DNA of 64,000 bases from Mailhella sp. (GTDB taxonomy: Bacteria; Desulfobacterota; Desulfovibrionia; Desulfovibrionales; Desulfovibrionaceae): positions 1-64,000 of the forward strand of contig JAFQTU010000010.1 in the NCBI GenBank assembly GCA_017408905.1, written 5' to 3'. Shown here in pieces: positions 1 through 64,000 of this stretch; position 1 is the first letter of the stretch, and each line of letters starts with the position of its first letter. A model generated the notes under the pieces. That model was not told the origin of the DNA, did not search any database, and was given only the letters and a program-made list of their open reading frames with translations. Position numbers and translations under genes: made by a program.

Positions 1-392
1 TCAAGGTAGCGTTTGAGCTTGGCGGCGTGTTTCTCGGAAATCTTGACCTCGTACTTCTGAAGCCACTCGCTGGCGACTTTCTGGAAGGTATTGCGGACAA
101 CTTGCTCTTCGGCTTTCTTCGCAAGCTTGGCTTCCTTCTTCACCTGACCGGGGTCGATGCCTTTTGCCAGAAGCTCACGCGCTTTCTGCCTCGCTTCACG
201 GGCATCGCTGAGGCTGACCTCAGGATATTGGCCGAAGCTCAGGAGTTTCTGCTTACCGTCGAAGCGATAGGCCATGTGCCAGAATTTTTTGCCGGTAGTC
301 TTTACGAGGAGGTAGAGTCCTCCTCCATCGGAGAGCTTCTGAGGCTTCTCGCCAGCTCTCGTATTTCTTAATGTCGTGTCGAATAAGGGCAT
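1..392 (-). CDS. P4-type tyrosine integrase, N-terminal part (cut by window edge)
   Basis: The open frame starts with the ATG at 392-390 and runs off the left edge, giving 130 residues. It is the N-terminal arm-binding (DUF4102-type) domain of phage/island integrases: LSDGGGLYLLV near residue 20, YRFDGKQK, the GQYPEVSL turn and LLAKGIDP, followed by a linker rich in Lys and Ala and the start of the core-binding domain (VASEWLQKYE). The catalytic C-terminal domain lies outside the window. It is the first gene past the 3' end of tRNA-Leu, the usual place for an integrase that recombines into a tRNA gene. The integrase at 60508 is a diverged relative sharing the DGGGL, GKQK and GIDP motifs, so the two belong to different elements. 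Repeats just upstream (393-540) look like its binding sites. Confidence 0.85.
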   Translation of the reverse strand, partial: MPLFDTTLRNTRAGEKPQKLSDGGGLYLLVKTTGKKFWHMAYRFDGKQKLLSFGQYPEVSLSDAREARQKARELLAKGIDPGQVKKEAKLAKKAEEQVVRNTFQKVASEWLQKYEVKISEKHAAKLKRYL

Positions 393-540
393 GTTGGTAT
401 CCTCATGGAAAAAGTCGTTTCTTTCATGAAAAATACCATTCTCGCATCAAAAACCATTGGTATTTCAATATGTTTTGCGAGTGTTGGTATTCTTCGCAAC
501 GGGTAATCTAGCATGCATAGATACCAACGAGAATACCAAC
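393..540. repeat. Cluster of GTTGGTAT / ATACCAAC repeats (likely integrase arm sites)
   Basis: Four exact copies of the 8-mer lie between int and tRNA-Leu: GTTGGTAT at 393-400 and 483-490, and its inverse ATACCAAC at 521-528 and 533-540. Near copies are at 433-440 and 456-463. The first copy touches the integrase start codon, so bound integrase could also repress its own gene. That role is inferred from other tRNA-targeting integrases. Confidence 0.6.
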
Positions 541-588
541 AGAATTTGTGGGTGTCCACGTACCTCTCTGGATTTTACGGGACATACG

Positions 589-632
589 AAAAAGCCCGGA
601 ATGCTGATTTCTCAAATCATTCCGGGCTTTTT
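589..632 (-). terminator. Intrinsic terminator downstream of tRNA-Leu
   Basis: A perfect 15-bp inverted repeat (589-603 with 618-632) has a GCCCGGAATG core, A-run on one side and T-run on the other. It can end transcription in both directions, separating tRNA-Leu from the element. Confidence 0.85.
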
Positions 633-654
633 CATACATCTTTGGATGTATAAC

Positions 655-741
655 TGGTGCCGAAGAAGAGACTCGAACTCTTACTCCCGTACGGGAACTA
701 GACCCTGAACCTAGCGTGTCTACCAATTTCACCACTTCGGC
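655..741 (-). tRNA. tRNA-Leu (anticodon CAG)
   Basis: An 87-nt tRNA on the minus strand. The acceptor GCCGAAG pairs with CTTCGGC, followed by ACCA, so CCA is encoded. The anticodon stem CTAGG/TCTAG encloses the loop TTCAGGG, which gives anticodon CAG. The long variable arm (CCCGTACGGG) and GTTCGAGTC T-loop fit class II tRNA-Leu. Its 3' end faces the integrase at 1-392 and is the likely attachment site for the left element; the second copy of the att core is outside the window. Confidence 0.95.
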
Positions 742-750
742 GCGGAAATG

Positions 751-779
751 TATGTAGAACATTTGCCCGGCTTTGGCAA
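751..779 (-). promoter_or_regulatory. Promoter of tRNA-Leu
   Basis: On the minus strand TTGCCA (779-774), a 17-bp spacer and TACATA (756-751) sit about 10 bp upstream of the tRNA 5' end. Confidence 0.55.
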
Positions 780-836
780 GCGTTTTTTTGCAGGGAAGGG
801 ATTTTTCCGGAAGGGCTGGCTTCAAGCGTCTGGCGT

Positions 837-1784
<948 letters not shown>

Positions 1785-1795
1785 GCCTTTTCCTG

Positions 1796-2722
1796 CTAAT
1801 TCGGGATGATGCGGAAGAGCACGGAATTTTCGTGCACCAGAGGCTTGGCAGGGGTGTAGAACACCGTGCCGTCCTCGGGGGCGCGGGCTTCCCAGCGCAC
1901 CGAACCGTCGTAGGGGTCGAGGATGCGGGCCAGCACCTGATCGCGCCTCACGCTTTCGTCGGGGCGCACAAGGCAGTACAGGATGCCCGCACGCCGGGCC
2001 TTGACCGTGATGAGGTTCTCTTCGAGCTGGAGTTCGGAATAGTAGCCCGGATGGGTCCGGCACTTGATGATGCCGTGCAGGGCCATGAAGCGCAGGGTGG
2101 CGGAAACGATGTCGCGCGCGGAATCGTTGTCGATGTGCCCGGGCTGTCCGGCGCAGACCGAGAAGGCCTGCGTTTCCCATATCTGCCAGTTGTAGTTCAG
2201 GGTGGTGGTGTCGAAGGGCTTGGGATTGCGCAGGAAGGTGTAGGGCAGGCCGAAGCCCTGCGCCAGTTCGGGCTTCTCGTAGCCCGTGTGCATCATGCGC
2301 ACGTGCGGGATGTAATGCCCCGCAAGGTAGTAGCTCGACATCTGCACGCCGAACCTGTAGCCCTGAAGCTGTTCGAAAAGCGCGGCCGCGATGCGCTGGG
2401 TGGTCTCGCCAAGGCTGTAGCCCGGGAACATACGGTTGATGTCCGTATTGTCCATGGCCCAGAAGCGCTTTCCGATGTTCATGGCGAAGGGGTTGGCCGA
2501 AGGCACGACAAGTATCTCGTGCCCGGGCACAAGGTCGCCGCGCTCCTCAAGGTCCTGCAGGGTGTTCACGAGCTGGGAGCAGATGAACTGCTGCTGGAGC
2601 TCGTCGCCGCGCATGGCGCCCACGATGGCTATGCTCTTTTCGCCGGAACCGAAGCGGAAGCCCTGGATGCGGAACTCGTCGCGGAAGGTGGAGGGGAGAA
2701 CGAAGAGGAGTTCGCGCTTCAT
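1796..2722 (-). CDS. AstE/AspA-family (M14-like) protein lacking zinc histidines
   Basis: A 308-residue homologue of succinylglutamate desuccinylase/aspartoacylase enzymes and a paralogue of the gene just upstream (2719-3654). The family zinc motif HGxE is changed to RGDE (R38 replaces His; E41 is kept), and the second zinc histidine, found as IDIHSS in the paralogue, is QMSS here. The substrate-binding stretch DINRMFPG is intact. By sequence it is probably not a zinc hydrolase and may be a binding or regulatory partner of its active neighbour. Its start overlaps that gene's stop by 4 bp (ATGA), so the two are likely translated together. The loss of activity is inferred, not proven. Confidence 0.75.
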   Translation of the reverse strand: MKRELLFVLPSTFRDEFRIQGFRFGSGEKSIAIVGAMRGDELQQQFICSQLVNTLQDLEERGDLVPGHEILVVPSANPFAMNIGKRFWAMDNTDINRMFPGYSLGETTQRIAAALFEQLQGYRFGVQMSSYYLAGHYIPHVRMMHTGYEKPELAQGFGLPYTFLRNPKPFDTTTLNYNWQIWETQAFSVCAGQPGHIDNDSARDIVSATLRFMALHGIIKCRTHPGYYSELQLEENLITVKARRAGILYCLVRPDESVRRDQVLARILDPYDGSVRWEARAPEDGTVFYTPAKPLVHENSVLFRIIPN

Positions 2723-3654
2723 GCCTTTTCCTCCCTGTACACGCGGGCGAGGAGAGAACCTTCGTACACCACGGGATAGGCGCGGATGGTGAACACGAAG
2801 CCCGGCTTCTCGAGCTTCACGTCCTGAAGCACCGTGCCGTGGAGGGGATCGACGATGCGGCCGATGAGCTGCCCGGCTTCGGCGTGGTTGGAATGTTTGA
2901 TGAGCGGGATGAACACGCCCGAGGCAGAGGCGTTGATGAAGTCCACCGTGCCCTTGGTGGAAAGGATGGTGCGGCCTTCCTTCAGCGGCGGTACGTCGCC
3001 CTTCCACACGCCGAGGTGGCGCATGAGGTTGAGTATGCCGGTGACGAGCTGTTCTCCGTAGCTCTGCGTGATGCGCATCCCCACGCCCATTTCCACCACA
3101 AGGGTGGGCGTGTTCAGCGAGTTCAGCGAATAGGCCAGCGTGGATTCCAGAACGGTCGCGGCCTCGTGTACCCAGAGGAAGTCGAGGTTCAGCTTTTCCG
3201 CCAGCGGGACGAGCGTGCCGGCCGTGAGCTGGTTGATGCGCACCTGCGGCACTTCATAGAGGAAGATATTGCTGGAATGGATGTCGATGACCAGATCTGC
3301 GCCGCGAAGCTCCTCGATGATGCTGTGGGCCGTGTTCTCGGCCATGCTTCCCATAGGGTCGCCGGGGAAGATGCGGTTCATGTCGAGGTCGAAGTTCGGG
3401 ATGCCGCGCGTGATGGAGTCGATGCCCATAGGGTTCAGCGCGGGGTAGATGTCCACCGTGCCGTCCAGCTCGGAAAGGCGGCTCTGCAGCAGTTCGCCTA
3501 TGCGCCAGCAGATGTACTGGCCTTCAAGCTCGTCGCCGTGCGTGCCGGTGACGATGCAAATCCTCTTCCTGCCGCTTCCCCCGGTGAGGGAGTTCTTGCG
3601 GATGAGCAGGTGCTCGTCCACGGGCAGTTCGGTCGAGATCACAGTTTTTATCAT
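2719..3654 (-). CDS. AstE/AspA-family zinc amidohydrolase (M14-like)
   Basis: A 311-residue member of the succinylglutamate desuccinylase/aspartoacylase family, which removes acyl or amino-acyl groups from amino acids and small amides. Expected zinc ligands are visible: H39 and E42 in GTHGDELEG and H126 in VIDIHSS. The substrate motif DMNRIFPG is at about 91-98 and the candidate catalytic Glu is in VVEMG. No signal peptide is seen, so it should be cytoplasmic. It sits in the ATP-grasp/alpha-E/transglutaminase operon and overlaps both neighbours by 4 bp (ATGA at each end). A plausible job is trimming or hydrolysing an amide made by the ATP-grasp ligase, but the substrate is unknown. Confidence 0.8.
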   Translation of the reverse strand: MIKTVISTELPVDEHLLIRKNSLTGGSGRKRICIVTGTHGDELEGQYICWRIGELLQSRLSELDGTVDIYPALNPMGIDSITRGIPNFDLDMNRIFPGDPMGSMAENTAHSIIEELRGADLVIDIHSSNIFLYEVPQVRINQLTAGTLVPLAEKLNLDFLWVHEAATVLESTLAYSLNSLNTPTLVVEMGVGMRITQSYGEQLVTGILNLMRHLGVWKGDVPPLKEGRTILSTKGTVDFINASASGVFIPLIKHSNHAEAGQLIGRIVDPLHGTVLQDVKLEKPGFVFTIRAYPVVYEGSLLARVYREEKA

Positions 3655-4445
3655 TGTTCTTCCACTTTTATGGAAACGGAGTTTCTCTGCATGGCGCGGC
3701 CGGTGAAGATGCCGCGGTTCACGGGGCAGTCGGTACTGTCGCGCCCGTGGGCGACCTTGATGCAGCCGTACTCTACGGCCCTGCCGTGGGTGGGGTCAAG
3801 GGCCAGCCACGCGCCGGAATCGTGCCATTCCACCCATGCGTGGGTAGCGCCTTCGCCGGGAAGGAAGCCGCAGACGTAGCGCGCCGGGATGCCTGCCTCC
3901 CGCAGGAGGGCGATGGTGATGTGCGCGTAGTCCTGGCACACGCCACGGCCAAGCTCGAAGGCCTGCGCCGCCGTGGTGGCCACGCCGGTGACGCCGGGCT
4001 GGTAGGCCATGCGTTCGTGTACGGCGGAGGCGATGCGCGAAGCCAGTTCCGCTTTGTTAGATGTGTCTAACTTAAGCTCCCGCAGGAAGGCGAGCATGGC
4101 GCTTGACGGCGCGGTGAGGGCCGTGTGCGCGCCGTACATGCCATGCGCCGCGCCGCAGATGCGGTACGGCTCCTGCCAGACCCGGCCCTCGGCGACCATG
4201 CTCATGCCCATGTGCGGCTGGAGTATGGCCCCGAACTGCACGCGGTTGCCGAAGGCGTCCGCGCCGGTGGAAACGGGTATCTCCACCGTGCCGCCGCCGG
4301 GGAGGGCGGCTTCCACGCGCAGGGATTCCCATTCCACGCGCTGGAACTGCTCCTCACGCGGAAGAGCCCGCAAGAGCCATGAATGCGTCGTTACGGGCGC
4401 ATTCAGGGCAACGGAACTCTCGTAGCGGAAGGAGAAGCGCTTCAT
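3651..4445 (-). CDS. Transglutaminase-like cysteine peptidase family protein
   Basis: A 264-residue protein with an N-terminal beta-rich domain (Bact_transglu_N type, about 1-120) followed by a transglutaminase core. The catalytic triad is visible: Cys in ELGRGVCQDYAH, His in GATHAWVEW and Asp in ALDPTHG. These proteins usually act as peptidases or amide-bond-forming enzymes and are typically encoded with alpha-E and circularly permuted ATP-grasp genes, as here. The ATG at 4445 overlaps the upstream alpha-E stop by 4 bp. The stretch at 4057-4070 uses AT-rich codons, including a TTA-containing palindrome that is unusual for this G+C-rich gene. The product could also be a non-peptidase ligase partner. 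Confidence 0.85.
   Translation of the reverse strand: MKRFSFRYESSVALNAPVTTHSWLLRALPREEQFQRVEWESLRVEAALPGGGTVEIPVSTGADAFGNRVQFGAILQPHMGMSMVAEGRVWQEPYRICGAAHGMYGAHTALTAPSSAMLAFLRELKLDTSNKAELASRIASAVHERMAYQPGVTGVATTAAQAFELGRGVCQDYAHITIALLREAGIPARYVCGFLPGEGATHAWVEWHDSGAWLALDPTHGRAVEYGCIKVAHGRDSTDCPVNRGIFTGRAMQRNSVSIKVEEQ
4057..4070. repeat. Palindrome TTAGA-N4-TCTAA, copy 1 (inside coding sequence)
   Basis: TTAGATGTGTCTAA lies inside the transglutaminase-like gene. Two other copies of the same palindrome occur at 28231-28244 and 54482-54495. Flanking bases G...CTT are shared with the copy at 54482. Function unknown. Confidence 0.4.
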
Positions 4446-5176
4446 ACGTTGATGAGGGAATTCAGGGCGTTCAGCATTTCGGGGCGGCGCTGGTCGAAGC
4501 GGGCGGGATCGGCGAAGATGTCGCGCAGGATGAGGCGCTGTTCCTTGCTGACCAGATGGATCTGCCGGTCGAGGCGGCGTTCCAGCATCTTCCATTCCGC
4601 CACCAGCCGTTCGTAGCGTTCACCGAATCGGGTCTCCACGTCGATGGATTCCAGCCGCCTGCCGATGCACAGGAGGTCGAGCGGGGCCTGATCCACCACG
4701 AAATGGAGCACCGAACCCCAGAAGGCGAGGATGTAGTCGGAGATGGGCTGGAGCTTGTTGATGTTCACGTCCTTGTTGTGCTCGCTGTGCTTGAGCGTGG
4801 CCACGCAGAGGTTCACATACGCGATGGTGTTGGTGGCAAGCTGTTCGCGCAGGACTATGCTGTTGTCGTTCAGGCAGTTGAGCGTGTGGCGCAGACAGCC
4901 CGGCTGGTCGCCGAAAAGGTGCTGGACGAGGAAGAGGTCGCGGTCCTGCGGGCAGTCGCTGAGGCTGAGTTTGGAGCAGTATTCGAGAAGCGCGTCCTCG
5001 TGGCCTCCGTCGAGGCAGAGGTCGTAATAATGGCGCAGGAAGTGGAGCTGGGCGGAAACGCGCTCGGCATAGCGGCCCAGCCAGTACAGGCGGTTCGCCT
5101 TGGCGGGAGAGATGGTCTGCCCGACGTAGGCGGGCAGGGCAGACACGGTGTTCTGCTGCTGAAACGAAATCTGCAT
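4442..5176 (-). CDS. Alpha-E domain protein
   Basis: A 244-residue, mostly alpha-helical protein with the alpha-E (DUF403) start ISPAKANRLYWLGRYAERV and several Arg/Glu-rich helices. Alpha-E proteins are nearly always encoded beside a circularly permuted ATP-grasp enzyme and a transglutaminase-like protein, and are thought to act with the ligase; their biochemical activity is not established. The gene follows the ATP-grasp gene by 42 bp, with a GC-rich hairpin in the gap, and overlaps the transglutaminase-like gene by 4 bp. The ATG at 5176 begins a short variable lead before the conserved block. Confidence 0.88.
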   Translation of the reverse strand: MQISFQQQNTVSALPAYVGQTISPAKANRLYWLGRYAERVSAQLHFLRHYYDLCLDGGHEDALLEYCSKLSLSDCPQDRDLFLVQHLFGDQPGCLRHTLNCLNDNSIVLREQLATNTIAYVNLCVATLKHSEHNKDVNINKLQPISDYILAFWGSVLHFVVDQAPLDLLCIGRRLESIDVETRFGERYERLVAEWKMLERRLDRQIHLVSKEQRLILRDIFADPARFDQRRPEMLNALNSLINV

Positions 5177-5218
5177 GGCGCATCCTTGAAGGGCGGACGG
5201 GGCCCGCCCGTGCTGACG

Positions 5219-6556
5219 TTAGACCTTCGCGGAGGGGTTCTCGCGCATCACCCAGGTATCTTTGAAGCCGCCGCCCTGACTGGAGTTCACCACAAAGGAA
5301 TCGGGCTGGCGGGCGAAGCGGGTAAGGCCGCTCTTCCACACCACGGTATCGTCGGCGGAAGAGAGCACGAAGGCGCGCAGGTCGGCTTTGCGATAGACCA
5401 TGGCGCGGTCTTCCATGGTCTCGAGGTCCTTGAAGTAGATGACTTCCTGCGCTATCCAGCGGCGGGGCTCGTCGATGACGAGCTTCTTGAGCTCCTCGAG
5501 CTGTTCGGGGCTGAGGTCCTTGCCGAACACCACGCCGTAGCCGCCGGCCTCGCTCACGTCCTTGATGACCAGCTTTTCCATGTTGGCCAGCACGTAGTCG
5601 CTGTCTTCCTTATAATAGGGCAGGTAGGTGGGGGCGTTCTGGAGAATGGGCTCTTCGCCAAGGTAGTATTCCACCATCTTGGGCACGAAGTAGTAGATGC
5701 CCTTGTCGTCGGCCACGCCGTTGCCGGGCGTGTTGATGATGGCCACGTTGCCTGCCGCGTAGGCCTGCATGATGTTGGGCACGCCGAGCAGGGAATCCGG
5801 CTCGAAGACCATCGGGTCGAGGTATTCGTCGGACACGCGGCGGTACACCGCGCCCACGAGGGCCTTCTCGTCCGAGAAGTTCTGGTAGTACACGCGGCCG
5901 TCTTCCACCACGAGGTCGCCGGGGAAGGCCAGCGTGGAGTCGGTGCGTTCGGCAAGGTAGGAATGCTCGAAGAAGGCGGAGTTGTAGCGGCCGGGGGTGA
6001 GGATGACGTTGAGGCCGCCGTTGACGTTCATGCTGTCCATCACCTTCTTGAGCAGGGCGGGGTAGTCGCGGTTGTCCTCGATGTCGTTGCTCGTGAAGGT
6101 CTCGGGGCTCACCTTGCGGGTAACGGTGCGCGCGATGAGCGGGTAGGACGCGCCGGAGGGGATGCGCAGGTTGTCTTCGAGCACGAACCACTGGCCGTCC
6201 AGCGCCTGCACGAGGTCGATGCCGGAAATGTGGGAGAAAACGCTATGCGGCGGGCGTATGCCTTCGCACTGGGGCAGGTAGCCCTTGGAAGCGTAGATGA
6301 AGGCTTCGGGAACGATGCCGTCCTGCACGATCTTCTTTTCGCCGTAGATATCGGCAAGGAACATATTGAGCGCCTTCACGCGCTGGGCGAGGCCCTTTTC
6401 CAGATAGGCCCATTCCTCCGGCGTGATGACGCGCGGGATAGGGTCGAAGGGGAAGAGCTGTTCCTTGAACTCCCCGTTTTTATAGATGCCGAAACGGACG
6501 CCGTAGCGTTCCATCCATTTGTTCACTGCGTCGAGGTTTTCAACTAACGAGTACAT
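5219..6556 (-). CDS. Circularly permuted ATP-grasp type 2 ligase
   Basis: A 445-residue protein of the circularly permuted ATP-grasp family (DUF404/DUF407, COG2308 type). Visible family blocks include FPFDPIPRVI, the GIDLVQALDG and VLEDNLRIPSGASY stretches, FPGDLVVEDGRVYY, INTPGNGVADDKG and the C-terminal VVNSSQGGGFKDTWV. ATP-grasp enzymes join a carboxylate to an amine through an acyl-phosphate, so this is the likely peptide or amide ligase of the operon. I chose the ATG at 6556 because AGGAG lies 6 bp before it; an upstream in-frame ATG at 6616 lacks this. It is first of the ligase/alpha-E/transglutaminase set and follows the ABC genes by 97 bp. Confidence 0.88.
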   Translation of the reverse strand: MYSLVENLDAVNKWMERYGVRFGIYKNGEFKEQLFPFDPIPRVITPEEWAYLEKGLAQRVKALNMFLADIYGEKKIVQDGIVPEAFIYASKGYLPQCEGIRPPHSVFSHISGIDLVQALDGQWFVLEDNLRIPSGASYPLIARTVTRKVSPETFTSNDIEDNRDYPALLKKVMDSMNVNGGLNVILTPGRYNSAFFEHSYLAERTDSTLAFPGDLVVEDGRVYYQNFSDEKALVGAVYRRVSDEYLDPMVFEPDSLLGVPNIMQAYAAGNVAIINTPGNGVADDKGIYYFVPKMVEYYLGEEPILQNAPTYLPYYKEDSDYVLANMEKLVIKDVSEAGGYGVVFGKDLSPEQLEELKKLVIDEPRRWIAQEVIYFKDLETMEDRAMVYRKADLRAFVLSSADDTVVWKSGLTRFARQPDSFVVNSSQGGGFKDTWVMRENPSAKV

Positions 6557-6653
6557 GGCAGGCTCCTGGTGAACGTCTATCCGCCGATAATGCAGGACTT
6601 GTGCCCAAATGTCCAAGGAAATATGCGGGCAGGCGGCGGGAAGGCAGGGCCGT

Positions 6654-7358
6654 TCAGTCGTCCTTCGCGCCCTTCTCGCGTATGCCGAGCTGTTCCACGA
6701 TGAGCTTCTTCAGGGCGCGGCGCTGTTCGGCGGTGGCGAAGTCGCCTTCCTCGAAGGTGCGCACGATGGAGCCTTCCTTCATGACGCAGATGCGCCTTGC
6801 CACGCGGAAGGCCTCGGAGATATCGTGCGTCACGAAAAGGCAGAGCGATTCGCGCATGAGGGTGCGGAGCATATCCTGCAGATGGGCGCGGGTCATGGCG
6901 TCGAGGGCGGCGAAGGGCTCGTCCATGAGCATGATGCGCGGGCGGCGCAGAAGGGCGCGGGCCACGCCTACGCGCTGGGCCATGCCGCCGGAAAGTTCGC
7001 GGGGCATGGCGCGGGAGAGCGCTGGCGGAAGCTCCACCATGGCAAGGGCGGCTTCGATGCCTGCGGCGGCTTCGCGGGAAGGGAGCATGGCGGGCAGGGC
7101 AAGGCGCAGGTTCTCGCCCACGGTGAGCCACGGCAGGAGGCGCGGGTCCTGAAAGACCACGGCGCAGTCTTCCGGGCGGGCATGGACGAGGCCGGAATCG
7201 GGCGATTCAAGCCCGGCGGCGATGCGCAGGAGCGTGGATTTGCCGCAGCCCGAAGGGCCGAGCAGGCAGGTGACGCCGGAAGGGGCGAGTTCCAGCCCCA
7301 GCCCCTGAAGGACGGGCTTTGCGCCGAAGGCCTTGCGGATGTCTTCGAGGATGAGCAT
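6654..7358 (-). CDS. SsuB/TauB-like ABC transporter ATP-binding protein
   Basis: A 234-residue ATPase of the nitrate/sulfonate/taurine importer class: Walker A GPSGCGKS, Q-loop VVFQDPRLLPW, signature LSGGMAQR, Walker B IMLMDEPFAALD, H-loop FVTHDISEA. It is encoded 8 bp after the permease at 7367-8131 and is presumably its partner at the inner face of the membrane. There is no substrate-binding protein gene beside it, which is unusual for this importer class. The adjacency to the ATP-grasp cluster suggests that the cargo may be a substrate or product of that cluster, which is an inference from position only. Confidence 0.88.
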   Translation of the reverse strand: MLILEDIRKAFGAKPVLQGLGLELAPSGVTCLLGPSGCGKSTLLRIAAGLESPDSGLVHARPEDCAVVFQDPRLLPWLTVGENLRLALPAMLPSREAAAGIEAALAMVELPPALSRAMPRELSGGMAQRVGVARALLRRPRIMLMDEPFAALDAMTRAHLQDMLRTLMRESLCLFVTHDISEAFRVARRICVMKEGSIVRTFEEGDFATAEQRRALKKLIVEQLGIREKGAKDD

Positions 7359-7366
7359 GGTCCCTC

Positions 7367-8131
7367 CTAGCCCCGTATTTCCGGGAAGCGGCGGCCGAGA
7401 AGGGCCGTGGTGACGCGCACGAAGCCTGCGTCCAGCATCCAGCCGATGACGCCGATGACCACGATGCCCACGATGACCTCGTCGGCCCTCTGCATCTGTT
7501 CGGCGTCCATGATGAGATAGCCCAGCCCGCTGGACGCCGCGATGAGCTCCGCCGCGATGAGGGCGCGCCAGCTGTAGCCGAAGCTCAGGCGCAGGCCCGT
7601 GATGACGGAGGGTATGGCCGCAGGCACGAGGAAGAAGAGCACGAAGCGCAGGCGCGAGACGTGCAGGCTGGCGGCCAGCTCGCGGTGCAGAGGGTCGAGC
7701 CGCGAAAGCCCGGCGCGCGTGTTCAGGTAGATGGGGAAGAACGAGGCCAGCATGATGATGGCCACCTGCATGGCCCCGTCGATGCCCAGCCAGAGTATGA
7801 TGAGCGGGGCGAGGGCCAGCGGCGGCGTCATGCGCAGGAAGGAGAGCGTGCCGGTGAAGAGCTCGTCCAGCAGGCGGAAGCGGTAGAGCAGGCCCGCCAC
7901 GGCAAGGCCCACAACGGTGCTGGCGGAAAAGCCCATGGCGATGCGCGAGAAGGAGGCGGCAAGGTGCTCGGCAAGGATGCCGCTCTGCGCCATGGACAGG
8001 GCGGAACTCAGCACGGCCCCCGGCCCGGGCAGGAGATAGCGCGAAACCAGCCCCGAGGCGGCTATCCAGTGCCACAGGACCAGAAGGAGCAGGGGGACGA
8101 AAAGGGTCTTGAAGGTGCGCATGGGCGGCAT
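7367..8131 (-). CDS. SsuC/TauC-like ABC transporter permease
   Basis: A 254-residue integral membrane protein with about six hydrophobic segments and the BPD_transp_1 EAA loop (ELAASLHVSRLRFVLFFLVPAAIP) before the last helices. It resembles SsuC/TauC/NrtB permeases. It pairs with the ATPase that follows by 8 bp. I take the ATG at 8131; a second ATG three codons later is possible because neither has a strong ribosome binding site. It is the first gene of the operon, just after the terminator of the YbhN-like gene. Confidence 0.85.
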   Translation of the reverse strand: MPPMRTFKTLFVPLLLLVLWHWIAASGLVSRYLLPGPGAVLSSALSMAQSGILAEHLAASFSRIAMGFSASTVVGLAVAGLLYRFRLLDELFTGTLSFLRMTPPLALAPLIILWLGIDGAMQVAIIMLASFFPIYLNTRAGLSRLDPLHRELAASLHVSRLRFVLFFLVPAAIPSVITGLRLSFGYSWRALIAAELIAASSGLGYLIMDAEQMQRADEVIVGIVVIGVIGWMLDAGFVRVTTALLGRRFPEIRG

Positions 8132-8150
8132 AGTATCCCGGCGTGCGGGA

Positions 8151-8182
8151 AAAGAAAAGCCCTGCGGCGTATGCGGCAGGGC
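8151..8182 (-). terminator. Intrinsic terminator of the YbhN-like gene
   Basis: On the minus strand GCCCTGC (8182-8176), a 10-nt loop and GCAGGGC (8165-8159) are followed by TTTTCTTT. Confidence 0.8.
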
Positions 8183-8190
8183 CTTGGCGG

Positions 8191-9177
8191 TCAGAACAGC
8201 ATGGTCTTGCCGGGGAGTATGGTGGCCTCGGCTTCGGCCTTTATCTGCTCGGGCGTGCGGGCGCGCAGGCGGAACTCGTAGAAGAAGAGCATGACGGCCG
8301 AAATGCCCAGCGGCACAAGGTAGTACAGCACGCGGAAGACGAGGATGGCCCCGAAGAGCAGGGCGGGTTCGACGCCGTGGATGATGTGCATGAGGATGAC
8401 CTCGAGCACGCCCACGCCGCCGGGAACATGGGTCAGCACCACGGCCACCTGCGCCAGAAGGTAGTTGGGCAGGAAGGAGGCGAAGCCGATGTCGCTGTCG
8501 GGCGGCAGGAGCACGTAGAGGCAGTAGGCCGCCACGATGAGGTCGGCGCAGGCCACGAAGGTCTGCGCAAGGGCGAGGGGCAGGGTGGGGAGCGAGAATT
8601 CCTTCTTCCAGAGGCGCACGGCCCGGCCCTTGGCCCACCAGCACAGCAGAAGGTAGAGGACGCACAGCACCAGCAGGGCCGCGCCCACGGGCCTGATGTG
8701 GGAAGGCTCTATGCCCAGTTCGGGCGGCACGGCCACATCGGCAAAGCAGAGCACGCCGCCCGCAAGGCCCAGCGCGCCTATCCAGAAGGTGACGGCCAGC
8801 ATGAGCACGAGGCGCACGATGTCGATGGCATGGAAGCCCCACGCACTGTAAAGGCGGTAGCGCACCGTTGTCCCGCCAAGGAGCGCGCCGAGGTTGTAGC
8901 TTACCGCACAGCCCGTGAAGGAAACGAGGCTCACGCGGGAAAGCGGGAGCCTGCGGTGTATGGCGCGGATGGCCAGCCAGTCGTAGCCGATGAGGATGAC
9001 ATAATTCAGGATGACGAGCAGGACGGCATACAGAAGCTGCATACTGCTTATCTGCTGGATGCTGCCGATGATTTCTTCAAGGCTGTAGCTCTTGACCTTG
9101 TTATACAGAAGCCAGCAGGCCATGAGGCAGATGAAGAGTACGAAAAGCTTACCAAGGAGCGGAAGGAATTTTTTCAT
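8191..9177 (-). CDS. YbhN/AglD-type lysylphosphatidylglycerol synthase TM-domain protein
   Basis: A 328-residue polytopic membrane protein with about eight hydrophobic segments. Characteristic family blocks are SYNLGALLGGTTVRYRLYSAWG and the THVPGGVGVLEVI motif. This UPF0104 family includes flippase-like membrane domains of MprF and proteins of unknown substrate. I choose the ATG at 9177 because it places MKKFLPLLGK directly before the first membrane helix. A GTG at 9222 with a better ribosome binding site (AGGGGAAG) would add 15 residues and is a real alternative. It is monocistronic, with its own terminator downstream, and divergent from the Xer gene. Confidence 0.82.
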   Translation of the reverse strand: MKKFLPLLGKLFVLFICLMACWLLYNKVKSYSLEEIIGSIQQISSMQLLYAVLLVILNYVILIGYDWLAIRAIHRRLPLSRVSLVSFTGCAVSYNLGALLGGTTVRYRLYSAWGFHAIDIVRLVLMLAVTFWIGALGLAGGVLCFADVAVPPELGIEPSHIRPVGAALLVLCVLYLLLCWWAKGRAVRLWKKEFSLPTLPLALAQTFVACADLIVAAYCLYVLLPPDSDIGFASFLPNYLLAQVAVVLTHVPGGVGVLEVILMHIIHGVEPALLFGAILVFRVLYYLVPLGISAVMLFFYEFRLRARTPEQIKAEAEATILPGKTMLF

Positions 9178-9411
9178 CGTCCAGCTATCCGGAATGAGAG
9201 TGATGTTAGAGCGGGGGCTCACTTGGGTCTTCCCCTGTGTTACAATAGCTTCATAATCGCGTTATGGCAAGCGGCGCTTCCGCAAACGGCCTGCCTCCTC
9301 CCCGGGGCGGGGAAAATGCCGCAGGAAGCCTTTTCCTGCCGGGCGCCGTGTTGACGCGGATGGCCGCAAAAGTTACCGTACAGGTAGGATTTCATTCCCA
9401 CCGGAGAAGCC

Positions 9412-10668
9412 ATGAACAGCCCGCAGACAGCCGAACCCAGCGCCCCCCGCAGGCGTGGCCGCCCCCGCAAGGTGCGCCCGGAAGATGCCGCGTGCGCTCC
9501 GGGCTCTGGCGCGGAAGCCCGGCCCGAAGCCGCCCTCCTGCGGGCGCAGTCCGTCATCGACTCCGGGGAGGCCGCCGGGGCAGGGCGCAGGGCCGCCGAA
9601 GCGCGCATCCTTGCGGAAGAAAGGCCTTCCGCCTTCGCCTCCGCCCGCCGCGCCCCGAAAGACAGCCTGCGCCGCATCGGTGAGCGCTGGCTGGACGAGC
9701 TTCTGGCCTCGCGCGGGCTTTCCCCCATGACGGTCTCCTCCTACCGGCAGGACATAGCCGCCCTTGCCGACTTCACCGAAGAGAGCCTTGGCGAAGGCCT
9801 GAACGGCCGTGCCGTGCTTTCGAAGCTCGACGACGAACAGCTCCTGCTCTTCGTGGTGTGGCTTCGCCAGCGCGGCGACGGCAAGCGCACGCTGGCCCGC
9901 CGCCTTTCCAGCCTGCGCGGCTTCCTTGGCTGGTGCGCCGACCTCGGCTTCATCGGCGGCAACCCCGCCGCCCTGCTGGACGGCCCCAAACTGCCGCGCG
10001 TCCTGCCCAACGTGCTTTCGCGGGGCGAGGCGCTGGCCCTTCTCGCCGCTCCCGACCCGCATACCAAACTGGGCAGGCGGGACCGTGCCATGCTGGAACT
10101 CATGTACGCTTCCGGCCTTCGCGTTTCCGAACTGGTGAACCTCCACCCACTCGATATCGACCTGCAAAGGGGCGTGGTGCGCGTGTTCGGCAAGGGCAGG
10201 AAGGAGCGCCTCGTTCCCATGCATCAGCGCGCCCTCGACGTGATGGAAGAATACCTGCGCGCCGTGCGGCCCGACTTCATGCCGCAGACGTCCTTCGTGT
10301 TCCTGAACCGTTCCGGGCAGGGGCTCACCCGGCAGGCCGTGTGGAAGCTCATACGCCGCTACGCCCTCGAAGCCGGGATTCGGCGCGATATTTCCCCGCA
10401 CACCATGCGGCATACCTTTGCCACCCATCTCCTTGAAGGCGGCGCGGACCTGCGCACCGTGCAGCTCCTGCTCGGCCACAGCGACCTTGCCGCCACCGAG
10501 CTTTATACCCATGTCCGCTCCGACGTGCTCGAAGACGTGTACCGCCGCTGCCATCCGCGCAACGGCGAACGCGCCTTCGCCCCGCCTGCCGACCCGGCAG
10601 ACGAGATGCCCTCGCTCGAAGAACTGGCGGACCTGCTTTCCGATGCTGGAGTAGAACATGCGCTTTGA
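9412..10668 (+). CDS. XerC/XerD-family tyrosine recombinase with N-terminal extension
   Basis: A 418-residue tyrosine recombinase, longer than the usual ~300. The core has the Xer catalytic set: Arg in ASGLRVSEL, Lys in GKGRKERLVP, HTMRHTFATHLL, LLLGHSDL and the nucleophile Tyr in ATELYTHV. About 85 extra residues precede the SAM-like domain; residues 13-20 read RRRGRPRK, an AT-hook-like DNA-binding motif. The likely role is chromosome dimer resolution at dif. The ATG at 9412 has GGAG upstream. The 3' end overlaps the next gene by 11 bp, so the two are probably cotranscribed. Its location away from mobile genes supports a housekeeping Xer rather than a phage integrase. Confidence 0.88.
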   Translation: MNSPQTAEPSAPRRRGRPRKVRPEDAACAPGSGAEARPEAALLRAQSVIDSGEAAGAGRRAAEARILAEERPSAFASARRAPKDSLRRIGERWLDELLASRGLSPMTVSSYRQDIAALADFTEESLGEGLNGRAVLSKLDDEQLLLFVVWLRQRGDGKRTLARRLSSLRGFLGWCADLGFIGGNPAALLDGPKLPRVLPNVLSRGEALALLAAPDPHTKLGRRDRAMLELMYASGLRVSELVNLHPLDIDLQRGVVRVFGKGRKERLVPMHQRALDVMEEYLRAVRPDFMPQTSFVFLNRSGQGLTRQAVWKLIRRYALEAGIRRDISPHTMRHTFATHLLEGGADLRTVQLLLGHSDLAATELYTHVRSDVLEDVYRRCHPRNGERAFAPPADPADEMPSLEELADLLSDAGVEHAL

Positions 10669-13534
10669 TACCGTCATCACCTGCCACACCAACGCCGACA
10701 ACGACGCCCTTGCCTCCCTCGTAGGTGCGCTGGCCCTGTACCCCGAAGCCGTGCTCCTCTACCCCGGCAGTCAGGAACGGCAGGTGCAGGAATTCTTCGA
10801 AGAGGTCATCGACCCGCTTTACCCCTGCGTCAGCGCGCGCGAGCTGGAGGAAGACGGCGTGAAGCGCCTCGTGCTCGTGGACGGGCATCACCCGGGCCGC
10901 TTCCCCCATGTGCGTTCCCTGCTGAGGCGCGGCGATATCGAACTGCATATCTGGGACCATCACCCCGTCATGGAAGACGAGGACGACCTTGGCCGCCAGA
11001 TAGCCGATTCCGCCGCCGAAGGCCGCATCGAGAAGGTAGGCGCGGCCAGCACCATCATAACGGAAGAGATACGCAGGCGCGGCCTGCCCCTCTCCTGCCA
11101 GATGGCCACGTCGCTGGCGGCGGGCATCTACGGCGATACCGGCTCCTTCCTCTACAGCTCCGTGACGGAGCGCGACTTCGCGGCCGCGGCATGGCTTGTG
11201 GCGCAGGGGGCGGACCTTGCCGTGGTGAGCAGGCTCGTCACCCGCGTCATGGGCCGCGAACAGCTCCAGGCGCTTTCTCTGATGCTGGAAAACACCATCG
11301 TGAAGGATATCGGCGGCGAGGCTATGGGCATTTCCTCCATGCAGAGCGAGACCTTCCTCGACGACTTTTCCACGCTTGCCCCGCGCCTTATGGAGATAGA
11401 GGGCTGTAAGGTCTTCTTCGCCATCGCCAGCATGGAAGACAAGGTGCAGGTGGTGGGCCGCAGTGCCTCCCCGCAGGTGGACGTGGGCGAGATATGCCGC
11501 AGGCTTGGCGGCGGCGGGCATCACTACGCGGCCTCGGCCTCGGTGAAGGACATGACGCTCCCGCAGGTGCGGGACTTCCTGCTCATGCAGGCCTCGCTCA
11601 TCGTCAACGCCGACGAGAACGCAGGCCGCCTGATGACCAGCCCTGCCGTGGGCGCTTCCGAACGCCTGAACATCACGCAGGCGCTTTCGCTCATGAACCG
11701 CTACGGCCTGAAGGCCGTGCCCGTGTTCAGGGAGGACGAGAAGATATGCCTCGGCCTGCTTTCGCAGGAAACGGCGGCCAAGGCTTCCGGGCATGGGCTG
11801 GGCGCTATCAGCGTGACCATGTATATGCAGCAGAGCTTCCAGTGCGTGCCCATGACGGCGGGCATTCAGGAACTGGTGGACATCATGGTGGGCGGCCAGC
11901 AGAGGCTCATCCCCGTGGTGGACGGGCCGGACGTGGAAGGCCTTGAGGACGAGGAGCGCTACGCCGAACTTGCCAGGCGCCGCGTGGTGGGCGTGGTGAC
12001 GCGCACGGATATCATCCGCCTCTTCATGGGCGAAAGGGCCGCGCATATCCCGGCGGTGAGCAGCCGCAAGAACCGCAAGGAGCGCAGCCTGCTCTCGGTC
12101 ATGAACAAGCGCCTCACGCCGCCGTGCCTCGAATTCCTGCGCCTTGCCGGCGAACTTGCCGAGGACATGGGCATTGCCGCCTACGTGGTGGGCGGCTTCG
12201 TGCGCGACCTTGTGATGGAAGTGAAGGGCATGAAGTGGCCGGACATCGACATCGACCTCGTGGTGGAAGGCGACGCCATAGCCTTTGCCCACAGCCTTGC
12301 CATACGCCTGAAGGGCCGCGTGCGCGAACACCGCGAATTCATGACCGCCATGATGGTCTTCCCTGCCGAGAGCGTGGGCGCTCAGGTGGAGCGCCGCCGC
12401 CATGTGCATCTGGCCGAAGCCGAGGAGATCAAGGTGGATATCGCCACGGCCCGCCTCGAATTCTATTCCGCGCCCGGTGCCTTGCCGCAGGTGGAGCGCG
12501 GTTCCATCAAGATGGACCTCTACCGCCGCGACTTCTCCATCAACGCTATGGCCGTGCGCCTGAACCCGCCCGTGTTCGGCCAGCTCGTGGACTTCTTCGA
12601 CGGGCAGGAAGACATCAAGAACAAGCGCGTGCGCGTGCTCCACGCCCTCAGCTTCGTGGAAGACCCCACCCGTATGTTCCGCGCCGTGCGCTTCGAACAG
12701 CGCTACGGCTTCCGCATGGGGGCGCAGACGGAGCGCTTCATCCGCAACGCCGTGGACGACCTGCACCTCATCCATCAGCTTTCCGGCTCGCGCATCGTGC
12801 ACGAGCTGGAACTTATGATGGAAGAGCGCAATCCAGCCCTCGGCTTCAAGCGCATGGACGAGCTGGGCCTGCTCACCGAGGTGCACCCCCTCCTCGAACT
12901 CAACGACGAGAAGCGCGACATGGCCGACCGTATGCGCCGCGTGCTGGAATGGTATATGCGCCTCTACCTGCCGGAAGAACCGGACCTGCTCATGCTCATG
13001 GTCATCGCGCTGTGCCGCCGCTGCCGAGGGCCGGAAGTGGAAGAGGTGCTGGAGCGCCTGCAGTTCTCGGACAAGCGCCGCAGGGCCACGCTTGCCGTGC
13101 GCGCGGCCATCATGGGTGTGCGGCAGGGAATGCAGCGCTGGGAGAAGAACGACGGCCCCATGAGCGACCTGCACCGTATGCTCTCCCACCTGCCCCTCGA
13201 GGCCCTGCTCTACCTGCTTGCCAAGGAAGACAAGCCTGAACTGCACGAAAAGCTCACGCGCTACATCTATCTGGGGCGGCAGATGAAGGCCGACATCAAC
13301 GGCGACGACCTCATCCGCATGGGCGTACAGCCGGGGCGCATCCTCGGGCGCATCCTGAACGAGGTGCTGGCCGCCAAGCTGGACAACGAAAGCATGAGCC
13401 GGGAAGAACAGCTCACGCTGGCGGGCAGACTGGCCCTGCAGTTCGCCGCCGAAGAGGAGCGGAAGCGGGCGGAGAAGCTCCACGAAAAACTTGAAGCGAC
13501 GCTTGAAGAAAAGCGCGGTTCGGAAGAAAGCTGA
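10658..13534 (+). CDS. DHH-CBS-tRNA nucleotidyltransferase fusion (A- or CCA-adding enzyme)
   Basis: A 958-residue multidomain protein. Residues 1-310 are a DHH/DHHA1 phosphoesterase (HTNADNDAL, VDGHH, WDHHP, GDTG, GGGGHHYAAS). Residues 320-460 hold two CBS domains. From about 490 there is a class II nucleotidyltransferase: YVVGGFVRDL, DIDIDLVVEGDAI, RRDFSINAMAV, DPTRMFRAVRFEQRYGF, then a helical tRNA-binding tail. This arrangement is known from deltaproteobacteria, where such enzymes complete or repair the tRNA 3' CCA end, sometimes adding only A. Whether it adds A alone or CCA cannot be told here. A strong intrinsic terminator follows. Confidence 0.92.
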   Translation: MRFDTVITCHTNADNDALASLVGALALYPEAVLLYPGSQERQVQEFFEEVIDPLYPCVSARELEEDGVKRLVLVDGHHPGRFPHVRSLLRRGDIELHIWDHHPVMEDEDDLGRQIADSAAEGRIEKVGAASTIITEEIRRRGLPLSCQMATSLAAGIYGDTGSFLYSSVTERDFAAAAWLVAQGADLAVVSRLVTRVMGREQLQALSLMLENTIVKDIGGEAMGISSMQSETFLDDFSTLAPRLMEIEGCKVFFAIASMEDKVQVVGRSASPQVDVGEICRRLGGGGHHYAASASVKDMTLPQVRDFLLMQASLIVNADENAGRLMTSPAVGASERLNITQALSLMNRYGLKAVPVFREDEKICLGLLSQETAAKASGHGLGAISVTMYMQQSFQCVPMTAGIQELVDIMVGGQQRLIPVVDGPDVEGLEDEERYAELARRRVVGVVTRTDIIRLFMGERAAHIPAVSSRKNRKERSLLSVMNKRLTPPCLEFLRLAGELAEDMGIAAYVVGGFVRDLVMEVKGMKWPDIDIDLVVEGDAIAFAHSLAIRLKGRVREHREFMTAMMVFPAESVGAQVERRRHVHLAEAEEIKVDIATARLEFYSAPGALPQVERGSIKMDLYRRDFSINAMAVRLNPPVFGQLVDFFDGQEDIKNKRVRVLHALSFVEDPTRMFRAVRFEQRYGFRMGAQTERFIRNAVDDLHLIHQLSGSRIVHELELMMEERNPALGFKRMDELGLLTEVHPLLELNDEKRDMADRMRRVLEWYMRLYLPEEPDLLMLMVIALCRRCRGPEVEEVLERLQFSDKRRRATLAVRAAIMGVRQGMQRWEKNDGPMSDLHRMLSHLPLEALLYLLAKEDKPELHEKLTRYIYLGRQMKADINGDDLIRMGVQPGRILGRILNEVLAAKLDNESMSREEQLTLAGRLALQFAAEEERKRAEKLHEKLEATLEEKRGSEES

Positions 13535-13557
13535 ACGTCTGCTCTAAGATAGCGTAC

Positions 13558-13605
13558 AGCCCGCCTCGAAATGCTCGTATCAGGGCATCCGGGGCGGGCT
13601 TTTTT
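13558..13605 (+). terminator. Intrinsic terminator after the DHH-CBS-nucleotidyltransferase gene
   Basis: AGCCCGCC (13558-13565) pairs with GGCGGGCT (13593-13600) and is followed by TTTTT. Confidence 0.88.
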
Positions 13606-13665
13606 CATGCCTGCGTCCTCATCGGAAGGGGGGAGAGGCGCATCAGCCTCTGGGCTGGGCGGCTG

Positions 13666-14049
13666 TCAGTGCAGGGGGCCGCTGTCGGCGTCGACGTTTT
13701 CCTGCATGGGCAGGGCATTATGGTGCTCGAGGTAGGCCTTCTGATCGTCGAGGCGCGCGCGGCGGTACTCGGCCCGGGCCTTGCGCATGGCCTCGTGGTA
13801 CTGGCTGAGGTCTTCCTGATAATGCTCCATGTAGGCTTTCCGGTCGGCCTCGCTGTCGCCGGAATAGCCGCCGAAAGCCCCTGCGATATTGTTCTTCAGG
13901 TCGTGGTAGCCGTCCATGAATTTCTGCCCCAGCGTTCGTTCCTGAGCAGGGGGCGGGGCCATGCCTGCTTCCTCTTCGGCGGCCTGACCCGTGCAGGGCA
14001 GGAGAAGCAGGAAGGCGAAGAGCGCGGCGATAGCAGAATGCTTTTTCAT
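13666..14049 (-). CDS. Small exported protein of unknown function
   Basis: A 127-residue protein with a clear signal peptide (MKKHSAIAALFAFLLLLP, cleavage near GQAAEE). The mature part is hydrophilic and rich in Tyr, His, Asp and Arg, with a helical stretch around HYQEDLSQYHEAMRKARAEY. No family recognised. AGGAGG lies 8 bp before the ATG at 14049. It stands alone on the minus strand, convergent with the nucleotidyltransferase gene. Confidence 0.75.
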   Translation of the reverse strand: MKKHSAIAALFAFLLLLPCTGQAAEEEAGMAPPPAQERTLGQKFMDGYHDLKNNIAGAFGGYSGDSEADRKAYMEHYQEDLSQYHEAMRKARAEYRRARLDDQKAYLEHHNALPMQENVDADSGPLH

Positions 14050-14124
14050 GCTGAACCTCCTTGTCTGCCTCCAGTATGGCAGAGCAGAGGGGCGCGAAAA
14101 ATGATTCTTTTGGGGATACGGCAA

Positions 14125-14165
14125 AGGCCGGAGTGCCCGTCGGATTGTCAGGCGGACTCCGGCCT
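14125..14165 (-). terminator. Hairpin downstream of glcF-like gene
   Basis: A perfect 10-bp inverted repeat, AGGCCGGAGT (14125-14134) with ACTCCGGCCT (14156-14165). On the minus strand it is followed only by TTT, so it is a weak or factor-assisted terminator candidate. Confidence 0.4.
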
Positions 14166-14187
14166 CTGTTATTAAAAAGTTTGGAAA

Positions 14188-14251
14188 GGGGAAGGGGGAG
14201 CTTGAGGGGGAAGGGGGAAACATTTCCAAATGTTTCCCCCTTCCCCCTCAA
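14188..14251. repeat. G-run tract with 24-bp perfect palindrome
   Basis: Four G-runs (14188-14191, 14194-14198, 14206-14210, 14213-14217) fit a G-quadruplex pattern on the plus strand. Overlapping it, 14202-14225 and 14228-14251 form a perfect 24-bp inverted repeat with a 2-nt loop. It lies 7 bp past the stop of the glcF-like gene and may act in transcription termination or mRNA 3'-end protection. No T-run follows directly. Confidence 0.6.
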
Positions 14252-14257
14252 ATAATC

Positions 14258-15556
14258 TTAAACCAGCTCCATCGCGTGGCAGGCTCTGGCCCGGGCCTTG
14301 AGGCGGCGCAGGTGATTGTTGAGCTGGAGCACGCATCCCGGGCATTCCGCCACCACGATATCGGCCCCGCACTGCATGGCGGCGCGGGCGCGGGCTTCGC
14401 CGAGCTTGTCGGCAATGGCGGGATTCTTGAGGCTGGAGATACCGCCGCCGCCACAGCAGGAGCCGGGTTCGGGCAGTTCCACAAGGCGAATCCACGGCTT
14501 CGCGGCAAGCTGGGAGCGGAGGGCGCGGCCAGCCTGCGGGTCGAGGCGGAAATGGCACGGGTCGTGCACGGCGACGAGGAGCGGGTCTTCCGCCGTTACC
14601 GGGCGGCCTTCGCGCACGGCCTGCACGGCGGCAGGAAGGGCGGCAGGGGCAGGGGAAGGCGCGGCCCTGTCGTGCTCCCGAAGGAAGACGGCGGCGTCCA
14701 CGATGCGCGGGGAAAGGGCGCTCCCTTCGGCCCGGTACTCGCGGGAAAGGGTGCGGTGGCAGGTGGCGCAGAGCGTGAGCACGGGCATATCGCCGCAGGC
14801 AGCAAAGACGTCGGCGTTGCGGGCCTGCGCCTTGCGGAAGGCCTCGCCAAAGCCCGAGAGCTGGGCCGGAGCGCCGCAGCAGGTCTGCTCCCGGGGGAGG
14901 AACACGGTGTAGCCGCGCGCCGTCAGCTCTTCCACAAGATGGAGCGCGGCCTGCACGCTCACCAGCCCGGAGAAACAGCCCGTGAATAGCGCCACTTCGC
15001 CGCATTGCGTCACCTCGTCCGGCGGCATGATGCGCTCGGGGAGCAGGTCGAACAGCGTGTGCGGCGCCATGTCCGGCAGGGAGCGTTTGCCGGAAAGGGC
15101 GCAGAAGGCGTCGGGCAGGTGGCGTATGCTCCCGCCCTTGTCGCGGGGGAAGAGCCTCTGGAACAGCGAACCCAGCCTGAGGAAGCGGCCCAGCAGTTTA
15201 CGGTCGAGGAGCAGGCGCGTGGTCACGAACTTTTCCACTCGCCGCCAGAAGGTCAGCTCGCCGTCCCCTTCGGCAAGGCGGGCGTCGAGGATGATCTGCG
15301 CGCCGTCCACGCCCTTGCCGCATATCTCGGTGCAGGCAAGGCACTGCATGCAGGCCTTGATGCTCTGGCGGTAGCGCGGCCCGGGGGCGAGCTCGCCGGA
15401 TTCCACGGCGCGCGCAAGGTCGATGCGGGCGCGGGGGCTCATGGTCTCCACAAGGCTGTGCCGGTAGCTGGGGCATACGCTGAGGCAGCGGCCGCAGTAT
15501 TCGCAGGAAGGGCCGCCGGAAGCGCCCTTGTTCTTGATAAGTCCGCAGGACGACAT
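14258..15556 (-). CDS. GlcF/LldE-like (Fe-S) oxidoreductase subunit
   Basis: A 432-residue protein with two 4Fe-4S ferredoxin-type clusters near the N-terminus (CEYCGRCLSVCP and CMQCLACTEICGKG) and two CCG domains (TCCGAPAQLSG and GSCCGGGGISS). This is the electron-transfer subunit that goes with GlcD-type flavoproteins in glycolate or D-lactate oxidation. Its ATG follows the GlcD-like stop by 1 bp, with GGAGAG inside the end of that gene. It is last in the TRAP-aminotransferase-GlcD-GlcF operon. Electrons probably pass from FAD to the quinone pool or a redox partner at the membrane. Confidence 0.85.
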   Translation of the reverse strand: MSSCGLIKNKGASGGPSCEYCGRCLSVCPSYRHSLVETMSPRARIDLARAVESGELAPGPRYRQSIKACMQCLACTEICGKGVDGAQIILDARLAEGDGELTFWRRVEKFVTTRLLLDRKLLGRFLRLGSLFQRLFPRDKGGSIRHLPDAFCALSGKRSLPDMAPHTLFDLLPERIMPPDEVTQCGEVALFTGCFSGLVSVQAALHLVEELTARGYTVFLPREQTCCGAPAQLSGFGEAFRKAQARNADVFAACGDMPVLTLCATCHRTLSREYRAEGSALSPRIVDAAVFLREHDRAAPSPAPAALPAAVQAVREGRPVTAEDPLLVAVHDPCHFRLDPQAGRALRSQLAAKPWIRLVELPEPGSCCGGGGISSLKNPAIADKLGEARARAAMQCGADIVVAECPGCVLQLNNHLRRLKARARACHAMELV

Positions 15557-15557
15557 C

Positions 15558-16934
15558 TTATCTCTCCAGCTTGCCCGGGTTCATGATGCCGTAGGGGTCG
15601 AAGAGGCGGCAGATGCCGCGCATGATACGCATCTGCTCGTCCCCGAGCTGGAGCGGCATGTATTCCTTCTTCTCAAGGCCGATGCCGTGTTCGCCGCTCA
15701 CCGTGCCGCCAAGCTCCACGATGGCGCGGGCCGAGGCGTCGGCAAAGGCGCGGAAGGCCGCATCCTGCGCCGGGTCGGAGGGGGAATAGAGTACCATGGG
15801 GTGCAGGTTGCCGTCGGCCGCGTGGGCGATGGTGACGACGTTGCAGCCGTGTTCGGCGGCCAGTGCTTCCATCATGCCGAGGGCTCTGGGCAGGAGCGAG
15901 ATGGGCACGGCGTAGTCCAGCGTGACCAGCATGTCGGCCTTGCGCACAAGGGCGGCCGTGCCGCCGCGCCGGGCCTTCCACAGCACGTCGCGCTCTTCTT
16001 CGGAGCGCGCAAGCTGTATGCCCACGGCCCTGTGTTCGCGGCAGATGCGTTCGATGGTTTCCATCTGTCCGTCCAGCACCATGTCCGGGCCGTCCACCTC
16101 GATGAGCAGGGCCGCGCCCGCGCCTTCCGGGCAGGGCACGCCATAGACCTCGGCCACCGTGTTCAGGAACACGCGGTCCATGAGTTCCAGGGTGCAGGGC
16201 AGGATGCGGTGGGAAACGATATCCGTGACCACGGAACCGGCTTCGGTCACGTCGCTGAAATAGGCCAGCGCCGTGCGTATGCCTTCGGGCAGGGGGATGA
16301 GCTTCACCGTGACTTCCGCGATGAAGGCCAGCAGGCCTTCCGAACCGCAGATGAGGCGCGGCAGGTCGAAGCCGGTCACGTCCTTCTGGCAGCGGTTGCC
16401 CATCTTCACCACGTCGCCGTTAGGCAGGATGGCGGTGAGGCCGAGCAGATAGTCGCGGGTGACGCCGTATTTCGCGCCGGAAGCCCCGCCCGCGTTGGTG
16501 GACACGTTGCCGCCGATGGTGGAGTAGAGCATGGAGGTGGGGTTGGGCGGATACATGAGGCCCTGCGCGGCGGCGGCCTTCTGAAGGTCGCCGGTAACGC
16601 AGCCGGACTGCACGCGGGCCAGCCGGTCGGTCACGGAGACTTCCAGCACCTTGTTCATGCGCGAGGAGCAGAGCACAAGGCCGCCCAGCACCGGCACGGG
16701 CGAACCGGCAAGGCTGGTTCCCGAACCGCGCGGATAGACGGGTATCTTGTTCTGGTTGCACAGGCGCATGACAGCCGAAACCTGCTCCACGCTTTCGGGC
16801 AGGGCCACGGCGTCGGGCTGGTGATTGGCGAAGAGGTCGTAGGCGAAGGCGCGGAGGTCTTCCGGGGCGTCCAGGAAGCCTTCAGGGCCGAGAATGGCGC
16901 GGAGCTGTTCCGCAATGCTGGCAGGCAGGGCCAT
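15558..16934 (-). CDS. GlcD-like FAD-linked 2-hydroxyacid dehydrogenase
   Basis: A 458-residue FAD-binding oxidase of the GlcD/D-lactate dehydrogenase family. It has the PCMH FAD motif (VYPRGSGTSLAG, NPTSMLYSTIGGNVSTNAGG) and the C-terminal FAD-oxidase domain with HAADGNLHPM and SGEHGIGLEKK. These enzymes oxidise D-lactate, glycolate or related 2-hydroxy acids to 2-oxo acids. It pairs with the Fe-S subunit downstream and follows an aminotransferase by 9 bp, so the 2-oxo acid may be linked to an amino acid. Homologues have also been proposed to oxidise sulfolactate, so the exact substrate is open. Confidence 0.85.
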   Translation of the reverse strand: MALPASIAEQLRAILGPEGFLDAPEDLRAFAYDLFANHQPDAVALPESVEQVSAVMRLCNQNKIPVYPRGSGTSLAGSPVPVLGGLVLCSSRMNKVLEVSVTDRLARVQSGCVTGDLQKAAAAQGLMYPPNPTSMLYSTIGGNVSTNAGGASGAKYGVTRDYLLGLTAILPNGDVVKMGNRCQKDVTGFDLPRLICGSEGLLAFIAEVTVKLIPLPEGIRTALAYFSDVTEAGSVVTDIVSHRILPCTLELMDRVFLNTVAEVYGVPCPEGAGAALLIEVDGPDMVLDGQMETIERICREHRAVGIQLARSEEERDVLWKARRGGTAALVRKADMLVTLDYAVPISLLPRALGMMEALAAEHGCNVVTIAHAADGNLHPMVLYSPSDPAQDAAFRAFADASARAIVELGGTVSGEHGIGLEKKEYMPLQLGDEQMRIMRGICRLFDPYGIMNPGKLER

Positions 16935-16943
16935 GTTGCCTCC

Positions 16944-18113
16944 CTAGGCGCAATGGTTTGTCAGGTAGCGTTCGAGGCGGTCCATAGCCTCGGAGAGCGT
17001 TTCCTCGTCCACGGTGCAGGCGATGCGGATACAGCCCTTCACGGCTTCTTCCGGCCCGAAGGGGAAGCCCGGGACCACCACCACCTGCTCCTTGTCCAGC
17101 AGGTCGATGGCGAAGGCGAAGCTGTCCGCCTCGGCGGCGTCGATGTGCGGGAAGAGGTAGAAGGTGCCTTCCGGGGCAAGGCAGCGCACGCCGGGCATGG
17201 CGTTCAGGCGCTTGGCCGCAAGGGCGGTGCGGCGGCGGTAGGCCTCGCGCATGGCGGCGAATTCTTCCTGCGGGCCGGTAAGGGCGTAGAGCGCGGCGCG
17301 CTGGCCTGCGGTGTTGGTGCTGGCCACGGAATAGCTGAGGACCTTGACCATCTCGCCCATGATCCACTCGGGCCCGTAGGCGTAGCCCACGCGCCAGCCC
17401 GTCATGGCGAAGGCCTTGGAGAAGGAGTTCAGCACCACGGTGCGCTCGAACATATCCGGGCGCGTCACGATGCTTTCGGCCTTTTCCCCGAAGGTGATGG
17501 AATCGTACACCTCGTCCGAGACCACCACGAGGTCGTGCCTGCGGGCGAAGTCGGCCAGCATATCCAGCGTGGCGGGCTTGAGCACTACGCCGGAAGGGTT
17601 GCAGGGCGAGTTGATGAGGAGCACGCGGCTCTTTTCCGTAAGGCAGGCTTCAAGCTCTTCCAGCGTGGGCTGGAAGCCGTTGTCGAACTTCGTGGGAACC
17701 TGCACCAGCCTGCCCCCGGCAAGGCCGCAGTGCCCGGCGTAGTCCGAGAAGCAGGGCGCGGGGCAGAGCACCTCGTCCCCGGCTTCGAGCAGGGTGCGCA
17801 TCACGGCAAGCAGGCCGTGCATGGCACCGGTGGTGACGAGCAGGTTCTTCCCCTCGTAGGGCAGGCCGGTCTTGGCGCAGATGTCCGTAAGCAGGGCGGC
17901 GCGCAGTTCCGGGTCGCCCGTGGAGGCGGCGTAGTGGGTGAAGCCCTTCAGAGTGTCCTTCATGGCGGCTTCACAGACGAAGGCGGGGGTGTCGAAGTCG
18001 GGCTCGCCGATGCTCAGGGATATGACGTTGTCGTAGGCCTTGGCGCGGGCCACCATGTCGCGGATGACGCTGAAGCGCTGGGCCGTGACGTACGGGCTGA
18101 GTTTCTTGTTCAT
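16944..18113 (-). CDS. Class I/II PLP-dependent aminotransferase
   Basis: A 389-residue fold-type I aminotransferase. The PLP lysine is in SFSKAFAMTGWRVGY; other family landmarks are NSPCNPSG, SDEVYDSI and the C-terminal Arg in GCIRIAC. The closest groups by sequence feel are aspartate/aromatic-type aminotransferases. It lies between the TRAP permease (9 bp upstream) and the GlcD-like gene, so it probably interconverts the 2-oxo acid of the pathway with its amino acid. Substrate cannot be read from sequence. Confidence 0.85.
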   Translation of the reverse strand: MNKKLSPYVTAQRFSVIRDMVARAKAYDNVISLSIGEPDFDTPAFVCEAAMKDTLKGFTHYAASTGDPELRAALLTDICAKTGLPYEGKNLLVTTGAMHGLLAVMRTLLEAGDEVLCPAPCFSDYAGHCGLAGGRLVQVPTKFDNGFQPTLEELEACLTEKSRVLLINSPCNPSGVVLKPATLDMLADFARRHDLVVVSDEVYDSITFGEKAESIVTRPDMFERTVVLNSFSKAFAMTGWRVGYAYGPEWIMGEMVKVLSYSVASTNTAGQRAALYALTGPQEEFAAMREAYRRRTALAAKRLNAMPGVRCLAPEGTFYLFPHIDAAEADSFAFAIDLLDKEQVVVVPGFPFGPEEAVKGCIRIACTVDEETLSEAMDRLERYLTNHCA

Positions 18114-18122
18114 GGCGTTATC

Positions 18123-19400
18123 CTACATATAGCCCAGAAGGCGGGGGATGGTGAGGCAGAGCGGAGGGACGTAGGTGATGAGCAGGAGAACGGCGATCTC
18201 CACCCAGACGAAGGGCATCACCGACTTGATGACGTAGCCGAGGTCGAGCTTGGTCACGCCGCATATCACGAAGAGGCAGACGCCAAGGGGCGGCGTGAGC
18301 AGGCCTATGGCCATGTTCAGCACCATGATCATGCCGAAGTGCAGGGGCTCGATGCCCACGGACGTGGCCACGTTGAGCAGGGTGGGGGCGAGGATGATGA
18401 TAGCCGCGCCGCCTTCGAGGAACATGCCGATGAAGAGCAGGAGCAGGTTCAGCATGAGCAGGATGGCGAACTTGTTGGTGGTGATGGACTGTATCATGGC
18501 CGCGAGCTGGTTGGGTATCTGCTCGGAGGCGAGAAGCCATGCGAAGGCGTTGGCCGTGCCGATGATGAGCAGGAGCACGGCGGTGGTCAGCACGCTGGAA
18601 GCGAAGACTTCATACAGCGCCTTCAGGGTAAGGGCGCGGTAGCAGAAGCCGAGGAAAAGCGCGTAGAGCACGGCCACGGCGGCGGCTTCGGTAGGCGTGA
18701 ACAGGCCGAACATGATGCCGCCCATGATGATGGCGGGGGCCAGCAGGGCCGGGCCTGCGTTGTACAGTTCGCGCAGAACGCGGCGCAGGGTGAGGGGGTT
18801 CGGGTCCTTGGGGTAATTGTCGCGGATGGCCACCACGTAGCTGTAGGCCATCATGCCGAGGCCGAGCATGAGCCCGGGCACGAGGCCGGCCATGAACAGG
18901 CCGCCGATGGACATACCCGTGGTGACGCCCATGATGACCATGAGGATGGACGGCGGGATGATGGGGCCCATAGTGGAGGAAGCGGCCGTGACGGCGGCGC
19001 TGAAGCCGGGGTGGTAGCCGTTCCTCACCATGCCGGGAACCATGATGGAGCCGATGGCGGCGGTGTCGGCCACGGCGGAACCGCTGATGCCGCCGAAGAA
19101 CATGGAGGCCGCGATGTTGGCGTGGGCAAGGCCGCCGGGGATGCGGCCCACCAGCATGTAGGAAAAGTCGATGAGGCGCTGGGTGATGCCGCATTTGTTC
19201 ATCAGCTCACCGGCCAGCACGAAGAAGGGCACGGCAAGGAGCGAGAAGGAGTTGAAGCCCTGGAACATACGCTGCACCACCACGATGAGCGGCAGGTCGT
19301 GGAAGAGCAGGCCTGCCGTTGCCGTAAGGGCAAGGCATATGGCCACGGGGAAGCCGAGGAAAAGCGTGGTGAGGAAGACGGAAAAGATAAGAGCTATCAT
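18123..19400 (-). CDS. dctM: TRAP transporter large permease subunit (DctM family)
   Basis: A 425-residue, very hydrophobic protein with about 12 membrane segments and DctM motifs (VPFFVLAGELMNKCG, GGISGSAVADTAAIGS, IPPSILMVIMG, FTPTEAAAVAVLYA, LTPPLGVCLFV). It forms the sodium-driven channel for acidic substrates together with the DctQ-like protein just upstream and the periplasmic DctP-like protein. Length is typical for the family. Confidence 0.92.
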   Translation of the reverse strand: MIALIFSVFLTTLFLGFPVAICLALTATAGLLFHDLPLIVVVQRMFQGFNSFSLLAVPFFVLAGELMNKCGITQRLIDFSYMLVGRIPGGLAHANIAASMFFGGISGSAVADTAAIGSIMVPGMVRNGYHPGFSAAVTAASSTMGPIIPPSILMVIMGVTTGMSIGGLFMAGLVPGLMLGLGMMAYSYVVAIRDNYPKDPNPLTLRRVLRELYNAGPALLAPAIIMGGIMFGLFTPTEAAAVAVLYALFLGFCYRALTLKALYEVFASSVLTTAVLLLIIGTANAFAWLLASEQIPNQLAAMIQSITTNKFAILLMLNLLLLFIGMFLEGGAAIIILAPTLLNVATSVGIEPLHFGMIMVLNMAIGLLTPPLGVCLFVICGVTKLDLGYVIKSVMPFVWVEIAVLLLITYVPPLCLTIPRLLGYM

Positions 19401-19411
19401 GCGTTCACCCC

Positions 19412-20035
19412 TTATTCGCCATCGTTCTTAGGATTGCTGAGGGGGTCGAACACTTCGGCCGGGGCTTCGGTCTTCGCGGCTATCTCGCCCATATCTTCCA
19501 TAACGGTGGTAGCGATGCTGGCGTTGGAACCGGCCTCGGTGGGGAAGCGGTCCTGAAGCATATCGGCTATGACGCTGAGGGCCATGAGCGCACCGCCCAC
19601 GGGCAGGCAGAGGTAGGGGTACATCATGGGGGTCATCAGTGCGGGCGAGACCTGATAGGCGCCGCGCATGGCGAAATTCCAGCCCTTGACCACGACGAGC
19701 AGGAAGAAGGCCAGCATGACGAGCTGGATGAGCGGGGCGAGCCACTTGTCGTAAACGCCGTGGGGCAGGCGGTCCACCAGCACGCGCACGCCAAGGTGGC
19801 GGCCCTGGCGCAGGGCCACGGCAGAACCCAGCATGGCCAGCCAGCACATGCTGAAGCGGGCTATCTCTTCGCTGGATTCAAAAAGGAAGAGCTGGGTGAA
19901 GCGGCAGAACACCTGCCCCAGCGTGGCCACGGTCATAAGGATGCAGAGGGCTATAGCCAGCCACAGCGCTACCTTCATGAGAAAGGCGGTGAGCCTGTTC
20001 ACCCGGTACGAGACCTGCGTCATAACATCTTTCAT
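19412..20035 (-). CDS. dctQ: TRAP transporter small permease subunit (DctQ family)
   Basis: A 207-residue protein with four hydrophobic segments and the DctQ pattern (FESSEEIARFSMCWLAMLGSAVALRQGRHLGV). It bridges the binding protein and DctM. The C-terminal ~45 residues are a hydrophilic tail beyond the usual end. The ATG at 20035 has AAAGGA upstream; an in-frame ATG six codons earlier is less likely. It is separated from dctP by about 190 bp that contain a hairpin, a common way to lower expression of the membrane subunits. Confidence 0.88.
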   Translation of the reverse strand: MKDVMTQVSYRVNRLTAFLMKVALWLAIALCILMTVATLGQVFCRFTQLFLFESSEEIARFSMCWLAMLGSAVALRQGRHLGVRVLVDRLPHGVYDKWLAPLIQLVMLAFFLLVVVKGWNFAMRGAYQVSPALMTPMMYPYLCLPVGGALMALSVIADMLQDRFPTEAGSNASIATTVMEDMGEIAAKTEAPAEVFDPLSNPKNDGE

Positions 20036-20181
20036 CGGGAATCCTTTTTTCATTGCCGGTGCAAGGCCGAAGCCTCCTGCGCATGGGCGCGGATCCGTTC
20101 CCGGCAACCTGACGGGGAGGAAACGTGCAGGAAAAAGCCGCACTTGTCGGCAAAAGACTGCACGCACTTTAAAACAATGTT

Positions 20182-20211
20182 CCCGGGGGAACGGAAAACG
20201 TCACCCCCGGG
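20182..20211 (-). terminator. Hairpin between dctP and dctQ (partial terminator or mRNA stabiliser)
   Basis: CCCGGGGG (20182-20189) pairs with CCCCCGGG (20204-20211). No clean T-run follows on the minus strand, so readthrough into dctQ is expected. Confidence 0.5.
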
Positions 20212-20229
20212 AGAAAATGCGGCAATGGC

Positions 20230-21318
20230 TTACTTGGCGCGGGCGGCCTTGACCATTTCCTGGGCCTGGCGGATGCATTCGTCCATCAGGGCCTGTTCCT
20301 TTCCGGCAACCTTCTTGGCGGCTTCGTCGGCGGCCTTGATGGCACCGTCCACCCATTCCTTGCCGATGCGCTTGGAGATGATCTCAAGGGCGGCGGGCTG
20401 GGCGGCTTCGCGGAACATCTGCTTTTCTTCCATGGAAGGATTGTGGATCTTCACGCCTTCTTCCGCCATGTGGGCAAGGGCCTTGGCGTCGCTGGCACCG
20501 GTGATGCCGGCGTGCACGGTGCAGAAGGCTTCGGCGCCCTTGTACAGGGCTTCCTGCTGATCCTTGGAGAGGCTCTGGAACTTGTCTTCATTCACGAAGA
20601 TGAGCAGGGGGCCGTAGAGGTGGCCGTCGAGCACCATGGCCTTCTGCACTTCGTAGAACTTATGGTCGTGGATGTTGGCGATGGGGTTTTCCTGGCCGTC
20701 CACCACGCCCTGCTGAAGGGCCATGTAGAGTTCAGAGTAGGGGATGGGGGTGGGGGAAGCGCCAAGGCCGCGGGTCATGGCCATGTGGGCGGGGTTTTCC
20801 ATCACGCGGAGCTTGAGGCCCTTCATGTCGGCAGGGGTCTTGAGCTCGCCGCCCTTGGCGGTGAAGTGGCGGTAGCCGTGTTCGGCAATGGCGAGGATGC
20901 GCACGCCGGTGCGCTTGCAGAACTCGTCGGAAAGCTTCTTCACGAAGTCGGACTTCAGGAATTCCCAGCCGGCGGCATTGCTGCTGATGAGGTAGGGGAT
21001 GTCGAAGGCCATGGTCTGGGGGAAGAAGTTGGAGGCCGGGCCGCTGGTGAGCGTACCCATGTCGATGGTGCCCATCTGGATGCCTTCAAGGGCTTCGGCT
21101 TCACCGCCGAGCTTGCTGGCATGGTAGAACACGAGTTCAACTTCACCGTTGGTGGCCTTCTTCACCATGTCGGTGTACACGTCGGCGGCGCAGACGGTGC
21201 GGTTTTCAGGGGTGTCGGGGCCGGAGTTGGCCACCTTGAGGGTGATCTTGGCGTCGGCGGCGGCAGCACCGGCAAGAAGCACGGCGGCGGACAGGAGGGC
21301 GGCGAGAGTCTTTTTCAA
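20230..21318 (-). CDS. dctP: TRAP transporter substrate-binding protein (DctP family)
   Basis: A 362-residue periplasmic binding protein. A signal peptide (MKKTLAALLSAAVLLAGAAAADA) is followed by the DctP fold with the conserved LKLRVMENPAH region, whose Arg binds the substrate carboxylate, and YSELYMALQQGVVDGQENP. The start codon is TTG (21318-21316), preceded by GAGG; no ATG lies near. It is the first gene of the operon. A consensus-like promoter and a small inverted repeat lie upstream. Likely cargo is a C2-C4 hydroxy or dicarboxylic acid oxidised by the GlcD/GlcF pair. Confidence 0.9.
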   Translation of the reverse strand: MKKTLAALLSAAVLLAGAAAADAKITLKVANSGPDTPENRTVCAADVYTDMVKKATNGEVELVFYHASKLGGEAEALEGIQMGTIDMGTLTSGPASNFFPQTMAFDIPYLISSNAAGWEFLKSDFVKKLSDEFCKRTGVRILAIAEHGYRHFTAKGGELKTPADMKGLKLRVMENPAHMAMTRGLGASPTPIPYSELYMALQQGVVDGQENPIANIHDHKFYEVQKAMVLDGHLYGPLLIFVNEDKFQSLSKDQQEALYKGAEAFCTVHAGITGASDAKALAHMAEEGVKIHNPSMEEKQMFREAAQPAALEIISKRIGKEWVDGAIKAADEAAKKVAGKEQALMDECIRQAQEMVKAARAK

Positions 21319-21364
21319 AGCAGTGTCCTCGGTTGGGGGTGGATGGGAAGATGGTGAACTATGT

Positions 21365-21380
21365 CAAGAGATTGCTCTTG
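21365..21380. promoter_or_regulatory. Operator-like inverted repeat upstream of dctP
   Basis: CAAGAG-ATTG-CTCTTG is a perfect 6-4-6 inverted repeat about 20 bp downstream of the predicted -10 of dctP, where a repressor could bind. The regulator is not encoded in the window as far as I can see. Confidence 0.4.
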
Positions 21381-21399
21381 TTGCCACGGTGAATTTCCA

Positions 21400-21428
21400 A
21401 ACCTATTCCCCGCGCCTTATTTTGTCAA
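21400..21428 (-). promoter_or_regulatory. Promoter of the dctP operon
   Basis: On the minus strand TTGACA (21428-21423), 17-bp spacer, TAGGTT (21405-21400), in an AT-rich stretch about 80 bp before the TTG start. Confidence 0.6.
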
Positions 21429-21526
21429 TCAGAAGGGGAAATGCAAGGTATTGGAATAACAGATGTTTTAATAAGCGTTCGTTAAACTTTTTCACTTTTT
21501 GTCGACATTGGGCCTTTTAAACGCCG

Positions 21527-21552
21527 GAACGCGGCCCCGGAGAGCCGCGTTC
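21527..21552 (-). terminator. Hairpin after mrp
   Basis: GAACGCGGC (21527-21535) pairs with GCCGCGTTC (21544-21552), 25 bp past the mrp stop. The T-run is short, so efficiency is uncertain. Confidence 0.55.
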
Positions 21553-21577
21553 GAAGAAAGCGAATGGTTTTCCTAGC

Positions 21578-22405
21578 TTACAGCTTGGCAATAGCGTCGG
21601 CCATAGCGTCGAGCCACGGGCTCTGCACGGCCTCGATATCACCGGCGTCGCAGGAGCGGGCGATGCTGGGGTCGATGGGCAGGCGGGCCACGTTGGGGAT
21701 GCCGTACTGCTGGGCAATGGCCTCGAGGTGGCTTTCACCGAAAATGGCGTGCTTCTCGCCGCACTTGGGGCATTCGAAGTAGGACATGTTTTCCACAATG
21801 CCGAGCACAGGCACTTCAAGGCCTTCGAGCTGGGCCATGTTCACGGCCTTTTCCACGATCATGGACACGAGCTCCTGCGGGGAGGTGACGATAACGATAC
21901 CGTCGATGGGCAGGGACTGGTACACGGTAAGGGGCACGTCGCCGGTGCCGGGAGGCATATCCACGAACATGTAGTCCACGTTGTTCCACACCACTTCGGA
22001 CCAGAACTGCGTGACCACCTGCGCGATGACGGGGCCGCGCCAGATCACGGGCATGGTGGGTTCTTCAAGCAGGAGGTTCATGGAGGCCACGTCCACGCCG
22101 GTGGCGGAGCGCACGGGGTTCAGGCCGAGCTGGGTGCCGTGCATACGCTGGGTAAGGCCGAAGAGGCGCGGGATGGAAGGGCCGGTGATGTCGGCATCGA
22201 GCACGGCGGCATGGAAGCCGCGGGCCTGCATCTTGGAGGCGAGGAGGCCGGTGACGAGGGACTTGCCCACGCCGCCCTTGCCGCTCACCACGCCGATGAC
22301 CTTCTTGACGGAAGAGAACTTATGGGGGGCGACCTTCATGTCGGCCTTGCGGTCAGAGCAGTTCTCGGTGGAACAGCTTCCGCACTTGTGATCACAGTCG
22401 GACAT
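21578..22405 (-). CDS. Mrp/NBP35-family Fe-S cluster carrier ATPase
   Basis: A 275-residue P-loop ATPase with the deviant Walker A GKGGVGKS (about 43-50), DADITGPSIPR and VDMPPGTGDVPL. The CPKCGEKH CxxC pair near the C-terminus binds a bridging Fe-S cluster at the dimer interface. The N-terminus also has four cysteines (CDHKCGSC...C). These proteins hold and transfer 4Fe-4S clusters to apoproteins. The ATG at 22405 follows AAGGAAG by 9 bp. It appears monocistronic. The gene product is often called Mrp or ApbC. Confidence 0.9.
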   Translation of the reverse strand: MSDCDHKCGSCSTENCSDRKADMKVAPHKFSSVKKVIGVVSGKGGVGKSLVTGLLASKMQARGFHAAVLDADITGPSIPRLFGLTQRMHGTQLGLNPVRSATGVDVASMNLLLEEPTMPVIWRGPVIAQVVTQFWSEVVWNNVDYMFVDMPPGTGDVPLTVYQSLPIDGIVIVTSPQELVSMIVEKAVNMAQLEGLEVPVLGIVENMSYFECPKCGEKHAIFGESHLEAIAQQYGIPNVARLPIDPSIARSCDAGDIEAVQSPWLDAMADAIAKL

Positions 22406-22586
22406 TTGACAATCTTCCTTTATTTTGCTCCGGCGCGGGAACGGCCGGACGGATTCCGCCTGCCACCATAGTGCTTTCGGCCTGAGATGACAAGCCGGAG
22501 AGAGCGGAAAATGCGGGCGTGGCTTGACCTTGGCCCGGCGGCATGGATAATGGGGGCGGAAAAAGCCCCAGCCCCAAGGAGAGACC

Positions 22587-22847
22587 ATGCCCGCCTTCGA
22601 ATTCCACGACGCCGCCGGAAACCGCCACCCCTTCGAATCCCTTGAAGAAGCGCAGGCCTTTGCCGAAGCCTGCGGCTACCTTTTCGTGACCAGCCGCTCC
22701 GTTCTGGAAGGATGCGACGCGCGCATCTACTACTACGTAGCGAAGAAGGACGCCCCGGAAGGCGTGACCGACCCGCAGGCCCTCTTCCCCATCCTGCTTG
22801 CCACCTACCGCGAATGGGAAGAGCCGCGCATCATGCCCGTGATGTGA
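22587..22847 (+). CDS. Small conserved-looking protein of unknown function
   Basis: An 86-residue acidic protein with no signal peptide or recognised domain. It has a helical middle (SLEEAQAFAEACGYLFVTS) and a C-terminal LFPILLATYREWEEP stretch. AAGGAGAGACC lies directly before the ATG, and codon use matches the neighbours, supporting a real gene. It is divergent from mrp and convergent with thiE; a small imperfect hairpin at about 22867-22893 probably ends both transcripts. Confidence 0.7.
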   Translation: MPAFEFHDAAGNRHPFESLEEAQAFAEACGYLFVTSRSVLEGCDARIYYYVAKKDAPEGVTDPQALFPILLATYREWEEPRIMPVM

Positions 22848-22922
22848 GCCAAGCCACTGAAAAAGCAAAGGACAGCCCGTAAGGACTGCCCTTTCATGCC
22901 GATGCGCAGGAAGGCCGGCGCA

Positions 22923-23561
22923 TCAGGCCTTCTTCATGGCCTCGCGCACACTGGCCACCTTGGCGGCGATATCGTCCGCGCCCACGAGTTCCGAGACCAG
23001 CGCACAGCAGGTACAGCCGCGCTTCACCACTTCACCGACATTGTGCTCCTTGATGCCGCCGATGGCCACGAAGGGGATGGGGCAGTTCTGCGCCACCCAT
23101 TCGAGGTAGTCGAAGCCCACGGGGGCGCAGACGTCTTCCTTGGTCTGCGTGGCGAAGATGGGGCCGACGCCGATGTAGTCCGCACCGTCGCGCACGGCGG
23201 CTTCGCACTGTGCGGGATTATGCGTGGACAGGCCGATGATCTTCTCCGGCCCCACAAGGCGGCGCACTTCGCTGATGGGAAGGTCGTCCTGCCCGATGTG
23301 TACGCCGTCGGCATCCACGAGCAGGGCTATGTCGATATGGTCGTTCACGATGAAGCAGGCCCCGGCCTCGCGGCAGAGGCGGGCCAGAAGGCGGCACTCC
23401 TCCAGCATGACGCCAGCCTTGGCGTGCTTTTCGCGGTATTGGAGTATCTTCACGCCTGCGCCAAGCAGGGCCCGGGCCTGTTCTTCCACAGAGCGGCCAC
23501 GGGCGAACTTGGAATCGGTAAGGGCGTAAATGTCTGTTTCATCAGGAAGAATTCTGACCAT
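22923..23561 (-). CDS. thiE: Thiamine-phosphate synthase
   Basis: A 212-residue TIM-barrel enzyme that joins HMP-PP and the thiazole phosphate to make thiamine phosphate. Visible ThiE motifs: ILQYREKH (pyrophosphate-binding), VNDHIDIALLVDADGVHIGQ, GLSTHN, DYIGVGPIFATQTK and PFVAIGGI. Last gene of the thi operon, 10 bp after thiF. Confidence 0.93.
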   Translation of the reverse strand: MVRILPDETDIYALTDSKFARGRSVEEQARALLGAGVKILQYREKHAKAGVMLEECRLLARLCREAGACFIVNDHIDIALLVDADGVHIGQDDLPISEVRRLVGPEKIIGLSTHNPAQCEAAVRDGADYIGVGPIFATQTKEDVCAPVGFDYLEWVAQNCPIPFVAIGGIKEHNVGEVVKRGCTCCALVSELVGADDIAAKVASVREAMKKA

Positions 23562-23571
23562 GTGGGAATCC

Positions 23572-24180
23572 TTAAAGTAAAGGTTGAATGTTTTCCGTCA
23601 GGATGAGTTCCAGCGCGGCGTCGGCCTGCATGGCGGCGCACTGCACAACACGGGGCGCAAGCGGCGGGGCTTTCGCCACGTCGGAACGGAAGTCGCCCAC
23701 CACGCAGAGCAGGCCGCCGGAACTGCGCATGACGCGCCGCCCCATGGCGAAGCCGCCGAAGCCGCCCATGCCCGAAGCGCTGATGACGCTCCTGCCTGAC
23801 ATGAGGGCCGCGCTGGTGAAATGCGCCTTGAGTGCGGCGTCGTCCAGACATTCCAGCCAGAACTGCGCTTTGTCAAGCAGAGGCGGGATGTTTTCCACAT
23901 CCAGCCACAGCCGATGCGCTTCCACCCGCAGGGCCGGGGCAAGCTCGCAGAGCTGTTCGGCCAGCGCTTCCACCTTGGGTCTGCCCACATGGCGGGGGAA
24001 GTAGTGCTGGCGGTTCAGGTTGGAAGGCTCCACGCTGTCGCCGTCCACGAGCACCAGCCTGCCCACGCCGCAGCGGGCCAGCATCATGGCCGCGTTGGAG
24101 CCCAGCCCGCCAGCCCCGGCAAGGCCCACGCAGGCGGCTTCCAGCTTCTGCCGCTGTTCCTGAGTGAAATAGCGGAGCAT
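23572..24180 (-). CDS. thiF: ThiS adenylyltransferase (short ThiF)
   Basis: A 202-residue E1-like enzyme that adenylates the ThiS C-terminal Gly before sulfur transfer. It has the nucleotide loop GAGGLGSN, the VDGDSVEPSNLNRQHYF block and GRPKVEALAEQL. It is shorter than E. coli ThiF and matches the roughly 200-residue type found in anaerobes, without an obvious zinc Cys tetrad. It starts 2 bp after thiH. Confidence 0.9.
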   Translation of the reverse strand: MLRYFTQEQRQKLEAACVGLAGAGGLGSNAAMMLARCGVGRLVLVDGDSVEPSNLNRQHYFPRHVGRPKVEALAEQLCELAPALRVEAHRLWLDVENIPPLLDKAQFWLECLDDAALKAHFTSAALMSGRSVISASGMGGFGGFAMGRRVMRSSGGLLCVVGDFRSDVAKAPPLAPRVVQCAAMQADAALELILTENIQPLL

Positions 24181-24182
24181 GG

Positions 24183-25295
24183 TCAGCAGTCGCAGGCTTC
24201 CCAGTCCTTGGCCACGGCCTGATAGCCGATGGCGGCAAGGTCGCGCACCATTTCGGATACGGAGCGGGGGTCGGAGATGTCGAACTGGCCGGAATTGGCG
24301 GCATCGGTCACGCGGCCGCCCACGGCGGTGGACACACCGGCGGAAACGCGGGTCACGCCGATGGGCACGACATGGTCGCGCATGAAGGCGCTTTCGCGGC
24401 TCGATACCGTGATGGCACAGCGCGGCAGGAAACAGCGGAGCGCCGCGATGTACTGCACGAACTTGCGGTCGTCTATGGCGTGCTTCACTTCGAAACTGCC
24501 CACATGGGGGCACATGCGCGGCACGGAAAGACCGATGTCCGTTCCGGGGCAGCGCTTTTGGAGCCACTGGGCGTGGAGGCCGGTGCAGAAGGCGTCCTGC
24601 ACGAAGTCGTCAAGGCCGATGAGCGCCCCTATGCCTACGCCGTGCATGCCTGCCTCCGCCGCGCGGGCCGGAGTATCCAGCCGCCAGCGGTAATCGTGCT
24701 TCGGGCCGGACGGGTGGAGCCATTCGTAAAGCTCCTGCTCGTAGGTCTCCTGAAACATGGTGATGCTGTCCACCCCGTTTTCGATGAGCAGTCTGTACTC
24801 GTCCAGCGTGAGGGCATAGACTTCCACGCTGACGGAGGCGAAGCGAGGCTTGATGCGCGAGGCTACTTCCGCGATATACTGCGGCGAGGCGATGTGCCTT
24901 GCGTCGCCGGTGAGAAGGAGCACGTGCCCGATCCCGGCGTCGGCCAGAGCAAAGGCTTCGGCGGCGGCTTCGTCCACGCTGAGGTGGCGGCGCTTCTGAT
25001 GGTTGCCGGCATTGAAGCCGCAGTAGCGGCAGTGGTTGGTGCAGATATCGGAGATGTAGAGCGGCGAGAAAATGTTCACGGCGCGCCCGAAATAGCGCAG
25101 GGTGAGCTCCCGCGAACGCTGGGCCATCTGCTCGAGGTACGGCTCGGCTGCAGGCGACAGCAGGGCCATGAAATCCTCGGGGCGCAGAACGTCCTTGCCA
25201 AGCGCCGCCTCGACCTGCGCCCCCGTGGCGCTGGCCGCCATCTCCGCCCTCAGCTCACGCGGCCACTGTTGGAGAAAATCGTAAAATGAAGTCAT
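24183..25295 (-). CDS. thiH: 2-iminoacetate synthase (radical SAM)
   Basis: A 370-residue radical SAM enzyme that cleaves tyrosine to give dehydroglycine for thiazole synthesis, the oxygen-independent route expected in an anaerobe. The CxxxCxxC cluster motif is CTNHCRYC, followed by GFNAGN. LLLTGDARH and FQETYEQELY are typical ThiH stretches. It is separated from thiG by about 300 bp of hairpin-rich sequence, so it may depend on readthrough through this spacer. Confidence 0.93.
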   Translation of the reverse strand: MTSFYDFLQQWPRELRAEMAASATGAQVEAALGKDVLRPEDFMALLSPAAEPYLEQMAQRSRELTLRYFGRAVNIFSPLYISDICTNHCRYCGFNAGNHQKRRHLSVDEAAAEAFALADAGIGHVLLLTGDARHIASPQYIAEVASRIKPRFASVSVEVYALTLDEYRLLIENGVDSITMFQETYEQELYEWLHPSGPKHDYRWRLDTPARAAEAGMHGVGIGALIGLDDFVQDAFCTGLHAQWLQKRCPGTDIGLSVPRMCPHVGSFEVKHAIDDRKFVQYIAALRCFLPRCAITVSSRESAFMRDHVVPIGVTRVSAGVSTAVGGRVTDAANSGQFDISDPRSVSEMVRDLAAIGYQAVAKDWEACDC

Positions 25296-25592
25296 GAAAA
25301 CCTCTTATCGAAGAAACCTTCCTTGACCCCGCCGGAGGCGCCGCCGCAAAGCGGCGGTTTGAGCGCCGACCCCACGCCGACTGGAAGTCGGCATGGAGGT
25401 GGGCGAGGCGCGGTCTGAATGTCACAGCGAAGCGCCGCCGAGAGAGCCGAAGGCTCGTGAGGCGCGGTTCGGTCAGGTCTATGCTCGAAGGACTCTTCGG
25501 CTGACTGGAAAGTCAGCCTGCCTTAAGCGGATTTTCGGCAGAAAATCCAAGACTGCTTTTCCCTCCCCGCAACTCTTCCTCTCTCTCTCCTC
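25296..25592. repeat. thiG-thiH spacer with a string of short hairpins
   Basis: No gene is seen in this 297-bp gap inside the thi operon. It holds at least six short perfect inverted repeats in a row: 25341-25357, 25376-25392, 25444-25456, 25486-25499, 25499-25518 and 25529-25548 (arms 5-8 bp). Two share an ACTGGAA-type centre (GCCGACTGGAAGTCGGC and the arm set around 25499). A pyrimidine-rich tract follows before thiG. The structure suggests a mobile intergenic palindrome cluster or an RNA processing region. Confidence 0.65.
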
Positions 25593-26375
25593 CTACCTCA
25601 AAAACCCCGTCAGCGGGGAGGAGGCGACGGCGTGGCCGGACTGCACGGCGCCGTGCCCGGCGAGGAAGGCGGAGCGCCCGGCTTCCACGGCCTGACGGAA
25701 GGCGCGGCCCATAGCCACGGGGTCGGCCGAGGAAGCTATGCCCGTATTCACGAGGCAGGCGGCGGCGCCCATCTCCATAGCTTCGCAGGCCTGCGAGGGG
25801 CGGCCGATACCGGCGTCCACCACCACGGGAAGTTCGGAATCCTCGATAAGGATGCCGAGCATCTCCTTGGTTTTCAGGCCGCGGTTCGTGCCGATGGGCG
25901 CGCCAAGGGGCATGATGGCGGCGGCCCCGGCGTCGCGGCAGGCGCGGGCCACGTAGAGGTCGGCATTGATGTAGGGCAGGACGGTGAAGCCCTCGGCGGC
26001 GAGTATCTCGGTGGCCTTGGCGGTCTCGTATCCGTCGGGCAGGAGCCAGCGGGTGTCGGAAATGACTTCGATCTTGATCCAGTTTCCGCACCCGGCGGCA
26101 CGGGCAAGCCGGGCAAGGCGCACGGCTTCCTGCGCATTGCGCGCGCCGGAGGTGTTGGGCAGAAGGCGCATATGCGGCGGGATGTGGCCGATGACGCCGC
26201 TCCCGCCCCTGTCCACGCGGCGCATGGCCACGGTGATGACCTGCGAAGCGCTGGACTCGCACACGGCGGGGATGAGGGCGTCGTCGCCGTATTTGCCTGT
26301 GCCGATGAAAAGGCGGCTGTGAAGTTCGACGCCGCCTATGACGAGCGGGTCGTGGATGGGGGATGTTTCGTGCAT
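25593..26375 (-). CDS. thiG: Thiazole synthase
   Basis: A 260-residue TIM-barrel enzyme that builds the thiazole ring from DXP, dehydroglycine and ThiS-thiocarboxylate. The Schiff-base Lys is in NWIKIEVI; other landmarks are [27 protein letters not shown] and [12 protein letters not shown]. It follows thiS by 1 bp. Confidence 0.95.
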
Positions 26376-26376
26376 G

Positions 26377-26577
26377 TTAGCCTCCTCCTACGAAGTGCAG
26401 GAGCTCCAGGCTGTCGCCCGGGTTGAGGCGCACATCCGCAAAGGCCTGTGCGGGCACGATGTCGAAGTTGAGTTCGGCAACCACGGTATTGGGGGCCAGC
26501 CCGCGCGCTTCGATGAGCTCGAGCAGGGTAAGGCCTTCCGCGATGTCTTCTTTTTCTCCATTGACGGTGATCTGCAT
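26377..26577 (-). CDS. thiS: Sulfur carrier protein ThiS
   Basis: A 66-residue beta-grasp protein ending in Gly-Gly, the site that is adenylated and converted to a thiocarboxylate. MQITVNGE at the start and [10 protein letters not shown] at the end are typical. First gene of the operon, directly behind the TPP riboswitch and terminator. Confidence 0.95.
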
Positions 26578-26603
26578 GGAAACCTCGGGATATGCGCTGA
26601 TAA

Positions 26604-26631
26604 CAAAAAACGTCCACCAAAGGGTGGACGT
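26604..26631 (-). terminator. Riboswitch-controlled intrinsic terminator before thiS
   Basis: On the minus strand ACGTCCACC, a 4-nt loop and GGTGGACGT are followed by TTTTTT. It lies between the TPP aptamer and thiS, so thiamine pyrophosphate binding is expected to favour termination. Confidence 0.9.
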
Positions 26632-26649
26632 GAGGTTCCTGCACGGAAA

Positions 26650-26744
26650 CCAAGCTTCCCTCCGGCAGTATGAGCTGCATCAGGTTCAAGGGTCAGAGGC
26701 TTCGCATCCTCTTTCTCAGCCCCACACGGGCTCCCCTAGCTGGT
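26650..26744 (-). promoter_or_regulatory. TPP riboswitch (thi box)
   Basis: On the minus strand the aptamer core shows GGGGAGCCC, GGGGCTGAGA, then ACCCTTGAACCTGATGCAG, a TACTGCC segment and GGAGGGAAGC, closed by a CCAGCT/AGCTTGG stem. These are the conserved P2-P5 elements of the TPP aptamer in the right order and spacing. It precedes the terminator and thiSGHFE. Confidence 0.95.
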
Positions 26745-26828
26745 GAACGTGGGTTTATTGTTAGTGCTGACAGGCCGTTTTGGCAAGAAAAAATTTCGAA
26801 GGTTCGCAAGCCTGCCCGGCGGTTCGGC

Positions 26829-28157
26829 TCAGTACTGATGGGCGCGGCGGGAACGCACGCACCAGTAGAGCGGGACCATCCACAGGTAGAGCGCAAAGGG
26901 GATGATGGCGGCCGTCTGCTGGAGCGTGAGCGACACCATGGAGAAGGCGATGCTCCACGGCAGGACGGCGGAGAGTATGACCACGCTGTTTTCAAGGTAC
27001 ATGGCCATTTCCCGGCGGTTGGACTGCACATGGGAGCAGAGCTGATGCGTGAGGATGATGGAAAGCGTCTGGTTGCAGGCAAGGCCGGTGCTGAACAGGC
27101 CCACGATGGCCGTGGCGCGGAACGAGCCTATGCGCCGTGCCAGCCACACCACCGCGCCTTCGAAGCTGTCCAGCAGGCCGGAGCGTTCGAACAGCGCGGA
27201 ATAGGAAGAGGATATGGCCACGATGCCCGTTACGTTCGCCATGCTGGCGATGCCGCCGCCGGAGAGCATGGCAAGGCCTTCGTGCGGGGCGGCATAGCCG
27301 AGGAGCATGGAGCGGAGCAGGGCGCTTGGGCTTTCGCCCTGAAGGAAGAGGGCGCACCCGGAGGCGAACAGGATGCTCACGGCCATAGCGGCTTTCACGT
27401 TGACCCGGAACGCCCCCAGCACAAGGACGAGCAGTGCCGGGACGGCCACCCAGAAGTCGAAGCGGAAGCTCTCGCGCAGGATGGCCGTGGCGTTGACGTC
27501 CACCTCGTGCACGGGCTCGAGCAGGGAAAGCACGGCGTAGCCTGCGCAGACTAGCATGAAGGGGATGAAGCCGTCCTTCAGCAGGCGCTTGAAATTGCCG
27601 TAGATGTCCGTATGCGTAAGGGCGCAGACCAGCGCCGCGCTGGACGACATGGGGGAACAGCGGTCGCCCACGTAAACGCCGCTCAGGATGGCCCCGCCCA
27701 CGTAAAGCTCGTTGAAGCCGGCGGTCTGCCCCATGAGCATGCAGATGACGCCCAGCGTGCTCACTGTGCCGAAGGCCGTGCCGATGAGAGTGCTGAGGCC
27801 CGCGCAGAGCAGGAAGCACCAGAGTATGAAGAACGTGGGGTCGATGAGCGAGAGCGCCCAGTCGATGAGGAAGGGGATGGTTCCGGAAAGCCGCCACACC
27901 CCGGTGAGCATGCCGATGAGCAGGAAGATGACAAGGATGTTGGCGATGCGCGAAACGCCGCGCGCCAGCAGGCGCACTATCTCGGGAAGCGGGATGCCCA
28001 CACTGCGGGCATGGGCGCTGAAGCAGAACACGCCGAAGCCCAGCGCGTAGAGCAGGGAATGCCCGGAGGCGATGCAGAAGATAAGGCCGCCGATGAAGAG
28101 GCCGAGCGCCGCTATCTGGCCCGGCGTCACCTTGCGGCTGCGATGTCTGGCAGTCAT
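26829..28157 (-). CDS. NhaC-family Na+/H+ antiporter
   Basis: A 442-residue integral membrane protein with about 12 hydrophobic segments. NhaC-type blocks include GTAFGTVSTLGVI, GAILSGVYVGDRCSPMSSSA and LACNQTLSIILTHQL. It should exchange sodium for protons, or carry a related organic cation/anion as some NhaC homologues do. I place the start at 28157; an ATG at 28208 lies inside the terminator of the upstream gene and is unlikely. Confidence 0.85.
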   Translation of the reverse strand: MTARHRSRKVTPGQIAALGLFIGGLIFCIASGHSLLYALGFGVFCFSAHARSVGIPLPEIVRLLARGVSRIANILVIFLLIGMLTGVWRLSGTIPFLIDWALSLIDPTFFILWCFLLCAGLSTLIGTAFGTVSTLGVICMLMGQTAGFNELYVGGAILSGVYVGDRCSPMSSSAALVCALTHTDIYGNFKRLLKDGFIPFMLVCAGYAVLSLLEPVHEVDVNATAILRESFRFDFWVAVPALLVLVLGAFRVNVKAAMAVSILFASGCALFLQGESPSALLRSMLLGYAAPHEGLAMLSGGGIASMANVTGIVAISSSYSALFERSGLLDSFEGAVVWLARRIGSFRATAIVGLFSTGLACNQTLSIILTHQLCSHVQSNRREMAMYLENSVVILSAVLPWSIAFSMVSLTLQQTAAIIPFALYLWMVPLYWCVRSRRAHQY

Positions 28158-28180
28158 GGCAGTGTTCTGAACCCGTAAAG

Positions 28181-28220
28181 AAAAAGGCTGTCTTCGATGA
28201 AAATTCATGCATGACAGCCT
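28181..28220 (-). terminator. Intrinsic terminator of lpxI
   Basis: On the minus strand AGGCTGTC (28220-28213) pairs with GACAGCCT (28192-28185) and TTTTCTTT follows. Confidence 0.85.
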
Positions 28221-28230
28221 GTTGGAACTG

Positions 28231-28244
28231 TTAGAAAGGTCTAA
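28231..28244. repeat. Palindrome TTAGA-N4-TCTAA, copy 2
   Basis: TTAGAAAGGTCTAA lies between the lpxI stop and its terminator. Same palindrome as at 4057 and 54482. Confidence 0.4.
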
Positions 28245-28256
28245 TTATGCCGGGCG

Positions 28257-29072
28257 CTATTCGAAGTCGTCGGGAAGGGCCACAATGGCAAGGCCGTTCT
28301 CGTCGGCAAGGCGCAGGGCTTCCTCCCTGTCGAAGAACAGGGTCTTGCCTGCCTGTATGGCAAGCGCGGCGTATTTCTTTTCCACAAGGTTGCGGATGGT
28401 GGTGAGGCCCACGGAGGGAAGGTCCACGCGCTCGTCCTGCCCGGGCTTGACCATCTTGATGGCCACACAGCCTTCGCCGCCGAGTTCCGCGCCGCGTTTC
28501 AGGGCGGCGTCCGTTCCTTCAAGGCATTCCACGGCCATCACCATGCCTTCGCGCACCACGAGGCACTGGCCGATGTCGAACGCGCCCATCGCCCTCGCAA
28601 TGGGCCAGCCGTAGCGAATGTCCTTCCATTCGGCCTCGCCGGGCTGGCGGCGGGTGAGCGTGCCCGCAGGGGAGCGCAGGCCCGGGGCGAGGTCGGCCGA
28701 GGCCACGATGCGCAGTCCGTCCTTCTCGATATCGGCGATGATGCCCCGGAGCAGGGAGTCGTCGCCTTTTTTCTTCAGCGAGAACAGCAGCTTGGCGGCG
28801 CGCCAGTCGGGCCGGAAGTCAAGGGCCTTGGGCTTGCTGATGGCCCCGGCCATGCAGACCCGCGTGACCTTGTTTTCCTTGAAGAAGTTCACCATGCGGT
28901 TGAGCTGGCCCAGATGGAGCTGTTCGTAAACGTCGGCCGCTTCGGCCGTGGCCGCATCGGTATGGCCGGAAAAGCCGCAGATGACCACGCCAAGGCCTGC
29001 GGCCCTTGCGTCCTGTGCGATGAGGCGCGGGAACTGGCCGCCGCCTGCGATGATGCCGATATTCTCTGCCAT
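28257..29072 (-). CDS. lpxI: UDP-2,3-diacylglucosamine pyrophosphatase LpxI
   Basis: A 271-residue LpxI (DUF1009) protein, which cleaves UDP-2,3-diacylglucosamine to lipid X in lipid A synthesis and replaces LpxH in many alpha- and deltaproteobacteria. Typical stretches: IGIIAGGGQFPRLIA, FFKENKVTRVCMAGAISKP, DDSLLRGI, ARAMGAFDIGQCLVV and VDLPSVGLTTI. A good ribosome binding site (AAGGAG) precedes the ATG at 29072. It is alone here rather than in an lpxD-fabZ-lpxA cluster. Confidence 0.92.
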   Translation of the reverse strand: MAENIGIIAGGGQFPRLIAQDARAAGLGVVICGFSGHTDAATAEAADVYEQLHLGQLNRMVNFFKENKVTRVCMAGAISKPKALDFRPDWRAAKLLFSLKKKGDDSLLRGIIADIEKDGLRIVASADLAPGLRSPAGTLTRRQPGEAEWKDIRYGWPIARAMGAFDIGQCLVVREGMVMAVECLEGTDAALKRGAELGGEGCVAIKMVKPGQDERVDLPSVGLTTIRNLVEKKYAALAIQAGKTLFFDREEALRLADENGLAIVALPDDFE

Positions 29073-29208
29073 GGGAACTCCTTGGGAAAAGGTGCAGGCA
29101 GTATAAGCCTATTGCCCCTGCTCCGCAACACCCCGCGCAGGGCGGGGCAGGGCGCCTGCCATGCCGGGGAAATTCGCGCCCCCGCCAATCCCGAGGGCTA
29201 TTCTAGGC

Positions 29209-29237
29209 TTGCCCTCCGCTCATTATCCTTGTATAAA
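29209..29237 (+). promoter_or_regulatory. Promoter of the aconitase gene
   Basis: TTGCCC (29209-29214), 17-bp spacer, TATAAA (29232-29237), about 100 bp before the ATG. Confidence 0.6.
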
Positions 29238-29340
29238 TGTTCACTTCTGCGGAACGGCGCGGCCTTCGGGCAGGGCGGCGTTCCCCCCGGGCCGCCTTCC
29301 GGCCTGAAAGAAAAACCGGGCGCTGCCCGGAGGTACAAGC

Positions 29341-31278
29341 ATGAATATCGCACATAAGATCATCCGCTCGCATCTCGTGGAAGGGGAAATGGTCCCCGGG
29401 AAGGAGATCGGGCTTCGCGTTGACCAGACTCTCACGCAGGACGCCACCGGCACTATGGCGTGGCTCCAGTTCGAGGCCCTTGGCCTGCCCACCGTGCGCA
29501 CCGAACTTTCGGTGAGCTATGTGGACCACAATACCCTTCAGATGGGCTTCCGCAACCCCGACGACCATCGCTTCCTGCGCACCACGGCCCAGCGCTTCGG
29601 CGCGGTCTATTCCGCCCCCGGCACGGGCATCTGCCACCAGCTCCACCTCGAGAACTTCGCCCGCCCGGGCCGCATCCTCCTCGGGTCGGACAGCCATACC
29701 CCCAACGCGGGCGGCATGGGCTGCCTTGCCATGGGCGCTGGCGGCCTTTCCGTGGCGCTGGCTATGGCTGGCGAACCCTACAGCATCCCCATGCCCAAGG
29801 TGGTCAAGGTCTGGCTCACGGGCCGCCTCACCGGCTGGGCGCAGGCCAAGGACGTTATCCTGCACATGCTTTCGCGCCTCAGTGTGAAGGGCGGCGTGGG
29901 CCGCATTTTCGAATACTGCGGCCCCGGCGTGGCTACCCTTTCCGTGCCTGAACGCGCCACCATCACCAACATGGGCGCGGAACTCGGCGCTACCGGCTCG
30001 CTCTTCCCCTCGGACGAGCGCACCCGCGAATTCCTGCGCCAGATGGGCCGCGAAGAGGACTGGGAACCCCTGTACGCCGACGAAGGCGCTTCCTACGATG
30101 AGGAGATGGAAGTCGACCTCTCCTCCCTCGTGCCTCTGGCCGCCCAGCCCCATATGCCCGACCTCGTCGTGCCCGTGGCGGAACTCGCCGGGCTGAAGGT
30201 GGATCAGGTGGCTATGGGCTCCTGCACCAATTCCTCCTACGCCGACCTGCACCTCGTTGCCGAGACCCTGCGCGGCCGTCAGGTCTGCCCCGAGACCGAT
30301 ACCTGCATGGCCCCCGGTTCGCGTCAGGTGCTTTCCATGCTGGCCGCCGAAGGTTCGCTGAACGAACTGCTCGACAGCGGCGTGCGCCTGCTCGAATGTT
30401 CCTGCGGCCCCTGCATCGGCATGGGCAGTTCCCCCTGTTCCGGCGGCGTTTCCGTGCGCACCTTCAACCGCAATTTCGAAGGCCGCAGCGCCACCCGCGA
30501 CGCCAAGGTCTATCTTGTCAGCCCTGTCACCGCCGCCCAGTGCGCCCTGCACGGCTGCTTCACCGATCCCGCCACGTGGGGCGAAGCCCCGGCCCATCCC
30601 GACTTCCCCGCCGATATCCCCAGCGGCCGCCATCACTTCCTCTTCCCTGCGGAAAGCGAGGAAGAGCGCGCCAAGGTGGAGATCCTGCGCGGCCCGAACA
30701 TCGCGGCCCTTGAAAAGTTCGACGCCCTGCCCGAAACGCTCTGCGGCGAAGTGACCCTCAAGGTCGAAGACGGCATCACCACCGACCATATCATGCCCGC
30801 CGGTGCGGAGATCACCTCCCTGCGCTCCAACGTGCCCGCTATCGCCCGCTATGTGTTCAGCCGTACCGACGCCGACTTCGTGAAGCGTCAGGACGCGGTG
30901 AAGGCCGCTGGCACTGCCGGCATCATCGTGGCAGGGGAGAACTACGGTCAGGGCTCCAGCCGCGAACACGCCGCACTGGCCCCGCGCCACCTCGGCGTGC
31001 GCGCCGTGCTGGCCAAGTCCTTCGCGCGCATACACCGGGCCAACCTTGTCAACTTCGGCATCCTTCCGCTGATCTTCGTGGATGGGGCCGACTACGACGG
31101 TATTGCCCTCGGGGCCAAGGTCAGCCTCGACGTGCGCACGGTCGCCGCTGGCGGCGAGACGGTGCTTCATGTGGAAGGCGTGGGCGATGTCCGCGTCCGC
31201 AACGACCTTTCCGAACAGGAATGGGACGTGCTTTCCAAGGGCGGCCTGCTCAATGCCGTGCGCGCCCGCCGCGCCTGA
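29341..31278 (+). CDS. Aconitate hydratase (about 645-residue type)
   Basis: A 645-residue aconitase/homoaconitase-family protein. The 4Fe-4S cysteines are in GSCTNSSYADL and SCGPCIGMG; the swivel domain has GENYGQGSSREHAA and the active-site SFARIHRANL. It interconverts citrate and isocitrate, and the short form is common in anaerobic deltaproteobacteria and Clostridia. GGAGG precedes the ATG by 6 bp. It is followed 62 bp later by ppiD, with no clear terminator between. Confidence 0.92.
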   Translation: MNIAHKIIRSHLVEGEMVPGKEIGLRVDQTLTQDATGTMAWLQFEALGLPTVRTELSVSYVDHNTLQMGFRNPDDHRFLRTTAQRFGAVYSAPGTGICHQLHLENFARPGRILLGSDSHTPNAGGMGCLAMGAGGLSVALAMAGEPYSIPMPKVVKVWLTGRLTGWAQAKDVILHMLSRLSVKGGVGRIFEYCGPGVATLSVPERATITNMGAELGATGSLFPSDERTREFLRQMGREEDWEPLYADEGASYDEEMEVDLSSLVPLAAQPHMPDLVVPVAELAGLKVDQVAMGSCTNSSYADLHLVAETLRGRQVCPETDTCMAPGSRQVLSMLAAEGSLNELLDSGVRLLECSCGPCIGMGSSPCSGGVSVRTFNRNFEGRSATRDAKVYLVSPVTAAQCALHGCFTDPATWGEAPAHPDFPADIPSGRHHFLFPAESEEERAKVEILRGPNIAALEKFDALPETLCGEVTLKVEDGITTDHIMPAGAEITSLRSNVPAIARYVFSRTDADFVKRQDAVKAAGTAGIIVAGENYGQGSSREHAALAPRHLGVRAVLAKSFARIHRANLVNFGILPLIFVDGADYDGIALGAKVSLDVRTVAAGGETVLHVEGVGDVRVRNDLSEQEWDVLSKGGLLNAVRARRA

Positions 31279-31340
31279 GAACAGTCTGAGAACGGGCCGC
31301 CCGGCCCTTTGCCTATCCGTAACACCAAGGAGTCGCCATT

Positions 31341-33245
31341 ATGATGCTCGACGGCATCAGAAACAATGCCCAGTCCTGGGGCGTGAAAATCGCTTTCGGT
31401 ATTATCATCCTCGTCTTCGTTTTCTGGGGCGTGGGTTCCTACACCGGCCCCAAGGGCCTTGTGGCCACTGTGAACGGCAAGAACATCACGGAAGTGGACT
31501 TCCAGCGTGCCTACGCCCAGATGGAAGAGAATATCCGCCGCTCCGCCCCCAACCTCACCCCTGAGCAGATGGAAGGCCTTCAGCTCGAACGCCGCGTGCT
31601 CGACCAGCTCGTACAGGAAAAGCTCATCGAGAGCGAAGCCGAACGCGCCGGCCTTGCCGTCAGCCCCTTCGAGCTTCGCGCCCTCATCCAGCAGCTCCCC
31701 TTCTTCCAGAAGGACGGCAAGTTCGACCCTGAAACCTACAAGACCCTGCTGAAGAACAACGGCCTCACCCCCCAGAAGTTCGAGGCCGATCAGGCCAAGA
31801 CCCTCCTGCCCGCCAAGCTCCAGCGCCTTGTGGGTGCTTCCGCCTACGTGAGCCCGGCTTCCGCCCGCGCGCTCTTCGATTACGCCGCCGAACGCCGCAC
31901 CGTGGAATACATCCTGTTCCCCGCCGCCAAGCATAAGGACATGGCCGCCCCCACTGTGGAAGAAGTGGCCAAGGCCTACGAGGAACAGTCCGCCAGCTTT
32001 GCCGTGCCCGCCACGGTGAAGCTCGAGATAGCCCGCCTCGACCCCGCCGCTATGGGAGACCCGGCCTCCATCTCCGAGGCCGACCTGCGCGCCGCCTACG
32101 ACGCCCGCCTTGGCAAGTACACCGAGGCCGAGAAGATCAGCGCCCGCCACATCCTCATCCGCCTTGCCCCCAACGCTTCCGATTCCGATGTCAAGAAGGC
32201 CGAAGAGAGCATCAAGGCCCTTGAAGCCCGCATCCGCGGCGGTGAGGATTTCGCCGCTGTGGCCAAGGCCCACGGTCAGGACGGCACGGCCGCGCAGGGC
32301 GGCGACCTCGGCTGGTTCACCGACGGCCAGATGGTCCCCGAATTCTCCAAGGCCGCCTTTGCCCTGAAGGACGGCGAAGTCTCCGCCCCGGTGCGCACCC
32401 AGTTCGGCTTCCATCTTATTAAGAAGGAAGGGCATCAGGCCGCCAAGGTGCACAGCTTCGAGGAAGTGAAGGACGCCCTGCGTACGGAACTCGCCACCGA
32501 GAACGCCAGCCGCGGCATCGAAGAAAAGGCCGACATCGTTCTGGCTCAGGCCCTTGCCGGCAAGAGCATGGACGAAGCCGCCAAGGCCGCCGCTGTGGCC
32601 GGTGTGAAGGTGGAGACCACCCCCGCCCTCAGCGCCGCCCAGCTCGGTGCCGAACTCGGCATCCGCGAAAGCGACGTGCGCGCCCTGATGAACGCTTCCG
32701 CAGGCACGGTGTTCGATACCCCCGTGGCCGCAGGCCCGGCCCTGCTCGTGGTCAAGGTTCTGGAAAGCAAGCCGCAGAGCGTACAGCCCCTTGAGGAAGT
32801 GCGCTCCATCCTTGTGGACTTCCTTACCATGAAGAAGTCTTCCGACCTCGCCCTCGAAGAAGCCCGCAAGGTGCGCGCCTCCTTCAAGGACGGCATGCCT
32901 GCCGAAGGCATGGAAGTGAAGGTCTCCGAACCCTTCGGCCGCGACGGCAACCTTGAAGACCTGCTTGCCGAACAGGCCCTTGGCAAGGCCGCCTTTGCCG
33001 CCGCCCCCGGCAGCAAGTGGCTGGAAGAAGCCTTCCGCGTGCAGGACGGCGCCGTGCTGGCCCGCCTTGCCACCGTGCAGGCCCCTTCGGAAGAGGAATG
33101 GAAGATGGCCGAGGCCGACGTGAACGCCCAGATGATGAACGACCGCATGGCCATGCTCTACCAGACCTACATCGAACAGCTTGCCGCCAAGGCCGATATC
33201 AAGACCTACAATTCCCCCCTGCTTGGAAAACTTCACCAGCAGTAA
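31341..33245 (+). CDS. PpiD/SurA-like peptidyl-prolyl isomerase, membrane anchored
   Basis: A 634-residue PpiD-type folding factor. Residues about 15-36 are a single membrane helix (VKIAFGIIILVFVFWGVG), followed by a SurA-like N-terminal chaperone domain, a parvulin rotamase domain at about 265-360 (SARHILIRL, GGDLGWFTDGQMVPEF, VRTQFGFHLIKK) and a long C-terminal region. It would act at the outer face of the inner membrane on newly exported proteins. AAGGAG lies before two adjacent ATG codons (31341 and 31344); either may be used. Confidence 0.9.
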   Translation: MMLDGIRNNAQSWGVKIAFGIIILVFVFWGVGSYTGPKGLVATVNGKNITEVDFQRAYAQMEENIRRSAPNLTPEQMEGLQLERRVLDQLVQEKLIESEAERAGLAVSPFELRALIQQLPFFQKDGKFDPETYKTLLKNNGLTPQKFEADQAKTLLPAKLQRLVGASAYVSPASARALFDYAAERRTVEYILFPAAKHKDMAAPTVEEVAKAYEEQSASFAVPATVKLEIARLDPAAMGDPASISEADLRAAYDARLGKYTEAEKISARHILIRLAPNASDSDVKKAEESIKALEARIRGGEDFAAVAKAHGQDGTAAQGGDLGWFTDGQMVPEFSKAAFALKDGEVSAPVRTQFGFHLIKKEGHQAAKVHSFEEVKDALRTELATENASRGIEEKADIVLAQALAGKSMDEAAKAAAVAGVKVETTPALSAAQLGAELGIRESDVRALMNASAGTVFDTPVAAGPALLVVKVLESKPQSVQPLEEVRSILVDFLTMKKSSDLALEEARKVRASFKDGMPAEGMEVKVSEPFGRDGNLEDLLAEQALGKAAFAAAPGSKWLEEAFRVQDGAVLARLATVQAPSEEEWKMAEADVNAQMMNDRMAMLYQTYIEQLAAKADIKTYNSPLLGKLHQQ

Positions 33246-33252
33246 GCCTCTG

Positions 33253-33276
33253 GAGCCGCCTTCGGGCGGCTCTTTT
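33253..33276 (+). terminator. Intrinsic terminator after ppiD
   Basis: GAGCCGCC-TTCG-GGCGGCTC followed by TTTT. Confidence 0.88.
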
Positions 33277-33336
33277 CGTGTGTTGAGGCCATGTTAGGGG
33301 GAGCTTGTGAGAGAAGTCATTATTATGCAGACTCTC

Positions 33337-33366
33337 TTGACATTATTTTGATTTATGAAGTAGAGT
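33337..33366 (+). promoter_or_regulatory. Promoter of the cytochrome gene
   Basis: A perfect -35 TTGACA (33337-33342), 18-bp spacer and TAGAGT (33361-33366) in an AT-rich stretch, about 65 bp before the ATG. Confidence 0.6.
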
Positions 33367-33432
33367 GAATATGCTCATGCCTCTAATAGGATGAGTTTGG
33401 TTTTGAGTATCGACCAGGAGGAGGTCCCCCCT

Positions 33433-33915
33433 ATGAAAAAGCTGCTGACGATCGGCTCCGCCGCTCTTCTTGTCGCCGCTTTGGCTCTGCCGGCAGCCGC
33501 CGCGCAGTTTGCACATATCCCCGCCGGCCCCATCAAGATGGACCGTACGGAGAAGCCCGTTTACTTTGACCACAACATCCACACCACTGCGGACTGTACG
33601 GCTTGCCATACCAAGATGCCTGCCCACTTCCCCCCGCTGACCGTGGACTACGACAAGCAGTGCGCCGTGTGCCATCACAAGGTCGCCGGTACTACTCCCA
33701 AGTTCAAGTGCGGTACTGCTGGCTGCCATGATCCTGAAGATATGCATGTCGAGAACGCCTACTTCAAGATCGTTCACGACCGCAAGATCTTCGGCCGCGG
33801 CCATGTGGCCGACTCCTGCCTCGGCTGCCATACCGAAGTTATCAAGACCCGCCCCGAAAAGAAGCAGGCCCTCACCGGCTGTTCCGGTTCTGCCTGCCAT
33901 CCTAAGGCCGAATAA
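33433..33915 (+). CDS. Class III cytochrome c3-like protein with five haem-binding motifs
   Basis: A 160-residue periplasmic c-type cytochrome. A signal peptide ends at about residue 24 (AALALPAAAA). Haem-attachment motifs are C55-H59, C77-H81 (CAVCHH), C93-H99 (CX4CH), C129-H133 and C150-H156 (CX4CH). The last four follow the classical tetrahaem cytochrome c3 order; the CTACH at 55 is an additional one in an insert that also carries H65. Axial-ligand candidates H47, H50, H82 and H115 match those of c3. These proteins shuttle electrons between periplasmic hydrogenases or formate dehydrogenases and membrane complexes in sulfate reducers. AGGAGGAGG precedes the ATG at 33433, and a consensus promoter suggests high expression. 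Confidence 0.88.
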   Translation: MKKLLTIGSAALLVAALALPAAAAQFAHIPAGPIKMDRTEKPVYFDHNIHTTADCTACHTKMPAHFPPLTVDYDKQCAVCHHKVAGTTPKFKCGTAGCHDPEDMHVENAYFKIVHDRKIFGRGHVADSCLGCHTEVIKTRPEKKQALTGCSGSACHPKAE

Positions 33916-33916
33916 G

Positions 33917-34007
33917 TCTGGAATGCCTGCTCCGCCCCTTTCAGCGGGGCAGGCTCCTTCCAGAACAAGGTCCTGAGACGATGCCTCCCTTCCGGGAGGT
34001 TTTTTTT
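33917..34007 (+). terminator. Two successive terminator hairpins after the cytochrome gene
   Basis: The first is a long imperfect hairpin (TCTGGAA at 33917 with TTCCAGA at 33958, with GCCTGC/GCAGGC inside) without a T-run. The second is CCTCCC-TTCC-GGGAGG (33984-33999) followed by eight Ts, a strong intrinsic terminator. Confidence 0.88.
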
Positions 34008-34082
34008 GGCCCTTCGCCGTCTTGCCTTTTGTCGACAGTCGTATATCTTGGTGTCACATCACGTCAGCGCAGAGAGGGCCGT

Positions 34083-35117
34083 ATGGAAGAAAGAGCTGTT
34101 TCCCCCGCTCATGAGGAAGAAGTCGTCGAGCTTCTCGATATCGTGCAGTCTGCCGAAGCCGCAGAAGGCGCAGTGGACGAAGGCGGTGAGGTCGTCGAAC
34201 TCGCCCCTGAAGACATCGAAGCCTTTGCCGACGGCGAGGAAGAGCCCCTCATGCTCGTCGATGTGCTTTCCCGTGGCGACGGGGCGGAGCAGGGCGAAGC
34301 TCTTCCGCTCGACAGGCTCGTCCTGCCCGGCAACGTCGAAGAGCCCTGTGGAACGGGCGACGCCCCGCAGGCTCAGGAAGCCCCCGCCCCCGAAGAAGTT
34401 CCTTCCTTTGTGGAAGAGGCCGCCTTCGAACGCTTTGCCGCCGAGCTCGACGAGCGTTTCCTCGCCATCGAGGAACGCCAGCAGGCGGAAGCGCAGGCTT
34501 TGGAACAGGCTCTTGACGGGCTTCGCTCCGTGCAGGAAGGCGAGGGCAGGGCGCTCCACGAACGCCTTTCCGCTCTCCAGCAGGCTTTCTCCGCCGAAAT
34601 GCTGGCCCTGCGCGCCGAATTTGCGCCCTCGGAAGAAGGGGGCGCGGAGGTTCAGGCTCTGGCCCAGCGCCTTGACGCCCTCGGGGAAAGGCTCGGGGCC
34701 GAAATGCAGGCCCTTCAGGCCTCCCTCGCTTCCTCCCTTGCTTCTGTAGAAGAGCGCCTCGCCGTCCTCGACGTGGAGAATGCCGAGCTCAGAAAGGCGC
34801 TTTCCGAGAGCCCTTCCGCCCTTCTTGCCGATTCTTCCCTGCACATGGCACTTGAAGAGATGGTGGGGCGTATGATAGAAGCCCGCATGGCGGCTCTTTC
34901 GGATACCGGTGTGCAGGAAAGCGCCCCCGCCGAAGAAGCGGCCCCTGCGGCTTCGGCCGAGGCTCTTGAAGCCCTTGCCGGGCAGATGAAGAGTTTGGAA
35001 GAGCGTGTGGAACGCTGGGAGCAGCGTTGTGAACAGGAAGCCTCCCTTGCGGCCGCGCGCGTCATCCGCGAAGAGATAGCCGCTATGCGTGCCGGTGCCG
35101 CCCGCATGGCGCACTGA
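34083..35117 (+). CDS. Acidic coiled-coil protein of unknown function
   Basis: A 344-residue, very acidic protein (rich in Glu and Ala) with no signal peptide. The first ~110 residues look disordered (long runs of Glu, Asp, Pro). The rest has heptad-like coiled-coil segments (AIEERQQAEAQALEQ, LAQRLDALGERLGAEMQ, MKSLEERVERWEQRCEQE). No enzyme motifs seen. The ATG at 34083 has GAGAGG upstream. It is followed 95 bp later by another small protein. A scaffold or polar/chromosome-associated role is possible, but I cannot assign one. Confidence 0.75.
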   Translation: MEERAVSPAHEEEVVELLDIVQSAEAAEGAVDEGGEVVELAPEDIEAFADGEEEPLMLVDVLSRGDGAEQGEALPLDRLVLPGNVEEPCGTGDAPQAQEAPAPEEVPSFVEEAAFERFAAELDERFLAIEERQQAEAQALEQALDGLRSVQEGEGRALHERLSALQQAFSAEMLALRAEFAPSEEGGAEVQALAQRLDALGERLGAEMQALQASLASSLASVEERLAVLDVENAELRKALSESPSALLADSSLHMALEEMVGRMIEARMAALSDTGVQESAPAEEAAPAASAEALEALAGQMKSLEERVERWEQRCEQEASLAAARVIREEIAAMRAGAARMAH

Positions 35118-35212
35118 TGCCGAACCCTGCGGTTCGGGCGCTGAAAGGCGCATAAGGCCCACTATCGTGCGCGGGCGAGGCCCGCGTCGAAAACCATCTG
35201 GAGTTTTCGTCC

Positions 35213-35749
35213 ATGAGTTCCTTTGTGACTGGTCAGATCATCGAAGCCCGCTGTTCCCGCTGCCGCGACGTGACTGGCCATGTGGTGATGGCCTGCCTCG
35301 ACGGTATGCCCATCAAAGTTGAATGTCGCGCCTGCGGCAGTGTGCATAAGTACACGGCTCCCGGTGCCGCCCCCCGCCAGAAGGCAGAGACCACGGTGCG
35401 CGTGAAGGCCGGCCATGCCCGTGCCGCCGCCGTGGATGCCACGGTGAAGGCCGAAAAGGCCGTTGAGCGCATGGCGGAACGCGCCGCAGAGAAGAAGGCC
35501 GCCCCCCGCGTGACCAAGGCGGAGCAGGCTTCCCAGCGCAGGGCGGAAGAGAACGAACAGCGCTGGGGGCAGGCAATGGCGGTCATCACCTCCGCCCCTG
35601 TTCCGTACAATATGAACGGCAGCTTCCCGGTGCGAAGCCTTGTGGAGCACCCTGTTTTCGGCACCGGCGTGGTGCTGGAACTGCTCCCGCCCGACAAGGT
35701 GGACATCCTTTTCCGCGAGGGAGTGAAGCGCCTGCGCTGCGTTTGCTGA
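35213..35749 (+). CDS. Zinc-ribbon protein with C-terminal Tudor/SH3-like segment
   Basis: A 178-residue protein. Residues 14-17 (CSRC) and 38-41 (CRAC) form a likely zinc ribbon. A basic, helical Ala/Lys/Glu-rich middle follows. The C-terminal ~45 residues (VEHPVFGTGVV, VDILFREGVKRLRC) resemble the small beta domain at the end of UvrD/PcrA helicases, which contacts RNA polymerase. It could be a transcription- or nucleic-acid-associated protein; this is inferred from the look of the domains only. GGAG lies 9 bp before the ATG. Confidence 0.75.
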   Translation: MSSFVTGQIIEARCSRCRDVTGHVVMACLDGMPIKVECRACGSVHKYTAPGAAPRQKAETTVRVKAGHARAAAVDATVKAEKAVERMAERAAEKKAAPRVTKAEQASQRRAEENEQRWGQAMAVITSAPVPYNMNGSFPVRSLVEHPVFGTGVVLELLPPDKVDILFREGVKRLRCVC

Positions 35750-35836
35750 ATTTTGTGAGCAGAAACGCTATTTTTTGCTTGCATCCAAAGCTCAATCGGG
35801 CAACACTCTGTTCTGAAGACACTTCGTGGAGGAACC

Positions 35837-36145
35837 ATGTTCGTCTTTGCGAATCTTGTGACAACGGTTGCCGGGCTTCTGAGCTTGGTTATCAACCTTT
35901 ACATCTTTGTCATTATCGTGGCGGCTTTCCTTTCGTGGGTGAACCCCGACCCGTATAATGCCATAGTCCGTACGCTGAGGGCGCTTACCGAACCGGTGCT
36001 GTACCGGGTGCGCAGGCATCTGCCCTTCGTAATGGTCAACGGGATAGACCTTTCGCCCATCGTGGTGCTGGTCGCCCTTCAACTGTTGAACGGCGTCGTT
36101 GTGCAGTCCCTTATGCAGCTGGGGCTGAAACTCAGCGGCGTGTAG
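35837..36145 (+). CDS. YggT-family membrane protein
   Basis: A 102-residue protein with two hydrophobic segments separated by the conserved SWVNPDPYNAIVRTLRALTEPVL block and a GIDLSPIVVLVALQLL end. This is the bacterial YggT family, of uncertain role, linked to cell division or osmotic stress in other bacteria. GTGGAGG precedes the ATG. The next gene (DUF465) follows within 63 bp. Confidence 0.88.
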   Translation: MFVFANLVTTVAGLLSLVINLYIFVIIVAAFLSWVNPDPYNAIVRTLRALTEPVLYRVRRHLPFVMVNGIDLSPIVVLVALQLLNGVVVQSLMQLGLKLSGV

Positions 36146-36207
36146 AATTTCTGAGGAGTCCGGCAAGGCCGGCTTTGAAGCAACCCCAAAAAAATGGAGT
36201 TTGTCCC

Positions 36208-36429
36208 ATGGAAGAACGTGATCTCAAGATCATCGAGCAGTACGGCGAAACCGATCCTGAACTCAAGACCCTCTGGGAAGAACATATGCTTTACGAGCGC
36301 CAGCTCGCCAAGTTCGAAGAAAAGGCCTACCTCACTCCTGCTGAGGAAGTGGAAATGAAGACCCTCAAGAAGCAGAAGCTGGACGGCAAGACCAAGCTTG
36401 CCGCCGCTCTCGACAAGTACAAGAAGTAA
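36208..36429 (+). CDS. DUF465-family small protein
   Basis: A 73-residue helical, charged protein with the DUF465 pattern (LKTLWEEHMLYERQLAKFE and MKTLKKQKLDGKTKL). Function unknown. The ATG at 36208 gives the usual length; TGGAG lies upstream. An intrinsic terminator follows at once, so the YggT-DUF465 pair probably forms one transcript. Confidence 0.85.
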   Translation: MEERDLKIIEQYGETDPELKTLWEEHMLYERQLAKFEEKAYLTPAEEVEMKTLKKQKLDGKTKLAAALDKYKK

Positions 36430-36438
36430 GGCGCATCC

Positions 36439-36471
36439 GCCCTGCCGTTTTCGGGCGGCAGGGCGTTTTTT
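36439..36471 (+). terminator. Intrinsic terminator after the DUF465 gene
   Basis: GCCCTGCCG pairs with CGGCAGGGC and six Ts follow. Confidence 0.9.
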
Positions 36472-36608
36472 CTTGTGAAGCCCCGGCGGCTCCGTCCAGA
36501 AGGGCGGGGCGGAAGCCGAGGCCTCTTTTTCGTGCCTGCGCTTCCTGCCGCCCCCTTCTGGCCGGGCGGCCGGAGAAGAAGAATCTTTCACCATAAGGTG
36601 CTCCCACA

Positions 36609-37880
36609 ATGGCGAATGTCCGCTCCTCCTATACCGACAGCGTGAATTTCTACGGGCTGGAAGACCCCCGCGAACTCGTGGCCCGCTTCGGCTCTCCGCT
36701 CTATGTTTACAACGAGAACATCCTGCGTTCCTGCTGCCGCGACCTTACCGGCCTTTCTTCGCATCCCGGCTTCAGGGTGAACTATTCCGCCAAGGCCAAC
36801 ACCAATCCTTCCCTGCTCAGGATCATCCGCTCGGAAGGCTGTGTGGTGGACGCCATGAGCACCGGCGAACTCCATGTGAACAGGCTGGCAGGCTTCACCA
36901 AGGCCGAACTGACCTACGTGTGCAACAACGTGAGCGCCGAAGAGCTGAAGAACGCCGCTGAACACTGCGACGTGGTGAGCGTGGATTCCCTTGCCCAGCT
37001 CGAGCTTTTCGGCAAAGCCGTTCCCGGCGGGCGCGTCATGGTGCGCTTCAATCCCGGCATCGGCGCAGGCCACAGCGACAAGGTTGTCACCGGCGGCAAG
37101 AAGACCAAGTTCGGCGTTGACCCCGACATGCTTCCCGAAGTTCAGGCCATCGTGGCGAAGTACGGCCTTCAGTTCGTGGGCGTGAACCAGCATATCGGTT
37201 CGCTTTTCATGGAAGCCGGCCCCTACCTCGAGGCCGTGAAGGTGCTCCTCGCTATGGCCGAGAAGGTCATGGCGCTGGGCTATCCCCTCGAAGTCATCGA
37301 CTTCGGCGGCGGCTTCGGCATGCCCTACCGCAAGTACGAGGGGCAGGCCCGCATGGATATGGCCGCCCTTGGCGAGGCCCTGCACGCCTGCCTGAGCGAA
37401 TGGACGGCCAAGACCGGCTACGCCGGCCGCTTCTTCATCGAGCCCGGCCGCTACGTGGTGGCCGAATGCGGCCTTGTGCTCGGCACTGTGCACGCCACCA
37501 AGAACAACGGCCCCCATCTTTTCGCAGGCACGGATATCGGCTTCACGGTGCTGGCGCGCCCCATGCTGTACGATGCCTTCCACGATGTTGAGATCTACCG
37601 CGAGAACGGCCAGCCCGACGAAGAGCTGGTCGAGCAGACCATCGTGGGCAATATCTGCGAATCCGGCGACATCCTCGCCAAGGACCGCGCCCTTCCCCGC
37701 ATCGAACAGGGCGACGTCATCGCCATGCTCGACGCCGGTGCGTACGGCTTTGTCATGGCCTCCACCTACAATCACCGCCTGCGCCCCGCCGAAGTGCTCA
37801 TCGGTGCGGACGGCAGGGCCCGCCTCATCCGCCGCCGCGAAACGCTGGACGACCTGACCGCCACGCTCGTCCTTGAGTGA
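36609..37880 (+). CDS. lysA: Diaminopimelate decarboxylase
   Basis: A 423-residue fold-type III PLP enzyme that converts meso-diaminopimelate to lysine. The PLP Lys is in NYSAKANTNP; HIGSLF, DFGGGFGMPY and EPGRYVVAECG are further landmarks, and the substrate Cys is in GNICESGDILAKDR. It appears monocistronic with its own terminator. dapF, which would normally make its substrate, is not recognised nearby (see 47829-48665 for a DapF-fold protein that seems different). Confidence 0.93.
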   Translation: MANVRSSYTDSVNFYGLEDPRELVARFGSPLYVYNENILRSCCRDLTGLSSHPGFRVNYSAKANTNPSLLRIIRSEGCVVDAMSTGELHVNRLAGFTKAELTYVCNNVSAEELKNAAEHCDVVSVDSLAQLELFGKAVPGGRVMVRFNPGIGAGHSDKVVTGGKKTKFGVDPDMLPEVQAIVAKYGLQFVGVNQHIGSLFMEAGPYLEAVKVLLAMAEKVMALGYPLEVIDFGGGFGMPYRKYEGQARMDMAALGEALHACLSEWTAKTGYAGRFFIEPGRYVVAECGLVLGTVHATKNNGPHLFAGTDIGFTVLARPMLYDAFHDVEIYRENGQPDEELVEQTIVGNICESGDILAKDRALPRIEQGDVIAMLDAGAYGFVMASTYNHRLRPAEVLIGADGRARLIRRRETLDDLTATLVLE

Positions 37881-37919
37881 TGCCGGGGAGTGATGCCGGG
37901 CCGCTTCAGGCCGCTTTTA

Positions 37920-37956
37920 ACGACGAAAGCCGTGATCGCTCACGGCTTTTTGTCGT
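37920..37956 (+). terminator. Intrinsic terminator after lysA
   Basis: A long inverted repeat, ACGACGAAAGCCGTGA with its complement, around a 4-nt loop; the 3' arm contains TTTTT. Confidence 0.8.
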
Positions 37957-38104
37957 TGGAAGGACCCCGGACGTGAAGGGTGCTGGACACGCCCGGGGCG
38001 TAGCGTCATGGCAGGGCCATGGCGCGCCTGTGCGTTATACAGCTATTTTGTCGACATTGTAAAGCCCCTGAGCGAACTTTCCGGCATGGCGGCCTGTTTC
38101 CGCC

Positions 38105-38133
38105 TTGGAAAGGGGCGCGCTTCCTGTTATAGC
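38105..38133 (+). promoter_or_regulatory. Candidate promoter of the MATE gene
   Basis: TTGGAA (38105-38110), 17-bp spacer, TATAGC (38128-38133), about 50 bp before the ATG. A TTTTGTCGACATTG motif lies 46 bp further upstream. Confidence 0.45.
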
Positions 38134-38183
38134 AGAGGGGCTTCCGAAGCAGGAAGACTGCCATCCACGCACAAGGGCGAACC

Positions 38184-39596
38184 ATGCCGAATCTCAGCCA
38201 TCTCCATTTCCGCCTGCCGCACTGGTTCAGCGATGTGCCCTTCGGTACTATCTGGGGCCTTGTCTGGCCGCAGATGATGATGCTCCTGTGCACCATTGTC
38301 ATCAATCTCACGGACATATGGGCCGCAGGCCAGCTTTCCGCCGATGTTCAGGCCGCCGTGGGCGTTTCGTTCCAGATTCAGGTCTTCCTGCTGGTGTTCG
38401 GCATATCGCTGGGGGCGGGAGGCATGGCGGCGGTGAGCCAGTCCATGGGCGCGGGCAGGCGATGGCGAGCGCAGAACTACGTGGGGCTGGCCCTGTCGAG
38501 CTGCATCCTGCTTTCCGCAGGCATAGCCGTGCTCATCAGCTTTTTCCAGAACGCCGTGCTGGCGCTTCTGCAAACGCCTGCGGAGCTCGTGCCTGCCACG
38601 AATTACATGGTGGATGTCATGCTCTTCGGCCTGCCCTTCGCCTGCGTGACGCAGGTGGCGGGAACGCTGTTCAGGGCGGCGCGGCAGGTCATCGAGCCTC
38701 TGCTCATCGTCATGGTCTCCTGCCTGCTCAACGTGGCGGGCGACCTCTGCTTCGGCCTCGGCTGGCTGGGCATGCCTGCCTTCGGCATGGGCGGCATTGC
38801 GTGGTCCACCTTTGCGTCCAGCCTTGTTTCCGCCGTGCTCAGTGTGGTTTTCCTCAAGAAGGGCGGCCTTATCGGCAGGCGCTTCGTGCCGCGCCTGCGC
38901 TGGCTGCGCATAGGCGCTCCCTACCTGTTCAAGGTGGCGCTCCCGGCCTGCGGCAACAGCATGCTCTGGCATGGGGGCTACCTTGTGATGTTCGGCATCA
39001 CCGCCTCCCTGCCCGACGGCGTTTCCGCGCTGGCAGGCCTTACGGCGGGCAACCGCATCGAATCTCTGCTCTATATGCCTGCCAACGCCTTCATGGTCAC
39101 GGCGTCCATCCTCGTGGGCAACGCCCTCGGCGCTGGGGACAGGGCGCTTGCCCGGCGCACGGGCCTTGCGCTCTTTTTCCTCTCGGGCCTCTCCATGAGC
39201 GCCGTTGCCGCCTGCATGTGGCCTTTCCTTCCTGATTTTGCACGTTTTTTTTCCGCAGAAGCCCCTGTACAGACGCAGATAGTGAATTATCTGTTCTTCA
39301 ACGTGCTCGTCGTGCCGTTCACGGTGTCCGGCCTTGTGCTCCATGGCGTGATGAACGGCGCAGGCGCTACTGTCTATTCGCTTGTCGTGAACACCTCCTG
39401 CATCTGGCTGGTGCGCCTGCCTCTGGGCTGGGGCCTTGCCCACTATGTGTTCCACGATGCCTACGGCGTCTTCATGGCCATGTTCATTTCCATGGTCATC
39501 CAGACTTCCGCTATGGTGTGGGTCTTCTTCCGCAAGGACTGGGCGGGTTTCGCCCTCGGGGCCCACGCACACCGCAACCATAAGGAGAAGGCATGA
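38184..39596 (+). CDS. MATE-family multidrug/metabolite exporter
   Basis: A 470-residue membrane protein with about 12 segments and MATE landmarks: WPQMMMLLCTIVINLTDIWAAGQLS, a GTLFRAARQVIEPL repeat and VGNALGAGDRALARR. It exports cationic drugs or metabolites in exchange for sodium or protons. The stop overlaps the start of the DUF2156 gene by 4 bp (ATGA), so the two are coexpressed, an uncommon pairing. Confidence 0.88.
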   Translation: MPNLSHLHFRLPHWFSDVPFGTIWGLVWPQMMMLLCTIVINLTDIWAAGQLSADVQAAVGVSFQIQVFLLVFGISLGAGGMAAVSQSMGAGRRWRAQNYVGLALSSCILLSAGIAVLISFFQNAVLALLQTPAELVPATNYMVDVMLFGLPFACVTQVAGTLFRAARQVIEPLLIVMVSCLLNVAGDLCFGLGWLGMPAFGMGGIAWSTFASSLVSAVLSVVFLKKGGLIGRRFVPRLRWLRIGAPYLFKVALPACGNSMLWHGGYLVMFGITASLPDGVSALAGLTAGNRIESLLYMPANAFMVTASILVGNALGAGDRALARRTGLALFFLSGLSMSAVAACMWPFLPDFARFFSAEAPVQTQIVNYLFFNVLVVPFTVSGLVLHGVMNGAGATVYSLVVNTSCIWLVRLPLGWGLAHYVFHDAYGVFMAMFISMVIQTSAMVWVFFRKDWAGFALGAHAHRNHKEKA

Positions 39597-40495
39597 ACTT
39601 GCCTCAGGGGTATGTGCCCCTCACTCTGGAACACTGCGCGGAATACTGCCGCTTCCTTGCCCGTACGCCGCGCCCCACGGCCGACCTTACCTTCACCAAT
39701 CTCTGGGGCTGGGCCGAATATTACGGCCTCGGGCTTTCCTTCCGCGGCGACCTGTGCTGGATCTGCCAGACCAAGCCCGGACTGCGCTTCTGGGCGCCCG
39801 TGGGCGACTGGGAGAACGCGGACTGGGAATCGCATCCCGAGATACGGCAGGGCGTGGAGCTCCTGCGCGTTCCGCACGAACTGGCCGACATCCTTGCCCA
39901 GCGCCTCGGCCCGCGCGTGACCATGCACGACGACCGCGACCAGTGGGAATACCTCTATGACCGTGACGAACTGGCCACGCTCCCGGGCGCGAAGTTCCAC
40001 AAGAAGAAGACGCACGTCAACGGCTTCCACAAGCGCTACGGCGAAGATTACCGCCGCCTCGACGACCCGCAGAACCATGAGGGCATCGAACACGTCCTTG
40101 AACTGCAGGAAAAGTGGTGCCAGTGGCGCGACTGCGAGAACAGCCCCTCGCTCATGGCCGAGAACGACGCCATCTTCCGCGTCATCGGAAGCTGGGACCG
40201 CCTGCCCAACCTCTGCGGCGGCGCGCTGTACGTGGACGGCGAGATAGGCGCGTTCTCCGTGGGCGAAAGGGTAGGGGACATGATGGTGGTGCACTTCGAA
40301 AAGGTGCAGGCCGACCTGAAGGGCGTCTATCAGGCCATCAACCATTCCTTTGTGAACCATTCCGCCGGGGGCGTCAGGCTCGTCAACCGCGAGCAGGACA
40401 TGGGGGAACTCGGCCTGCGTCAGGCCAAGGAGACCTATAATCCGGTCGGCTTCCTCAAAAAATGCCGACTTGTCATAGCTGGCGATGAGGATTAG
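39593..40495 (+). CDS. DUF2156 (phosphatidylglycerol lysyltransferase C-domain-like) protein
   Basis: A 300-residue GNAT-fold protein of the DUF2156 type. It has an N-terminal half with TFTNLWGWAEYYGL and a C-terminal half with GGALYVDGEIGAFSVGE, VHFEKVQADLKGVYQAIN and VRLVNREQDMGELGLRQAK. These proteins resemble the aminoacyl-tRNA-dependent transferase domain of MprF, but stand-alone members have no assigned substrate. It overlaps the MATE exporter by 4 bp. gltX lies 77 bp downstream. Confidence 0.85.
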   Translation: MNLPQGYVPLTLEHCAEYCRFLARTPRPTADLTFTNLWGWAEYYGLGLSFRGDLCWICQTKPGLRFWAPVGDWENADWESHPEIRQGVELLRVPHELADILAQRLGPRVTMHDDRDQWEYLYDRDELATLPGAKFHKKKTHVNGFHKRYGEDYRRLDDPQNHEGIEHVLELQEKWCQWRDCENSPSLMAENDAIFRVIGSWDRLPNLCGGALYVDGEIGAFSVGERVGDMMVVHFEKVQADLKGVYQAINHSFVNHSAGGVRLVNREQDMGELGLRQAKETYNPVGFLKKCRLVIAGDED

Positions 40496-40572
40496 TATAG
40501 CTCGGCTGTCTGAGTAAGGCGGCCTTTCCATCGACATAAAACCGTTCACATAAACGCACTCAGGTGTCTGCA

Positions 40573-41958
40573 ATGAAAAAGATCGTCACGCGATTCGCCC
40601 CCAGCCCCACCGGCCATCTCCATATCGGCGGCGGCCGTACCGCCATTTTCTGCTGGCTTCTTGCCCGCCACTTCGGCGGTGAGTTCCGCCTGCGCATCGA
40701 AGATACCGACGCTACCCGCTCCCGCCAGGAATACACCGATTCCATCCTCGCTTCCATGAAGTGGCTCGGCCTCGACTGGGACGGCGAACTTACCTACCAG
40801 AGCAAGCGCCTCGACATCTATAACGCCTATATCGACCGCCTGCTCGAGACCGGCCACGCCTACTGGTGCGACTGCTCCCCCGAAGAAGTGGAAGCCATGC
40901 GCGAAGAAGCCCGCGCCAAGGGCGAAAAGCCCCGCTACAACGGCAAGTGCCGTGAACGCGGCCTTACCGCCGGCCCCGGCCGCGTGGTGCGCCTGCGCGT
41001 GCCGGACGAAGGCCGCATCGTGTTCGACGATATGGTGAAGGGCCCCATCGCCGTGGACGTTTCCGAACTCGACGACATGATCCTGCGCCGTACCGACGGT
41101 ATGCCCACCTACAACATGGCCGTGGTGGTGGACGACCATGACATGGGCGTGACCCATGTGGTGCGCGGCGACGACCACGTTTCCAACACCCCCAAGCAGA
41201 TCCTGCTGTATCAGGCCCTCGGCTTCGACGTGCCTACCTTCGGCCATGTGCCCATGATCTGCGGCCCCGACCATCAGAAGCTTTCCAAGCGCCACGGTGC
41301 GCGCGCCGTCATCGAATACGAGCAGGACGGCCTTCTGCCCCAGGCTCTGGTGAACTACCTCGTGCGCCTCGGCTGGTCCCACGGCGACCAGGAGATCTTC
41401 TCCCTCAAGGAGCTGGTGGAATTCTTCGACGGCAAGAACCTCAACACCTCCCCCGCCGCCTTCGACCCCGAAAAGCTCAAGTGGCTCAACGCCTACTACC
41501 TGCGCAACACTCCGCACGACGAGCTTGCCGCTCTGGTGGCCCCCTTCCTTGCCAAGCTCGGCTATGACGTGCCTGCCGAAAAGCTCGTGGGCCTGCTGCC
41601 CATGTACGTGGAGCGCGCCGCCGACCTCAACGCCCTTGCCCAGTTCCTGACCATCTACTTCAAGCCCGCCGCCGAGATAGAGATCGAGGAAAAGGCCATG
41701 AAGGCCCTGAACGAAGACGGCAAGCACCAGCTTTCCGTGCTTCACGGCCTCATCGCCGAACTGCCCGAATTCACTGCCGAAGCGCTCGATACGCTCCTGC
41801 ACGACTACGTGGCCAAGGGCGGCCTGAAGTTCAAGCAGGTTGGCCCGCCCCTGCGTTCCGCCCTTACCGGCCTTGCCGGCGGCCCCTCCGTCCATGACGT
41901 GATGGCCGCTCTGGGCCGTGAAGAAAGCCTTGCCCGCATCAAGCGCGCCGCCGAGTAG
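40573..41958 (+). CDS. gltX: Glutamate-tRNA ligase
   Basis: A 461-residue class I aminoacyl-tRNA synthetase. HIGH is HLHIGGG in FAPSPTGHLHIGGGRTA, the KMSKS loop is KLSKRHGA, and the zinc-like segment has YWCDCSPEEVEAM. It charges tRNA-Glu (a tRNA-Glu gene is at 60239). ATG 40573 has AGGTG upstream and gives the family N-terminus MKKIVTRFAPSPTG; a GTG three codons earlier is less likely. cysS follows after a 107-bp gap with small hairpins. Confidence 0.95.
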   Translation: MKKIVTRFAPSPTGHLHIGGGRTAIFCWLLARHFGGEFRLRIEDTDATRSRQEYTDSILASMKWLGLDWDGELTYQSKRLDIYNAYIDRLLETGHAYWCDCSPEEVEAMREEARAKGEKPRYNGKCRERGLTAGPGRVVRLRVPDEGRIVFDDMVKGPIAVDVSELDDMILRRTDGMPTYNMAVVVDDHDMGVTHVVRGDDHVSNTPKQILLYQALGFDVPTFGHVPMICGPDHQKLSKRHGARAVIEYEQDGLLPQALVNYLVRLGWSHGDQEIFSLKELVEFFDGKNLNTSPAAFDPEKLKWLNAYYLRNTPHDELAALVAPFLAKLGYDVPAEKLVGLLPMYVERAADLNALAQFLTIYFKPAAEIEIEEKAMKALNEDGKHQLSVLHGLIAELPEFTAEALDTLLHDYVAKGGLKFKQVGPPLRSALTGLAGGPSVHDVMAALGREESLARIKRAAE

Positions 41959-42065
41959 CTCCGAGATTTTCCGCCTTATCCGCATCCGCCCCTGCCCAAG
42001 CTCTGGACAAGGGCGGATACCGACTTAAATCAAGTTGGTCATCACCAGCTATAAAGGGAGTCCCC

Positions 42066-43523
42066 ATGCAGCTCTATAATACCATGACCCGCCGCAAGGA
42101 GAACTTTGAACCCATACGCCCCGGCAAGGTCGGCATGTATGCCTGCGGCATCACCGCCTACGACCTCAGCCATATCGGCCATGCCCGTTCTGCCGTGGTA
42201 TTCGACGTGCTTACCCGCTACCTGCGCCATATCGGCTACGACGTGACCTTCGTGCGCAACTTCACCGACGTGGACGACAAGATCATCAACCGCGCCAATA
42301 AGGAAGGCAAGACCAGCACCGAGATAGCCGAGACCTATATCGCCGCCTTCCATGAAGACATGGACCGCCTCAATGTGCGCCGTGCCGACATCGAACCCCG
42401 CGCCACCGAATATATCCTGCAGATGCAGGAACTTGTGGAACGCCTTATCGAAAAGGGCCACGCCTATGCCGTTCCTTCCGGCGACGTGTATTTCCGTGTG
42501 CGCTCCTTCAAGGACTACGGCAAGCTTTCCGGCCGCGACGTGGACGATATGCGTTCCGGCGCCCGTATCGCCATCGGCGAGGAGAAGGAAGACCCGCTGG
42601 ACTTCGCCCTGTGGAAGTCCGCCAAGCCCGGCGAACCCTTCTGGGAAAGCCCCTGGGGCAAGGGCCGCCCCGGCTGGCACCTCGAATGCTCTGCCATGAG
42701 CGAGAAGAACCTTGAACTTCCCCTCGACATCCACGGCGGCGGGCAGGACCTCATCTTCCCCCACCATGAGAACGAGATAGCCCAGAGCGAGGCCGCCACC
42801 GGCATGGAACTGGGCAAGTACTGGGTGCACAACGGCTTCGTTCAGATCAATTCCGAAAAGATGTCCAAGTCGCTGAACAACTTCAAGACCATCCGCGACA
42901 TCCTCGAATTCCGCCAGCCCGAGACCCTGCGCTTCTTCCTGCTGGGCAAGCATTACCGCAGCCCCATCGACTTCAGCTTCGACGCGCTGGACGATTCTGA
43001 ACGCGCCCTGAAGCGCGTGTACGAATGCCTGCGCGACGTGAAGGCCGCCAGCCAGCGCGCCTCGTGGAAGAACGGCGACGCTCCTGCCGCCGTGCTCGAG
43101 GAATTCGAAGGCTTCGAAAAGGGCTTCCGCGAAGCTATGGACGACGACCTGAACACCGCCGGCGCCCTTGGCCACGTGTTCGGCATGGTGCGCCTGATGA
43201 ACCGCCTGCTCGAAGACAAGGCCGTGCGCAACAAGGAAGGCTTCCGCCAGCTCATCGAACGCTTCTTCGCTCTGGCCGATGCCTGGTCCGACGTGCTGGG
43301 CGTGTTCGGGGAAGAACCTTCTGCCTTCCTCGAAGGCCTGCGCGATATCCGCGCCCTGCGCTCCGGCATCGACATGGACAAGGTGAACGCGCTTCTGGCC
43401 GAACGCGCCGAAGCCCGCGCCGCCAAGGACTTCGCCCGTTCCGACGCCGCCCGCGACGCCCTTGCCGCTATGGGCGTGGAAGTGCGCGATACGCCTTCCG
43501 GCGCAGTGTGGGATATCGCCTGA
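42066..43523 (+). CDS. cysS: Cysteine-tRNA ligase
   Basis: A 485-residue class I synthetase. It has the HIGH motif in CGITAYDLSHIGHAR, zinc ligands in GWHLECSAM and HHENEIAQSE, and KMSKSLNNF. The C-terminal anticodon-binding helices (RAAKDFARSDAARDALAAMG) are complete. AAGGGAG precedes the ATG. The M48 protease gene follows after 29 bp. Confidence 0.95.
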   Translation: MQLYNTMTRRKENFEPIRPGKVGMYACGITAYDLSHIGHARSAVVFDVLTRYLRHIGYDVTFVRNFTDVDDKIINRANKEGKTSTEIAETYIAAFHEDMDRLNVRRADIEPRATEYILQMQELVERLIEKGHAYAVPSGDVYFRVRSFKDYGKLSGRDVDDMRSGARIAIGEEKEDPLDFALWKSAKPGEPFWESPWGKGRPGWHLECSAMSEKNLELPLDIHGGGQDLIFPHHENEIAQSEAATGMELGKYWVHNGFVQINSEKMSKSLNNFKTIRDILEFRQPETLRFFLLGKHYRSPIDFSFDALDDSERALKRVYECLRDVKAASQRASWKNGDAPAAVLEEFEGFEKGFREAMDDDLNTAGALGHVFGMVRLMNRLLEDKAVRNKEGFRQLIERFFALADAWSDVLGVFGEEPSAFLEGLRDIRALRSGIDMDKVNALLAERAEARAAKDFARSDAARDALAAMGVEVRDTPSGAVWDIA

Positions 43524-43552
43524 ACCCTTTCGCCTGACCCCTCGGAGGACGA

Positions 43553-44968
43553 ATGAAGCTTCTGCGCTCCATCGCCGCTTTGCTCTGCATGCTGGGCATA
43601 CTCCTTGCCCCGGTGCAGTCGCAGGCCTTCCTTTTCGGCAAATTCGGCCTGAAGGAAGAGATGGAGATGGGGCGCGAGCTTGAAGTGCTCATGCGTTCCA
43701 CGCTTCCCATCGTGGAAGACCCCGAGATACGGAACTACGTGCAGGGCATCGTTGACCGCATTGTGAAAACACTGCCGCCCCAGCCGTACAAGTTCCCCGC
43801 CAACGTCGTCCTGCACAAGTCGCTCAATGCCTTTGCCGCGCCCGGCGGCTTCGTGTTCGTGTTTTCAGGGCTCATCATGAACCTGAAGCACGAATCGGAG
43901 CTGGCGGGCGTGCTTTCGCATGAAATAGCCCATGTCACGCAGCGGCATATCGCCGGGCGCATCGAACGCGGCCGGGTGATATCCCTCGGCTCCCTTGTGG
44001 GCATGCTGGCCGGTGTGGCCGCGGGCATGGCAGGCGGCGGCTCCGCAGGCGGGGCGGCCATCGTGGGCACTATGGCCGCAGGCACGGCCGCAACGCTCAA
44101 CTACAGCCGCATCGACGAAAGCGATGCCGACCGCTTCGGCCTGCAATATCTGGTGAAGGCGGGCTACAACCCCAAGGGCCTGTGCTCCGCCTTCGAGATC
44201 ATGCGCTCGCAGAGCTGGGGCAGGGCTGGCAGTATCCCGGCCTACCTCACCACGCACCCGGATATGGACCTGCGCATCACCCAGATGCGTGCTTCCATGC
44301 AGGCCATGCCCAAGAGCCTGCTCGAGAGGAAAGAGGACGACAGGCAGTTCTTCCGTGTGCAGACCCTTCTTCTGGCCCGCCACGGCGACCCGGACCACGC
44401 CAGCCGCATCTTCGACGAGCGCGGCGACAGGAACGCGGTCAACCTGCTGGGCAAGGCCATGCTGGCCTCGCGCCAGAACCGCGTGGGCGATGCGGAACGC
44501 TATTTCGCCAAGGCGCTGGCACTAGCCCCGAAGGACGAGCTCATCCTGCGCGAAGCGGGCATTTTCGAATACGAGAAAGGCGACCTGAGCAAGGGGCGGC
44601 GCTACCTTGAGCAGGCCCTCAGGATAGCTCCGCGCGACTATTACGCCTCGTTCTTCTATGCCCGTCTGCTCGACGAGGCAGGCGACAGCGCAGGGGCGCA
44701 GAAGCAGTACCGGGAAGTGCTCCGCCATGTGCCGGACGACAGCGAGGTGCATTTCTACTACGGGCGTTCCCTCGGCAATAGCAGGAAGCTCTGCGAAGGC
44801 TATGTGCATCTGGCCTATGCCGAGCTGTACGGCAACAATACCAGAAAGGCGGCAAGCTGGCTTGAACGCGCCAAGGCCGCCGCTAAGACAGACGATGACA
44901 GGGCCGCCGTCAAAGCCTTCGAGAAGAAGGCCAAGGAACGCGCCGCCATCATAAAGAAGGCCCGCTAG
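43553..44968 (+). CDS. M48 metalloprotease with TPR repeats (BepA-like)
   Basis: A 471-residue exported protein. A signal peptide ([18 protein letters not shown], cleavage near SQAF) is followed by an M48 zinc protease with [10 protein letters not shown] at about residue 123 and the third ligand Glu in [12 protein letters not shown]. The C-terminal half has TPR-like helix pairs ([38 protein letters not shown]). This matches BepA/YfgC, a periplasmic protease-chaperone for outer-membrane assembly. GGAGG lies 6 bp before the ATG. Confidence 0.9.
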
Positions 44969-44981
44969 GGCAGGAGAAAGC

Positions 44982-45521
44982 ATGGAACTTCGCGGAACGA
45001 CCATCCTTGCGGTGCGCAAGGAGAACGGCGTTGCCATCGGCGGCGACGGTCAGGTTACGATGGGGCAGAGCATGGTGATGAAGCATACGGCCCGCAAGGT
45101 GCGCAGGCTGTATCGCGGTCAGGTGGTGGCCGGTTTCGCCGGTGCTACTGCCGACGCCTTCACCCTGTTCGAACGCTTCGAAGCCAAGCTTGAGGAATCG
45201 GGAGGCAACCTGCTTCGCGCCGCTGTGGAAATGGCCAAGGACTGGCGTCAGGACAAGTTCCTGCGCAAGCTCGAGGCCCTGCTCATCGTGGCCGACAAGG
45301 AACGCACGCTCATCCTCACCGGCACGGGCGATGTCATCGAGCCCGACGACGGCGTGGCGGCCATCGGTTCCGGCGGGGCCTACGCCCTTGCCGCGGCCCG
45401 TGCGCTCTCCAAGCATACCGACATGGGCGCGGCCGACATCGTGCGCGAGGCTATGGCCATTGCCGCCGACATCTGCGTCTTCACGAACTCCCACCTTACG
45501 CTCGAAGTCATCGAGAAATAG
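44982..45521 (+). CDS. hslV: ATP-dependent protease subunit HslV
   Basis: A 179-residue threonine protease of the HslUV complex. The catalytic Thr follows a short propeptide in [32 protein letters not shown] and [17 protein letters not shown] are typical. It follows the M48 gene by 13 bp. hslU, usually next to hslV, is not present; an intrinsic terminator and an opposite-strand gene come directly after. Confidence 0.94.
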
Positions 45522-45540
45522 GCCCGGCTTTCCTACGTAA

Positions 45541-45586
45541 AAAGCGGTGCGCTCCTCATCACGGGGAACGCACCGCTTCTGTTTTT
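45541..45586. terminator. Bidirectional intrinsic terminator (hslV / HAD gene)
   Basis: AAGCGGTGCG pairs with CGCACCGCTT; A-rich on the left and GTTTTT on the right, so it serves both convergent genes. Confidence 0.85.
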
Positions 45587-45598
45587 GCGGCGTCAGGT

Positions 45599-46270
45599 TC
45601 AGCGCTTCATCAGTGCGCCGAGTTCTTCCACGCTGTCCACTATCCACGCGGCTCCGGCCTCGACGATATCTTCCCGTTTGCCGAAGCCGTAGGTCACGGC
45701 CACGGTGGGGAAGCCCAGCTCCTTCGCGCCGAGGATGTCGTACTTGGTGTCGCCTACCATGACGGCGGGGATGTTCGCATCAAGGCCCAGCTTGCGCAGG
45801 GCGTAGCGTATCACGTCGCTCTTGTGCACGCGGGTCTCGCAGGGGTCGCCCCCGGCGATGAAGGTGAAGGAGGAGGCCATGCCGAAGCGCTCGAGTATCT
45901 GCATGGCGAAGATCTCGGGCTTGGACGTGGCAAGGACCAGCCTGCGGCCCTCGGCCTTCCAGCCCGCCAGAAGCTCGCGCATGCCGGGGTAGGGCGTGTT
46001 CTCGTAAAGGCCCTTGGGCGCGTAGTAGTCCTGAAAGACCTCGATGGCCTTCTGGGACTGTTCGCGGCTGAAGCCGTAATGCTTGGCAAAGGAGACGTAC
46101 AGGGGCGGCCCTATGAAGTCGCCCAGCTTTTCGCGGTCGCTTTCGTGGATGCCGAAGTATTCCAGCGCCTGAAGGGTGGCGTTGATGATGCCGAGGGAAG
46201 GGTCGGTGAGCGTGCCGTCAAGGTCGAGGAAGATGTACTCGGCGTCGCGGGGGTGCTGAAGGCTGTTCAT
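45599..46270 (-). CDS. HAD-family hydrolase (phosphoglycolate phosphatase-like)
   Basis: A 223-residue HAD phosphatase with DLDGT (FLDLDGTLTD), the motif II Thr/Ser in LATSKP, and VGDTKYDILGAKELGFPTVAVTYGFG. The cap is alpha-helical and the size fits Gph/PgpP-like enzymes. It may remove phosphate from phosphoglycolate or other small sugars. The start overlaps the stop of the DMT transporter by 4 bp, so the pair is translationally coupled. Confidence 0.85.
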   Translation of the reverse strand: MNSLQHPRDAEYIFLDLDGTLTDPSLGIINATLQALEYFGIHESDREKLGDFIGPPLYVSFAKHYGFSREQSQKAIEVFQDYYAPKGLYENTPYPGMRELLAGWKAEGRRLVLATSKPEIFAMQILERFGMASSFTFIAGGDPCETRVHKSDVIRYALRKLGLDANIPAVMVGDTKYDILGAKELGFPTVAVTYGFGKREDIVEAGAAWIVDSVEELGALMKR

Positions 46271-47172
46271 AGGCGTCGGCTTCCGGTGATGACAAAGTAG
46301 AGGGCCAGGATGATACCGAGGCAGATGCCTATCTTGGTGGCGTCGATAGGCTCCCCGGTGACGAGATAGCCGAGTATCATGCCGACCACGGGGTTCACGT
46401 AGTCGTAGGAAATGGCAACGGCCGTGCTCGTATGCTCCAGCAGCCAGAAGTAGCAGGCGTAGGCCGTGATGCCGCCGAAGAAAATGAGCACGAGTACCGA
46501 GACCCATCCCAACATCGGAACGGCCTGCACGTCAAGCCTTTCTCCCCTCAAAAGACTGATGAGGAGCAGTTCCGCGCCGCCCGCCATGAGCATGAGCGAG
46601 GTGCTTTGCAGGACGGAGAGGCGGCTTTCGTGCGCGTGGGCCTTGGCGAAGAGCGAACCCGCCACCCAGCCGCTGATGTTGAGCGCAAGGCAGAGCATGC
46701 CGAAGGCCGAACCCATGCCCACAGAGCCCTGCCGGAAGCCCAGCAGGACAACACAGCCCGTGCCGAGCAGAAGGCCGAAGGCCTGCTTCCGCGTGGGCTT
46801 GTTCTCCTTCAGGAAGAGCCACCCGGCAATGACCATCCACAGGGGTATGGAACCCATGATGATGGCAACCGTGCCCGAAGGGATGTACTGCTGGCCCACC
46901 GTCATGAGCCCGGCGCTGAGGACCGACATGAAAAAGGCGGTGATGCAGGCGAACTTCACGTCCTGCCTTGTGGGCACGGCCCTGCGGCCCAGAAGCCAGA
47001 GCGCCGAGAACAGGATGAGCCCGGCACAGCCGAGGCGTGTTGCCGTGAGCAGGAAAGGGGGGATGGAGCGCAGGGCCAGCTCGATGAAGAGATAGCAGGA
47101 ACCCCATGACGCACAGACCAGAACAAGGCAGACGAGTATCATCCAGCCTTTACGATTGGACAGGGTGGGCAT
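46267..47172 (-). CDS. DMT-superfamily (EamA) transporter
   Basis: A 301-residue membrane protein with ten predicted helices in two EamA repeats (ASWGSCYLFIELALRSIPPFLLTATR; TSTAVAISYDYVNPVVGMILGYLVTGEPI). It resembles RhaT/YddG-like metabolite exporters. Cargo unknown. Coupled with the HAD phosphatase downstream. Confidence 0.85.
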   Translation of the reverse strand: MPTLSNRKGWMILVCLVLVCASWGSCYLFIELALRSIPPFLLTATRLGCAGLILFSALWLLGRRAVPTRQDVKFACITAFFMSVLSAGLMTVGQQYIPSGTVAIIMGSIPLWMVIAGWLFLKENKPTRKQAFGLLLGTGCVVLLGFRQGSVGMGSAFGMLCLALNISGWVAGSLFAKAHAHESRLSVLQSTSLMLMAGGAELLLISLLRGERLDVQAVPMLGWVSVLVLIFFGGITAYACYFWLLEHTSTAVAISYDYVNPVVGMILGYLVTGEPIDATKIGICLGIILALYFVITGSRRL

Positions 47173-47216
47173 AACGCACCTCTAGTTGGAATCAAGGCTG
47201 ATGTAGCGCAATGACG

Positions 47217-47248
47217 AAAAAAGGCAAGCCGTTTTCACAGCCTGCCTT
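47217..47248 (-). terminator. Terminator after the zinc-ribbon membrane protein gene
   Basis: On the minus strand AAGGCAGGC and GCTTGCCTT form an imperfect hairpin followed by TTTT. Confidence 0.65.
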
Positions 47249-47271
47249 GGTATGGCGATGCGTTTTTCTGC

Positions 47272-47718
47272 CTACGATGCCAGCCACGCCACCAGCGACC
47301 AGCAGCAGAACCACGAAAGTATCTGCAAGAAGAGCGGGTTGAGGGGGCGGCCCTGCACGGCAAGCTGGATATTGATGAGGAAGGTGACGACGCGAGCGAT
47401 TCCGGCAAAGACAAGGAAGCCGATGCAGGCCAGCAGGCCGAACTGAAGCCCCATGGCAAAGGCCAGAGCCAGCGTTATCAGCCCCATCTGGCAGGAGGGG
47501 AGCATCTGGCTTGCGCCGGTGCTGGTGAAGACCACATGACGGTGATAGAAGCCGCCCTGACCTTCCTGCTGTTCATGGTACTGCTGTTGCTGACGCGTCT
47601 GCGGAGAATCGACGAGTTCGGCGTCGATGACTTCACGGGCGTGGATGACAGGCTGGCCGCACTTGGGGCAGGAGCGGCTGTCGTCGGGGATGCTGGCATG
47701 GCAGTTGGGGCAGTTCAT
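47272..47718 (-). CDS. Zinc-ribbon membrane protein of unknown function
   Basis: A 148-residue protein. The N-terminus has a double CxxC zinc ribbon (CPNCHASIPDDSRSCPKCG), a Gln/His-rich linker and then two or three hydrophobic segments (about 78-145). The arrangement suggests a cytoplasmic zinc domain on a membrane anchor. No function assigned. Confidence 0.78.
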   Translation of the reverse strand: MNCPNCHASIPDDSRSCPKCGQPVIHAREVIDAELVDSPQTRQQQQYHEQQEGQGGFYHRHVVFTSTGASQMLPSCQMGLITLALAFAMGLQFGLLACIGFLVFAGIARVVTFLINIQLAVQGRPLNPLFLQILSWFCCWSLVAWLAS

Positions 47719-47782
47719 CGTAGTTCCTTGCTGAGGTTGTCTGACTTTTTCTTAATCTAACCATCCCTCTGGATTTGGCAAG

Positions 47783-47820
47783 AAAAAAGACAGGCCGTGC
47801 CGTGAAGGCGCAGGCCTGCC
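47783..47820 (-). terminator. Terminator after the DapF-fold racemase gene
   Basis: On the minus strand CAGGCC...GGCCTG with inner pairing, followed by TCTTTTTTCTT. Confidence 0.7.
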
Positions 47821-47828
47821 TGAAGGGG

Positions 47829-48665
47829 CTACAGTATGCCCGAAAGGTCGGTCATGCCGTGTGCCGTGATGCGCGAAGGCCCGCCCACCCACACGTCCCA
47901 GCCAGCCGCCCCGCGTTCCATGCGCACGGAAAGGGGCGTGCCGCTGGGCTGGACGATGCTGAAGCAGGTCGCGCCGCCCTTCGCGTGTTCGGCAAGGGCG
48001 CAGGCCAGTGTTCCCGAACCGCAGGCGCTCTCGAAGCAGAGGCTGGCGGTCTCGCGCACCCAGACCACGGGGGAGAGTGAAAGGCAAGGCACGGAAGCTA
48101 CGGCGTCGGCAGGGGAGCCTCCCAGCCAGAGGTGGCCCACGGCTTCCTCTTCGAGGAGCTGGAGGCCGTGCCGCTGTTCCGCACAGAAGCGTTCCAGCTC
48201 CGTGCGGGCCGGGGATTCGCCGTACTGCACGATATGCGTGATGCCCGGCACGCGCACGAGGCAGAGCCTGTCAGAAAGAGGCTCCGGCGCGGGAAGCTCT
48301 TCAAAATGCAGGCAGGCTTCCACAAAGGGCAGGGCGCTTTCACCATGCGTGACGCGCACCTCCACCGGGCCGTCCGCGCCAGAGACTTCCACAAGGCCGG
48401 AGCTGGCCTCGCCTTCGCGGCCCAGCAGGCCGAGGGAATCCAGCACCGAGGCAAAGGCGCGCGTGGCGTTCAGGCAGAATTCCCCGCCCATCATGTCGAG
48501 GCGCGGCCTGCCTTCAAGGCGCACATAGCCCACCTGTTCGCCGCCGATATGCTGGCTGTCCATGATGGCGCTGGCCACGGCGGCGCGGCGTTCTGCGGGA
48601 ACGTCTTCCGCACGGAGGAGTATGGTAGGGTTGCCGCCGGGAGTGACCTTCCAGAATTCATGCAT
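47829..48665 (-). CDS. DapF-fold amino acid racemase, closer to histidine racemase (CntK-like)
   Basis: A 278-residue protein of the PLP-independent DapF/proline racemase fold. The two catalytic cysteines are C64 (GGEFCLNATR) and C215 (ESACGSGTLACA). True DapF has HGLGNDF at the start and CGNGARC around the first Cys; here these are TPGGNPTIL and EFCLNAT, which resemble the histidine racemase CntK as I know it. So diaminopimelate epimerase is a less likely call, though an automated annotation would probably say dapF. No metallophore genes (nicotianamine synthase-like, opine dehydrogenase) are nearby. The ATG at 48665 has TGAGG upstream. Confidence 0.72.
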   Translation of the reverse strand: MHEFWKVTPGGNPTILLRAEDVPAERRAAVASAIMDSQHIGGEQVGYVRLEGRPRLDMMGGEFCLNATRAFASVLDSLGLLGREGEASSGLVEVSGADGPVEVRVTHGESALPFVEACLHFEELPAPEPLSDRLCLVRVPGITHIVQYGESPARTELERFCAEQRHGLQLLEEEAVGHLWLGGSPADAVASVPCLSLSPVVWVRETASLCFESACGSGTLACALAEHAKGGATCFSIVQPSGTPLSVRMERGAAGWDVWVGGPSRITAHGMTDLSGIL

Positions 48666-48733
48666 GGCTTGCCTCACGGAAAAAAGGCCGCGAGCGGATG
48701 ACGCAGGCGGCCTGTAATGGTAGGTTCAACGGC

Positions 48734-49066
48734 TTAGTGGCAGCTTCCGCCGCAGGTGCCGGTCCCGCAGTGGGAACAGCCGCAGCCGCCGGAGCTGGGG
48801 AAGGGGATCTCGGGGGTCACGACGAAGCCCATAGGGCCGGCATCCACGGTAACGCCGCCCACGGTTTCCCACAGCTGCTTCACACAGCAGAAGGTGAAGC
48901 CGTCCTGCTCCACAACGAAGTCCTGTTCGTTGGGCTCGTCGAGGGCAAGGCCGATGCGGGGGCCGCTGCATCCGCCGGGGGCGAGATACATACGGATGGC
49001 TTCCTTTTTCTTATCGGCGAAGAAGGCGTCCAGTTCGGTGCGGGCGCTTTCGGTAAGTACGAACAT
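48734..49066 (-). CDS. HesB/IscA-like Fe-S protein, cysteine form
   Basis: A 110-residue protein of the IscA/HesB fold. The conserved APGGCSGPR places Cys33 where IscA binds iron or a cluster. The C-terminus is Gly/Cys rich (GGCGCSHCGTGTCGGSCH), differing from the CGCGxSF of classical IscA. It is a paralogue of 49133-49447, which has UGA at this same Cys33 position. It is separated from that gene by a terminator, so each has its own transcript. Likely role: Fe-S or persulfide handling; partner unknown. Confidence 0.85.
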   Translation of the reverse strand: MFVLTESARTELDAFFADKKKEAIRMYLAPGGCSGPRIGLALDEPNEQDFVVEQDGFTFCCVKQLWETVGGVTVDAGPMGFVVTPEIPFPSSGGCGCSHCGTGTCGGSCH

Positions 49067-49085
49067 ACTATTCTCCTTGGAGTAT

Positions 49086-49110
49086 AAAAAAGGGGAGGTA
49101 AGCCCTCCCC
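49086..49110 (-). terminator. Intrinsic terminator after the selenocysteine-containing HesB-like gene
   Basis: On the minus strand GGGGAGG-GCTTA-CCTCCCC followed by six Ts. Confidence 0.9.
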
Positions 49111-49132
49111 ATATATTCAGCCGTAAACGGAA

Positions 49133-49447
49133 TCAATGCCCGCCGCAGGAGCTGCCGCAGGAACCGCAGCTGCCGCCGCCAAGGGGCAGTTCAGGCTCGA
49201 CGAGGAAGCCCATGTAGCTCACGTCGATCTTAACGCCGCCAACGCGCTCCAGAAGGGAGTTTTCGAGGCAGAAGGTGAAACCGTTGACTTCGAAGGCCTT
49301 GTCGTTTTCAGTAGGCTCATCCAGAGCCAGTGCGAGACGCGGGCCGCTTCAGCCGCCGGGGGCCAGATAGATGCGGATGCCGGACTTGGGCTTATCGGAG
49401 AAGAAAGCCTCAAGTTCTGCACGGGCAGAATCGGAAAGATGGATCAT
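49133..49447 (-). CDS. HesB/IscA-like selenoprotein (in-frame UGA as Sec33)
   Basis: Read through one TGA (49351-49349), this gives 104 residues, MIHLSDSARAELEAFFSDK then GIRIYLAPGG-U-SGPRLALALDEPTE and a Gly/Cys tail GGGSCGSCGSSCGGH. The TGA is at codon 33, exactly where the neighbouring paralogue has Cys33, and both sides stay homologous, so it is not random decay. About 20 nt after the TGA, GGCTC-TGGAT-GAGCC can form a small stem with a G in the loop, as expected for a bacterial SECIS. HesB-like selenoproteins are a known family. ATG 49447 has GGAGAATGCT upstream. A plain gene caller would miss or truncate it. The selenocysteine machinery is not in this window. Confidence 0.85.
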
Positions 49448-49541
49448 AGCATTCTCCATGTTGTTTGCGTTTGGCTATAGATAGGAACGCTTCGCCGCTT
49501 TGTCAAGGCAAGGGCGTCAAATAATATGCGGAAGGGGAAGG

Positions 49542-50735
49542 CTAGTTCCCGAGGGCGGCGTTCAGCCTTTCGAAGCCGAGCTCAAGGTCGCGCCGCAGGT
49601 CGTCCACGTCTTCAAGGCCGATGGCGTAGCGCACGAGGGAGCAGTTGTCCTCGTTCCATACCGGGCCCTTGCGGCCGAAGGCCGTGCGTTCGGGGTGGCA
49701 CAGCTCCACAAGGCTGTCGTAGCCGCCCCAGCTTGCGCCGATGCTGAACATCTCGTAGCCGTCCAGCATGGCGGAAAGGGCCTTGCGCGGCGTTTTTTCC
49801 AGCACGATGGAAAAGAGCGCGCCCGCGCCCGTGAAGTCGCGCTTCCACAGTTCGTACCCGGGGTCGCTTTCCAGCGGGGGGTAGAGCACGTCCTTCACTT
49901 CGGGGCGGCCCTTCAGCCAGCGGGCCAGCTCGAGGGCGTTTTTCTGCTGGGCTTCCATGCGCACGCGCATGGTGCGCAGGCCGCGCAGGGCCATGAAGCA
50001 GTCGTCGGCCGAGGCTATCTCGCCCATCTGCACGCAGAAGCCGCGCATCTGCTTGTAAAGCTCGTGCGTGCGCGCCGTGATGACGCCGAGCACAAGGTCG
50101 GAATGGCCGCCGATGAACTTGGTGGCGGCTTCCACGCAGATGTCCACGCCGTGGGTCAGGGGCTTGAAGTACAGCGGCCCGGCCCACGTATTGTCCATGA
50201 CCACCACCACGCCGCGCTCGTGGGCGGCCTTGGCTATGGCGGGGATGTCCTGCATCTCAAAGGTCAGGGAGCCGGGGGCTTCGGTATAGACCACGCGGGT
50301 ATTGGCCTTGATGAGCACCGCGATGTCGGCGCCGATGCGCGGGTCGTAGAAGGTGGTCTCCACACCGAAGCGGCGCAGAATGGTATCGCAGAACATACGC
50401 TGGGGGCCGTACACCGAGTCGGGCATGAGCACATGGTCGCCCGCGCCCACGAAGCAGAGTATGGACTGCACGCAGGCCGAAAGCCCGGAGCTCGTGACCA
50501 TAGAGCCCGCGCCCTGTTCGAGCTGGTTCACCGCATCGCAGAGGGCGAAGGCGTTTTCCGTGCCAAGCGCGCCGTAGCAGACGTTCTTGAACATATTGTC
50601 GCCGCGCTCGTTGGCCTCGTACTCGTTCAGCGTGGGGGAAACGATGGTGGAGGCGCGGTGCACGGGCATGTTCACCGGGGCACCCACGCGCATGGGGGCG
50701 CGCCCGGCATGGGCCAGTATGGTGTTTTCCTTCAT
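49542..50735 (-). CDS. metC: Cystathionine beta-lyase-like PLP enzyme
   Basis: A 397-residue Cys/Met metabolism PLP enzyme. The PLP Lys is in EAATKFIGGHSDL; VTSSGLSACVQSIL, DSVYGPQRMFCD, DNTWAGPLYFKPL and FSIGASWGGYDSL are typical of the MetC branch. It splits cystathionine to homocysteine, or releases sulfide from cysteine. It lies 10 bp after the EF-hand gene, so the two are probably cotranscribed. Confidence 0.85.
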   Translation of the reverse strand: MKENTILAHAGRAPMRVGAPVNMPVHRASTIVSPTLNEYEANERGDNMFKNVCYGALGTENAFALCDAVNQLEQGAGSMVTSSGLSACVQSILCFVGAGDHVLMPDSVYGPQRMFCDTILRRFGVETTFYDPRIGADIAVLIKANTRVVYTEAPGSLTFEMQDIPAIAKAAHERGVVVVMDNTWAGPLYFKPLTHGVDICVEAATKFIGGHSDLVLGVITARTHELYKQMRGFCVQMGEIASADDCFMALRGLRTMRVRMEAQQKNALELARWLKGRPEVKDVLYPPLESDPGYELWKRDFTGAGALFSIVLEKTPRKALSAMLDGYEMFSIGASWGGYDSLVELCHPERTAFGRKGPVWNEDNCSLVRYAIGLEDVDDLRRDLELGFERLNAALGN

Positions 50736-50745
50736 GTTCTCGACC

Positions 50746-51246
50746 TTAGTTGGCGGCCTTGGGCGGCATGATGAGGGGCATGGCGGCTCTCGGGGCAGGG
50801 GCGGCTTCGGGCTTGGCCGGGGGCATGATGAGAGGCATGGCGGGGGCCGTGGGCGTGCCGCTGGTATCGTCGCTGGGGATGGCGTTCATGGCGGGCATGG
50901 CAGGCACGCCGCCCTTGCCGCCCATAGCCTTCATCATGGAACCCATATCGGGCTTCTGGGCCGCGCCGCCGTGGCCGGAGGAGAAGGCCTTCCATTCTTC
51001 AAGGCTGATGCCGCCGTCGGCATCCTTGTCGATCATCTTGAAGGCGTTCTCGTTGAGGTTGGGGCGGGCGGCGTGGAATTCTTCCCACGCGACTTTGCCG
51101 TCCTTGGAGCTGTCCATGGCGGCGAAGCGTTCGGCAGGGTCGGTGGTGCGCACGGTCTTGTTGCCGGGCATGGCAAAGGCAGGGGAGGCCGCAAGGGCGG
51201 ATATGGCAAGGAAGAGGGCGGCGGCCCTCCAGCGGGCATAGGTCAT
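50746..51246 (-). CDS. Exported EF-hand protein with repeated Met/Pro tail
   Basis: A 166-residue protein with a signal peptide (cleavage near SPAFA, residue 25). Two EF-hand loops follow: D45-E56 (DSSKDGKVAWEE) and D73-E84 (DKDADGGISLEE), with the usual acidic residues in positions 1, 5 and 12. The C-terminal third is Ala/Pro/Met rich and repeats AMPLIMPP twice. It probably binds calcium in the periplasm or on the cell surface. It is first in a two-gene unit with metC. Confidence 0.82.
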   Translation of the reverse strand: MTYARWRAAALFLAISALAASPAFAMPGNKTVRTTDPAERFAAMDSSKDGKVAWEEFHAARPNLNENAFKMIDKDADGGISLEEWKAFSSGHGGAAQKPDMGSMMKAMGGKGGVPAMPAMNAIPSDDTSGTPTAPAMPLIMPPAKPEAAPAPRAAMPLIMPPKAAN

Positions 51247-51382
51247 GGTTCACCTCGTTTGTGTTTGAACCCGTACCATGCCACGAGCGCCGCCTCTCTG
51301 CAAGCGGCCCGGCGCACAGAAGTCTTGCCCTTTCTATCATTCTGTTACAATATCGCCGCAAACATGAAAGAAAGGAAGGCCG

Positions 51383-51820
51383 ATGATACGCCCCTTCACG
51401 GAAAGCGATACCGAGGATGTCGTCCGGCTCTGGCTGGAATCGGCAAGAAGCTCACACTCGTTTCTTCCGCCCTCGTTCTGGAACAGTGCGGAGAACGATA
51501 TCCGCACCCTGTACCTGCCCATGAGCGACGAGATAGTCCTGCATATCGATGACGCGAGCGGCAAGGTCGATGCCGTGCTGGCCTTTGCGTCGTCCTACCT
51601 CGGGGCATTGCTCGTCGCCCCGCAGGCGCAGGGCAGGGGGCTTGGCTCGCGTATGCTCCGCATAGCGCGGCGCATGCACCCCGACCTTACGCTTACCGTC
51701 TATAAGGACAACGCCCGCGCTGTGGCCTTCTACGAAAGGCAGGGCCTCGCCGTTCTGGAAGAGCGCGTGGAAAGCAGCACGGGCTGTGCCGAATTCATCA
51801 TGGGCTTTCCGCAGGCCTGA
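51383..51820 (+). CDS. GNAT-family N-acetyltransferase
   Basis: A 145-residue acetyltransferase. The acetyl-CoA loop is APQAQGRGLGSRML, preceded by a beta strand (YLGALLV) and followed by LTLTVYKDNARAVAFYERQGL. Size and pattern resemble YjaB-type enzymes. Substrate unknown. Confidence 0.85.
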   Translation: MIRPFTESDTEDVVRLWLESARSSHSFLPPSFWNSAENDIRTLYLPMSDEIVLHIDDASGKVDAVLAFASSYLGALLVAPQAQGRGLGSRMLRIARRMHPDLTLTVYKDNARAVAFYERQGLAVLEERVESSTGCAEFIMGFPQA

Positions 51821-51853
51821 TAAAAGTTAAAGCAGAGGTTTAAGGTTTATCCT

Positions 51854-53143
51854 ATGGAATACCGCATAGATAAGAAGGAGCAGGGGCATTGCCGCCTGGA
51901 ATGCGCCTTTTCCGAAGCCGACGTGCAGGCCGCATGGAAGAAGGCGGGCATACGCTTCGGCTCTTCCGTGGCCATACCCGGTTTCCGCAAGGGCAAAGTG
52001 CCGCTTGCCGTGCTTGAAAAGCAGTTCGGCCAGCAGATGGCGGATTTCGCCACGGACAAGCTGGTGGCCCGCGCTGTGGAACATGCCCTCGCCCGGGAAG
52101 GCCTCCAGCCCGTTTCCGGCCTCGATTACGAAGGCGGCCTTGCCGAACGCGGCAAGGCGTTCAGCTTCAGCATGGATTTCTGCGTCCTGCCCGAAGGGGA
52201 CTGCCCCGACCTTGCCTCGCTCCCCCTCGAACTCGGGGACGCCGTGGCTGACCCGGTGCAGGAAGAGCTTTTCCTGCGCGAGATGCTGGCCCGAGGCGCG
52301 AACAAGGTGCAGGTGACGGAAGGAACGCCGCAGGACGGCGACATCATAAGCGCCGATGTCATCGGGCGGGTGGACGGCCGCGTCGTGCCCGGGCTGGACG
52401 GCCCCTGCCGTATGCGCCTCATGCCGCCAGTGGAAGGCGAGAAAGCGCCCGACCTCGACCCCATCGTGCGCGGCCTGCGCATCGGGGAAACGGGCGTCGG
52501 CTCCACCCCCTGCCCGGACAATTATCCCGACCCGGCCCTGCGCGGGCGCACCATCGAGCTTTCGGCCACCCTGCGCAGTATCGAGCGCGAGGAACTGCCC
52601 GAACTCTGCGATGCCACGGCCCGCAAGCTCGGCTTCCGCAATGTGGAAGCCATGAAGTTCCGCGCCCGTGAGCAGGCCCTCGACATGGACCGCCTGCACA
52701 GGCGTTCGCAGGCCATGCAGCAGATACAGAACATGCTGGGCGCATGGCAGGGCTTCGACGCGCCTGAACTCATGGTGAAGCAGTGCCAGCGCGACCTGCT
52801 CCGCCGCTCCACGCAGTATCTCCAGCGCCAGCAGGACAGCGGCCCGGAATTCGTGGAATCCATGGCGCGTATGCGTGCCGAAGCCGCCATAGCCGCCGTG
52901 GCCCGCGCCCGCGCCCGTGCCCTTCTTCTGATGTGGGCGCGGCAGAACGGCGTGGAGCTTCCGAAGAACGAGCTGGACGCCGTGCTCCGCGGCCGCGCCG
53001 CCCGCCAGAACAAGCACCCCGACGATTATCTCCTCAGCGTGGCCCGGAGCGGCGAAGCCTTCGAGATACGCACCGCCATGCATGAGGAAAAAGCCCTGTA
53101 CGCGCTTTTCGACGCCATCAAGGCCAGACGTTCCGCCGAATAA
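51854..53143 (+). CDS. Trigger factor paralogue (first of tandem pair)
   Basis: A 429-residue protein with the full trigger factor plan. The N-terminal ribosome-binding loop GFRKGKVP is at 43-50, followed by a PPIase-like middle domain (about 150-245; PQDGDIISADVIGRVDG, PDNYPDPALRGRTIEL) and a helical C-terminal chaperone part. It is a paralogue of the next gene, sharing MEYR at the start and the NYPDP and RGR stretches. Trigger factor binds nascent chains at the ribosome exit. Two tig genes in tandem with 9 bp between them are unusual, and clpP/clpX, which commonly follow tig, are absent here. Confidence 0.85.
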   Translation: MEYRIDKKEQGHCRLECAFSEADVQAAWKKAGIRFGSSVAIPGFRKGKVPLAVLEKQFGQQMADFATDKLVARAVEHALAREGLQPVSGLDYEGGLAERGKAFSFSMDFCVLPEGDCPDLASLPLELGDAVADPVQEELFLREMLARGANKVQVTEGTPQDGDIISADVIGRVDGRVVPGLDGPCRMRLMPPVEGEKAPDLDPIVRGLRIGETGVGSTPCPDNYPDPALRGRTIELSATLRSIEREELPELCDATARKLGFRNVEAMKFRAREQALDMDRLHRRSQAMQQIQNMLGAWQGFDAPELMVKQCQRDLLRRSTQYLQRQQDSGPEFVESMARMRAEAAIAAVARARARALLLMWARQNGVELPKNELDAVLRGRAARQNKHPDDYLLSVARSGEAFEIRTAMHEEKALYALFDAIKARRSAE

Positions 53144-53152
53144 GGAGAAAAC

Positions 53153-54481
53153 ATGGAATACCGTCTCGATAAAGTTTCTTCCACTGCCGTTTCCGTGTCG
53201 GTGGACTGCACGGCCGAAGAAGTGGGCAAGGCCTTCGACAAGGCCGCCAAGGCCATCGGCAAGGGCATGACCCTGCCGGGCTTCCGCAAGGACAAAGTTC
53301 CGGCCCACGTCATCAAGAGCCGCTTCGCCTCCCGCGTGGCCGCCGATGCCACGGAACTCCTGGCCGACGCCAACCTGCTCCTCATCCTCAAGAAGGAGAA
53401 CGTGCGCCCGCTTTCCCCCTCGCAGTATCGCGGAACGCCTGCGGAAGAAGGCAAGCCCTTCTCCTTCACGGCCGGCTTCGACGTTCTGCCCGACATCGAC
53501 CTGCCCGACCTTTCCACCCTTTCCGTGGTAGTGGGCGACCCCAAGCCCACGGAAGACGTGCTCAACGCCATGCTCGATCAGGCCCTGCGCCGTCTTGCCC
53601 AGTATGTGGACGTGACCGACCGCAAGCCGCAGGACAACGACCTGCTCACCGCCAACGTGCGCGGCAGTATCGACGGCAAGGCCCTTCCCGGCATGACGGC
53701 GGACAATTTCCGCCTTCAGCTCCTGCCCGTGAAGCCCGGTGCCAAGACGCCGGAAATGGACCCCATCGTCCGTGCGCTGAATGTGGGCGAAGAGGGCAGG
53801 GGAACCATGATCTGCCCCGACAACTATCCCGACCCCACCCTGCGCGGCCGCGAAGTCCTGCTTGAAGTCAAGCTCCTGCGCATCCAGCAGGAAGTGCTCC
53901 CCCCTGTGAACGACGAGAACGCCAAGCTCCTCGGCTTCAAGAGCTCGGACGAGCTCCAGCAGGAAGTGTGGCAGCAGGCCTTCACCGCCAACCTGCGCCA
54001 GATGCAGCGCGACGGCAAGCATACCCTTATGGAAGAACAGCTCGCCAAGCTCGACTTCCCCCTGCCCGAAAGCCTTGTCCAGCGCTTCTACCGCGAACAC
54101 CAGCGCGACGCCGTGCGCTACCTGAAGTCCCAGCATGCCGATGAGGCCACCATCAAGGAGACCCTCGAACACATGGAAGCGGAATCCATGGAATTCGCCC
54201 GCAAGAAGGCCAAGGGCCACACCTTCCTTCTGGCCCTTGCCGACCGCGAAGGCATCGTGGTGACGGGCAAGGAAGCCGAGGCCGCCGTGCGCGCCATGAC
54301 CAAGGGCACGGGCCAGAACTACGACGATATCCGCAAGACCGTGTGGGAAACCGGCATGATAAGCTCCATGCAGGAACGCATGATTGCCGACCGCGCCCTC
54401 GACCACCTGTACGCTTCGGCCCGCAAGATCATGGCGGAAGCGCCCGCCCTGCGCCCCTTTTCGGAGATAAAGCAAGGCTAG
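53153..54481 (+). CDS. tig: Trigger factor
   Basis: A 442-residue trigger factor. The ribosome-binding loop reads GFRKDKVP at 43-50, one residue away from the usual GFRxGKxP, while its paralogue keeps GKVP. The PPIase-like domain (DNDLLTANVRGSIDG, PDNYPDPTLRGREVLLEV) and long helical C-terminal arms are complete. GGAG precedes the ATG. Which of the two paralogues is the main ribosome-bound form cannot be told; the Gly-to-Asp change in this copy is worth noting. Confidence 0.88.
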   Translation: MEYRLDKVSSTAVSVSVDCTAEEVGKAFDKAAKAIGKGMTLPGFRKDKVPAHVIKSRFASRVAADATELLADANLLLILKKENVRPLSPSQYRGTPAEEGKPFSFTAGFDVLPDIDLPDLSTLSVVVGDPKPTEDVLNAMLDQALRRLAQYVDVTDRKPQDNDLLTANVRGSIDGKALPGMTADNFRLQLLPVKPGAKTPEMDPIVRALNVGEEGRGTMICPDNYPDPTLRGREVLLEVKLLRIQQEVLPPVNDENAKLLGFKSSDELQQEVWQQAFTANLRQMQRDGKHTLMEEQLAKLDFPLPESLVQRFYREHQRDAVRYLKSQHADEATIKETLEHMEAESMEFARKKAKGHTFLLALADREGIVVTGKEAEAAVRAMTKGTGQNYDDIRKTVWETGMISSMQERMIADRALDHLYASARKIMAEAPALRPFSEIKQG

Positions 54482-54495
54482 TTAGACGTTTCTAA
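54482..54495. repeat. Palindrome TTAGA-N4-TCTAA, copy 3
   Basis: TTAGACGTTTCTAA begins at the tig stop codon. Copies 1 and 2 are at 4057 and 28231. Context with copy 1 is similar beyond the palindrome. Confidence 0.4.
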
Positions 54496-54513
54496 CTTGA
54501 GTGTTAAAAGGAA

Positions 54514-54548
54514 AAGCGGCGGGAAAGCTCCTGCCGCTTCTCTTTTGT
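54514..54548. terminator. Terminator between tig and the convergent transglycosylase gene
   Basis: AAGCGGCGGG pairs with CCTGCCGCTT with one mismatch, followed by CTCTTTTG. Confidence 0.7.
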
Positions 54549-54553
54549 CTGCA

Positions 54554-55681
54554 TCAGTCCAGATACGGGGTGACATCCCGCCCCTTGGCCGAGACCCAGC
54601 GCTTCTGCCTTGGCGCTGTCTTCCGGCTGTCGAGGCCGGCCTTTTTCGCCTTCCGGGCCTGCTGTTTCTTGGCGGCGGTGCTCTTTTTCACCGTGCCGCG
54701 CTTCCCTTTTGCCGGGGCTTTGTCGAGATTTTCGATGGTCTTGGCAAGGGCAAGGATGGTGTGGGCGTATTTCAGCATCTTGTTGTAGCGCATGAGGGCG
54801 TTCACCTGCCCCTTGAGCGGCATGCCTGCGCGCCAGCCGTGCAGGCTGAGGTAGCGGCTGAGGCTGAGTATGGCGTCGGCAGGGGTGAAGAGGTCGATGA
54901 CGCCGTCGCCGTTGCCGTCTTCCGCGAAGCGGCTGATATTGCTGGGCATGAATTGGCACATGCCGATAGCCCCGTAGGCCGAGCCGGGTATGCTGTGAGG
55001 GTCGATGCCGTTGGCCTCGCAGTAGGCGAGGAGGGCTTTCAGCTCCCTGTAGGCCCATTCCGATTTCTCGTCCATGCGCGCGCCCACCCAGTCCTGGCGC
55101 TGTTCCGCGCCCGGGATGCCGTCCACGTAGCCCAGCACGTTCTCCACCGGGAATTTGCTGGACATGCTCGCCAGCGTGTAGAAGGCGTTTTCGCGCCCCG
55201 TGAGCTTGCCGAGGCGCGTTTCCACGAAGAGCAGGGCCGCCCCCACCGGGGCAGGAACGCCGTATTTCTTCTGCGCCAGCGCGAAGGCCTTGGAGTTAGA
55301 CTTGATGAACTCCTGACAGAGGCGGGCGTTGACTTCGGTGACAACGCCCTTGAACCACGGGCCCGGAATGCCGAGCCTGTTCGCGGCCGGGGCTTTCTTC
55401 GCCGATTTCGGGGTAGGGCGGCTCATGAACCTGAGGGTATAAAGCTCCTTGATCTTGCTGCCCATAGGCCGCAGGGAAGGCGGGGTATCCATGCGGGAGA
55501 AGAGCTGGTCAAGGCGTTCTTTCTCGAAGCCGTCGCGCTGGAGGCGCTGGGTGAGGGCCAGCCACGAGTGATCGACCATGCTCAGTTTGCCGTGCACGGC
55601 GTTCTGCGGGGCGTCTTTTGCCGAGCACGCCCCCAGCAGAAGGCTGTGGAGCAGGATGAGCAGGAACAGCGGTTTTTTCAT
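54554..55681 (-). CDS. MltB-like lytic murein transglycosylase, lipoprotein
   Basis: A 375-residue protein. The signal sequence ends in a lipobox (LLGAC, Cys19), so it is probably anchored as a lipoprotein. The MltB/SLT core has the catalytic Glu in FVETRLGKLTG and the downstream GSAYGAIGMCQFMPSN and GDGVIDLFTPADAI blocks. It cleaves peptidoglycan glycan strands. The C-terminal 60 residues are Lys/Ala/Arg rich and may bind the wall or be disordered. Confidence 0.9.
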   Translation of the reverse strand: MKKPLFLLILLHSLLLGACSAKDAPQNAVHGKLSMVDHSWLALTQRLQRDGFEKERLDQLFSRMDTPPSLRPMGSKIKELYTLRFMSRPTPKSAKKAPAANRLGIPGPWFKGVVTEVNARLCQEFIKSNSKAFALAQKKYGVPAPVGAALLFVETRLGKLTGRENAFYTLASMSSKFPVENVLGYVDGIPGAEQRQDWVGARMDEKSEWAYRELKALLAYCEANGIDPHSIPGSAYGAIGMCQFMPSNISRFAEDGNGDGVIDLFTPADAILSLSRYLSLHGWRAGMPLKGQVNALMRYNKMLKYAHTILALAKTIENLDKAPAKGKRGTVKKSTAAKKQQARKAKKAGLDSRKTAPRQKRWVSAKGRDVTPYLD

Positions 55682-55827
55682 GGGTCTTCCTCAGGGAAGC
55701 GATATCGGAAGTACGGGCGGGCAAGCCGCGCAGGCGAAGTTCAGCATAACAGGCTCTGCTTTCTTGTCCAGACGGGGAAAATGGGTTATCATGGCACAGT
55801 AACGCCAAAATCAGCCACAGGAGCACC

Positions 55828-56493
55828 ATGTCTCTGACCCGACTCATTGCCGGCCTCTGCCTTGCCCTTCTCCTCTGTACACCTCTTGGCGCGCAGGAAA
55901 ACGCCGCGCCCGCCCCGAAGCCGAAGGCGGAAAAGGTCCTCGCTAGCGGCGGCAAGGCTCAGCCCGGAGCCAAGGCCGAAAGCAAGGACGCCGCGAAAGA
56001 CGCCGCCAAAGACGCTCTCGACGCCCTGCCCGAATGGGAAAAGCGCTACGTGAAGGAAACGCGCATCACCATCGAGAACAATATCCAGAGCCTCATGGAC
56101 GGCATACTGAGCCGGAAGGACGTGGCGACCACGGTGGACACCTTCTGCCGTACGTGGGACAAGTGGGCGGAATCCAAGCTTTTCATCCTGGATGACGACA
56201 GGGACATCGACGTCTATGGCAACCTTTATTCCCTTCAGGTCATGTGCCGCACGCTGTTCCTTGCGGCTGGCGACTGGAACAGGGCCGAGCCTTCGGAGGA
56301 ATCGGGCGACGTGCTGAAGAAGGCGCAGTGGCTGGAACAGCGGAGCCGCCGCCTTGCCGAACCCGTGGCCGAGATCATCCGCAACCAGAGCTACAGCTCC
56401 TACCTGCCGCGCCGCATCGAGATCATGCAGGGCATGCTCCCCTATGTGGACATCTGCTGGAAGGAGCGCGGCTACTTCTCCCGCCTGAAATAA
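55828..56493 (+). CDS. Exported protein of unknown function
   Basis: A 221-residue protein with a signal peptide (MSLTRLIAGLCLALLLCTPLGA) and a low-complexity Ala/Lys/Pro linker (about 24-65). The C-terminal domain has several aromatic residues and Cys (WEKRYVKETRITIENNIQSL, LQVMCRTLF, MLPYVDICWKERGYFSRL). No family recognised. GGAG precedes the ATG. Confidence 0.72.
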   Translation: MSLTRLIAGLCLALLLCTPLGAQENAAPAPKPKAEKVLASGGKAQPGAKAESKDAAKDAAKDALDALPEWEKRYVKETRITIENNIQSLMDGILSRKDVATTVDTFCRTWDKWAESKLFILDDDRDIDVYGNLYSLQVMCRTLFLAAGDWNRAEPSEESGDVLKKAQWLEQRSRRLAEPVAEIIRNQSYSSYLPRRIEIMQGMLPYVDICWKERGYFSRLK

Positions 56494-56515
56494 GCCTTTT
56501 CCGAATTCCCGCCAT

Positions 56516-56552
56516 AAAAAAAGACCGCCTTGCGCCAGCAGGACGGTCTTTT
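56516..56552. terminator. Bidirectional terminator (unknown gene / ilvE)
   Basis: AAGACCG pairs with CGGTCTT, A-run before and T-run after, lying between two convergent genes. Confidence 0.8.
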
Positions 56553-56571
56553 CTTTCAGGTGCTTATGCCT

Positions 56572-57597
56572 TTAGGCGATCTTCTTGATCCAGCCTTCAG
56601 GGGCTTCGATGCGGCCCATCTGGATGCCGGTAAGGGTATCGTACAGCTTGGTGAGCACCGGGCCCATGTTCTCCATGCCGGAAGGCAGGCAGATATCCTT
56701 GCCGTGGTCCACGATCTTGCCGATGGGGGAGATGACGGCGGCCGTGCCGCAGAGGCCGGCTTCGGCAAAGTCCGAAACTTCGGAAAGCAGGACTTCACGC
56801 TCTTCCACTTCCATGCCGAGGTAGTGTTCGGCCACGTGGAGCAGGGAACGGCGGGTGATGGAGGGCAGGATGCTGTCGCTCTTGGGGGTGACGAGCTTGC
56901 CGTCCTTGGTGATGAAAATGAAGTTGGCGCCGCCGGTCTCTTCCACCTTAGTGCGGGTGGCGGAGTCCAGATACATGTTTTCGGCATAGCCCTGACGGTG
57001 GGCGTCCATGATGGGGTAGAGGCTCATGGCGTAGTTGAGGCCGGCCTTGATGTGGCCGGTGCCGTGGGGGGCGGCGCGGTCGTAATCGGTCACACGGATG
57101 GTGATGGGCTTGGCGCCGCCCTTGAAGTAGGGGCCGACCGGGGTGACGAGGATGCGGAACTGGTATTCTTCAGCGGGCTTCACACCGATGACGGCGGAAC
57201 TGCCGAACATGTAGGGGCGGATGTAGAGCGTAGCGCCGGAACCGTAGGGGGGAACCCAGGCGAGGTTGGCCTTCACGGTTTCCACAACGGCTTCCACAAA
57301 GCGCTCGGCAGGGAAGACGGGCATTTCGAGGCGGCGGCAGGAATCTTCCATGCGCTTGGCGTTGAGGTCGGGGCGGAAGGTGACGACGTGGCCGTCTTCC
57401 GTGGTATAGGCCTTCAGGCCTTCGAAGCAGGACTGGCAGTAGTGGAGCACACCGGCGCATTCGGTGATGACCACCTTGTCGTCGTCGGTAAGGACGCCTT
57501 CATCCCAAGCGCCGTTCTTGAAGTTGGAAACGAAACGGTAGTCCGCCTTCATGTAGCCGAAGCCAAGGTTGGCCCAGTCGAGATTTTTCTTTTCCAT
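56572..57597 (-). CDS. ilvE: Branched-chain amino acid aminotransferase
   Basis: A 341-residue fold-type IV PLP enzyme of the eukaryote/Firmicute-like BCAT group. The PLP Lys is in GTGHIKAGLNYAMSLYP; CQSCFEGLKAY, RMEDSCRRLEMP, YIRPYMFGSSAVIG and EAGLCGTAAVISPIG are typical. It transaminates Leu, Ile and Val. The ATG at 57597 has AGGAG upstream, giving the usual length. Confidence 0.92.
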   Translation of the reverse strand: MEKKNLDWANLGFGYMKADYRFVSNFKNGAWDEGVLTDDDKVVITECAGVLHYCQSCFEGLKAYTTEDGHVVTFRPDLNAKRMEDSCRRLEMPVFPAERFVEAVVETVKANLAWVPPYGSGATLYIRPYMFGSSAVIGVKPAEEYQFRILVTPVGPYFKGGAKPITIRVTDYDRAAPHGTGHIKAGLNYAMSLYPIMDAHRQGYAENMYLDSATRTKVEETGGANFIFITKDGKLVTPKSDSILPSITRRSLLHVAEHYLGMEVEEREVLLSEVSDFAEAGLCGTAAVISPIGKIVDHGKDICLPSGMENMGPVLTKLYDTLTGIQMGRIEAPEGWIKKIA

Positions 57598-57832
57598 GGC
57601 ACATATCTCCTGCGCATAAGCTGAAAAGTCGTGGTCGTGCATCGGGCGGCCCGGCGCTCTGCCTTCGCAGTGCTGGCATGGGCGGAAGGGGCGACGCAAC
57701 ACAGAAAACTCTGGCACTCTCTGGCCTTCGCGTCAAGTGCGGAATGAGATTTGCGCCCATTTTCCGGAAAAGAGGCGTCTTGTGCAAGGTGTGGAATTAG
57801 CATAGGCTTTACTGCAAATTTCGGAGCCTGCC

Positions 57833-58318
57833 ATGTTCACCGCCGTTCTTTACGGCGCGGCCCTCGGGCTTCTTTTCCTTTCCTGGAGGAAAAGCCCGCA
57901 GAAAACCCGCGCCGCCCTGAAAAAAGCCTGGAAGTCCTGCACGGGCGTACTGCCCCTTTTCTTTGCCATCCTGCTCTGCATGGGCTTTTTGCTCTCCTTT
58001 GTGGACGAAGCCGTCATCCAGCAGGCCGTGGGCCGGGAGTCCGGCATGGCAGGTATCGTACTGAGCGGCGTCATCGGCTCTGTTACGCTCATCCCCGCCT
58101 TTGCGGCCTATCCTGCGGCGGCCGAACTGCTCCGCGTGACGGGCGGCTACGCCCAGATAACCATGCTCATCACCTCCCTTATGATGGTGGGGTTGGTCAC
58201 GCTTCCCCTAGAATGCCGCTTCTTCGGGCTGAAGGCGGCCGTGTGGCGCAACGCCCTTGGCCTTGCCTATTCCTTTGCGCTGGCCGTGTTCATGGGCATG
58301 GTCTTCGGGGGTATGTGA
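57833..58318 (+). CDS. Predicted permease, first half (ArsP/YraQ or nucleoside-recognition type)
   Basis: A 161-residue membrane protein with four or five hydrophobic segments. The GSVTLIPAFAAYPAAAELLRVTGG block resembles the conserved loop of predicted permeases of the ArsP_1/YraQ or nucleoside-recognition groups. Its stop overlaps the start of the next permease gene (TGATG), so the two halves are probably made together and assembled as one channel. Substrate unknown. Confidence 0.72.
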   Translation: MFTAVLYGAALGLLFLSWRKSPQKTRAALKKAWKSCTGVLPLFFAILLCMGFLLSFVDEAVIQQAVGRESGMAGIVLSGVIGSVTLIPAFAAYPAAAELLRVTGGYAQITMLITSLMMVGLVTLPLECRFFGLKAAVWRNALGLAYSFALAVFMGMVFGGM

Positions 58319-58899
58319 TGGCGAAGGAACAGAAAGAGAAAGCGGGCCGCGCCGTGCTCAAGAAGTACGGTTTCCTCGTCTTCGCCGTGGCGCTGGCCCT
58401 TGCGGGCTGGCTTATCGACAGTGCCAAGGCCGAGCAGGGGCTGGTGTTGGCAGGCGAAGGCATTGCCGAGATGCTGGGCTTCCTTCCGCCTGTCTTCGTG
58501 CTCCTCGGCCTCTTCGACGTGTGGGTGGACAGGGAGACCGTCATCCGCCTCATGGGCAGGGAATCCGGGGCCAAGGGGGCGTTCCTCGCCTTCATGCTGG
58601 GCACGCTGGCGGCGGGCCCGCTCTACATGGCCTTCCCTGTGGCGGGCGTCCTTATGAGGAAGAGGGCGGGCCTGTTCCAGATCTTCATCTTCACGGGAAC
58701 ATGGGCCATTGCCAAAGTTCCCATGCTGCTTTTCGAAGCCTCCTGCTTCGGCCTTTCCTACACGGCCTTGCGCTTCGCCTGCAATATGGCGGCCATCGTG
58801 GGCATAGCGTGGCTTATGACAGGGATGCTCGGCCCGGGCTACGCCGCAAGGCTGTATCAGGCCGCCGACGAACGTGAGGGGCAGGGAGAATCCTCTTGA
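58318..58899 (+). CDS. Predicted permease, second half
   Basis: A 193-residue membrane protein with four or five hydrophobic segments. It has an inverted-style version of the same loop (GTLAAGPLYMAFPVAGVLMRKRAG), which suggests that it forms the partner half of 57833-58318. Starts in the overlapping TGATG. No accessory gene nearby indicates a substrate. Confidence 0.7.
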   Translation: MAKEQKEKAGRAVLKKYGFLVFAVALALAGWLIDSAKAEQGLVLAGEGIAEMLGFLPPVFVLLGLFDVWVDRETVIRLMGRESGAKGAFLAFMLGTLAAGPLYMAFPVAGVLMRKRAGLFQIFIFTGTWAIAKVPMLLFEASCFGLSYTALRFACNMAAIVGIAWLMTGMLGPGYAARLYQAADEREGQGESS

Positions 58900-58995
58900 A
58901 TTCCCGGGCTTCCCGGAGTATATTAGCCAAGGTTAGGCGGCATTGTTTCCCCCTGTGTGCCGCGTAGTGTTCAACAGCAAAAGGACGGAGTATCC

Positions 58996-59523
58996 ATGCT
59001 TAACAAGGTTATGATCATCGGTCGTCTCGGACGTGACCCTGAACTGCGCTATACCCAGAACGGCTCGCCCGTCGCTTCTCTGCGCATCGCCACCGATGAA
59101 TCCTATACGGACAAGGACGGCCAGCGCGTTGACCGCACCGAATGGCACAGCGTGGTGGTGTTTCAGCGCTCTGCGGAAAACTGCAACCAGTACCTGCGCA
59201 AGGGCAGCCTTGTCTATGTGGAAGGCAAGCTCACCACCCGCAAGTGGCAGGACCAGAACGGGCAGGACCGCTATACCACCGAGATCCGTGCCGACCGTGT
59301 GCAGTTCCTCGACCGCCGCTCCTCCAACCCCGCCGACGGCGACGATATGGGCGGCATGAACGCCCCCGCAGGCGGCTATACGCCCCCGCGCTTCCAGCAG
59401 AACCGGCAGGCCGCCCCCATGCAGCGCCAGCCCCAGCGCCGTGCGCCCCAGCAGGAAAGCTATGAGGACCTTGGCCCTGCCTTCCCCTCCGAAGCCAGCA
59501 CTATGGACGATATCCCCTTCTAA
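58996..59523 (+). CDS. ssb: Single-stranded DNA-binding protein
   Basis: A 175-residue OB-fold protein: [21 protein letters not shown] at the start, EWHSVVVF and [14 protein letters not shown] in the core, a Gly/Gln/Pro-rich linker and the acidic tip MDDIPF that binds partner proteins. ACGGAG precedes the ATG. Monocistronic with a hairpin after it. Confidence 0.95.
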
Positions 59524-59540
59524 ATCCTTCTGAACCAAGC

Positions 59541-59574
59541 AAGAGGCGGCTGTTTCGACGGCCGCTTCTCTTTT
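59541..59574 (+). terminator. Terminator after ssb
   Basis: GAGGCGGC...GCCGCTTCTC imperfect hairpin followed by TTTT. Confidence 0.6.
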
Positions 59575-59586
59575 ATGCGAGAACCT

Positions 59587-60180
59587 ATGAAGCTCTTCTT
59601 TTTCTTCGGTGATTCCGTGACCTTAGGCGTGAACGACGCCGCGGCCGGGGGCTGGGTGGCAAGGCTTGCCGAAAAGGCGGCCGCAAAGGGCCTGCCCGTT
59701 CCGCCCGATACCTTCTATAATCTCGGCGTCCGCAAGAATTCCAGCCGGGCCGTGCTGGCGCGCTGGGAAGCGGAATATCAGGCCCGAGCTATGGAAGGCT
59801 GCCCGGCGCACCTTGTCTTCTGCTTCGGCACGGTGGACATGGCCGCACCCCACGCCGTTCCCAATGTGCCGATGGGGGAATCCGCCGCCAATGCCCGGGA
59901 AATCTTGCAGAAGGCCAAGGAATACGGCTCTGTCGTCATGGTGAGCGCGCCCCCGGTGAAGGACGGGGAGCATAACCAGCGCCTCGAAGCGCTCTGCACG
60001 GCCTACGCGGCTATCTGCAAGGCTGTCGATGTCCCCTTCGTGGACATCTTCCATCCGCTTCTTGAGGCAGGCTATCTCGACGACCTTGCGGACGGCATCC
60101 ACCCCGGCCCGAAGGGCAATGACATGATAGCCGGACTGCTGGCGGAAGCCGAAGCGCTTCGCAAATCTTTTGCCGAATAG
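59587..60180 (+). CDS. SGNH/GDSL-family hydrolase
   Basis: A 197-residue esterase-like protein. Block I is FFGDSVTLG (Ser nucleophile), and block V has DGIHPGPKGND (Asp and His). There is no signal peptide, so it acts in the cytoplasm. I choose ATG 59587 because the conserved MKLFFFFGDS begins there; an ATG four codons earlier is less likely. The substrate is unknown (lipid or acyl ester). Confidence 0.85.
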   Translation: MKLFFFFGDSVTLGVNDAAAGGWVARLAEKAAAKGLPVPPDTFYNLGVRKNSSRAVLARWEAEYQARAMEGCPAHLVFCFGTVDMAAPHAVPNVPMGESAANAREILQKAKEYGSVVMVSAPPVKDGEHNQRLEALCTAYAAICKAVDVPFVDIFHPLLEAGYLDDLADGIHPGPKGNDMIAGLLAEAEALRKSFAE

Positions 60181-60192
60181 CTTGGAAAAAGC

Positions 60193-60219
60193 TTGACAGG
60201 CCCGGGGAAGCTGTATAAG
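60193..60219 (+). promoter_or_regulatory. Promoter of tRNA-Glu
   Basis: TTGACA (60193-60198), 15-bp spacer, TATAAG (60214-60219), about 20 bp before the tRNA. Confidence 0.6.
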
Positions 60220-60238
60220 TTCCACACGTCAAGTCAAT

Positions 60239-60314
60239 GTCGCCATCGTCTAGTGGCCTAGGACGGAGGCCTCTCAAGCCTCTAACACGGGTTCAAATCC
60301 CGTTGGCGACACCA
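60239..60314 (+). tRNA. tRNA-Glu (anticodon CTC)
   Basis: A 76-nt tRNA with encoded CCA. GTCGCCA pairs with TGGCGAC. The anticodon stem GAGGC/GCCTC encloses CTCTCAA, giving CTC; GGTTCAAATCC is the T-loop. Its 3' end is followed by the integrase at 60508 and is the likely attachment site of the right element. Confidence 0.95.
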
Positions 60315-60327
60315 AACTCGATTCCAT

Positions 60328-60373
60328 AGAAGTCCTTCTTAGTCCATAAGCGTCTAGAAGGACTTCTTTTTTT
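60328..60373 (+). terminator. Intrinsic terminator after tRNA-Glu
   Basis: AGAAGTCCTTCT pairs with AGAAGGACTTCT, then TTTTTT. Confidence 0.9.
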
Positions 60374-60438
60374 ATCCGAAAAAGGGTGAGGTTCTGTCCA
60401 TATCAGTCTGCTAGAGTCCGTTTACATCTAGGAAATTT

Positions 60439-60497
60439 GTTGCCATTATTGTTGCCACTTGGGATTTGCTCAGGTGGCAACATAGGTAAGTGGCAAC
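60439..60497. repeat. Cluster of GTTGCCAC / GTGGCAAC repeats (likely integrase arm sites)
   Basis: GTTGCCAT (60439-60446) and GTTGCCAC (60451-60458) face GTGGCAAC at 60474-60481 and 60490-60497. The last copy ends 10 bp before the integrase start codon. The same layout, with a different motif, is seen at 393-540 for the left integrase. Confidence 0.6.
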
Positions 60498-60507
60498 AGG
60501 GGAAGTT

Positions 60508-61710
60508 ATGCTGACGGATACTCTTATCAAATCACTGCACGCCAAGGCGAAGAAGGGAGAGAAGGTTTCCCAGAAGGCTGACGGCGGGGGATTGAACTTC
60601 GTTGAGGGCAAATACTGGCGCTTGTCCTATCGCTTTGGCGGAAAACAGAAGAAGGTCTGCCTGGGCGTCTATCCTGCGGTTTCCCTTCTGTCGGCAAGGA
60701 AGGCAAGGGAAGAGATAAAAGTCCTTCTTGCGCAGGGCATAGACCCTTCCGAAAAGAAGAAGGCCGACAAGGCGGAAGCGGCGCGCATGGCCTTGGACGA
60801 GGCTCTTACCTTCCGGGCCGTCGCCATGGAGTATTATCGGCGCAAGCTGGCCAACAAGCAGGAACTCTACAGGAAGCAGATCCTGTCCCGTCTGGAGAAT
60901 CAGATATTTCCTTTCATGGGGGACATCCCCGTCTCTCAGCTCAAGCCTACCCATATCCTTGCCGGACTTCGAGAAGTGGAAGAGCGCGGGGCTATAGACA
61001 TGGCGCACAGGCTGGCAAGTCTTATCCGGCAGGTGTGCAGTTTTGCCGTTGCCTGCGGCTATACGGAGTTCAACGCCGCCTCTGAGCTTACTGCCGCCAT
61101 GACTCCCAAGCCGAAAGCCACACCACGGGCGGCTATCCTCAACCCTCAGAAGATAGGCCAGCTTCTCCGAGACATAGACGAGTACCCCTGTTCCATCTCG
61201 GTGAAGTACGCCTTGAAGATCATGCCGTATCTGTTCGTTCGCTCCAAGGAACTCAGGAACGCCAAGTGGGAAGAGTTCGAGTTTGAGAACTCCCTCTGGC
61301 ATATCCCCGCTGAGCGTATGAAGATGAAGGCCGCCCATGTCGTACCACTTGCCCGGCAGGTGGTGAAGCTCCTTCAAGAGCTTCAGGTATGGAACGGGCA
61401 TACCGACCTTCTTTTTCCTTCTCCGCAGTCGAACACAAGGGCGATCTCCGACGTGGGCCTGCTCAACGCCCTGAGGCGCATGGGATACGAGAGAGAGGAA
61501 ATGTGCATCCATGGTTTCCGCTCCATAGCTTCCACGCTTTTGAACGAGTCCGGCAGATACCGGGCCGACGTTATCGAGGCGGCTCTTGCCCATGCAGAGA
61601 AGAATCAGGTACGGGCGGCCTATAACCGAGCGGAATACCTTGAGGAAAGGCGGGTGCTCATGCAGGACTGGGCAGATATGGTGGACGCTATGAGGGATGG
61701 GAAAGGATAG
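60508..61710 (+). CDS. P4-type tyrosine integrase
   Basis: A 400-residue site-specific recombinase with the DUF4102 arm-binding domain (QKADGGGLNFV, YRFGGKQKK, GVYPAVSL, LLAQGIDPSE), a SAM-like core-binding domain and the catalytic domain. In the catalytic domain Arg is in LFVRSKELRNAKW, HxxR is HGFRSIASTLL and the nucleophile Tyr is in ARA/AAYNRAEYLEERR context. ATG 60508 with AGGGGA upstream gives the family start MLTDT. It lies just past tRNA-Glu, which it presumably uses as attachment site. The rest of its element runs to the right edge and beyond. Confidence 0.92.
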   Translation: MLTDTLIKSLHAKAKKGEKVSQKADGGGLNFVEGKYWRLSYRFGGKQKKVCLGVYPAVSLLSARKAREEIKVLLAQGIDPSEKKKADKAEAARMALDEALTFRAVAMEYYRRKLANKQELYRKQILSRLENQIFPFMGDIPVSQLKPTHILAGLREVEERGAIDMAHRLASLIRQVCSFAVACGYTEFNAASELTAAMTPKPKATPRAAILNPQKIGQLLRDIDEYPCSISVKYALKIMPYLFVRSKELRNAKWEEFEFENSLWHIPAERMKMKAAHVVPLARQVVKLLQELQVWNGHTDLLFPSPQSNTRAISDVGLLNALRRMGYEREEMCIHGFRSIASTLLNESGRYRADVIEAALAHAEKNQVRAAYNRAEYLEERRVLMQDWADMVDAMRDGKG

Positions 61711-61989
61711 TTTTCCGACTAGGGGCCCCACACTTTGCTCTGGCAAAGTCTAGTGGGCTATACTTCTCCCCCTGAGAAATATTTTTTAGAGGCCGTCTCA
61801 CCTGTCTCATCTGTCTAACGACATGATTTCAAGTGCTTAGAAAGGGGCGCGGTGTCTCAGTTGGCGTATCAGCCGTCTCAAACGAATTTCTCCGGCTAGG
61901 TGTGGAAGTCGCGAGCCTCACCGAAAAGCGGTCTCCCTTGCCGCCTGCCGGAGCATCCAAAGGGAAACAGCATGAAAGGGAGATGCTGA
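61711..61989. other. Non-coding stretch with short hairpins and repeated GTCTCA motifs
   Basis: No gene seen. ACTTTGC-TCTG-GCAAAGT (61732-61749) is a perfect small hairpin just after int. GTCTCA occurs at 61795, 61804, 61854 and 61875, with GTCTAA at 61813; the first three are spaced 9 bp apart. CAGCAT...ATGCTG just before 61990 encloses the ribosome binding site of the next gene. Confidence 0.6.
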
Positions 61990-62712
61990 ATGAGTGAATT
62001 CTTATATAAGACATTATCACGGAGTGTCACTTTTGAAGAAATACTTTTATATTGGGTTGGTGAGCAGAAATATAAAGAAATAAAACAATATACAGATAGA
62101 TCAGATGAGGAATTTCTTGATGATTGTATTACTATCATTAGAAGGATAGAACTCATAATTATGCCATACCTAAAAAATGGTACTGTCCATCTTTATAACC
62201 GTCGAAATATTTCAGGACGTTTTTTGTATTATGAAATTCAATATGATGAAGCTCGTATGTTTTCTGAAACGCGGCCAGGATATGGTGAAGATTTAAACAA
62301 AAGTTTTCAATTTATGATTCATTATAATAATATCCCAGCAAATAAATCAGAAGAGTTATATTTTGACATTGATGAGTTAGTTCAAAATATTCCAATATTT
62401 AGAGATATATTCAATCAAAAGCTATTAGAGGGAAGAAGTGAAAGAGTTCGTCTTACTATTTCGACAAGTTCATGGGCGGGCAGAACTGGTGAGTATGCGT
62501 TTTCTCAACTCCGTTCTGCCGGTTTCTGTGATTGTGTTATCGCGTATATTCTTATTGAAAAGTTGAACTTGGGAAAGAATGAAGCGGGACGATTATTTTA
62601 TCCTGATGATGCTAAAACAGGAGATGTCCGAGAAAATTCTACCTACTCTAGGAAAATTCAAAAATTACTAAACGAATGTAACGATAAGTATTTATTGAAT
62701 TTTATAGAATGA
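61990..62712 (+). CDS. AT-rich gene of unknown function on the integrated element
   Basis: A 240-residue protein, much more AT-rich than the core genes around it, which points to recent transfer. It is hydrophilic and alpha/beta, with no signal peptide or membrane segment. The N-terminal half is rich in Tyr, Ile and Glu (EEILLYWVGEQKYKEI), and the C-terminal part has SRKIQKLLNECNDKYLL. I do not recognise a family. GGGAG lies before the ATG inside a small hairpin loop. It sits between int and the AlpA-like regulator, a slot that often holds cargo such as defence genes in P4-like elements; that role is only suggested by position. Confidence 0.78.
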   Translation: MSEFLYKTLSRSVTFEEILLYWVGEQKYKEIKQYTDRSDEEFLDDCITIIRRIELIIMPYLKNGTVHLYNRRNISGRFLYYEIQYDEARMFSETRPGYGEDLNKSFQFMIHYNNIPANKSEELYFDIDELVQNIPIFRDIFNQKLLEGRSERVRLTISTSSWAGRTGEYAFSQLRSAGFCDCVIAYILIEKLNLGKNEAGRLFYPDDAKTGDVRENSTYSRKIQKLLNECNDKYLLNFIE

Positions 62713-62776
62713 TTTCGTGATGCCGCAATAAAAACGCAATCCATACGCAATTTTTGCGCCTCACGCAGTTTCCCCT

Positions 62777-62842
62777 AAATCCTCCAGACTGAAACAGAAG
62801 CTAGGCAATTAAGCCCTTCTGAAACAGTCTGGAGGATTTTTT
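62777..62842 (+). promoter_or_regulatory. Long hairpin with T-run that encloses the ribosome binding site of the AlpA-like gene
   Basis: A 15-bp perfect inverted repeat (62777-62791 with 62825-62839), with inner pairing CAGAAG/CTTCTG. The 3' arm contains GGAGG, the T-run (62837-62842) comes next, and the ATG is at 62843. It looks like both a terminator and a block on translation of the regulator. Confidence 0.7.
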
Positions 62843-63061
62843 ATGTCTCAACAGATTATGCCGACCCGCATCAAGGATAAGGCCGTAGCGGCTATTCTTG
62901 GCTGCTGTAAGTCCACAGTGTGGGCGTGGACGAAGAGCCGCCCGAACTTTCCCCAGCCGCGAAGGGAGGGGCCGCATTTTACCTACTGGCTTCGCTCCGA
63001 AGTAGAAGCCTACGCTCTCCACGGCGAAAACTGGCGGGAGGCGACGGCAAATGCGGAATAA
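62843..63061 (+). CDS. AlpA-family DNA-binding regulator
   Basis: A 72-residue protein with one helix-turn-helix (DKAVAAILGCCKSTVWAWTK, then a wing with PRREGPHFTYWLRSEVEAYA). AlpA-like proteins are excisionase or activator factors of P4-type elements. The ribosome binding site is inside the hairpin at 62777-62842. The 3' end overlaps the next frame by 11 bp. Confidence 0.85.
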   Translation: MSQQIMPTRIKDKAVAAILGCCKSTVWAWTKSRPNFPQPRREGPHFTYWLRSEVEAYALHGENWREATANAE

Positions 63062-63326
63062 AAAAGATGCTCCCTTCGGGCTGGCGGGCCTTGGGGGAGC
63101 GGAAAGAAGTGGGACAGAGAACAAGCATATCCTGACTTTTGATGAGGTGCAACCGAGAAGCACGACCTGTTGCGGAAGCTGCATCCAGTGTGGGCTTTTC
63201 TGCCCTCAGTCTGCTTTTGCGGGCGTCTGCCTTTTTACAGGTGAACGTCGGTCTTTCCTGTTTGCCATGCTTCCCTGCTCCTGCGGCGGCTTCGTTCCGC
63301 GCTATGCCGAGGAGGTGCTTGCATGA
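63051..63326 (+). CDS. Small Cys-rich unknown protein of the element
   Basis: A 91-residue protein with several Cys (TTCCGSCIQCGLFCP, LPCSCGG). No family recognised. It overlaps the AlpA-like gene by 11 bp and the next gene by 4 bp (ATGA), and GGGAGG lies upstream, which supports translation. The protein itself has no persuasive motif, so it could still be spurious. Confidence 0.45.
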   Translation: MRNKKDAPFGLAGLGGAERSGTENKHILTFDEVQPRSTTCCGSCIQCGLFCPQSAFAGVCLFTGERRSFLFAMLPCSCGGFVPRYAEEVLA

Positions 63327-64000
63327 GCATTTCCCTCTTGACTTTCGCCCTCCGTTCGTTAATTCTGAACTCCCCAAACCGAGATAGCCGTAACAGGCGG
63401 CTTTCCCGTGCCCCACACGGAGAAGAAGTCCTGTCTGCACCTTCTGCAATCTTTCATGCTCCTGCTGGTATTGTATCCAGTGGGCGGCGTGTCTCTATTG
63501 GCAGACCTGCAACGTCCAGTATCCGTGAGGACTGGCGGCCTATCTCGGGCCGGGGAGCGTTGTTTGGTCTGCCTTTTCTTTTAACTTCAAATTTTGCGAG
63601 GTGCTTTATGTCCATGAAATCCCAAACCATTCCCCACGGTACGCACTACCAGAAGCAAGAAGCCTTTTCGGAAGAGCTTCTCCTTGTAACTGCGGAATTT
63701 GTGCATCAGGCGCGAGCTATCTGCGAAAAGATGAACGAGGATGTGAAAGCTATTTCCTCTGCCGTCATGCGTGCTTCTGGGGCGTATGAAGTACCGTTCC
63801 CCTATTCCTTCCAGAAGCAGGAAGCTTTCGGCTTCCTTGTGACCCACAGCGCGGATATTGCCTTTCAGATGGAAGAGCTGAAGCAAAGTCTTTTCAAGGC
63901 GCGGCGCAAGTTCCTTTTCTTTGCGGCGCTGGCTGACTTTATCGAAGCCAAGGAAGCGGAACACGCCGAAATCGTGGCGCAGGTAGAGGCGAAGCGCGAA
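63323..64000 (+). CDS. Unknown element protein, 3' part cut by window edge
   Basis: An open frame of 226 codons that runs off the right edge. AGGAGG lies before the ATG at 63323. A second possible start is ATG 63608, also with GAGGTG upstream; the part after it (MSMKSQTIPHG, then helical SFQKQEAFGFLVTHSADIAF and a Lys/Glu-rich end) looks more protein-like than the first 95 codons. The sequence QKQEAF occurs twice. No family recognised. Confidence 0.5.
   Translation, partial: MSISLLTFALRSLILNSPNRDSRNRRLSRAPHGEEVLSAPSAIFHAPAGIVSSGRRVSIGRPATSSIREDWRPISGRGALFGLPFLLTSNFARCFMSMKSQTIPHGTHYQKQEAFSEELLLVTAEFVHQARAICEKMNEDVKAISSAVMRASGAYEVPFPYSFQKQEAFGFLVTHSADIAFQMEELKQSLFKARRKFLFFAALADFIEAKEAEHAEIVAQVEAKRE

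Follow-up and report, generated by a model that had tools for sequence, protein, structure and literature searches.

HesB-like selenoproteins were counted in 2006 at 11 members, including those of Desulfovibrio vulgaris and Desulfovibrio desulfuricans (PMC1794560), and DVU_1382 of D. vulgaris, a HesB-family gene with an in-frame TGA, was listed in 2007 (PMC1914089). In Methanococcus, a protein of this kind has been labelled with 75Se, and a disruption mutant of the HesB-like selenoprotein in Methanococcus maripaludis was unimpaired in nitrogen fixation (PMC11097638). A sequence-only reading of the DNA studied here had stated that such proteins exist in some anaerobes, which the published Desulfovibrio members bear out. 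Given the 2006 count, the listing of DVU_1382 and an NCBI model for the subfamily, the selenoprotein gene that we describe from a 64,000-nt stretch (the window) of a contig from Mailhella sp., an uncultured Desulfovibrio relative, is a correct finding of an already described type. A partial search of the literature returned no discussion of selenocysteine (Sec) and Cys forms in tandem, which does not establish the arrangement as undescribed.

The gene lies on the minus strand (Table 1) and is interrupted only by an internal TGA at codon 33; its one other stop is the terminal TGA at 49135-49133. It starts with ATG, 5 nt downstream of a GGAGA motif, and translates as MIHLSDSARAELEAFFSDKPKSGIRIYLAPGG-U-SGPRLALALDEPTENDKAFEVNGFTFCLENSLLERVGGVKIDVSYMGFLVEPELPLGGGSCGSCGSSCGGH, with a tail rich in Gly, Ser and Cys (GGGSCGSCGSSCGGH). 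The frame with TGA at codon 33 and the hairpin beyond it are real and not a product of chance, and the earlier coordinates and alignment proved exact. We read it as a HesB/IscA-like selenoprotein gene of the NF038090 subfamily in which SelB and a downstream hairpin would deliver Sec to codon 33, Sec would be a likely ligand and the next gene is a Cys duplicate, a reading to which we give a probability of about 96%.

Table 1 Features of the Sec/Cys gene pair, in window coordinates
Feature	Position	Strand	Remarks
HesB/IscA-like selenoprotein gene	49133..49447	-	104 codons and a stop codon; codon 33 an internal TGA, predicted to encode Sec; NF038090 match, paralogue alignment
Sec codon, in-frame TGA	49349..49351	-	aligned with TGC/TGT of Cys paralogues
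Probable ribosome-binding site of the selenoprotein gene	49453..49457	-	GGAGA; inferred from sequence
Bacterial SECIS hairpin	49314..49328	-	5-bp stem GGCUC/GAGCC, 5-nt loop UGGAU; published-model fit, comparison, folding
Terminator-like hairpin between Sec and Cys genes	49092..49110	-	7 bp, then T6; absent from most of the genus
Cys paralogue	48734..49066	-	110 aa; TGC opposite the Sec codon; 66 nt downstream of the selenoprotein gene

The family assignment rests on profile searches. With C written at the TGA, the UGA copy scored 109.2 bits against NF038090 (IscA_HesB_Se; cut-off 85) over the full model, and the Cys copy scored 92.4 bits against the same cut-off with nearly the whole model covered; a six-frame search with this profile gave 102.1 and 91.6 bits, respectively. 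Both copies fell far under the IscA, SufA and ErpA equivalog cut-offs and under that of TIGR01911. The gene scored 43.8 bits for TIGR01911 (HesB_rel_seleno; curated cut-off 66.35) and 27.2 bits for TIGR02011 (IscA equivalog; curated cut-off 150.6), below the threshold in each case. The Pfam model Fe-S_biosyn barely exceeded its cut-off with the UGA copy and did not match the Cys copy at E 0.1, so an iron-sulphur role is extrapolated. Searching the sequences of solved structures found IscA/YfhF of Escherichia coli and AQ_1857 of Aquifex; codon 33 falls on the conserved first Cys. The two copies are identical at 63 of 109 positions (58%), on either side of the TGA, and the TGA aligns with the paralogue's Cys (APGG-C-SGPR), as the sequence-only reading had reported; the gene downstream is its tandem duplicate, with Cys in place of Sec. 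The prediction that a normal gene caller would split or miss the gene holds for a plain caller; at NCBI, the model NF038090 is dedicated to this subfamily.

A GGCTC-TGGAT-GAGCC stem had also been noticed about 20 nt downstream of the TGA, and this observation stands up to comparison. On the minus strand, GGCTC occupies 49328-49324, the loop 49323-49319 and GAGCC 49318-49314; the stem starts 20 nt past the UGA, the spacing from UGA to loop is 25 nt, and G is at loop position 2. The published bacterial SECIS model, as quoted in PMC13188914, allows loops of 3-9 nt and stems of 4-16 bp, asks for G within the first two positions of the loop, places the loop 16-37 nt after the UGA and sets an energy of at most -7.5 kcal/mol. 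The hairpin lies within every one of these limits, folding at -7.6 kcal/mol alone and at -8.8 kcal/mol with two flanking bases on each side; shuffled sequences folded as well in 5 and 2 of 200 cases, respectively. A 50-nt fold starting at the UGA was unexceptional (z -0.19). Single-sequence energy being no proof, we dropped the 50-nt energy as uninformative and compared UGA with Cys copies instead.

The stem is intact in all 50 distinct UGA copies (consensus GGCUC-UGGAY-GAGYC), a few GAGUC variants pairing through G-U, and on this comparison we accept it as a SECIS element. Codons +8 (GCT), +9 (CTG) and +11 (GAG) of the stretch ALDE are invariant across the same 50 copies, whereas Cys copies use 4, 4 and 2 codons for these residues. 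All five stem pairs are kept in 2 of 48 Cys copies and have decayed in the other 46. Within the genus, synonymous divergence among UGA copies is 0.16 in the SECIS codons against 0.50 in other downstream sequence; among Cys copies it shows no dip (0.63 against 0.59 elsewhere). These comparisons support a stem conserved far past what the protein would require. One of the two Cys copies with an intact stem, L018 (823), also keeps the loop and is likely the remnant of a former Sec gene; a comparable remnant was reported for a Desulfitobacterium HesB-like protein (PMC1794560).

Among 19 sampled genomes of the genus, 16 carry the UGA copy, always immediately upstream of a Cys copy; the Sec/Cys pair proposed earlier is, as an adjacency, widely kept. 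One genome (G042) has the Cys copy only, and two have neither. G177 (93% complete) lacks both HesB copies and selA. In three genomes with a UGA copy selA was not found, which we put down to missing sequence (completeness 84, 69 and 88%). The best named matches are uncultured Mailhella and then Desulfovibrio piger. At L064 and L068 (G200), the UGA-copy tail reads GGGRSWGSWGSSCGS, with Trp replacing a tail Cys of the other genus copies.

Of 199 genomes in the wider family, 185 carry a member. Loci were read in 47 family genomes, the 30 best family scorers and 17 of the genus; 45 of these have a UGA copy at the locus, a fraction that, like those that follow, comes from a score-ranked and not an unbiased sample. 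In 44 of the 45 UGA-bearing genomes the fetched flanks include a Cys copy of the same orientation, and the UGA copy comes first in 33 of these and the Cys copy in 11. The Desulfovibrio piger locus has two Cys copies followed by the UGA copy; L026 and L027 are Cys copies. Nine relatives (L035, L037-L042, L044 and L046) have a third tandem HesB copy with Glu, Asp or Ala at the Sec/Cys site; these third copies keep part of the Cys-rich tail and form a clade of their own on a long branch. Full sequences gave Glu at the site for the L039 third copy and Cys for L045. In Desulfobulbaceae (L088-L091), the UGA copy is present without a Cys copy within the fetched flanks.

It is possible, though on balance doubtful, that the pair is a selenium-responsive switch with the Cys copy produced under selenium shortage, a refinement compatible with the selenoprotein reading. 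The tandem in all 16 genus genomes with a TGA copy and the nearby Cys copy across the family would fit such a switch, as would the terminator-like hairpin that parts the two genes in the window and the archaeal precedent of Sec/Cys isoenzymes in Methanococcus (PMC11097638). However, gene order varies, no regulatory site was identified, and the genus does not generally keep the terminator: a hairpin of this kind occurs in the window and in numerous genera elsewhere in the family, yet most of the genus, including the nearest relative (L050, G197), lacks it, and we dropped it as a conserved attenuator or general mechanism. The Cys copies also differ in their tails and show somewhat faster divergence, as would fit separate roles too. 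More tentatively still, and in our view improbably, tandem Sec/Cys HesB pairs in Desulfovibrionaceae may have formed several times and been retained because each form is required, the two serving as a selenium-dependent pair or working together in one complex, in metal, sulphur or selenium trafficking.

A tree of 107 rows contains about 10 changes of Sec label, at least 6 of them forced by well-supported branches; the alignment is short (109 columns) and leaves many forks unresolved. A single origin of the Sec/Cys split is unsupported by this tree, which suggests that duplication, conversion between copies or Sec/Cys exchange took place repeatedly.

Were the TGA a nonsense mutation in a decaying duplicate, or a sequencing error, a plain gene caller would break the frame there and an intact paralogue might adjoin, as is the case. 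However, 50 distinct copies have TGA at this very codon, and they come from 16 genomes of the genus, from other genera and from Desulfobulbaceae; dN/dS is 0.16 after the TGA, near the 0.18 before it, which indicates translation and constraint downstream of the UGA. Together with the conservation of frame and hairpin in relatives, these values refute a pseudogene or error. The sequence-only reading had named a sense codon other than Cys or Sec in a decayed frame of a related strain as evidence against a selenoprotein; relatives have TGA or Cys, with no decay.

That reading had likewise counted an absence of selA, selB or selC against its proposal; all three are found, with selD, in the host genome (1.96 Mb, 97.8% complete). 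The tRNA-Sec (selC) scored 75.6 bits, above the cut-off, with anticodon tca, and SelA (591 bits), SelB (366 bits) and SelD (286 bits) all exceeded their curated cut-offs. The host's SelD gene is itself interrupted by an in-frame TGA, at codon 9 (RGAGUAAK); as SelD is a known selenoprotein family (PMC1794560), this serves as an internal control for UGA as a Sec codon in the organism. An altered genetic code or generic readthrough, in which TGA would stand for a standard amino acid, agrees with a frame that is open in any code with sense TGA but can be rejected with near certainty, because TGA also ends the gene, tRNA-Sec, SelA, SelB and SelD are encoded in the genome, the SECIS hairpin is conserved and the aligned residue in paralogues is Cys.

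For the selenoprotein itself, we propose that the hairpin, its loop 25 nt after the UGA, guides SelB, which would bring Sec-tRNA-Sec to codon 33. Sec would then replace the first conserved Cys of A-type (IscA/HesB) iron-sulphur carrier proteins, a position that makes a role as metal, cluster or redox ligand the likeliest, probably working with the Cys-rich, Gly-rich tail. Frame, family, SECIS element, Sec machinery, purifying selection and conservation can all be read from the sequence, and from these we infer Sec insertion in the Mailhella organism with strong support. The conserved TGA and stem, along with the sel genes, thereby uphold the original proposal of a selenoprotein.

The window holds several other features. 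Directly after the pair, the gene at 47829-48677 (minus strand) shows similarity to histidine racemases (HisR of Fusobacterium, 76 bits; CntK, 65 bits) at scores far under the cut-offs of 400 and 300, respectively, and has no Pfam match at E 0.001; its product is possibly a divergent DapF-fold amino-acid racemase. Beyond it, at 46267-47172, lies a gene for a YedA-like (EamA-type) exporter. A small, secreted-looking EF-hand protein is encoded at 50746-51246 (minus strand); it matches models for lanmodulin and other calcium-binding proteins weakly, below their cut-offs. At 60239-61964, an integrase-like gene (60490-61710) comes directly after a tRNA-Glu, and a match to the int-alpA RNA family follows (61889-61964); together they probably mark an end of an integrated element that extends off the window. 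A TPP riboswitch scores 65 bits at 26640-26747 (minus strand).

For a known selenoprotein family, the locus and its relatives supply clean new members that plain annotation would shorten; as a small addition, Sec and Cys copies recur in tandem across the family. A maintained tandem of both forms amounts to a natural experiment on why Sec persists despite a Cys duplicate, and Desulfovibrio piger, a named relative with the same cluster, would make the question of Sec retention testable.

Compared with described systems, the pair is closest to NF038090, to which both copies belong; nothing essential differs, and the locus represents another genus of the same bacterial family. With the HesB-like selenoproteins of TIGR01911 the gene shares Sec at the conserved HesB Cys and the UxGP motif (PMC13188914), yet it scores below that family's cut-off. 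E. coli IscA (YfhF; PDB 1R94 and 1S98) is homologous over residues 2-80, with codon 33 on its first conserved Cys, whereas the present gene has Sec for that Cys and a Gly/Ser/Cys-rich tail and scores far below the IscA equivalog cut-off. As in the Sec/Cys isoenzymes of M. maripaludis, a Sec form and a Cys form occur within one genome; there, a selenium switch among methanogenesis enzymes has been shown experimentally (PMC11097638), whereas in the Mailhella pair such a switch would be hypothetical.
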